Source of the DNA: a virus
DNA length: 27,161 nt
Strand: one strand, 5' to 3'
Virus record (IMG/VR): IMGVR_UViG_3300027708_000254
Coordinates: 1 to 27,161 of that record
This document shows positions 1 to 27,161 of the stretch, piece after piece; position 1 is the first letter of the stretch; the number at the start of each line of letters is the position of its first letter. The position numbers and the translations under genes were made by a program. The notes under the pieces are model-generated. The model had not been told where the DNA came from. It did not search any database and worked only from the letters and a program-made list of their open reading frames with translations.

Positions 1-245
1 GCTGTTACTGCGGTGTATTCGATCAATGTCCACGTGCCAGTTTTTGGATTAACTGTCAGCACAGTGCTGGTACCCTGTTCACTTGTAGCACCACGCCATT
101 GCGGCGTTTCCCCAAATTCTTCTACCATAGTACGAAACACCTTTTCAGTATTGTCACATACTACTGGCTTGTTCAATCTGCGTGTTTGGGCCGACACTGT
201 AGTCAATACAGCTACCATGCATAGGAGGGCTAAAATGTTCTTCAT
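1..245 (-). CDS. Secreted small protein, C-terminus cut by the window edge
   Basis: This reading frame starts at the ATG at 245-243 and stays open to the left edge, so only the first 81 codons are seen. The N-terminus is a textbook signal peptide: MKN, a hydrophobic run ILALLCMVAVLTTV, then SAQ as a likely signal peptidase I site near residue 20. The mature part contains a cysteine (KPVVCDNT), a short helix-like stretch (EKVFRTMVEEFGETPQW) and NPKTGTWTLIEY. The NPKTGTWTL ending resembles small exported proteins of unknown function that I associate with marine phages. It is probably sent to the periplasm. The element GTACTTAAATAC lies three bases before the ATG. I cannot assign a function. The plus-strand frame over the same bases is judged a shadow. 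Confidence 0.75.
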   Translation of the reverse strand, partial: MKNILALLCMVAVLTTVSAQTRRLNKPVVCDNTEKVFRTMVEEFGETPQWRGATSEQGTSTVLTVNPKTGTWTLIEYTAVT

Positions 246-248
246 ATG

Positions 249-260
249 GTATTTAAGTAC
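249..260 (-). promoter_or_regulatory. Promoter-like element GTACTTAAATAC
   Basis: Read on the minus strand, GTACTTAAATAC ends three bases before the ATG of the secreted-protein gene. The identical 12-mer sits in the same place before the oxygenase gene that starts at 3367. TTAAAT could be a weak -10 box, or TAAATA a degenerate late promoter. No good -35 box is visible here. Confidence 0.4.
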
Positions 261-312
261 TTCCCCAAATTTTTTTGCGCAGGAAATTTACTGACCTGTA
301 GACCCATTTCTG

Positions 313-320
313 TATAAATA
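313..320 (+). promoter_or_regulatory. T4-type late promoter TATAAATA
   Basis: A perfect TATAAATA, followed by CT, lies 23 bases before the ATG at 344. It matches the T4-superfamily late promoter read by the gp55/gp33 late transcription system. It should drive the 135-aa gene and perhaps the small gene after it. Confidence 0.75.
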
Positions 321-343
321 CTCTTATACAATAGGACACTCAT

Positions 344-751
344 ATGACAACTCCCCAAGATTACCGTACTCTAGTAGACAAGCTAGAAGCCATACAAGAA
401 AGCCCAGCTAGTGTCTTCACACCCAAACAGTCACAATCAATCGCTAATGCTGTGACCTCGCCAGATACTTCAGGCTCAGTACTTAGAGCCTTGCTTACCA
501 CTGGCATGAGTGTAGTGCCTGAAATTGTTGCATTTTTAATGAAAAACAAAAGCCAATTGAGTCCCAAGTGTCAAGGAATACTTCAACAGTTTGATACTGG
601 TGATAAGTTAAAAGCTCCAAGTCCACAGCCAACGTGGAGTGGGCCAGCTACATACGATCCAAGCACCACCGGTTCAGCACCGAGTCCACAGCCTACGCCA
701 GCTACTGGCGGCCCGGCTGTCGCAGTCCCTGCTCCAGGTAAATCAGTGTAG
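344..751 (+). CDS. Late protein with capsid-targeting-like N-terminus and proline-rich tail
   Basis: A 135-aa protein of unknown family behind a late promoter. Residues 1-19 (MTTPQDYRTLVDKLEAIQE) form a predicted amphipathic helix ending in I-Q-E followed by S. That matches the (L/I)-x-E|(A/G/S) site cut by T4 prohead protease gp21 in internal head proteins. A similar start is seen in the genes at 1517 and 13917. The middle is helical with one hydrophobic stretch (residues ~47-67, VLRALLTTGMSVVPEIVAFLM). From residue ~90 the chain is rich in Pro, Ser, Thr, Gly and Ala with two copies of PSPQPT, so it is probably disordered. I infer a virion-packaged protein. No catalytic motif is visible. Confidence 0.75.
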   Translation: MTTPQDYRTLVDKLEAIQESPASVFTPKQSQSIANAVTSPDTSGSVLRALLTTGMSVVPEIVAFLMKNKSQLSPKCQGILQQFDTGDKLKAPSPQPTWSGPATYDPSTTGSAPSPQPTPATGGPAVAVPAPGKSV

Positions 752-768
752 CTTGTACTATATACTGC

Positions 769-1002
769 ATGATCAACAGCCGTGAATACTATGTGCTTAC
801 GCTACATCCCAACTATAAAGAAGTGCTGACTTGGGTGTTTGACAACAATTTAAAGCATGAAGTACACCTTAATCGTACACGCTTTTGGGTGCCCATAGAC
901 TCTAGCTTGCATACTTACTTTCAATTATGGCTTAAGGATTCATGTGGGTCGGTAGATCCTAGCTTAGATCTAGCTACAGGCTTACCCATATCCAGCCAAT
1001 AA
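769..1002 (+). CDS. Small hypothetical protein, 77 aa
   Basis: It follows the 135-aa gene by 17 bases and may share its late promoter. The protein has a plausible globular composition (NSREYYVLTLHPNYKEVLTW, several Trp and Tyr), with no signal peptide or membrane segment. I recognise no family. There is no clear Shine-Dalgarno before the ATG, which lowers confidence. Its last 29 bases overlap the end of the minus-strand 41-aa gene at 974-1099. Confidence 0.5.
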   Translation: MINSREYYVLTLHPNYKEVLTWVFDNNLKHEVHLNRTRFWVPIDSSLHTYFQLWLKDSCGSVDPSLDLATGLPISSQ

Positions 1003-1099
1003 GCAAGCCTAGACCAAACGACCATAGCATGACTACGATGCTGACAGGTATGAATATCCATTCATCCAATACGTAACGTTCTAGTCTACTTAGGTCCAT
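974..1099 (-). CDS. Small single-pass membrane protein, 41 aa
   Basis: A short frame from the ATG at 1099-1097 to TAG at 976-974. The protein begins with a charged helix (MDLSRLERYVLDEW) followed by one strongly hydrophobic segment, residues ~15-39 (IFIPVSIVVMLWSFGLGLLI, then GWIWV), typical of an inner-membrane helix. The start overlaps the last ten bases of the upstream minus-strand gene (CAATGGACCTAA holds both signals), which suggests translational coupling. It could be a holin-like or membrane-anchored accessory peptide, but nothing shows which. Its end overlaps the convergent 77-aa gene. Confidence 0.55.
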   Translation of the reverse strand: MDLSRLERYVLDEWIFIPVSIVVMLWSFGLGLLIGWIWVSL

Positions 1100-1347
1100 T
1101 GTAATAAGAATAAGGTTTTGTAAGTGGGTTTCTTAAATGCTATACAGGCTTGCCAATAGTCTACTGACGTTCCATTATGATACGCCCAATGACTATAATG
1201 ACTGCCTATATGCGTGTTGAGCCATGCTTCCATAACGTCTACAGCAGTAACCCAATCCAACTGATCGTTGACAATAATCATGGGCCAGTGAGCAGTGGCA
1301 ACGTGCTCGAAAGGATGTAGCTCTGGAAGATAATAGCTTCTTGGCAT
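1090..1347 (-). CDS. Small hypothetical protein, 85 aa
   Basis: I take the ATG at 1347-1345; a longer frame from a TTG at 1374 is possible but would run through the promoter-like TAAATA just upstream. The protein is rich in aromatic residues and histidine (HPFEHVATAHWP, HIGSHYSHWAYHNG) and has no hydrophobic helix. The family is unknown. It overlaps the downstream 41-aa membrane-protein gene by ten bases, so the two probably act or are expressed together. TAAATA ends about five bases before the ATG, like the other minus-strand genes of this block. Confidence 0.55.
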   Translation of the reverse strand: MPRSYYLPELHPFEHVATAHWPMIIVNDQLDWVTAVDVMEAWLNTHIGSHYSHWAYHNGTSVDYWQACIAFKKPTYKTLFLLQWT

Positions 1348-1395
1348 GATAATATTTAGTATAGAGGCAAGCAAGCGTGTAACTGATATGTAATC

Positions 1396-1479
1396 TTGCG
1401 TTTTACCGCTTGCTACTTCGTAGCTTAGGCTTATCTGCGCTGGCGCTTCGCGTGAAAATCTGCGTTTTCCGCCCTGCGG
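1396..1479. repeat. Cluster of small hairpins and a near-direct repeat
   Basis: This intergenic stretch holds GCTAC-TTC-GTAGC (1412-1424), a weaker GCG-CTT-CGC (1443-1451) and CCGC-CCT-GCGG (1469-1479). TGCGTTTTACCGC (1397-1409) and TGCGTTTTCCGC (1461-1472) form a near-direct repeat. It is more GC-rich than its surroundings and lies just before a late promoter. No T-run follows, so it is not a standard terminator. Confidence 0.45.
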
Positions 1480-1481
1480 TG

Positions 1482-1489
1482 AATAAATA
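1482..1489 (+). promoter_or_regulatory. T4-type late promoter AATAAATA
   Basis: AATAAATA followed by CTTC lies 27 bases before the ATG at 1517, at a distance similar to the late promoter at 313. TAGGGA at ~1504-1509 could serve as a weak ribosome-binding site. Confidence 0.7.
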
Positions 1490-1516
1490 CTTCATAAACC
1501 GTGTAGGGATTAGCAT

Positions 1517-2749
1517 ATGAGTGAATTGAGAAAACTAATAGATCATTTGACATACATCGAAGAAGGCGGCCAGCTGATTCGAGAATTAGACGCCAAAACT
1601 GGACGTGTGGTCAGTAAGCCGGCGCCAGCTGTGGGTGGTAAAAAATGGCCCACATCAGATGCTGAAATTCGTGCATTTCAAAGAGCCAATCCTCCGCTAG
1701 TAGTGGATGGCATGATTGGTCAACAAACCCTGGGCAAGTTGCGACAACTGGGCTATGCGCCGCCAGCTGGATTCAAACCAGTAGCAGACAAGGCCACTGT
1801 GCCAGGTGCCGCCCCCGCAAAAGAATTAGGGTCAAACACCGCAGGTAATATTTCGGATTTTTCAGCAGGGCCAGTAGCTACACCAAAACCACAGTCCGCA
1901 AGTTCACAGCCAGCTGATGCAGAAGACGATGATGATTCATCGTCGGTATGGAATCCACCCACAGCGGGTCGTAACGCAGACGGCAGTTACAACTCAGACC
2001 ATCCATTTGTAAAGGCCATGGATGCAAAAATGGCCAGAAACAAAAACCCCAATGGTAACAACGGACATGATGGTTCAGGCATTGCGCCCGATGCTGACCC
2101 TGAAGATCCCAAAACATGGCCCAAGGGAGTTACCAAAGCACCGGACTTTGGTTATCTAGACCCCAATGGCAAGTGGATTCCTACACCTTTTCACGTGAGA
2201 GATGCAAATGGCCGTTGGAATTTTCCTCGAACCAGCCCAGCAAATCGAACGGGTATTCCTGCCAGTCAAATGTCCCCATTCCAAGTTGCAGTGCAAAAGA
2301 TGGATTATAAATCCAACCTCAGCAGTGCTTCTGCTATTGAACAAGTTAAATTTGTAAAACTGCCCAATGGTGCTCCTGAGATACCAGGATTCCAACAAGT
2401 AGATGCAAATAAATTCAGCAACGATGCCCGACAGCCAGGACTGGATAAAACTGTAGATTGGGTGTATGCATATCAGCGAGGCAAGGACTTTGTTTTGATT
2501 GCGCCCATGTTGTTTTACAACACAAAACTCAGTATAGGTAGGCATTATGCCAATTGGACTGGTCAGGGAATAAAGACCGACGACGATCGTGTACCATCAG
2601 CTAACGGTACTGTTTTTGTGGCTAATCAAAGTTTCAATGCCAATGACATGATCTTGACCGTGGTTGTAAATACCAGTATAGGTGCTGGTAACATTGGTCC
2701 TCAAATTCTAAAACGCATAACAGCATCCGGCGGACTCACACCGGTCTAA
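1517..2749 (+). CDS. Late virion-type protein with peptidoglycan-binding-like domain, 410 aa
   Basis: Residues 1-16 (MSELRKLIDHLTYIEE) form a helix ending I-E-E before G, matching the T4 prohead-protease site (L/I)-x-E|(A/G/S). After a linker, residues ~47-82 look like a PG_binding_1 domain: AEIRAFQRANPP, then VDGMIGQQTLGKLRQLGY, with the usual A-x-x-x-FQ and D-G-x-x-G-x-x-T-x-x-x-L signature. A long Pro/Ser/Asp-rich, low-complexity stretch follows (~85-200), including a run of D and S. The C-terminal ~160 residues look globular (VDWVYAYQRGKDFVLIAPMLFYNT) and I do not recognise them. No lytic catalytic motif is visible. Behind a late promoter, it is probably part of the particle; packaging and ejection are inferred. 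It converges on the oxygenase gene with a 12-base gap. Confidence 0.75.
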   Translation: MSELRKLIDHLTYIEEGGQLIRELDAKTGRVVSKPAPAVGGKKWPTSDAEIRAFQRANPPLVVDGMIGQQTLGKLRQLGYAPPAGFKPVADKATVPGAAPAKELGSNTAGNISDFSAGPVATPKPQSASSQPADAEDDDDSSSVWNPPTAGRNADGSYNSDHPFVKAMDAKMARNKNPNGNNGHDGSGIAPDADPEDPKTWPKGVTKAPDFGYLDPNGKWIPTPFHVRDANGRWNFPRTSPANRTGIPASQMSPFQVAVQKMDYKSNLSSASAIEQVKFVKLPNGAPEIPGFQQVDANKFSNDARQPGLDKTVDWVYAYQRGKDFVLIAPMLFYNTKLSIGRHYANWTGQGIKTDDDRVPSANGTVFVANQSFNANDMILTVVVNTSIGAGNIGPQILKRITASGGLTPV

Positions 2750-2761
2750 GTTACTAAAACC

Positions 2762-3367
2762 TCATCTAGGCTCTAAACGTAAAAATAGGGCAAAAAGTAC
2801 GCTATAGCGATAGCTAGAACCCAGGTTTCCACCCGTGTGCCAACTTCTATGTGTATTTGCACTAAACCAGCCATTACTGTATGTAGACGGCATTCTTAGG
2901 CCGTTATTGCCTTTTTCCGTGGTATAAAAGGTTGTGCTATGTTTTCGATTATCCTTCTCATCAAAAAACATCATACCCGTGGCCACTGCCGCTCGATAGT
3001 CTATATGTATGCCCGTAGTCCAGCCTGGATCATCCCTATATAACTCGCATACTTGACTTGTATTGGCTTCAAGTTGTGCCAAGCTGGTGCCAGGCCATAT
3101 GTGATCTTTGAACTCAGGATTGCCATACATATATGTGAGTAAATGGGGAAGTCCCTGTCTAAGATGTGAGACAATTGATTGCAAATGGGGGGTAGCATCA
3201 AGTGCGGTTGAATGCTCGTCATGTGTTTCTACCCGTGCCCGTTTACGGAATCCACAGGTATATTTCCAATCAAGCTGTTCTAGTTCTTTGATAGTTTGTT
3301 CTCTATCGGGCCAGTCAGCATGTACTGTGTATAAACAACGGTTTGAATGTGGAGACAATTTCAACAT
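2762..3367 (-). CDS. 2OG-Fe(II) oxygenase-like protein, 201 aa
   Basis: The C-terminal half carries an oxygenase-type pattern: GIHIDYR with H121 and D123 as candidate iron ligands, a distal histidine at H173 or H177 (NTHRSWHTGG), and R187 in SYRYSVLFAL as a candidate 2-oxoglutarate contact. Enzymes of this fold hydroxylate or oxidise proteins, nucleic acids or small molecules; the substrate here is unknown. The N-terminal ~100 residues are not recognisable. I start at the ATG at 3367-3365; a TTG 21 bases upstream would run through the promoter. A host-type promoter (TTGACC, 17 bases, TTAAAT) ends five bases before this ATG. It is divergent from pqqA. Confidence 0.65.
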   Translation of the reverse strand: MLKLSPHSNRCLYTVHADWPDREQTIKELEQLDWKYTCGFRKRARVETHDEHSTALDATPHLQSIVSHLRQGLPHLLTYMYGNPEFKDHIWPGTSLAQLEANTSQVCELYRDDPGWTTGIHIDYRAAVATGMMFFDEKDNRKHSTTFYTTEKGNNGLRMPSTYSNGWFSANTHRSWHTGGNLGSSYRYSVLFALFLRLEPR

Positions 3368-3372
3368 CACGT

Positions 3373-3401
3373 ATTTAAGTACGTACAAACACTGGGGTCA
3401 A
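3373..3401 (-). promoter_or_regulatory. sigma70-like promoter abutting the oxygenase start
   Basis: On the minus strand, TTGACC (3401-3396) is followed after 17 bases by TTAAAT (3378-3373), and the ATG comes five bases later. The -10 lies inside the 12-mer GTACTTAAATAC shared with the gene at 245. The transcript would have almost no leader. Confidence 0.55.
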
Positions 3402-3428
3402 ATAATGATATTCACTATAGATTTCGGG

Positions 3429-3441
3429 CTCATATGGTGCT
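3429..3441 (+). promoter_or_regulatory. Possible extended -10 promoter for pqqA
   Basis: TGGTGCTATTATAC upstream of pqqA contains TG-C-TATTAT, an extended -10 form, with no good -35 box. It would leave a leader of roughly 45-50 bases. No late-promoter TATAAATA lies in front of pqqA. The call is weak. Confidence 0.3.
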
Positions 3442-3492
3442 ATTATACAGATACATACTAGTGCAGTATGTATTTTATAAAGGAGAACTACT

Positions 3493-3564
3493 ATGTGGAC
3501 TACACCATCAGCAACAGACATGCGCTTTGGTTTTGAAATCACTATGTACGTGATGAATCGCTAA
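3493..3564 (+). CDS. pqqA: PqqA, precursor peptide of pyrroloquinoline quinone (PQQ)
   Basis: A 23-codon gene whose product begins MWTTPSATDMRFGFE and ends ITMYVMNR. It has the standard PqqA length, the MW-x-x-P start, the R-x-G-x-E core and the E15-x-x-x-Y19 pair. In known systems PqqE (radical SAM) with chaperone PqqD links Glu15 to Tyr19, which become the PQQ skeleton. The best ribosome-binding site in the window, AGGAG at 3481-3485, lies seven bases before the ATG, and a strong terminator begins 16 bases after the TAA. No pqqB, C, D or E is in the window, so it would rely on host enzymes. The FGFEITMY form resembles proteobacterial, especially beta-proteobacterial, PqqA. The likely role is to raise PQQ supply during infection, for example for methanol or glucose dehydrogenases; this is inferred. 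Confidence 0.88.
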   Translation: MWTTPSATDMRFGFEITMYVMNR

Positions 3565-3579
3565 TAAGTCAGCAGTCAA

Positions 3580-3606
3580 CAAAAAGCCCCGTGAGGGGCT
3601 TTTTTA
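3580..3606. terminator. Bidirectional Rho-independent terminator
   Basis: AAAAAGCCCC and GGGGCTTTTT form a perfect ten-pair stem with a GTGA loop, with T-runs on both strands. It ends pqqA on the plus strand and the long tail-fibre transcript on the minus strand. The stop codon of the minus-strand 63-aa gene lies in its T-run. Confidence 0.92.
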
Positions 3607-3795
3607 TTCTTCACTAGTTTTATCAGGTTCTATTTCACTTCCCAGATTGGGCCATATCGTTTCTGCTATAGTTACACTGCCAATATCAACGTCAGGATTG
3701 TTGTATTGTTCCATGGTAACATTACGGCCACGAACAGGATCCCAAATTAATACTTCGGGACGATTATGTTCAAAACTTATTGATAGATTTGTCAT
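3604..3795 (-). CDS. Small protein downstream of the giant tail protein, 63 aa
   Basis: The ATG at 3795-3793 overlaps the stop of the 2308-aa gene as TAATG, so it is probably translated by coupling. A start at 3816 inside the upstream gene is possible. The protein (MTNLSISFEHNRPEVLIWD, then PVRGRNVTMEQYNNPDVDIG) is acidic at the C-terminus and has no membrane segment. It is the last gene of the fibre operon before the terminator. By position it may be a fibre-associated chaperone or a small virion part, but I do not recognise the family. Confidence 0.65.
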   Translation of the reverse strand: MTNLSISFEHNRPEVLIWDPVRGRNVTMEQYNNPDVDIGSVTIAETIWPNLGSEIEPDKTSEE

Positions 3796-6700
3796 TATGC
3801 TTGCGCTTCTCCCCATCGTATAATAACGTTACAGTTAGTATTAGTACCTGCAACCTTGTACACGTTAATGGCTAGGACGTCTGGACCGTTAGGGAATGTA
3901 CCGCGTCCGCCAATCGCTGTGGCTGTAAGTTCTTTTAATGGTGTTAAATCTAGTGTATCAGTATTACCTGGGTTTGATACGAATGAGAAAACCTGTTCGC
4001 CTGGTAATGCATACTGCGCACCAAATTTAAACTGCGGAGTATCACCTGCATTAATGGTACCGTTAGCGGACTGTGTGAATGTAATACGATAAGCAGTCGC
4101 ACCCGTTACGCTAGCACCAGTAAAGTCTGTGGCAGTGCCAGTTCCTGTACCAGTTACAATTAATGTACCAGCAACACTTGAAGTTACAACAAATGTTCCG
4201 TTGTATGCTCCACCAGTAATACCTGTAACTGTTACACTTGAACCTACTGGATATACTGTAGAACCTGTTAGTGTATAAGTTTGTGTAGAGCCGCCGCCCG
4301 TGCTTGAAGCCGCTGTTACCACACTGGCAGTACCGTTGAATGTGCGTGTGCTTACCTGTGTTACACTTGAACCTGCTGGGAACGCGGTATAACTTGAATT
4401 AAGTTTAGTACCAATTGTGGCTCCACTGGCCAGCCATGATATACTAGTAAAGAACAAATAGTTTTTACTAACATAAGCACTGGCACTACCCGCGGCGGTA
4501 GCTGTTACTGCAATGTTGTTTCCAGCACCACTGGCACTGTTGGCATTAGCATTGGCGCTCATAACAATTCTAGTATGACTTGTGCCGCCAATTGTAATGT
4601 ATCCTGTGGTTACACTGGCAATAGTTTGACCGCCGGTAATATAAGTCGATACGCTTAATGTATCGCCCACTTGGATACCACTAAATGTCCAATCAGCATC
4701 GGTTACTAGGAAGTCACTACGTGTTGCGCTTAATGCTCTAGCATAAGTTGTACTGCTTGCGCTGGTCGCTGTAATTGCAATATTATTGCCTGTACCACCT
4801 GTACTTGTTGAGTTTGCATTACCACTCATAATAACACGGGCGTAACTTGTACCAGCAATAGTTGTATAATTGGCCGTAATACTTGAAACTGTCTGACTAC
4901 CTGTTAAGTATGTTGCTACACTTAGCACGTCAGTAACGGCCGCTGTTGTAGCCGCGTATTCTGCTTGTGTTACTAGGAAATCGCTACGACTTGTACTTAA
5001 CGCTGTATTGTATGTGGCCGCTACACTGCTGGTAAATGTTATAGTAATATTTTGAGCGCCGTTTGTAGCGGCACCTGTACTAGTACTTGTACCTACTGCA
5101 CTCATTGTAATACGAGTATAATTTGTACCAGCAATATTAATATAAGATCGCGTAATACTGTTAATAGTTTGTGCACCGGTTAAGTATGTGGCCGCACTGA
5201 CTGTATCACCGACGGCCAGTGCAGTTGAAGCCGCAAACGCATCGTATGCAGTATCGGTAATTAAGAAATCATTACGGCTTGCGCTGATAGCACTGTTGTA
5301 TGTAAGATTATAAGGACTTACAATTGACAATGTTACGTTGTTGCCTGAACCAGCTGTACTTGTTACTGTTGGAGCTGTATTCAATACAATACGTGTATAA
5401 ATGCCACCGTTATAGCTTTGAGTAATACTAGAAATAGTTGTACCGCCTGCCACGTTGGCACCTGTAACACTATCACCTGACTGTGGCACTGGACTAATAG
5501 CACTAAACGCTGTGTTAGTAATTAAAATATCAGTACGTACTGTATTGGTCGCATTTTGATATCTTGTATTGGTACTGGTTGCGGCTGTTATGTTTTGACC
5601 TGCACCTGCTGTACTTGTAACGATTGGATTGGCACTTAATACAATTCGAGTATACGCACCACCGCTGTATGCTCTGGTAATGCTGACAATAGTAGTGCCG
5701 GCCGCGAAGGGGCCGCCTGAAATACTATCGCCTGGAATAATTGTACTGGTCAACCCATCGTACTGTGTATTGGTAATTAAAATATCGTTACGTGCTGTAC
5801 TAGTAGCATTAACATAATTATTATTGCCATAAGGCTGATTAGTTGCAAAACCAATTGCCGTTAATGTTTGAGCAACCGCGGTATATGGACTTCCGGAAGC
5901 GAATCCTAGGGCTGTAATACCGTTGGTTGCGTATCCAAAACTTTGTGCGGCCGCAGTTTGTGTCACAGCACTAAAACTTCTTGCTGTTAATGTATTAGTA
6001 ATTGGAGCAAAGCTTCTTGCCGTAATAGGAGTTGTAAATGCTCCTTGTACGGTTACGTTACTTGTACTTGTATTACCTGACCATGTTACACTACCACCAG
6101 ATGCAATTTGCGCAAAACTTGGTTGTCCGCCCGCCGCACTCGACGATAAGGTAGTCCATGTAATTTTAGTTGGATCTGTCGGATAGTTAACTGGATTTAA
6201 AATACCCTGTACAATAATTGCACCACCGCCACTTACTGTATCACTAGTAACTGAAATACCTGCTAATAATAATTGCGCACGATTTAACAGTTCTCTTTCA
6301 CCTAAATCTCCAGTAATAGCGTTACTTACGCTAGGTGCTAGTCGAATCAAGAATGATGTAGCAGGATCAACACTGGCTGTCACACCAGTAGATGCATAGT
6401 TAAAAATGTATCCACGGTCGCTATCAAATTGTCCGTCAATCATAAATGCCGAACCCCAGTGACTAATAATTGGAGTAATTGTATTACTGATTAATATTAC
6501 ACCCTGACCTACTGCATGGCCAGCGGCAACACCTGCTGAGAATGTTCTATTAGATCCTGCTACAAATTGTGTTAATGACGCACCACGTACACAGTTTAAT
6601 AAATTTGTACCGTCGTTATTTGTATAACGAATCATTTCGTTTTCAATCATTACAGTTCCGGCAGTTGGAAAGAAAAATGCATTAACTAAGGGAATAGTTG

Positions 6701-9700
6701 TTGTACTACTATTAATTGCGCTGGATAGTGCTGATTTAGCACCTTCGTTAATAACTTCATAACGAACAGGTTGATTACCAGTACGCATGTATGCCTCTGT
6801 GTTTACGTTACTGTTACGGAAACGATGTGCAAATACATAATCGCCAGTAGGGCCTCTTAACATAAAATCAATAAATCCAGCGCCATACCATGTCCATTGC
6901 ATACCAATCATCTGCATTTTAGTTACATCTAAACTGTAACCGCTTGGCCCTGAGCCATTTAATGGATCTAAATTCCAGTTTTCCTGAGGAATTATTAAAT
7001 CAATAGTCTTACAACATTTAGCACCGACCACGTCGGTTACTCCGCGATAGTCAGGACTTACAGAAATGCTAGTATCACTAATAACGTTGGTTACCACGTG
7101 GCTCATACCACGAATGACAATGCGATCACCTGATATTAATTGTTGTGTAAATCTAGTATTAGTACCAGTTATTGTGTTGCCGTTGGCTTGAATATTAATA
7201 ATTCCTGCTACTTGAAAAGTACTTGAGCGTTTAACCAACGCCATTCTAATACCGTCATACTGCCAAAACATGCCGTTCTGATCGTCAAATGTTCCTGAAC
7301 GTACAGTTGCACCGTGCCAATTACGCACACTCATAACACACGGACTACCAATAACAGCAGTAGTCGCGCCCAGTACTGTAACAGCAATTATTTTTAATAC
7401 ACGTTCGTTGACAATACTCGATACTGTAAATACTCCGTTATAACCGCTAGTAGTAGCACCGGTAATTTGAATTATTGCACCAACTTGACACCCGTGATCC
7501 ACATCATCGGTAGTTAGGCTAATAACAGAACCAACAGTTGTACCGGTAGCAGTCATACTTTGAATATCATAGCTTGGAGCAAAAAGTGCACCGGTATTAT
7601 ACATAATACCCTTACCAGACTGATAACGAATATACTTTTTGCTCATACGAATTGCAGTAGCACCATGTGCAGGACCGCCTGTGCCTAATTGTACACCGCC
7701 ATCCAATGGTCTGTGTACATAGTAACTATCAGGACGACTAAACACTGCACCAACTAATGTATTAGCGATCGTACCAGGAGCTCTTGCTGTATATCTAAGA
7801 GTGCTAGTAGTCGGCACTTGTTCTACATAAAACGCACCAGCCGCTAATTGAGCATTTGAACCTGTACTACTAATTGTAGTAGTTAAACTATCTCCTGGTA
7901 TAAATCCGTGAGGATTACTAAATTGGATTTCAATTGTAGCGATACTAGTGTAGTTAATAGTTGTAGCAGTTGTGATAGCTTGAGTTGTTATATCGTTGAT
8001 TGTAACAGAACTAATAAAATCTTTGTTTGGTGCTTGTACAGGACTACCTGCCACAGTAAATGCACTAATAGAACCTCCAGCTTGAATAGTCAAGACTCTT
8101 ACTGATGCACTGCTAGTTCCGCCACTAATAGTAATAATATCACTGATTGCATAACCTGAGCCAGCATTGTTTACAGCGATACCTGTTACTATACCACCAT
8201 TTGCTGTGTTTGCACTAATAATATCAACTGTTAGCCCAGTACCACTACCGTTAGATGTTGTGGACAATGCGATTTCGAGCCCTGTGTATCCAAGGCCACC
8301 GTTGAGTGTAGCTATATCAAAAGTATCTACTTGATTGGTTGCACTAGCACTTGTGATAGTAATTGTTACATCATTACCAGTACTCGTACCACCCACATCT
8401 GAGCCTAAAATAGTAAGTGTATTTGTAGCAACATATCCAGTTCCTGCCGATGCACCGATAACTGCTGAATATGTACTACCTAATCGCGATACGTTAAAGA
8501 TTGCGCCTGTTCCTGTTCCCGAAGTGGCACTTTGCGATACTCCAGTATAAGTTTGATTAGTTCCTAGAATCCCACTAGTTAATGGGCCGCTTAATCCGAT
8601 GGTATTATTGATAACGGTAGTAACTTGTACAGCAGTACCATCGCCTCTATTAAACACTAAACCTGGAAGTATACCAGTAGTACTAGCAACTATTAGTTGA
8701 GTATCTCCTGCTTGTGCAGTAGTCGTTAGTTTGGTAGTAGCAACAGTACCGCCTGCACCGGTGATGGCTGTAATTTGTGTTCCAGTGTTAATACCTGTTC
8801 CAGATATAGGTGCACCTAAAACTGGAGCAGTACCAGTAAATCCAAAAAAGGAGCTTCCTGAAGCACTTGCTAATAATGTAGTAAATGAACCGCTTTGTCC
8901 GTTTGAATACACGTTAAACGCCGGGTTACCAACGCTTGCTCCTGTATAGAAACCTGCACTACGTAGCTGAGTATAACTAGAACTTAATAGTGTTGGATTA
9001 ATAGTACCAACTTTAGCTTTTGCATAATATGAAAATACATTACTTGATGTAACACTAGCAATAATAAATGTTCCTTCTGCACGACTAAAACCTGAAACGC
9101 TACTGGCCAGAGCTTTAATGGTGAACACATCACCTACTGCAAATCCATGAGCGGCTACAGTAGTAACTGTGAGCAAACTGGCACCAATACCAGCAGTGCC
9201 GTTTGATGCATCGGTATATACACTAGTAACTGCTTTATCACTACCTGGTATTTCATACACACTTGGATAGTTACGCATCATACTAATTGTTTGCCACTTG
9301 GTAGGCTGTAGTCCGTACTCAAAGTCAGCGTCAAGCATTGACTGTGGAATACCAACTTTCATACGTTCCATAGCATCTGTTCCAATGCTATTCATACGTA
9401 CTGTTTGTTCTTTACCCTCGACAAATATTTGAATATTGTCAGTAACCATCATGCCTGTGGTACTAACATTAAATGTTACTGTTGTAATCTGTTCATTGCC
9501 ATACAGTGCACCAGCAAAATCGCTATCAAATTCTCCGCTATAAGTTACTTGGGCCGCACTATCGGTATCGGCAAAATTATATAAAATTGTGTTGCGGCTA
9601 GCATTGGTAATTAATAAAAAGTCTTTAAGTTTGTAAAATCCTGGAACTTTCACATATCCTTGATTTGAAATTAAAGTCGGTAGGTTAACTAATCCAGAAG

Positions 9701-10721
9701 TAATAACGTTAACAACAATATTAGTTAAGGCAACAAAATGGGCTCCTGCGCCTAATTCAGGAGTATATTCTTGGTCAATAACTTGCGTCACTGTTGTATT
9801 ACGGGCAGTAGCCGCAGTATTGGTTAGAATATAGTTTGATATTAAATCTCTAATAAACGTATGTGCTGACACTTCTGGACTGCGATCACCGTCAACTTGT
9901 GGATAACCGTTTTCAAAATATTTGCCTGCATTAAAATATGTTTGTCTATTGCCGCTATGTTTAAGGTCACTAATGTAACCTTCTAATACATAGCTAACAT
10001 CACGTCGACATTTATCTGCATTATAAGAGTAATATGCAAACGGCGCAATATTATTAGCAACGTTATAAGCAATAAAAGCAATAACTTCTTCTTGTACGAA
10101 TCGCTTATTAAGTTCAATTAATGTTACTGCTTGGGTTAACAATGTACCTGATTGATTATTCGGACTAACTACCGCAGGGAGAGAGCTTAAACCAACATTT
10201 ATTGAATTAATAATATAATTTGTTAAAGTTGATGTTTGTGTAATACCCGTTGCTTCAGCTGGATTACCTGCAATAGTTATTTGTGTAGCAGTTGAATTTA
10301 ATCGAGTATATGTTGTATTTGTTAAAATGTAATTGGTAATACGGCCACGTAACCATGTTTTAACATCAACTTCAACTGCGGGCGTAAGAATCTGTATAAC
10401 GCCATTAATATAATAGTTAGCGCCCATTTGATATGTTAAACTATTACCACCATAGGTTAGATCATATACGATAGCATCTATGTTATATCCAATGTCGCGT
10501 TTGCATTTACTTGAACGAGTTGCATCGTAGGTGTAGTTATAGTATGGGCTACCACTGTTAGCCGCATTGGCAAGTATTTGGGCACGAATATATGCATCTG
10601 TTTCAGCAACAAGGAAAGCTCTGTTAGCAGTTAGTAGTGCTACTGTTTTTGGATACTGATTGTAAGCCGGAGGAATTACTCCCGGTACAAATTTATAATT
10701 AGATAGTTGTTTCTTTGACAT
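3795..10721 (-). CDS. Giant repeat-rich tail fibre/adhesin-like structural protein, 2308 aa
   Basis: This occupies a quarter of the window. The N-terminal part has two copies of a cysteine motif, SSKCKRDIGYNIDAIVYDL (C73) and DKCRRDVSYVLEGYISDL (C238), each followed by GGN or SGN. I know this motif from large structural proteins of marine T4-like phages. The bulk is Ser/Thr/Gly/Ala-rich beta-type repeat sequence. Residues ~1630-2080 include five degenerate repeats of ~85-95 aa, each starting near [ST]xR[NS]DFL[IV]T. The C-terminus ends NVIIRWGEAQA, again like marine-phage fibre proteins. It probably forms a long trimeric fibre or baseplate spike for host binding. The upstream AAGGAAAAA is a fair ribosome-binding site. 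No frameshift is seen. The exact place in the virion is inferred. Confidence 0.85.
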   Translation of the reverse strand: MSKKQLSNYKFVPGVIPPAYNQYPKTVALLTANRAFLVAETDAYIRAQILANAANSGSPYYNYTYDATRSSKCKRDIGYNIDAIVYDLTYGGNSLTYQMGANYYINGVIQILTPAVEVDVKTWLRGRITNYILTNTTYTRLNSTATQITIAGNPAEATGITQTSTLTNYIINSINVGLSSLPAVVSPNNQSGTLLTQAVTLIELNKRFVQEEVIAFIAYNVANNIAPFAYYSYNADKCRRDVSYVLEGYISDLKHSGNRQTYFNAGKYFENGYPQVDGDRSPEVSAHTFIRDLISNYILTNTAATARNTTVTQVIDQEYTPELGAGAHFVALTNIVVNVITSGLVNLPTLISNQGYVKVPGFYKLKDFLLITNASRNTILYNFADTDSAAQVTYSGEFDSDFAGALYGNEQITTVTFNVSTTGMMVTDNIQIFVEGKEQTVRMNSIGTDAMERMKVGIPQSMLDADFEYGLQPTKWQTISMMRNYPSVYEIPGSDKAVTSVYTDASNGTAGIGASLLTVTTVAAHGFAVGDVFTIKALASSVSGFSRAEGTFIIASVTSSNVFSYYAKAKVGTINPTLLSSSYTQLRSAGFYTGASVGNPAFNVYSNGQSGSFTTLLASASGSSFFGFTGTAPVLGAPISGTGINTGTQITAITGAGGTVATTKLTTTAQAGDTQLIVASTTGILPGLVFNRGDGTAVQVTTVINNTIGLSGPLTSGILGTNQTYTGVSQSATSGTGTGAIFNVSRLGSTYSAVIGASAGTGYVATNTLTILGSDVGGTSTGNDVTITITSASATNQVDTFDIATLNGGLGYTGLEIALSTTSNGSGTGLTVDIISANTANGGIVTGIAVNNAGSGYAISDIITISGGTSSASVRVLTIQAGGSISAFTVAGSPVQAPNKDFISSVTINDITTQAITTATTINYTSIATIEIQFSNPHGFIPGDSLTTTISSTGSNAQLAAGAFYVEQVPTTSTLRYTARAPGTIANTLVGAVFSRPDSYYVHRPLDGGVQLGTGGPAHGATAIRMSKKYIRYQSGKGIMYNTGALFAPSYDIQSMTATGTTVGSVISLTTDDVDHGCQVGAIIQITGATTSGYNGVFTVSSIVNERVLKIIAVTVLGATTAVIGSPCVMSVRNWHGATVRSGTFDDQNGMFWQYDGIRMALVKRSSTFQVAGIINIQANGNTITGTNTRFTQQLISGDRIVIRGMSHVVTNVISDTSISVSPDYRGVTDVVGAKCCKTIDLIIPQENWNLDPLNGSGPSGYSLDVTKMQMIGMQWTWYGAGFIDFMLRGPTGDYVFAHRFRNSNVNTEAYMRTGNQPVRYEVINEGAKSALSSAINSSTTTIPLVNAFFFPTAGTVMIENEMIRYTNNDGTNLLNCVRGASLTQFVAGSNRTFSAGVAAGHAVGQGVILISNTITPIISHWGSAFMIDGQFDSDRGYIFNYASTGVTASVDPATSFLIRLAPSVSNAITGDLGERELLNRAQLLLAGISVTSDTVSGGGAIIVQGILNPVNYPTDPTKITWTTLSSSAAGGQPSFAQIASGGSVTWSGNTSTSNVTVQGAFTTPITARSFAPITNTLTARSFSAVTQTAAAQSFGYATNGITALGFASGSPYTAVAQTLTAIGFATNQPYGNNNYVNATSTARNDILITNTQYDGLTSTIIPGDSISGGPFAAGTTIVSITRAYSGGAYTRIVLSANPIVTSTAGAGQNITAATSTNTRYQNATNTVRTDILITNTAFSAISPVPQSGDSVTGANVAGGTTISSITQSYNGGIYTRIVLNTAPTVTSTAGSGNNVTLSIVSPYNLTYNSAISASRNDFLITDTAYDAFAASTALAVGDTVSAATYLTGAQTINSITRSYINIAGTNYTRITMSAVGTSTSTGAATNGAQNITITFTSSVAATYNTALSTSRSDFLVTQAEYAATTAAVTDVLSVATYLTGSQTVSSITANYTTIAGTSYARVIMSGNANSTSTGGTGNNIAITATSASSTTYARALSATRSDFLVTDADWTFSGIQVGDTLSVSTYITGGQTIASVTTGYITIGGTSHTRIVMSANANANSASGAGNNIAVTATAAGSASAYVSKNYLFFTSISWLASGATIGTKLNSSYTAFPAGSSVTQVSTRTFNGTASVVTAASSTGGGSTQTYTLTGSTVYPVGSSVTVTGITGGAYNGTFVVTSSVAGTLIVTGTGTGTATDFTGASVTGATAYRITFTQSANGTINAGDTPQFKFGAQYALPGEQVFSFVSNPGNTDTLDLTPLKELTATAIGGRGTFPNGPDVLAINVYKVAGTNTNCNVIIRWGEAQA
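4490..5830 (-). repeat. Five degenerate coding repeats in the giant fibre protein
   Basis: On the protein level, units begin SRxDFL[IV]T or TxRxDILIT, continue through GD[ST][IVL]S, ITxxY and a TRI[VT][ML]SA-like strand, and end GxGNNI. Unit starts map near 5790, 5535, 5280, 4990 and 4725, a period of 255-290 bases. They look like tandem beta-rich shaft or knob modules. Confidence 0.7.
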
Positions 10722-10738
10722 TTATAATTTTTCCTTGT

Positions 10739-11482
10739 TTAGCTCATTGCAATTGCAAGTGCAATAGCTTTTACATCTACATATTTTTTATTCGTTGCGT
10801 GGGTTGGCAGTGTTGGCTTAGTACTTATAACAGCATTGCCTCCAACTGTGATATCATTGGTTGTTGTTACTGAAGTTGCTGATATGTTTAGTGTTGCAAG
10901 ATCTCCAGGTAACGTTAAATTTCCGCTAGTATCTAAATTTACAATAAAAGAACCGTTGACTAACGTACTCAAAGTAATATTAACACTACCATCAAATGCT
11001 ACACCGTTAATTGTTTTAGTAGCGGCTAATTTTGTAGCAGTACTAGTGTTTCCAGTTACATTACCTGTGACATTCCCAGTTACATTACCTGTGACATTCC
11101 CAGTTACATTACCTGTTAAATTCCCAGTTACGTTACCTGTAACAGCGCCTGTATGAATTCCGCTGGTGTTTCCAGTTACATTACCAGTCAATGGTCCTAC
11201 AAATGAAGGACTAGTAACAATACCAGTAAATGTTGGACTTGCAATTGGTGCTCTAAGATTTACTGCCGTTGTTAACGTGCTGTTACTTGACGAAACTGCT
11301 GTTGATATGGCGCTAGTTGTCCATGGCTGAGTAGCTATTTGCTTACCGCCAAGATTATTACCGTCCATCAAACGTATAGTACCGTTAGTGGCATCGTAGA
11401 CTATTTCGCCTTCTTCAAACGAACTGCGGTTTAAAGTTATTGCGTCTTGTCTTTGTAATCTAAGTGCTCTTAGTGGTAACAT
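10739..11482 (-). CDS. Tail fibre protein with GNVTGN repeats, 247 aa
   Basis: The N-terminal part (LRLQRQDAITLNRSSFEEGE, IVYDATNGTIRLMDGNN) is a fibre-attachment type start like the Mtd/fibre N-domain in the gene at 13278. Residues ~70-95 contain APIASPTFTG, a very common phage-fibre module. Residues ~98-145 are a run of four-residue repeats (GNVT and GNLT), which form beta-helical shafts in phage fibres. The C-terminal part (DITVGGNAVISTKPTLPTHA, then TNKKYVDVKA) resembles the conserved tip of other marine-phage fibres. It sits in the fibre operon, 17 bases before the giant fibre gene. The promoter-like TGTAAATACT lies just upstream. Confidence 0.8.
   Translation of the reverse strand: MLPLRALRLQRQDAITLNRSSFEEGEIVYDATNGTIRLMDGNNLGGKQIATQPWTTSAISTAVSSSNSTLTTAVNLRAPIASPTFTGIVTSPSFVGPLTGNVTGNTSGIHTGAVTGNVTGNLTGNVTGNVTGNVTGNVTGNVTGNTSTATKLAATKTINGVAFDGSVNITLSTLVNGSFIVNLDTSGNLTLPGDLATLNISATSVTTTNDITVGGNAVISTKPTLPTHATNKKYVDVKAIALAIAMS
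11049..11154 (-). repeat. Tandem 12/24-base coding repeat (GNVT units)
   Basis: On the plus strand the unit reads like CCAGTTACATTACCTGTGACATT, repeated with small changes about four times at a 24-base period. It encodes the GNVTGNVT shaft of the fibre. Such tandem repeats can gain or lose units by slippage and so change shaft length. Confidence 0.85.
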
Positions 11483-11489
11483 TCTGTTG

Positions 11490-11510
11490 TCCTTTTAGTA
11501 TTTACAATAT
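11490..11510 (-). promoter_or_regulatory. Possible late promoter TGTAAATACT
   Basis: On the minus strand TGTAAATACT followed by AAAAGGACAACAG precedes the ATG at 11482. AAAGGA is a good ribosome-binding site. The promoter part overlaps the end of the YHYH-domain gene. Confidence 0.4.
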
Positions 11511-12503
11511 TGCGGGTGTGCCATAGAACGTTGATCCAATTATATACGGGTATACAGGTTTTAATAGCGAATTCAAAGTTACAAAATATGCGTAAGTACC
11601 GCTTGGATAATCAGGAGTAACACAATAACGCCCGTTATGTTGATCTAAATCTCCGCTTGCTGTAAAACTATAATCTTCAATAAAAATACCTAATGGGTAT
11701 TGTGTAGTATTTTCAGCCGCAGTTCCAATACGTGAATCAGGCGAGTTTAATGTATAACCTGACACCATACGTTTTATTCCGCTTGAACTAATAGTCGAAT
11801 TCGCATAGCCGTAAGGACCGTATACTGGATATCCATCTGCGCTTATGCCTAATATTTTACTATGGCCGTCTGCATGATATAATCCGCTATACAGGTATTT
11901 AATCACACTGGTTTCTGCAAGTCCTGTGACACCGTAATTACCCGATACGTGTCCTATTCCTGTTAACCAAGCATCAAAAAAACTGCCGTCATGATAATGG
12001 TACTTGTTAGTCGATACAGCATGTCCGCCTGCAAAATCGCTTCCTAATTCATAGTTTAATTCAATACTAGATTCATATGCGGCATTGTATGTGAACCCGA
12101 TAACTTTAGTAAAGCCGTCTGGTACACCAACATCTGCAGGCCCAAACATTGCTACTCCGTTTAACCATAGTCCAATAGTAGTACCTGCTGTTGTAGCGAA
12201 ACCGCTGGCTTCTATAGCCTTGCCGCCCCTATATGTCCAAGTTAAATTATAGTTTTGCACTCCAGGTACAATCATAGCCGCACTATTATAATAGCTATGA
12301 TAAGGTATTCCTGTACCTACAAATCGTACAGTTGTAGCTGTTAATGTCCAGGTACTAACAACATCAATACGATTTCCGCCGCCTAATTGTGATGTACTTG
12401 CAATAGCACTGATATTTGCCGACACAAAAGGGTATGCAATAAACGTTCGTCTAGTTGACGCATTTGCTAAACTTCTGCCAGATACTGAACCAATTCTTGG
12501 CAT
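11502..12503 (-). CDS. YHYH-domain protein, tail-associated, 333 aa
   Basis: The signature YHYH occurs in the stretch AVSTNKYHYHDGSFFDAWL. It is followed by domain features HSKILGISADGYPVYGPYG and a later GDLDQHNGRYCVTPDYPSGT, YAYFVTL. YHYH-domain proteins are found in bacteria and in many marine T4-like phages next to fibre genes; their biochemical role is not established. The upstream ~110 residues are Ser/Thr-rich and contain LWLNGVAMFGPADVG. The gene begins five bases after the stop of the fibre gene at 12508 and belongs to the same operon. It may be a receptor-binding or virion-decorating part. Confidence 0.85.
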   Translation of the reverse strand: MPRIGSVSGRSLANASTRRTFIAYPFVSANISAIASTSQLGGGNRIDVVSTWTLTATTVRFVGTGIPYHSYYNSAAMIVPGVQNYNLTWTYRGGKAIEASGFATTAGTTIGLWLNGVAMFGPADVGVPDGFTKVIGFTYNAAYESSIELNYELGSDFAGGHAVSTNKYHYHDGSFFDAWLTGIGHVSGNYGVTGLAETSVIKYLYSGLYHADGHSKILGISADGYPVYGPYGYANSTISSSGIKRMVSGYTLNSPDSRIGTAAENTTQYPLGIFIEDYSFTASGDLDQHNGRYCVTPDYPSGTYAYFVTLNSLLKPVYPYIIGSTFYGTPAIL

Positions 12504-12507
12504 ATGA

Positions 12508-13278
12508 TTATCCGTAAGTACTCAAACTGCCTGTAACAATCCAGGTACTATTAACACGTATAATTGTGTAAGCAAGTATATCGGTTTTATTTGCATTGCC
12601 TGTGGGTGCGCTTGAACCTAACCAACTAACTGTTTGTGCTACGCCGTTAATTTGTATAGCACCAGGTATAAATGCTGTTGCACCTTGTGACATTATTAGT
12701 GTAACTACGCTAGTTCTATTATTGGTTGTTGGTATATTTGTAAAATTAGCTGTAAAACTTGAACTTATAGCAGAGTGATACCATATTGCACCTGTTGAAA
12801 AATCATGCGTTACAATACCAGTTGCAAGAGTTTTTGTGTTGAGCAATTCGCTAGTTTGTTGAAAAATAGCAGTAGCAGACACTGTAAGAACGTTATTAAC
12901 GCTGTCCCAATTTAATCCCTGTGCATCATCTACAGCATTGGTTCCGCTTGGATAAAATGCTAATGCTCCTGTACTACCAGCACCAACAGTACCTGATCCT
13001 CCTCCTCCGCCTGCTGTTGCACTAATAACTCCGGCATTAATTGTAATAGTAGTACCGTCTACCTTAACTAATCCAAGTACACTTGTACTAGCAGTTGGTA
13101 CAGTTGCGCCACCGCTCCCACCTGCAGAATAACTTAAACTATTCCATGCAGTTGATCCGTTTCCGTATTTTATTTTTAAAGTATCAGTTTCTAGTCCGGG
13201 TTCGCCCGAAGCCAGTGTTGGATTTACTGTTGCCCAGTTGGATGCAGTATCTCTGCGTAACTTAATTAATGAAGCCAT
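12508..13278 (-). CDS. Tail fibre protein with Mtd-type N-terminal domain, 256 aa
   Basis: The N-terminus MASLIKLRRDTASNWATVNP, TLASGEPGLETDTLKIKYGN, GSTAWNSL is the typical attachment domain found in major tropism determinant (Mtd_N) and many phage fibres (RRDT-x-x-NW, L-x-x-GE-x-G-x-ET, K-x-GNGSTAWNSL). After Gly/Ser-rich linkers the C-terminal part is beta-rich (SQGATAFIPGAIQINGV). It is the first gene of the fibre operon, behind a late-type promoter and just after a terminator. It probably links or forms a short fibre on the baseplate. Confidence 0.85.
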   Translation of the reverse strand: MASLIKLRRDTASNWATVNPTLASGEPGLETDTLKIKYGNGSTAWNSLSYSAGGSGGATVPTASTSVLGLVKVDGTTITINAGVISATAGGGGGSGTVGAGSTGALAFYPSGTNAVDDAQGLNWDSVNNVLTVSATAIFQQTSELLNTKTLATGIVTHDFSTGAIWYHSAISSSFTANFTNIPTTNNRTSVVTLIMSQGATAFIPGAIQINGVAQTVSWLGSSAPTGNANKTDILAYTIIRVNSTWIVTGSLSTYG

Positions 13279-13302
13279 GTGAATTCCCGTTGTCTAGTAC
13301 TA

Positions 13303-13310
13303 TATTTACC
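13303..13310 (-). promoter_or_regulatory. Late-type promoter GGTAAATA
   Basis: On the minus strand GGTAAATATAGTAC lies ~25 bases before the ATG at 13278. It keeps the TAAATA core of late promoters and starts the fibre operon after the terminator at 13333-13366. Confidence 0.55.
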
Positions 13311-13332
13311 TAAAAATAAAGACAGAGAGGCC

Positions 13333-13366
13333 ATAAAAAAAGCTACCCTTAGGGTAGCTTTTTTAT
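13333..13366. terminator. Bidirectional Rho-independent terminator
   Basis: AAAAAAGCTACCC and GGGTAGCTTTTTT pair perfectly around a TTA loop, with T-runs on both strands. On the minus strand it follows the 178-aa gene and separates it from the fibre operon. Confidence 0.92.
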
Positions 13367-13380
13367 TCTAATAATTTAGA

Positions 13381-13917
13381 TTACATTGCGCCAGGCTGTG
13401 ATCTTGTCCAAATTCCGCCACATTCTTTTAGTCCCAAACCGTGACCATGTAAATGATAGCTGTGTTCGCCGGTGCCGACTGAGTGAGGGCACATACATTC
13501 GTGTCCGCGAAGTCCTTGTGAATATCCTTCGTGTAATGCGGCTTTGTTGAGCAATACTTGATGGCGATCACCTGCTTCGATATTTTCAGAAATACCAAAC
13601 GATTCATTAACTTCCGCACCTTGCTGTTCCTGGCCGGCTTGAAGTTTTGCCATTTCTTCCTTGCCCATACGTCCGCTTTGGCTTAGGATTTCTGCTAGTG
13701 TTTTTGGGTCTAATAGCCCAGTTGCTTGCATACCGCTAGCCTCTTGAAAATTCTTTACAGCAATCATAACTTCGGTGATAGATCCTTGCCCTTTTGGAGG
13801 AGCGATTTGAATCTTATCTGATGTGGGCATTTCGCTAGCTGATGATGGTTCAGTTGGAGTTGAATCATCTTCGTTTAGCATATCTAAGTATTTGCGTAAT
13901 ATATCTTTTTGTGACAT
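13381..13917 (-). CDS. Late virion-type protein: targeting peptide, PG-binding-like domain, Cys/His-rich tail
   Basis: Residues 1-16 (MSQKDILRKYLDMLNE) resemble the N-termini of the proteins at 344 and 1517 and end in L-N-E, a prohead-protease-like site, although the next residue is D rather than A, G or S. After a Ser/Pro linker, residues ~48-83 fit a PG_binding_1-like domain: ITEVMIAVKNFQEASGMQ, then ATGLLDPKTLAEILSQSG. The last ~45 residues are rich in Cys and His (RGHECMCPHSVGTGEHSYHL, HGHG, then KECGG), including H139, C141, C143, H145, H155, H157, H159 and C166, suggesting metal binding. A late promoter precedes it and a terminator follows, so it is a single-gene late unit. The function is unknown; packaging is inferred. 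Confidence 0.75.
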   Translation of the reverse strand: MSQKDILRKYLDMLNEDDSTPTEPSSASEMPTSDKIQIAPPKGQGSITEVMIAVKNFQEASGMQATGLLDPKTLAEILSQSGRMGKEEMAKLQAGQEQQGAEVNESFGISENIEAGDRHQVLLNKAALHEGYSQGLRGHECMCPHSVGTGEHSYHLHGHGLGLKECGGIWTRSQPGAM

Positions 13918-13938
13918 AATTAATTTCTCTCTTTACGT

Positions 13939-13946
13939 ATTTATTC
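13939..13946 (-). promoter_or_regulatory. T4-type late promoter AATAAATA
   Basis: On the minus strand AATAAATACG lies 21 bases before the ATG at 13917, and AAAGAGAG in between is a usable ribosome-binding site. It separates this late gene from the gp41 gene upstream. Confidence 0.7.
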
Positions 13947-13979
13947 AAAAAATACGGTGCTGGTTTATAATATATTTAG

Positions 13980-15434
13980 TTAAAAGTCATCCGATTCGCC
14001 GGGCATTTTATTCAACAATTCGCGTAATTTACTACTTTCAACTTGGGCAGTTACTTTTGCAACCGGCTTTCCTTGGCTTGGATCTGTAGGTATTTCTGCA
14101 CTAGTTACTGTGGTTTTTTGCTTGAGGCTATCGATAAAACTACTGCCCGTACTGCGCATAGCCACTTGAGTATCATCCTCTAAACAGTCTGTAATACGCA
14201 GGGTATCCACATTGAAATCCAAGTCAATTTTCATGCCTACTCCGCTGGAACTACGTGTTTTCATTAGCTGGATTTGATAGCGTCCACGTTCACGCATGGC
14301 ACGACTTGTAAAGATACCAAACACGTTATCCGCTGTCTGGATCTTACTCAATCCGCCCGATATGTGGCTGTGATCAAACTCTACTTCTTCAACTGCTCCG
14401 CGATTTAACTGTGCGGCCGTTACAAATACACAGTTCTTTTCTACCGCCAAATTACGTAATTCTTCACTTACATACTTGTCCTTAACAAACAAGTTTTCAG
14501 CACTAATTTTCTTACTTAAGGGCATTAACAAGTCCATGTAGTCAACTAACAGTACGTCAACTTTACGACCCATCTTAATTTCATACTCTTTCAAATACGC
14601 ACGAATATCGTTGGCTGTTTTACCGCTGGGCATATACTTGACTTGTAACTGTCCGGATTTCTTACCAATCATTTTAACTTTCATTTCAACATCATCGATG
14701 TTCTTGAAAATCTCTCTAGTAGGTATTCCAGTCACCATGGCATCCACACGCATACTAACAAGTTCTTCACTCAACTCAAGTGTAAGATAGATTACATTGA
14801 GTCCAGCCAATGCATAGTTCACTCCGAGATTAGCCAAGAATAACGATTTACCAGCACCGGAGCCACCAGCCCAAATATTAAGCTCACCACGGTTGAATCC
14901 TCCAAATAACTTGTCATCAACGTTTTTCCAACCTGTCGAAATTTGTCCATTTTTATCTTTAATAGCCATCAATCGAGCTCGAGGATCTTTAAAATAATCA
15001 GTACCCATGTCACGCTGTAGGCCCACTTGTACCGCCTGTTTGATCTTTTCTTCCACAGGACCATACTCACCTTTTTCCAGTAAGTCTGCACTTTCTAAAA
15101 TAGCACGTTCAAGACCTTTGTGTCGAATAAATGTTTCAAAGTCATTCATCAGCCATTCAAAATGTTCTTCACGCAAATCAGTGGCGGCCTTTAATGTGCT
15201 ACCAGTTGCCGCATTAATAATGTCAGGGGTAGGTAATACATTGTTATCACTTACATAGGCAGTTAAAAATTCAGCCGCTTCTTGTAATCGACGATCAAAT
15301 AGTTTACTATCAAAAATACTTTGGCAACGCACAAAAGTACCTGCATCTGCCAGCATCATTTCTAAATATACACGCTGAATATCATATCCATAATCAACGT
15401 TCTGTCTTGCTTTATTTTCTTGTTTTTCACTCAT
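13980..15434 (-). CDS. 41: T4 gp41-type replicative DNA helicase, 484 aa
   Basis: A DnaB-family hexameric helicase that unwinds DNA at the replication fork together with primase gp61. Residues ~1-140 are the N-terminal domain and ~160-440 the RecA-like core. Walker A is GGSGAGKS (190-197), Walker B is VDVLLVDYMDL (292-302), and the DnaB-type motif TAAQLNRGA and a conserved basic region (SRAMRERGRYQIQLMKTRSS) follow. The C-terminal tail (KLRELLNKMPGESDDF) is acidic and is a likely contact point for partners. The length is close to T4 gp41 (475 aa). It follows the carbamoyltransferase by 15 bases and has its own TATAAT-like box directly before the ATG. Confidence 0.95.
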   Translation of the reverse strand: MSEKQENKARQNVDYGYDIQRVYLEMMLADAGTFVRCQSIFDSKLFDRRLQEAAEFLTAYVSDNNVLPTPDIINAATGSTLKAATDLREEHFEWLMNDFETFIRHKGLERAILESADLLEKGEYGPVEEKIKQAVQVGLQRDMGTDYFKDPRARLMAIKDKNGQISTGWKNVDDKLFGGFNRGELNIWAGGSGAGKSLFLANLGVNYALAGLNVIYLTLELSEELVSMRVDAMVTGIPTREIFKNIDDVEMKVKMIGKKSGQLQVKYMPSGKTANDIRAYLKEYEIKMGRKVDVLLVDYMDLLMPLSKKISAENLFVKDKYVSEELRNLAVEKNCVFVTAAQLNRGAVEEVEFDHSHISGGLSKIQTADNVFGIFTSRAMRERGRYQIQLMKTRSSSGVGMKIDLDFNVDTLRITDCLEDDTQVAMRSTGSSFIDSLKQKTTVTSAEIPTDPSQGKPVAKVTAQVESSKLRELLNKMPGESDDF

Positions 15435-15439
15435 ACTTT

Positions 15440-15445
15440 ATTATA
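15440..15445 (-). promoter_or_regulatory. TATAAT box abutting the gp41 start
   Basis: On the minus strand TATAAT is followed by AAAGT and the ATG at 15434. The sequence from TATAAT to ATG is close to that before the gene at 26073. I see no good -35 box, so promoter activity is uncertain. Confidence 0.35.
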
Positions 15446-15449
15446 TACT

Positions 15450-16922
15450 CTAGTTAAACACTTTAACACCGTATTGATGTTCAAAGTTTTTTGCATCTGC
15501 ATGATCATTAACCATGGGCTTACCCTTGATGTTTAGACTGGTGTTTAGCAATATAGGACATCCAGTTTCTTTATACCATAATTCTAAGAGCTTTCTAAAT
15601 GGGCTTCCATCGTTTGGTACAGTTTGTACACGTGAAGTTCCATCACGATGAATGATAGCAGGATAAAGCTGAGGATGCCTACAACGAGCGACCACTTGCA
15701 TATACCTACTAGTATTCCAACGATGAGGCATATCAAAATACATGTCAGTAAGTTCTTCGAGTATTGCTGGAGCAAAGGGTCTAAACTCTTGTCGTTGTTT
15801 GATTGCATTTACCTTGTCCTTTATTTCTGCGCCGCGTGGGTCTGCCAATAAACTTCTGTTACCTAGTGCTCGTGGACCAAACTCTGCCTTGCCACGAGCT
15901 ATACCACATATTTTATTTTGTGTAATATATTCTACAATTTCTTCATTACTAGCACGATACCCCATGTCATACCCTAAGAAATTATTGGACCAATCTGTCG
16001 AGTCTTTCCACTTAGGATGGTTTGCTAATACTGCACCTATGGCGCTACCTGCATCTCCGGGATTGGGATAAATCCACGTGTTGTCAAAATAATCACCAGT
16101 GAATCTATTAGCTAGACAATTCAATGCACACCCGCCCATTAAGACTAAATTATCGCTGTCTACCATTAGTCTTGCTTTGACTAGAATATCATCAAGCCAA
16201 TCTTCATACAATCGTTGTACCGCGGCCGCTATATCAAAACTATCTTTTATAATTAAATCAGGCGCCCAGTCCATACATCCTCTATGAAGATTTTTTTTCA
16301 TTTTAAAACTATCAAGATGTCCTTTAAAAAAATCTTCATAAATTCTCTGTATATGCTTATTAGGATCACCATATGCGGCCATGCCCATTAAGATATATTC
16401 GTCTTCGTTAGGTTTCAATCCCACTCGCTGTGTCATAGCACTATAGAATAATCCCATGCTATATGGGTAGCATTTACTAAATCGTTTCTTAAGATTAGTT
16501 CCTTTTCCTTCCCAAATAGTAAATGTTTCAAACTCGCCGATCGCATCTATAACTAATATACAGGCGTCATCAAATCCACTGGTATAATATCCTGTGGCCG
16601 CATGACTTAAATGATGATCCACATACGTAATTGGGGCGGTGATTTCGTATCTAGCCATATAAATTTCAATGTTGTTATCTCGATATTTCCATCCTTGTCC
16701 TGCAATTAATTGTCGTAATGTTTTTTTGAACGGTTTTTCATACCAATAAATCTTATCAGGATATCCAAATTGCTTTGCGGCCGCTACTATTTCCTTACAT
16801 AAATCTCTATCATTCTTTATGCCACTATAACGTTCGCTGTGACTAGCAAATACTAGCTTTCCGTCAACAAACACAGCTATTGCCGCATCGTGACTGTTGG
16901 CGCTTATTCCCCAGCCGATCAT
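15450..16922 (-). CDS. NodU/CmcH-type O-carbamoyltransferase, 490 aa
   Basis: This family moves a carbamoyl group from carbamoyl phosphate to a hydroxyl, through an adenylated intermediate, on sugars, antibiotics or other small molecules. The N-terminal Kae1-like domain shows GISANSHDAAIAVF, the metal-site stretch DHHLSHA (102-108) and GGCALNCLAN (263-272). The C-terminal domain shows GKAEFGPRALGNRS (344-357), FRPFAPAILEE and the ending NTSLNIKGKPMV. The length is shorter than typical cellular members (~550-600 aa), with a trimmed C-terminus. It lies between primase and helicase genes, overlapping the 37-aa gene by an ATGA. The substrate is unknown; a nucleotide, DNA base or glycan is possible. 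Related genes occur in other marine T4-like phages. Confidence 0.9.
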   Translation of the reverse strand: MIGWGISANSHDAAIAVFVDGKLVFASHSERYSGIKNDRDLCKEIVAAAKQFGYPDKIYWYEKPFKKTLRQLIAGQGWKYRDNNIEIYMARYEITAPITYVDHHLSHAATGYYTSGFDDACILVIDAIGEFETFTIWEGKGTNLKKRFSKCYPYSMGLFYSAMTQRVGLKPNEDEYILMGMAAYGDPNKHIQRIYEDFFKGHLDSFKMKKNLHRGCMDWAPDLIIKDSFDIAAAVQRLYEDWLDDILVKARLMVDSDNLVLMGGCALNCLANRFTGDYFDNTWIYPNPGDAGSAIGAVLANHPKWKDSTDWSNNFLGYDMGYRASNEEIVEYITQNKICGIARGKAEFGPRALGNRSLLADPRGAEIKDKVNAIKQRQEFRPFAPAILEELTDMYFDMPHRWNTSRYMQVVARCRHPQLYPAIIHRDGTSRVQTVPNDGSPFRKLLELWYKETGCPILLNTSLNIKGKPMVNDHADAKNFEHQYGVKVFN

Positions 16923-17032
16923 TTATAGATAAACGGATCACGTTTCCGTAATTCTTCCAAACGTTTTTTAAACGCTCTATGCGCTTGCCATTTAGACAAA
17001 GGCCATAACAAGAATTCAATCAATTTTTTCAT
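16919..17032 (-). CDS. Conserved-looking small basic protein, 37 aa
   Basis: A short frame from the ATG at 17032-17030 to TGA at 16921-16919. The product starts MKKLIEFLLWPLSKWQAHRA and ends RLEELRKRDPFIYK, giving an amphipathic N-terminal helix and a strongly basic second half. It overlaps the primase gene by 17 bases and the carbamoyltransferase start by ATGA, so it fills the gap exactly and is probably translated by coupling. I have the impression that similar ~40-aa peptides ending in DPFIY-like sequence lie near replication genes in other marine phages, but I cannot check this here. The function is unknown; a partner of primase or helicase is one guess. Confidence 0.7.
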   Translation of the reverse strand: MKKLIEFLLWPLSKWQAHRAFKKRLEELRKRDPFIYK

Positions 17033-18026
17033 TTACTTCCTTGAACCATTTCTTGGCTTTCAATTGTATTTTAAGTGGATTAGCTTCTTTGGCTTGAACT
17101 ATTTTATATAGTGTAGTTAGCCTTCCTAATTTGATGATTGCATCATTCACATCTTTAACATCATCGGGCCAGTCGGGCATACTAACACTCCACCCATAAT
17201 CTAATGCTTGCTCTAATGTTAACAATCCAGCTTTATCTCTATCTGGAACTAGCACGATTTCTTTATTTAATTGCTTGAGCAACCAGTTTTGGCTGTCCTT
17301 AATCTCAGCACCAAGTAAAGCACATCCGTCAATACTTATCGCATCAAACGGGCCTTCGCAAACAATTACGAACTGTCTATTATTATTTTGTGCATCTAAA
17401 TTAAACACATAACCAGGTTGCTGTTCGCTTAGATACTTAGGTTTAGCATCACTAAAAGCACGGGCAGTCCAACCTACAATTTCACCTTTGTATAAAAACG
17501 GAATAATAAGTCTATTATTAAATCCCGTTCTAGGACACCAGTAAAACGGATAACTCCACGGATCAATTTTTCTATCAACCAAGTATGCGTATGCTTCAGT
17601 AAACTTTGTTGGAACTGCATGATCACCGTCTGGAAGTTTTAAAAACGTATCTAAATCATTAAAACTCAAAGAATCTATTGGCAATGCTCGTGCTTCAAAA
17701 GTTGGAACTATACTACGTACTTCGGTATTAGAGTCCTCGTTTAATTTTAAAGCTTCTAATCTTAATTGCCCAATAGTATCATCGCCCATGCCTAGATCTC
17801 GCATGAACTTGTTCATCTTTTGACTGATTAGTCGGCCGGGTTGCCAACTGGCTTTGAATCCGCAATTGAAACAATGATAGCTAACTGCATCGCCTGCGTT
17901 GAATATAAGTCCGCCACGTTGGCGTTTATCATCACAGCACACAGCGTTAAAACTAATCCAACCACTAGGAGTTTGCTTCCGTTTTGCAGGAAGATAGCTG
18001 TTGATAGTGTCCGTGATTATACTCAT
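17016..18026 (-). CDS. 61: T4 gp61-type DNA primase, 336 aa
   Basis: Makes RNA primers for lagging-strand synthesis in complex with gp41. The N-terminal zinc-binding domain has C30, C31, C52 and C55 (FNAVCCDDKRQRGG, HCFNCGF). The TOPRIM domain follows, with acidic residues E224 in VIVCEGPFDAISIDGC and D262/D264 in IVLVPDRDKAG. The length matches T4 gp61 (342 aa). It is the first gene of the primase - 37 aa - carbamoyltransferase - helicase series and has a sigma70-like promoter seven bases before the ATG. Confidence 0.93.
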   Translation of the reverse strand: MSIITDTINSYLPAKRKQTPSGWISFNAVCCDDKRQRGGLIFNAGDAVSYHCFNCGFKASWQPGRLISQKMNKFMRDLGMGDDTIGQLRLEALKLNEDSNTEVRSIVPTFEARALPIDSLSFNDLDTFLKLPDGDHAVPTKFTEAYAYLVDRKIDPWSYPFYWCPRTGFNNRLIIPFLYKGEIVGWTARAFSDAKPKYLSEQQPGYVFNLDAQNNNRQFVIVCEGPFDAISIDGCALLGAEIKDSQNWLLKQLNKEIVLVPDRDKAGLLTLEQALDYGWSVSMPDWPDDVKDVNDAIIKLGRLTTLYKIVQAKEANPLKIQLKAKKWFKEVNEKID

Positions 18027-18033
18027 ATAGAGT

Positions 18034-18062
18034 AGTATAACAGGCTAACTAGTAAAGGTCAA
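18034..18062 (-). promoter_or_regulatory. sigma70-like (early) promoter for the primase operon
   Basis: On the minus strand TTGACC (18062-18057), a 17-base spacer and TATACT (18039-18034), then seven bases to the ATG at 18026. The TTGAC is preceded by AAAGG, as in the promoter at 26081-26108. The expected start of transcription is at or next to the ATG. Confidence 0.75.
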
Positions 18063-18065
18063 CCT

Positions 18066-18887
18066 TTATGATACAGTTACTTTGGTAATTGTTCCAGTTG
18101 TTGCTAATGGATTAGTTCGACTGTATGATATGCGAATATAGGTATAATCGCCGATATCTGTATAAGTTTTTAATAAATTGGTTGTAGTACTGTTTACTGT
18201 AAATGTTTCCAAAATAGTACCACGTAAGGTAAATGTCTCCGAACTTATACTGGCATCTTTGGTAGCTTCAACTAACACAGTTCCAACAAGTGCATCGAAT
18301 CTAAAATCAATGCTGGCTACAGTTGTAGGTACTGCTTCATAAAATCTTAAAGGTATTGCACTACAATGAAAGTATTCTACCATACTAGTGCCATATTGTA
18401 GATCTTTGTAAAAACTAGTAACGACTTGTTCATCTCTAATAACGGGCATGGCATCGCCAACTAATTCCATCTTGCCTACTGCACCAAATCGTGTGTCGCC
18501 ATATAGTAATACTTCATTACCAGACTTGATAGCAGACACGCTGTATGTTAAAAACTGATGATCTAAGTCTGCTAAATCATCTTGTGGAATTGTGACTGAT
18601 GCTAGACCCTTGTATGTAGTTTGAGGTAATGTAGGAGTTACAGTGTATGGACTGTTTGGTAATGCTTGCCCACTAGCATCCATAATGTTTAACTGTATGT
18701 TAGACAATGTAGATAAATCAATACGTTTCTGATCTGCGTTCTTAATGTCAAACTCTAAGGTATTGTCTATACCATGATAAATTTTTACGTTTCTTTGATA
18801 CACGTTTGTATACTCCACAGTGAAACCTGCCAAATCAGCCAATAGTTCGATTCTATTTGGATATAAATACGTTGAGATTTTTTGCAT
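18066..18887 (-). CDS. Late structural protein with BppU-like N-terminus, 273 aa
   Basis: The N-terminal half, VKIYHGIDNTLEFDIKNADQ, KRIDLSTLSNIQLNIMD, resembles the beta-sandwich domain seen in baseplate proteins such as BppU, where the phrase on added terms (here DQKRIDLSTLSNI) is typical. The C-terminal half is beta-rich, ending TTGTITKVTVS. It is preceded by a late promoter (ATAAATA) and AAAGG as ribosome-binding site. I infer a virion or baseplate part; I cannot name it. It is divergent from the plus-strand gene at 18914. Confidence 0.7.
   Translation of the reverse strand: MQKISTYLYPNRIELLADLAGFTVEYTNVYQRNVKIYHGIDNTLEFDIKNADQKRIDLSTLSNIQLNIMDASGQALPNSPYTVTPTLPQTTYKGLASVTIPQDDLADLDHQFLTYSVSAIKSGNEVLLYGDTRFGAVGKMELVGDAMPVIRDEQVVTSFYKDLQYGTSMVEYFHCSAIPLRFYEAVPTTVASIDFRFDALVGTVLVEATKDASISSETFTLRGTILETFTVNSTTTNLLKTYTDIGDYTYIRISYSRTNPLATTGTITKVTVS
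18862..18869 (+). promoter_or_regulatory. T4-type late promoter TATAAATA (plus strand)
   Basis: A perfect TATAAATA followed by CG lies 45 bases before the ATG at 18914. It sits inside the first codons of the divergent minus-strand gene. AGGA at 18891-18894 is a distant ribosome-binding site. Confidence 0.65.
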
Positions 18888-18908
18888 TAGCGCAGGACCT
18901 TTATACTA

Positions 18909-18915
18909 TATTTAT
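18909..18915 (-). promoter_or_regulatory. T4-type late promoter ATAAATA (minus strand)
   Basis: On the minus strand CCATAAATATAG lies 22 bases before the ATG at 18887. Its first bases are the start codon of the divergent plus-strand gene. Confidence 0.65.
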
Positions 18916-19288
18916 GGCAAAACTAAGAGATAACATAGAACAAAAACTACCCTTTATCAGTGTGTTAAACTACGGCGAATTGGAATACATTGGGATTATC
19001 ATAAATCAGGATCAATATGTAACCAGCTTCTACGACCTTAATGCCATTAAAACATTAGAAGAGCGTGAGATATTTTTAGACATAGGCGAAACTTGGTGGT
19101 GGGAAAGCAACCGTCAATTTCCTATAAACATATTTTGCAGGGAACAAATACAACCGTTTCACTATGCTATCAAAACATTCAACAGCAAAGATGCTCGTGT
19201 AGTACTTGGCCCAGTTGTTAACTTGATGAATTTAACTATGAAACGTGTTAAACGTAAAAGTGTACAACTGGTACGCAGAGTACGTTAA
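18914..19288 (+). CDS. Conserved-looking hypothetical protein, 124 aa
   Basis: I choose the ATG at 18914 over a TTG at 18857 because the late promoter TATAAATA lies between them. The protein has a compact globular look: LPFISVLNYGELEYIGIIIN, YVTSFYDLNAI, then ETWWWESNRQFPINIF with three Trp in a row, and a very basic end (KRVKRKSVQLVRRVR). The tryptophan-rich core and basic tail would suit a nucleic-acid or virion protein, but I do not recognise the family. Its stop shares the palindrome TTAA (19285-19288) with the stop of the convergent mini-DnaE gene. Confidence 0.75.
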   Translation: MAKLRDNIEQKLPFISVLNYGELEYIGIIINQDQYVTSFYDLNAIKTLEEREIFLDIGETWWWESNRQFPINIFCREQIQPFHYAIKTFNSKDARVVLGPVVNLMNLTMKRVKRKSVQLVRRVR

Positions 19289-19863
19289 GTATACTCGTAA
19301 CTGATACTTTCACATATCAAATTCATCTGTACCACAATAGCCATAGCATAGGCCACAGCATGTGCCTTCTTAAAGTAGTATTCGTCAGTCGTTGGTTTCG
19401 TCCATACTGATTGCATTACTTCTGTCCACGGTTTGCCTAACAAATGTTTCTTTGCTGGGCGTATGATTGCTAGACAAGCCGCGAGCGATTCGATATCTTT
19501 CGGTTTCATTGTCCTCAATACGTGCCCGTGCCCATTCACGTGAAATAGCAGATTCGAGAAGTCGTCCTGTTCCAGTAGATCCCATAGTGGTTCTGTCTCC
19601 ATAAGTTGTTTGAGATGCAGTTCATCACGTACACCCTTGTAGATGCTGACATTTAAGAAATCTATCTTAAAATATCCACGCTCCTCTGCGGATTTATAAT
19701 CTATAGTACTCATACCAGTAAGTGGATTGTACGGAATAGAAGTACAATACACACCGGTATTGTGCTTTTTAAAAGTTCCATTATCTTCAATGATGGCTGG
19801 AACATGCTTTAAAATGTCCAAAGCGTCTGTGCGATCCAAAAAATCTATATCAATATCAGGCAT
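19285..19863 (-). CDS. Miniature DnaE-like DNA polymerase III alpha palm protein, 192 aa
   Basis: The start MPDIDIDFLDR matches the DnaE palm motif PDxDxDF that carries the first two catalytic aspartates (E. coli D401 and D403; here D3 and D5). FKIDFLNVS at residues 65-73 matches the K-F-D-F-L motif of the third (E. coli D555; here D68). Further DnaE-like blocks follow in order: LLFHVNGHGHVLRTMKPKDI, ESLAACLAIIRPAKKH (compare the fingers block ending in ALYRPGP) and FKKAHAVAYAMAIVVQMNLI (compare the FNKSHAAAYA block). The PHP, thumb, beta-binding and OB regions are absent, and ~60 rather than ~150 residues separate the catalytic motifs. It ends the uvsW operon, overlapping the SGNH gene by eight bases. 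Whether it polymerises DNA is unknown. Confidence 0.75.
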   Translation of the reverse strand: MPDIDIDFLDRTDALDILKHVPAIIEDNGTFKKHNTGVYCTSIPYNPLTGMSTIDYKSAEERGYFKIDFLNVSIYKGVRDELHLKQLMETEPLWDLLEQDDFSNLLFHVNGHGHVLRTMKPKDIESLAACLAIIRPAKKHLLGKPWTEVMQSVWTKPTTDEYYFKKAHAVAYAMAIVVQMNLICESISYEYT

Positions 19864-20638
19864 TATTGTCTTTCCTTAATAGATATTTTATTCTATCAAA
19901 TAGCTTTTTATGTGCATCTTTCCCAGGATGAGCATTATCTGGAAAATCGGGAGAATCCCAATCTAAGTTTAATATAGTATGAATGCTATCTAACATTTTA
20001 GATTTTTCTTCAATAGTATCTATACAATTTTTAGAGTCAAACAGGTCTAAATTACAGACCCCATGCGAAACTGGCAGTTTCCTTCCAAGTATTTCTGAAT
20101 GCCAATCTTCTATTAATAATTCTATTGGGCCTACTAGTCTATTAAATTCTGTAACATCTATCGGTGCCTGGCCGCCGATGGCAATAGTTTTACAATTTAA
20201 AGTTGATATTAAATCAGAAAATTCTTGATACGCTAAAATTGTTAAATCTTTAGTTAGTTTTGATATACTAAATTTTATTTTTGAAGATGTTAATATTTCG
20301 TCCCTATCTCTAAGACTTTCAGTATGAAACCAAATTAGCCAATTAACCTTGATGTTATATTTTAGAAAATATTGAGTTGCCCGTCTAATGGTTTGTAAAT
20401 TACTGCCGCCTGTTTTTGAAAAATTAATTACATTGTATCCTTCATTGTTTAAAAGAAATTCTAAATGGGTTTCAGGAGGATCTCCTAAATGTGTAACATT
20501 TATTTCTATATTACTGGATGATAATTTTTTAATTTTTTCAATACTATTATTAATATAATTAGTAGGCGGATAATTAGGAACACCCCAACTATCCCCAATA
20601 ATTACTATAGTGCCATTTTGTTTTTTAATTTCAACCAT
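19856..20638 (-). CDS. SGNH/GDSL-type hydrolase-like protein, 260 aa
   Basis: The N-terminus TIVIIGDSWGVPNYP holds the GDS block (catalytic Ser17 with my start). FSKTGGSNLQTI supplies the Gly block, AIGGQAPID may be the third block, and the C-terminal DNAHPGKDAHKKL supplies the D-x-x-H pair. The order and spacing fit SGNH esterases, which remove acyl groups from sugars, lipids or peptidoglycan. I use the ATG at 20638, which overlaps the upstream stop (ATGGTTGA). Starts at 20647 and 20698 are also open. Base composition is more AT-rich than its neighbours, so it may be a more recent arrival. It is cytoplasmic, with no signal peptide. The substrate is unknown. Confidence 0.75.
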   Translation of the reverse strand: MVEIKKQNGTIVIIGDSWGVPNYPPTNYINNSIEKIKKLSSSNIEINVTHLGDPPETHLEFLLNNEGYNVINFSKTGGSNLQTIRRATQYFLKYNIKVNWLIWFHTESLRDRDEILTSSKIKFSISKLTKDLTILAYQEFSDLISTLNCKTIAIGGQAPIDVTEFNRLVGPIELLIEDWHSEILGRKLPVSHGVCNLDLFDSKNCIDTIEEKSKMLDSIHTILNLDWDSPDFPDNAHPGKDAHKKLFDRIKYLLRKDNNA

Positions 20639-20822
20639 CGTTGCCATTCCATTGGTCAATTTTCTTCCAACTATTCTTACCTTTAGTCGCATGTCCAATA
20701 TATACTTCGCCGGTTTCTTTATCGCATAGCATCCATTTCTGTGGACACTTAGTATAGACTTCCAAAGTTATTGGTTCTTTTAATTCTGTTGCTTCTGTAC
20801 CATCTAATAGTTTTCTTTTCAT
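20631..20822 (-). CDS. Small conserved-looking protein, 63 aa
   Basis: The start overlaps the stop of the zinc-finger-like gene (ATGA). The core TKCPQKWMLCDKETGEVYIG, HATKGKNSWKKI looks like a small beta-type fold and is a kind of sequence I associate with small conserved phage proteins near replication genes. Two cysteines are present. No function can be assigned. It overlaps the SGNH gene at its end by eight bases. Confidence 0.7.
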   Translation of the reverse strand: MKRKLLDGTEATELKEPITLEVYTKCPQKWMLCDKETGEVYIGHATKGKNSWKKIDQWNGNDG

Positions 20823-21508
20823 ATGCTAGACTCCTTAACTACTTGTCTAACTAGTTCTACATCAGCAGGTAATTTTTTAAATTTGTTCATCCAAAACTGT
20901 GGATCAATTGTAGTACCAACGGCCGCTAACTGCTCGTCACTAAATTTCGACAACATTTCTTTTCCGTTCTTACTGTTCAATATTACCCAAGGACTTATCT
21001 TACCATCACGTATATCAAACGTTGCTCTGTTTAAACTGACATATAAAAAATAATGATTCCACTGACTTTGATGTGCATCTGCCCAGGTCATCATATGTCC
21101 AATACTGCGTTGTAGTGCTGTTTCTACTGTTTCAGTACGAATCAAATCTGCAACATATTTTTCATATAATTCATCTCTGCACCAGTGATCTAATTTGACA
21201 CCGCTCTTAATAACATAATCGATAAACCTGTCAGGATAGAGTGGGTTAACATTGCTAACAAAACTGCCAAACTTAACGAAAGCATTATAGTACGGACTTT
21301 TTGCAAACTCATCATATGTTTTATTACCTTTTAGATTCTGACTCATTTTAAAAAATCGATTAAATGCATCATATCCCATGACAACATGTTTTTCAGTTTT
21401 AGCCAATGCCCTACGTTTTTGTTCGCACAGATGCACCATTAACGTTTTTTCTTTTGTAAAAGTATTTGAACAGTACTGACAAACGTATTGAGTCACTTCT
21501 AATGTCAT
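20819..21508 (-). CDS. Zinc-finger-like protein of unknown role, 229 aa
   Basis: The N-terminus YVCQYCSNTFTKEKTLMVHL, CEQKRR has C10, C13, H26 and C28, a C2HC version of a classical zinc finger (C-x2-C-x12-H-x-C) followed by basic residues. The remaining ~195 residues are helical, with a conserved look (FVKFGSFVSNVNPLYPDRFI, DYVIKSGVKLDHWCRDE). I know similar proteins from marine T4-like phages but not their function; DNA or RNA binding is a fair guess. It is coupled to the gp62-like gene upstream (ATGA) and the 63-aa gene downstream (ATGA). Confidence 0.75.
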   Translation of the reverse strand: MTLEVTQYVCQYCSNTFTKEKTLMVHLCEQKRRALAKTEKHVVMGYDAFNRFFKMSQNLKGNKTYDEFAKSPYYNAFVKFGSFVSNVNPLYPDRFIDYVIKSGVKLDHWCRDELYEKYVADLIRTETVETALQRSIGHMMTWADAHQSQWNHYFLYVSLNRATFDIRDGKISPWVILNSKNGKEMLSKFSDEQLAAVGTTIDPQFWMNKFKKLPADVELVRQVVKESSI

Positions 21509-21987
21509 TTTAATAATTTTTTAACCTCTGCATCATCCATGCCACGCATTAGTGCAAGTTCTTTAAATTCAGCATCATTCATAAGCTCTGCAAGTAATTC
21601 ACAATCTGCTTGTTTTTTTGCAGGATATAAATCTAATAAGAATTTTACTTTTTTATCAGAACTATTACCGGGTTTCTTTTTAAAACCAATCCATTCATGA
21701 TAGTGAATCTTTTTACTTTCGTGCCCGCACATGGCCAGCAACATCCATAACAATTTAGGATGCTTTTGCAACAAGTTCCAATGTTTATTAAAATACTCAT
21801 TAACAGTCAACAGATAATGTTGTTGTAATTCAACACTGCTAGTCTTTACATTACTGATGTAACGATTCATTATGAAGAATTCGCTTTTAAGAGCTTTACG
21901 TTGCTCGTCGTCCAGCTCGTCCCACAGCCCGATATACCCGCTATCTACTGCGGCCATTACTTCTTTAATCGCTAGTTTTTCTGCCAT
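21505..21987 (-). CDS. 62: Probable gp62-type clamp-loader small subunit, 160 aa
   Basis: In T4, gp62 with gp44 loads the sliding clamp gp45. The pattern here fits divergent gp62 forms: an N-terminal FFIMNRYISNVKTSSVELQQ, then NEYFNKHWNLLQKHPKLLW, a basic loop (WIGFKKKPG), DKKVKFLLDLYPAKKQADCE and a C-terminal repeat of acidic and leucine residues ending DDAEVKKLLK. The match is by overall order rather than a strict motif, so I am only moderately sure. gp44, gp45 and gp43 are not in this window. It overlaps the oxygenase gene by 23 bases and the zinc-finger gene by an ATGA. Confidence 0.55.
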   Translation of the reverse strand: MAEKLAIKEVMAAVDSGYIGLWDELDDEQRKALKSEFFIMNRYISNVKTSSVELQQHYLLTVNEYFNKHWNLLQKHPKLLWMLLAMCGHESKKIHYHEWIGFKKKPGNSSDKKVKFLLDLYPAKKQADCELLAELMNDAEFKELALMRGMDDAEVKKLLK

Positions 21988-22606
21988 CTGATGCCTTTGG
22001 AATTAATACTGCGTCGAATGCCATTACAGTCCTGTTACCAGTACCTTGCCACGGATATACTAGATGCGAAACATAACTTGGAAATATTAAAATATCTTTT
22101 TCTTCTGGACGATAGCACCATCCGTCTTGCAAAATAAACTTGGTGACATCTTTTTCTACTGGAAATTTAAACAAAATATTGTTGTCAATTTTTGTGCTGT
22201 TATCGCTTAGTGCTGGAGTTTCTAGATACATGTTGCCTGAAATGTGCCCGGCTGGATGATTGTGCATGGCTTGATATTGTCCTGGACTTTGCTTAATAGT
22301 CCATATACTGGTAACTTTAACATCTACATAATCCATATCAGGAAGCATACTTTGCGTTTTTACTTGTTGGATATATTGATTTAAATAATCTTCTAAAAAT
22401 TCTACTAACCAATCGACTTCTATTGTTGCATCGTTAGGTAAGACTTGTATCTGTTGGCCTCCGCGTACACTCAAATCTTCATTACCTGCATCATTTAAAT
22501 CAGTACGCTCGTGAAGTTTTTCAGCTAATTTTTTAACTTTTTCAAAAGTATCATCAGGCATTTTATCGATGCCCATAATCAATGGATTAAAAAATGCATA
22601 TTTCAT
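21965..22606 (-). CDS. 2OG-Fe(II) oxygenase, putative phage type, 213 aa
   Basis: The catalytic core is typical of a phage-borne 2OG-Fe(II) oxygenase group (2OG-FeII_Oxy_5-like): SIWTIKQSPGQYQAMHNHPA, GHISGNMYLETP with H115 and H117, then DILIFPSYVSHLVYP with H181, and NRTVMAFDAVL with R192 as the probable 2-oxoglutarate contact. The N-terminus MKYAFFNPLIMGIDKMPDDT is a helical lid. Many T4-like phages carry several such enzymes; substrates are mostly unknown. Start and stop overlap both neighbours in the uvsW operon. The second oxygenase-like gene, at 2762, is not obviously a close copy. Confidence 0.85.
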   Translation of the reverse strand: MKYAFFNPLIMGIDKMPDDTFEKVKKLAEKLHERTDLNDAGNEDLSVRGGQQIQVLPNDATIEVDWLVEFLEDYLNQYIQQVKTQSMLPDMDYVDVKVTSIWTIKQSPGQYQAMHNHPAGHISGNMYLETPALSDNSTKIDNNILFKFPVEKDVTKFILQDGWCYRPEEKDILIFPSYVSHLVYPWQGTGNRTVMAFDAVLIPKASDGRKTSD

Positions 22607-22896
22607 TGTACTTTATCCTTGCTCAATTTGTATATCATTATAGCACGATCTAATGCCTTTTGTAAAGTGATATTGGTTTTCGCTTCACGGTGAATTTCAC
22701 CCCACATCTTGCTTTCCAATATATGTTCGTGTAACGGTCTGCCGTCACCAGTGCGTGGATCAAATTTCGGATTGTCTTTGTTGTAATCCCAACCCGCTAC
22801 TTTTCTGGTCATAGGATCTGCTCCAAATTCTCGAGTGTATACTACATTGTCCACCCGTTCGTGTATAAGCGTTACGCCTGGTTTGAGATCGCCCAT
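22603..22896 (-). CDS. Conserved-looking small protein, 97 aa
   Basis: The sequence MGDLKPGVTLIHERVDNVVY, TREFGADPMTRKVAGWDY and the end ALDRAIMIYKLSKD are of a type I associate with marine T4-like phages, and I know no function. It is mixed alpha/beta, with no membrane segment. It overlaps the oxygenase start by ATGA and follows the 168-aa gene by one base, so it is part of the uvsW operon. Confidence 0.75.
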   Translation of the reverse strand: MGDLKPGVTLIHERVDNVVYTREFGADPMTRKVAGWDYNKDNPKFDPRTGDGRPLHEHILESKMWGEIHREAKTNITLQKALDRAIMIYKLSKDKVQ

Positions 22897-22897
22897 A

Positions 22898-23404
22898 TTA
22901 TAATATCTTACTCAAATCAATAATTTCGCTTTGTCTGCTAATTTCTTTGCAGAAATACACACAGTCTGGTTTATCACTGTTTGATAATGGGGTAGCTAAC
23001 AGTTGATTGTTTTTCATCTTTGGAAAGTACCATTTGACATCATTATAAAAATTTACAATCTCAATTTTCTTAAACTCTACTCTAAAACTGCTTAACGGAT
23101 TAAAGCATAACGCTTCAAAACCTCGGTCATTTAAGCTGGTCAATGGGAGAATTTCAATGTCACAACCGCTTGAACTGTCTCCCACTGCTATGTGCCAATC
23201 TATCGGCATGGTGACCTGCTGTCCACCTATATTAAGCACCATAGCAGGAGCATTGAATGACTCTAAGAATATCAATGGCATAAAGAAAAAATCTGGTTCT
23301 TTGGGATCACTGTTATCTAGCACGGCAAATCTACATTCCTCATCTACTTCCTCTGGGAGATTATCCAGTAAAAATGTTTTGTTCTCTAATGTTAATATTT
23401 GCAT
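22898..23404 (-). CDS. Conserved-looking hypothetical protein, 168 aa
   Basis: A soluble, beta-rich protein: PDFFFMPLIFLESFNAPAMV, GGQQVTMPIDWHIAVGDSSS, IEILPLTSLNDRGFEALCFN, FNPLSSFRVEF, VKWYFPKMKNNQLLATPLS. The motif DVKWYFPKMK and the PLTSLNDR stretch look conserved. No catalytic motif is recognised. It starts six bases after the uvsW stop and ends one base before the 97-aa gene, which suggests a role tied to recombination or replication. Confidence 0.75.
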   Translation of the reverse strand: MQILTLENKTFLLDNLPEEVDEECRFAVLDNSDPKEPDFFFMPLIFLESFNAPAMVLNIGGQQVTMPIDWHIAVGDSSSGCDIEILPLTSLNDRGFEALCFNPLSSFRVEFKKIEIVNFYNDVKWYFPKMKNNQLLATPLSNSDKPDCVYFCKEISRQSEIIDLSKIL

Positions 23405-23410
23405 AATTCC

Positions 23411-24874
23411 TTATCGTTGCCAATCCGTTTTTTCAATAGTAAACGGATACTTGGCGTCCTTGTAAAATTTCTTTCTTTCTGTAAGATGCCGTTTTGCATA
23501 CTTACAGGTACTGGTTATGTCCCAGATTTGTACGAAGTCCTTGTCTTCTGCTTTTCGAATACCTCGCCCAATGCTTTGTATAACTCTGACAAAGCTCTTT
23601 CCGGGCTCAAGAAGAACCATATTAAAAATACGGGGGATATTAATACCCACAGCGGCCACACCAAAAGTCGCCACAATAATCTTGTTATCATTCGTTTTAA
23701 TTTCGTCATATTCTTCTTTTCTATCTTTGGTCTTGACCTCGCCCGAGATAAACACTGCCTCTGGTATTTCATTGATAATAAATTTGCCTGAATCAATTCT
23801 ATTCACTAGAACTAACGTATTGCCTGATTGGGATATTGTTTTAATTAGTTTGCTTAGATAAATCATTCTGTCTTCGTCTGTGACAAGATACTTTAATTCT
23901 TCAGGATAACTGCTGAATTCTTTCAAGTCCATTAACTGCACAACTTTGACATGGCAATCACTTAGTACACCTTTAGTCTGTAACTCGTGTGCTTGTATGC
24001 TGTGAATTACCGGACCAAGACTTGCAAAGATAGCTTCAAATTCGTGTGCTTCTTTGGGAACAGTTCCTGTTAGACCCCAGCGGATTGGAGCATTGCATAG
24101 GTTCTGTGTGAGCAAATTCTTCAGCACTTCTGCCTTGGCCATGTGTACTTCGTCAACAATTACAGTTTTGACTCCGTCAAGGAATTCTGCCAGTGTCACA
24201 ATGTCATGTTCTTGATTCTTTGATTTCTTATCCAATATATTAAGGCTCTGCCACGTGCAAATCGTATGCGTTTTATTGAGGTCCTTCCTGTCGCCATAAT
24301 AAACTCCTACATCTAAACCACAGTTGATAAAATCTTCTTCTGTTTGTTCTACCAAGCTCTTGTTGGGCACGATTGTGATGGTGCGACCAAAGTTTTCGCA
24401 CAGTTTACTCAGGGTTGCAGTGATAATTGTCTTACCAGCGCCAGTAGCTACTTCCTGCAAAGCCTGGGGATTTTTAAGAAAATTGTTAATTACGTCTAAT
24501 TGATAATCGCGTAACTTGATAGGCTGTCCTGCTTGCTGATGTCCGACAGGCCAGCAACGTTCTCCCCAGAAATCCTCAGTCACTTCTGGAAATGCCAGAT
24601 TGATTGGGTCTCTTAGGTCTTCCACTTCCTCTAGAGAAATTCCCATGCTATGTAGTATTTGCATGACTTTTTCTAGCTGGTTCAAATAACCGTTACCACC
24701 CAGTCCGAATAGACTTACAGTACCATCCCATCGACCCAATTTGTATGCTGGATGATATCGTGCGTAGGGTGCAAAAAATTTAAATGCGTTTGCTAATTTC
24801 TTTCGTGCGTCTAGCTCAAGACCTTCTATCTTGATGTTGACTTCATCTTTTATGACTAATTTTACAATGCCCAT
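23411..24874 (-). CDS. uvsW: UvsW-type SF2 DNA/RNA helicase, 487 aa
   Basis: In T4, UvsW unwinds R-loops and branched DNA, helping the change from origin- to recombination-dependent replication. The N-terminal ~100 residues form the small substrate-binding domain (FFAPYARYHPAYKLGRWDG). The helicase core has the Q-like RDYQLDVI, Walker A ATGAGKT (143-149), the DEVH box (241-244), WGLTGT (motif III), then LVNRIDSGKFI, ATFGVAAVGINIPR and QSIGRGIRK (motif VI). The length is close to T4 UvsW (503 aa). It overlaps the upstream unknown gene by 13 bases. Confidence 0.95.
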   Translation of the reverse strand: MGIVKLVIKDEVNIKIEGLELDARKKLANAFKFFAPYARYHPAYKLGRWDGTVSLFGLGGNGYLNQLEKVMQILHSMGISLEEVEDLRDPINLAFPEVTEDFWGERCWPVGHQQAGQPIKLRDYQLDVINNFLKNPQALQEVATGAGKTIITATLSKLCENFGRTITIVPNKSLVEQTEEDFINCGLDVGVYYGDRKDLNKTHTICTWQSLNILDKKSKNQEHDIVTLAEFLDGVKTVIVDEVHMAKAEVLKNLLTQNLCNAPIRWGLTGTVPKEAHEFEAIFASLGPVIHSIQAHELQTKGVLSDCHVKVVQLMDLKEFSSYPEELKYLVTDEDRMIYLSKLIKTISQSGNTLVLVNRIDSGKFIINEIPEAVFISGEVKTKDRKEEYDEIKTNDNKIIVATFGVAAVGINIPRIFNMVLLEPGKSFVRVIQSIGRGIRKAEDKDFVQIWDITSTCKYAKRHLTERKKFYKDAKYPFTIEKTDWQR

Positions 24875-26073
24875 GTACTAGTGGCCCATCCGGTGTTGTT
24901 GTCAAATATACTTGGTTTATCCGAGTATGAAATAATTAAATCGCATCGATTGCTGTATACAGCAGACTTGCTATGACGCAAGTTACTACCTAGTACTATA
25001 ACACTTTTCGGTGCCCAATTGCAATCTTTTAGAAAAAATTTGGGTAATTTTCCGGCTTGTATTCCGGCTATATTCGTGTCACTATTCAATGGTGCATTGT
25101 AATGATTGTCTTGTATAAACGAATTAAAAATCTTACCACCTGTATCATTTTGCAGTCTAAAGTAAATTCCTACTCCTTTGGAAATTTCATTTTTTTCCAG
25201 GGAAATTTGAAGATTTTGTAAATTCTTGGTACAAGACTCTGCGTTATGGCTGTCAAAAATTACTAGCAATGGTAAACGATTTAGTTCTTTTAAACTACCG
25301 ACAACATCGACCAACGAACGAGTATTTGAATCGATCCATACCTTTTGCTGTGTTCTGCCCACTATTAAATTTGTCAAATTTTCGGTATTTTTCTCGGTTT
25401 TTTTGGTCAAAAAGTGATATCTTGTTTTTCTATCTCGAACCAGTAATTCGTTGTTTAAATTTTCTTGACCAATGTCTGCTGTCAATGCATCTTTGATCAA
25501 AGAATACAAATCTTCCCCGAAAAAGAATTTTTTGCACTCTACGTCAAACCGCCATTTTTTGATAATTTCGTAAAAATCGGTGATTTTTTGGTCGAAATCG
25601 AATTTATGCGGTTTTAACAAATCTATTATACCGACTATATTTTTTTCACTCAGATCAATGCTATGAAGTTTAGTGTTATGTACTGTAATGCCACCTTCTA
25701 TGACTTTTCCAAGTGATTGCAGAGATTTTCTGACCGCACCGTTAGGGGCAAATTCGATAAAAATTGCGGATTCTTTATCTTTTAGTGTTTTTATATAAAC
25801 TTTTTTGGTAGTATCAACTGCACGAAATCTTTTTGACCAACTGGGAGAAATTAAAATATTTTTGATGTCAGATTCGATGGTTAAAAAGCTATCACTATAT
25901 TGAGTAAGTAGTTTTAATAATAAACGACTTTGATTTTCGGTGATAAAAACCGGGGTTGATACCGCAGTAGTTAAACTGCGTAATACTCTGGAATCTCGCG
26001 TAGGAATAAATTCTTCTATCGTCGGATTAGTATGAGAGGTTATTTTTAAAAGTAAGTTATCTACAGTTGTCAT
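24862..26073 (-). CDS. Unknown protein at the head of the uvsW operon, 403 aa
   Basis: The first gene behind the promoter at 26081-26108. The sequence shows no clear family motif. The C-terminal part has an alternating strand and helix pattern (QKVWIDSNTRSLVDVVGSLK, LPLLVIFDSHNAESCTKNLQ, PKSVIVLGSNLRHSKSAVYS, CDLIISYSDKPSIFDNN), suggesting a Rossmann-like or helicase-like fold without a Walker A. Lysines and asparagines are frequent. Its 13-base overlap with uvsW and first place in the operon suggest a partner in recombination or replication. The ATG at 26073 is fixed by the promoter seven bases upstream. Confidence 0.75.
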   Translation of the reverse strand: MTTVDNLLLKITSHTNPTIEEFIPTRDSRVLRSLTTAVSTPVFITENQSRLLLKLLTQYSDSFLTIESDIKNILISPSWSKRFRAVDTTKKVYIKTLKDKESAIFIEFAPNGAVRKSLQSLGKVIEGGITVHNTKLHSIDLSEKNIVGIIDLLKPHKFDFDQKITDFYEIIKKWRFDVECKKFFFGEDLYSLIKDALTADIGQENLNNELLVRDRKTRYHFLTKKTEKNTENLTNLIVGRTQQKVWIDSNTRSLVDVVGSLKELNRLPLLVIFDSHNAESCTKNLQNLQISLEKNEISKGVGIYFRLQNDTGGKIFNSFIQDNHYNAPLNSDTNIAGIQAGKLPKFFLKDCNWAPKSVIVLGSNLRHSKSAVYSNRCDLIISYSDKPSIFDNNTGWATSTWAL

Positions 26074-26080
26074 ACTTTAT

Positions 26081-26108
26081 ATTATACAGTAAAGATTTTA
26101 TAAGTCAA
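26081..26108 (-). promoter_or_regulatory. sigma70-like (early) promoter for the uvsW operon
   Basis: On the minus strand TTGACT (26108-26103), a 16-base spacer and TATAAT (26086-26081), then seven bases to the ATG at 26073. AAAAAGG precedes TTGACT, as AAAGG precedes TTGACC at 18062. A transcript from here would be almost leaderless and could cover nine or ten genes down to 19285. Confidence 0.82.
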
Positions 26109-26125
26109 CCTTTTTGCTGAATAAT

Positions 26126-26881
26126 CTAATCCTGACGTTCGATGTCGGATTCTTCGCATATTTTACCATATTGTACTTCTACAATTTTGCATGGCTCGTC
26201 GTACGGGTTATAAATTCTGTGCCAGTCATTAATTGGAATGACCAATTGACTATGTGTGGATAATTCTACTGTGGGTAACATGTATCCGCCATTCATGCGT
26301 TGTTCCACAGCACATTTACCAGAGGTAACGTGCCAAAATTCATGTCTAAATTTATGTCGTTGTAAACTTAAACTGCATCCTGGATTAACTGTAAGTTCTT
26401 TGACTTTAGTGCCATCTACTTCATGTAATACCCGATAGTAACCCCACGGACGTTCTGTTTTAGGTGCTTTCCATTCATCTAAAATCCAACTACTGCTGTT
26501 TGCTTTATTATTTCCACCAATGCCAAATTTGAATAACACATCAGGAATTAACATTTCTGGAATATTAGTGGCATTACGATCTCCACCGTTGGCAAAAATA
26601 ATTTGTGCTTTAGGGTAAAGTTGTTGTACGTTTTTAATTGCTTCAGTAGCAGTATTATCATCGTCATTAAACAAGATAACACCGTCTACCATTTTAAGAT
26701 TTTCTATAATACTGACACGTTCATGACCTGGCATAAACGCCCGGCCTTTTTTACGTTCTAACCATGCATCGCTATTAAGCCCAACAATTAACTTGTCGCC
26801 AAGTGTCTTAGCTTCTTTAAAATAAGATATATGCCCGTTGTGTAATGGATCAAATCCACCGGTAACTAATACTATTTTCAT
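26126..26881 (-). CDS. Cytidylyltransferase-like / cupin (mannose-6-phosphate isomerase-like) fusion, 251 aa
   Basis: Residues ~1-130 are a nucleotidyltransferase of the HIGH superfamily: GGFDPLHNGHISYF with HNGH (14-17), LIVGLNSDAWL, and a later GGDRNATNIPE, closest to glycerol-3-phosphate cytidylyltransferase or the RfaE C-terminal domain. Residues ~140-245 are a cupin like the C-terminal part of type II mannose-6-phosphate isomerases: ERPWGYYRVLHE, VNPGCSLSLQRHKFRHEFWH with H176, H180 and H184, and WHRIYNPYDEPCKIVEVQYG. The fusion suggests a sugar-nucleotide pathway, but no substrate can be given. It overlaps the upstream partial gene by ATGA and ends just before the uvsW promoter. Confidence 0.88.
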   Translation of the reverse strand: MKIVLVTGGFDPLHNGHISYFKEAKTLGDKLIVGLNSDAWLERKKGRAFMPGHERVSIIENLKMVDGVILFNDDDNTATEAIKNVQQLYPKAQIIFANGGDRNATNIPEMLIPDVLFKFGIGGNNKANSSSWILDEWKAPKTERPWGYYRVLHEVDGTKVKELTVNPGCSLSLQRHKFRHEFWHVTSGKCAVEQRMNGGYMLPTVELSTHSQLVIPINDWHRIYNPYDEPCKIVEVQYGKICEESDIERQD

Positions 26882-27161
26882 AAACTAGCATCTTCCATAC
26901 CAGCAGTACGCAATTTAATTACATTGGATAACTGCCATTGTTTAACATCTAAACCTTTAGTAATACCCAACCATTTATTGCGTAGTAGTGCAAACTCGTT
27001 GATAATTTTTTCAAAATCTACAACGTCGGCTTCGCCTTCTACAAACTTTTCACAGTCTCTAGATGACAAAGCTCGTTGATAGTTTTCTAAATATTTTCTA
27101 AAATGCTGACTTTTCAAGCGTCTAAGTTCAATATGCAAATACTCAAGGATAGCTTCAATTT
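26878..27161 (-). CDS. Helical protein of unknown function, N-terminus cut by the window edge
   Basis: The frame is open to the right edge, so the true start is outside the window. A TTG at 27138 is an alternative internal start, but the frame continues upstream as IEAILEYLHIELRRLKSQHF without a break. The protein is highly charged and helical, with conserved-looking FALLRNKWLGITKGLDVKQW and IKLRTAGMEDASL at the end. No family is recognised. The TGA overlaps the fusion gene start as ATGA. Confidence 0.7.
   Translation of the reverse strand, partial: IEAILEYLHIELRRLKSQHFRKYLENYQRALSSRDCEKFVEGEADVVDFEKIINEFALLRNKWLGITKGLDVKQWQLSNVIKLRTAGMEDASL

Follow-up and report, generated by a model that had tools for sequence, protein, structure and literature searches.

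A 192-residue protein of an uncultured virus is a probable C-terminal half of the split DNA polymerase III alpha known from jumbo phages

We find that a short gene in the window analysed here, a 27,161-nucleotide stretch of viral DNA (positions 1 to 27,161 of IMG/VR record IMGVR_UViG_3300027708_000254), very probably encodes the C-terminal half of a split DNA polymerase III (Pol III) alpha core, the half that would bind metal and template; the core has neither a thumb nor a PHP domain. We read the gene product as one subunit of a split enzyme because in relatives a separate gene encodes the first, NTP-binding half of the palm. Such a system has been described in “group 2.2” jumbo phages, from genome comparison, by Iyer, Aravind and colleagues (Viruses 2021, PMC7824862). 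They reported two proteins encoded by distant genes, an N-terminal one that binds NTP and a C-terminal one that binds magnesium and template, with a family B polymerase alongside and no other Pol III domains. The window gene is an independent recovery and a further member of this published system, and the idea itself is not new. A preliminary description of the window, made from its letters, had called a second polymerase of family C type unexpected, a view that the 2021 work had already overtaken.

The gene is real and its start is well defined. It occupies 19285..19863 on the minus strand, begins with ATG and encodes 192 amino acids. Its identity as the C-terminal half (hereafter the C-half) draws on the ORF call, a profile match and structural alignment. 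A ribosome-binding-like site, AAGGAAAG (19870..19877, minus strand), lies 6 nt upstream of the ATG, and a stop codon closes the frame further upstream with only four codons between. Thus, MPDIDIDF is the true N-terminus, and a longer protein hidden by a mis-called start is ruled out.

The C-half belongs to a phage family that is homologous to bacterial DnaE. In PHROGs, almost the entire ORF aligns with phrog_11778, a family labelled “DNA polymerase” (E = 2.5e-65), and there are weak matches to phrog_405 and phrog_12219, which are large phage polymerase families. The one Pfam match is a sub-threshold hit to the finger domain (E 0.046), and a phmmer search of PDB with the single window sequence returned no significant match. 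A profile of 99 homologues, searched against the whole of PDB, matched Mycobacterium tuberculosis DnaE1 at E = 1.6e-4. Since a PDB match becomes significant with the family profile only, we do not rely on the Pfam match. The match to DnaE1 consists of four collinear segments: MPDIDIDF, the palm strand region, KIDFL with the finger core, and the FNKSHA block. The DnaE homology that had been proposed from the letters, including two further blocks in the right order after PDIDIDF and KIDFL, is thereby borne out.

All three catalytic aspartates are present in the C-half. PDIDIDF (residues 2-8; codons at 19840..19860, minus strand) carries the first two, D3 and D5, together with an invariant D7; D3 and D5 align with D401 and D403 of Escherichia coli DnaE, and residue 3 of the predicted model falls structurally at E. 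coli 401. KIDFL (residues 66-70; 19654..19668, minus strand) holds an invariant K66 and the third aspartate, D68, which the profile alignment places at D555 in the E. coli motif KFDFLG. We take D401, D403 and D555 to be the catalytic residues of the E. coli enzyme. The finger core, NGHGHVLRTMKPKDIESLAACLAIIRP (residues 109-137; 19453..19539, minus strand), ends in an invariant R135-P136 that aligns with the DnaE “ALFRPG” block, and FKKAHAVAYA (residues 164-173; 19345..19374, minus strand) aligns with “FNKSHAAAYA”. The four blocks follow one another as they do in DnaE. Across 99 aligned C-halves, D3, D5, D7, H34, P44, K66, D68, P121, R135, P136, K138, F164, K165 and H168 are invariant; the aspartates singled out in the preliminary description, D3, D5 and D68, thus never vary. 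Pairwise dN/dS against the close relatives with computable dS is about 0.06-0.14, which indicates purifying selection.

The predicted structure of the C-half is that of the Pol III alpha palm and fingers. The AlphaFold2 model has a mean pLDDT of 93.2, and Foldseek places Pol III alpha or PolC chains at ranks 1-13. VIA-align superposes 186-188 of the 192 residues on the best DnaE and PolC structures with Z scores of 8.5-9.1, against 3.2 or less for unrelated chains; the rmsd over the whole C-half is 5-6 A because of deletions and domain shifts. On solved enzymes the model covers E. coli 399-784 (2hnh), M. tuberculosis 419-808, Thermus aquaticus 461-838 and PolC 972-1299. An unrelated fold was thus not what the prediction returned.

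Much of the bacterial enzyme is missing from this protein. With the domain limits that we assume for E. coli DnaE (palm 271-432 and 511-560, thumb 433-510, fingers from 561), the window protein has neither a PHP domain nor the first half of the palm; most of the thumb is gone, and nothing follows the core of the fingers. The HhH, the beta-clamp binding region and the OB/CTD are also absent, and the palm and finger segments use all 192 residues. The spacing from DxD to KIDFL is about 60 residues, compared with about 160 in M. tuberculosis DnaE1, and on sequence grounds the difference is in the range of a lost thumb. The fingers are shortened, and no YQEQ block is apparent when the sequence is inspected. 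The preliminary description had correctly listed the PHP, thumb and beta-binding parts as missing but overlooked the first half of the palm with its GS motif. In Pol-beta-like enzymes, this motif binds the triphosphate of the dNTP. Therefore, the window ORF, which has the three palm aspartates but no complete one-chain palm with a GS motif, cannot form a complete active site alone. This disposes of the earlier suggestion that it might be a minimal polymerase by itself.

The missing half of the palm is encoded elsewhere in related phages. We searched ten complete jumbo phages that carry the C-half with the Pfam palm model PF07733. Each of the ten has one match above the cut-off, in a separate short ORF (the N-half) of about 170 amino acids; those inspected measure 169-213 amino acids from stop to stop. 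Most inspected N-halves end in ...GRGSSVASYVLxLIGxHxVDSxxYxLDxxEFL(K/R/N), a stretch that corresponds in DnaE to the sequence directly before NPERVSMPDIDIDF. These proteins form the family phrog_11127, which the N-halves of the relatives match at E 6e-37 to 2e-50. In 59 aligned N-halves, G134, GRGSS (136-140) and S143 are invariant. In the relatives, the N-half gene lies tens of kb or more from the C-half gene.

The two halves abut on solved Pol III structures. An AlphaFold2 model of the N-half from a close relative (270 kb) has a pLDDT of 90.5, finds good matches only to Pol III alpha, and covers E. coli 271-393, M. tuberculosis 304-413, T. aquaticus 291-455 and PolC 818-964. The N-half sequence profile ends at E. 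coli residue 392-393. The two models do not overlap and leave a gap of about six residues. A Pol-beta-like nucleotidyltransferase palm is complete only with both proteins, GRGSS coming from the N-half and DIDID and KID from the C-half.

The halves occur together with striking regularity. A list that covers 60 of the 63 phage records with a C-half shares 59 of these with the 60 phage records listed for the N-half. The exceptions are a 109-kb record listed with the C-half only and Stenotrophomonas phage RAS14, listed with the N-half (three C-half records stand outside the list). Both of the window's largest relatives, which measure 270 and 223 kb and have C-halves 77% and 72% identical, carry the N-half. 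Ten of the 12 long IMG/VR relatives lack it, and in one relative (G012) the weak match in the N-half search was its C-half. We regard these ten as fragments, not counter-examples, because they are short and also lack a family B polymerase. The 27-kb window is itself a fragment of an uncultured virus and holds no N-half, so the partner is established for the relatives only.

A family B polymerase co-exists with the split enzyme, as the preliminary description had supposed. This is shown in relatives: all ten complete jumbo phages and both large relatives of the window (all 12 genomes) encode one, and no family A polymerase scored above the cut-off in the ten jumbo phages. None of the ORFs of the 27-kb fragment was noticed to be a family B polymerase.

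The C-half family appears to be phage-specific. Homologues were found at at least 555 IMG/VR loci and in 63 phage records, from phages with very different hosts. The window protein is about 50% identical to those of the nearest cultured phages and 67-95% identical to the listed metagenomic relatives. No C-half was found on plasmids. Searches of bacterial and archaeal genomes gave three matches on MAG contigs that resemble phage contamination; a fourth, in Frankia, is short and weak. It is this scarcity outside phages that suggests phage specificity.

Gene order around the C-half is conserved. From upstream to downstream, the window carries a UvsW-like helicase (23411..24874, minus strand) at the upstream end of the conserved cluster, phrog_11279, phrog_11758, phrog_11058, the C-half, a convergent small gene of phrog_11637 (18914..19288, plus strand), a phrog_14467-like gene, a gp61-like DNA primase (17016..18026, minus strand) and a gp41-like replicative helicase (13980..15434, minus strand), the last identified by synteny with annotated relatives and by reading of its sequence. 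An SGNH-like gene and a carbamoyltransferase gene are inserted into this order. RaK2, PBECO4, PHA46, Vibrio phage 2.275.O, Paride, Phosso, Atu_ph07 and SCTP-2 likewise have the C-half, a convergent small gene and, within a few genes, a gp61-like primase and/or a gp41-like helicase; where the upstream side is annotated, it includes a DNA helicase, of uvsW type or other, at a distance of a few genes. The order is different in XacN1. The convergent gene, which overlaps the 3' end of the C-half by four bases in the window, is kept at this place in most jumbo phages examined and may have a functional link with the split polymerase. In RaK2 and Paride, about 1-3 kb separate the N-half from gp44, the clamp-loader gene; the same holds for Phosso if its AAA-ATPase is the clamp loader. 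Thus, both halves are encoded within replication clusters.

Several neighbouring genes have features of their own. Close to its N-terminus, the phrog_11058 protein (20819-21508, minus strand) weakly matches a C2H2 zinc finger; its gene is just upstream of the C-half in RaK2 and also, judged by position and a zinc-finger match, in Paride. The inserted 280-aa ORF directly upstream of the C-half (19856-20698, minus strand) has a GDSW start motif that recalls SGNH hydrolases, with no Pfam or PHROG match and no counterpart at the same place in annotated relatives. The other insertion, between the primase and helicase genes, is a NodU/Nol-like carbamoyltransferase gene (15450-16922, minus strand; Pfam E 1.6e-47). 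A further ORF (26126-26881, minus strand) reads like a cytidylyltransferase (VTGGFDPLHNGH) fused to a cupin of the mannose-6-phosphate-isomerase type, which by this reading would place sugar-nucleotide metabolism in the phage. Outside the window, a separate DnaQ-like exonuclease (PF00929; “DNA polymerase exonuclease subunit”) is encoded next to uvsW in RaK2 and related jumbo phages (L085 721-1542), and CBB has a protein like Pol III epsilon. The DnaQ-like exonuclease might proofread for the split Pol III.

We propose that the N-half and C-half associate and rebuild one Pol-beta-like palm. The N-half would grip the triphosphate of the dNTP through GRGS, and the C-half would hold a pair of Mg2+ ions together with either the template or the primer end. 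The reassembled pair could then catalyse nucleotidyl transfer by the usual two-metal mechanism. It might serve as a distributive accessory polymerase of low processivity that extends primers or fills gaps at the phage fork beside the family B replicase. This role is suggested by the lack of a thumb and of clamp-binding parts and by a neighbourhood of primase, helicase and clamp-loader genes; for the fork itself, it is the gene neighbourhood that hints at a part for the pair. At its fullest, the proposal would make the pair a functional heterodimer in replication: a family C core without a thumb, about 360 residues in size, which elongates primers or closes gaps before the family B replicase takes over. 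Such a core may have been retained from a time before the complete bacterial enzyme came together. We hold this fuller picture tentatively, at a little under even chances, and template-directed synthesis is uncertain because the thumb is missing and the fingers are shortened.

The main rival to a template-copying pair is a template-independent transferase. In that case, the two halves would make up a Pol-beta superfamily nucleotidyltransferase that is active but no longer template-directed, because the thumb and much of the fingers are gone; it might serve, for example, in end-tailing or end repair. The short stretch between DxD and KIDFL fits this, as does the invariance of the catalytic and GS motifs, by which the chemistry would be kept, and thumb-less transferases with a Pol-beta fold are common. 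However, the DnaE finger blocks (R135-P136, K138 and FKKxH) are kept as well, and both genes lie in replication clusters with primase, helicase and clamp loader, not beside RNA ligases. We therefore consider a transferase unlikely, if a serious competitor.

The suggestion that the C-half is a non-catalytic decoy that binds parts of the host replisome, also made in the preliminary description, is highly improbable. Phages do encode replisome inhibitors, and the C-half does resemble the host replicase. However, the metal-binding aspartates are invariant in 99 sequences and GRGSS is invariant in the partner, and on this invariance we reject the decoy. Furthermore, the parts of DnaE that touch the clamp, tau and epsilon are absent, and the C-half is conserved across phages of very different hosts. 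Least plausible of all, with next to no weight, is that the ORF is what remains of a complete, host-derived DnaE in decay: it has a fifth of the length of DnaE, but its start point, length and motifs are the same in hundreds of diverse phages, and we reject decay on the selection estimates given above and the presence of the complementary partner in all complete genomes tested.

The split polymerase, as we read it, can be set against enzymes already known. Bacterial Pol III alpha shares with it the catalytic palm strands, the three aspartates, the lysine before the third aspartate, the RP and FxKxH finger blocks and the fold of palm and fingers. The phage pair differs in having about 360 residues over two proteins in place of 900-1200 in one, and in lacking PHP, thumb, HhH, beta-clamp motif, OB and tau-binding domain. 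Cyanobacteria also encode Pol III alpha in two genes, as full-size pieces joined by a split intein, whereas we see no room for inteins in the phage halves, since both are polymerase sequence up to the split. From the system of PMC7824862 nothing essential differs: the window ORF starts at the DxD palm strand and has the catalytic aspartates and reduced fingers, although this fragment contains neither a partner nor a family B gene. Before that, the CBB genome paper described a single truncated alpha subunit of 172 amino acids (PMC5259590), which by position is the N-half. PMC9123017 reports that the marine jumbo phage cluster PGC_A is distinguished by PF07733 in 51.9% of its members; this protein may be the N-half, which the passages on it do not describe as part of a split enzyme. 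We found no laboratory or biochemical work on the split enzyme in the openly accessible literature searched.

To PMC7824862 we add where exactly the split falls on solved structures, structure predictions for the two halves, the residues that stay invariant in large sets, estimates of selection, co-occurrence counted by record, and the conservation of gene order. The number of IMG/VR loci with a C-half shows that uncultured viruses commonly have the split arrangement. Should the pair prove active, we would know of no smaller family C polymerase; its active site would be divided between two separately encoded proteins, and it would show which parts of bacterial Pol III the chemistry alone needs. 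It would also open to test the proposal of PMC7824862 that replication parts of an early, modular kind survive in jumbo phages, and would mean that family B and family C polymerases are maintained together in one virus lineage. If the pair is indeed a heterodimeric replicative enzyme, a mixed replisome of bacterial and eukaryote type would exist within one virus.
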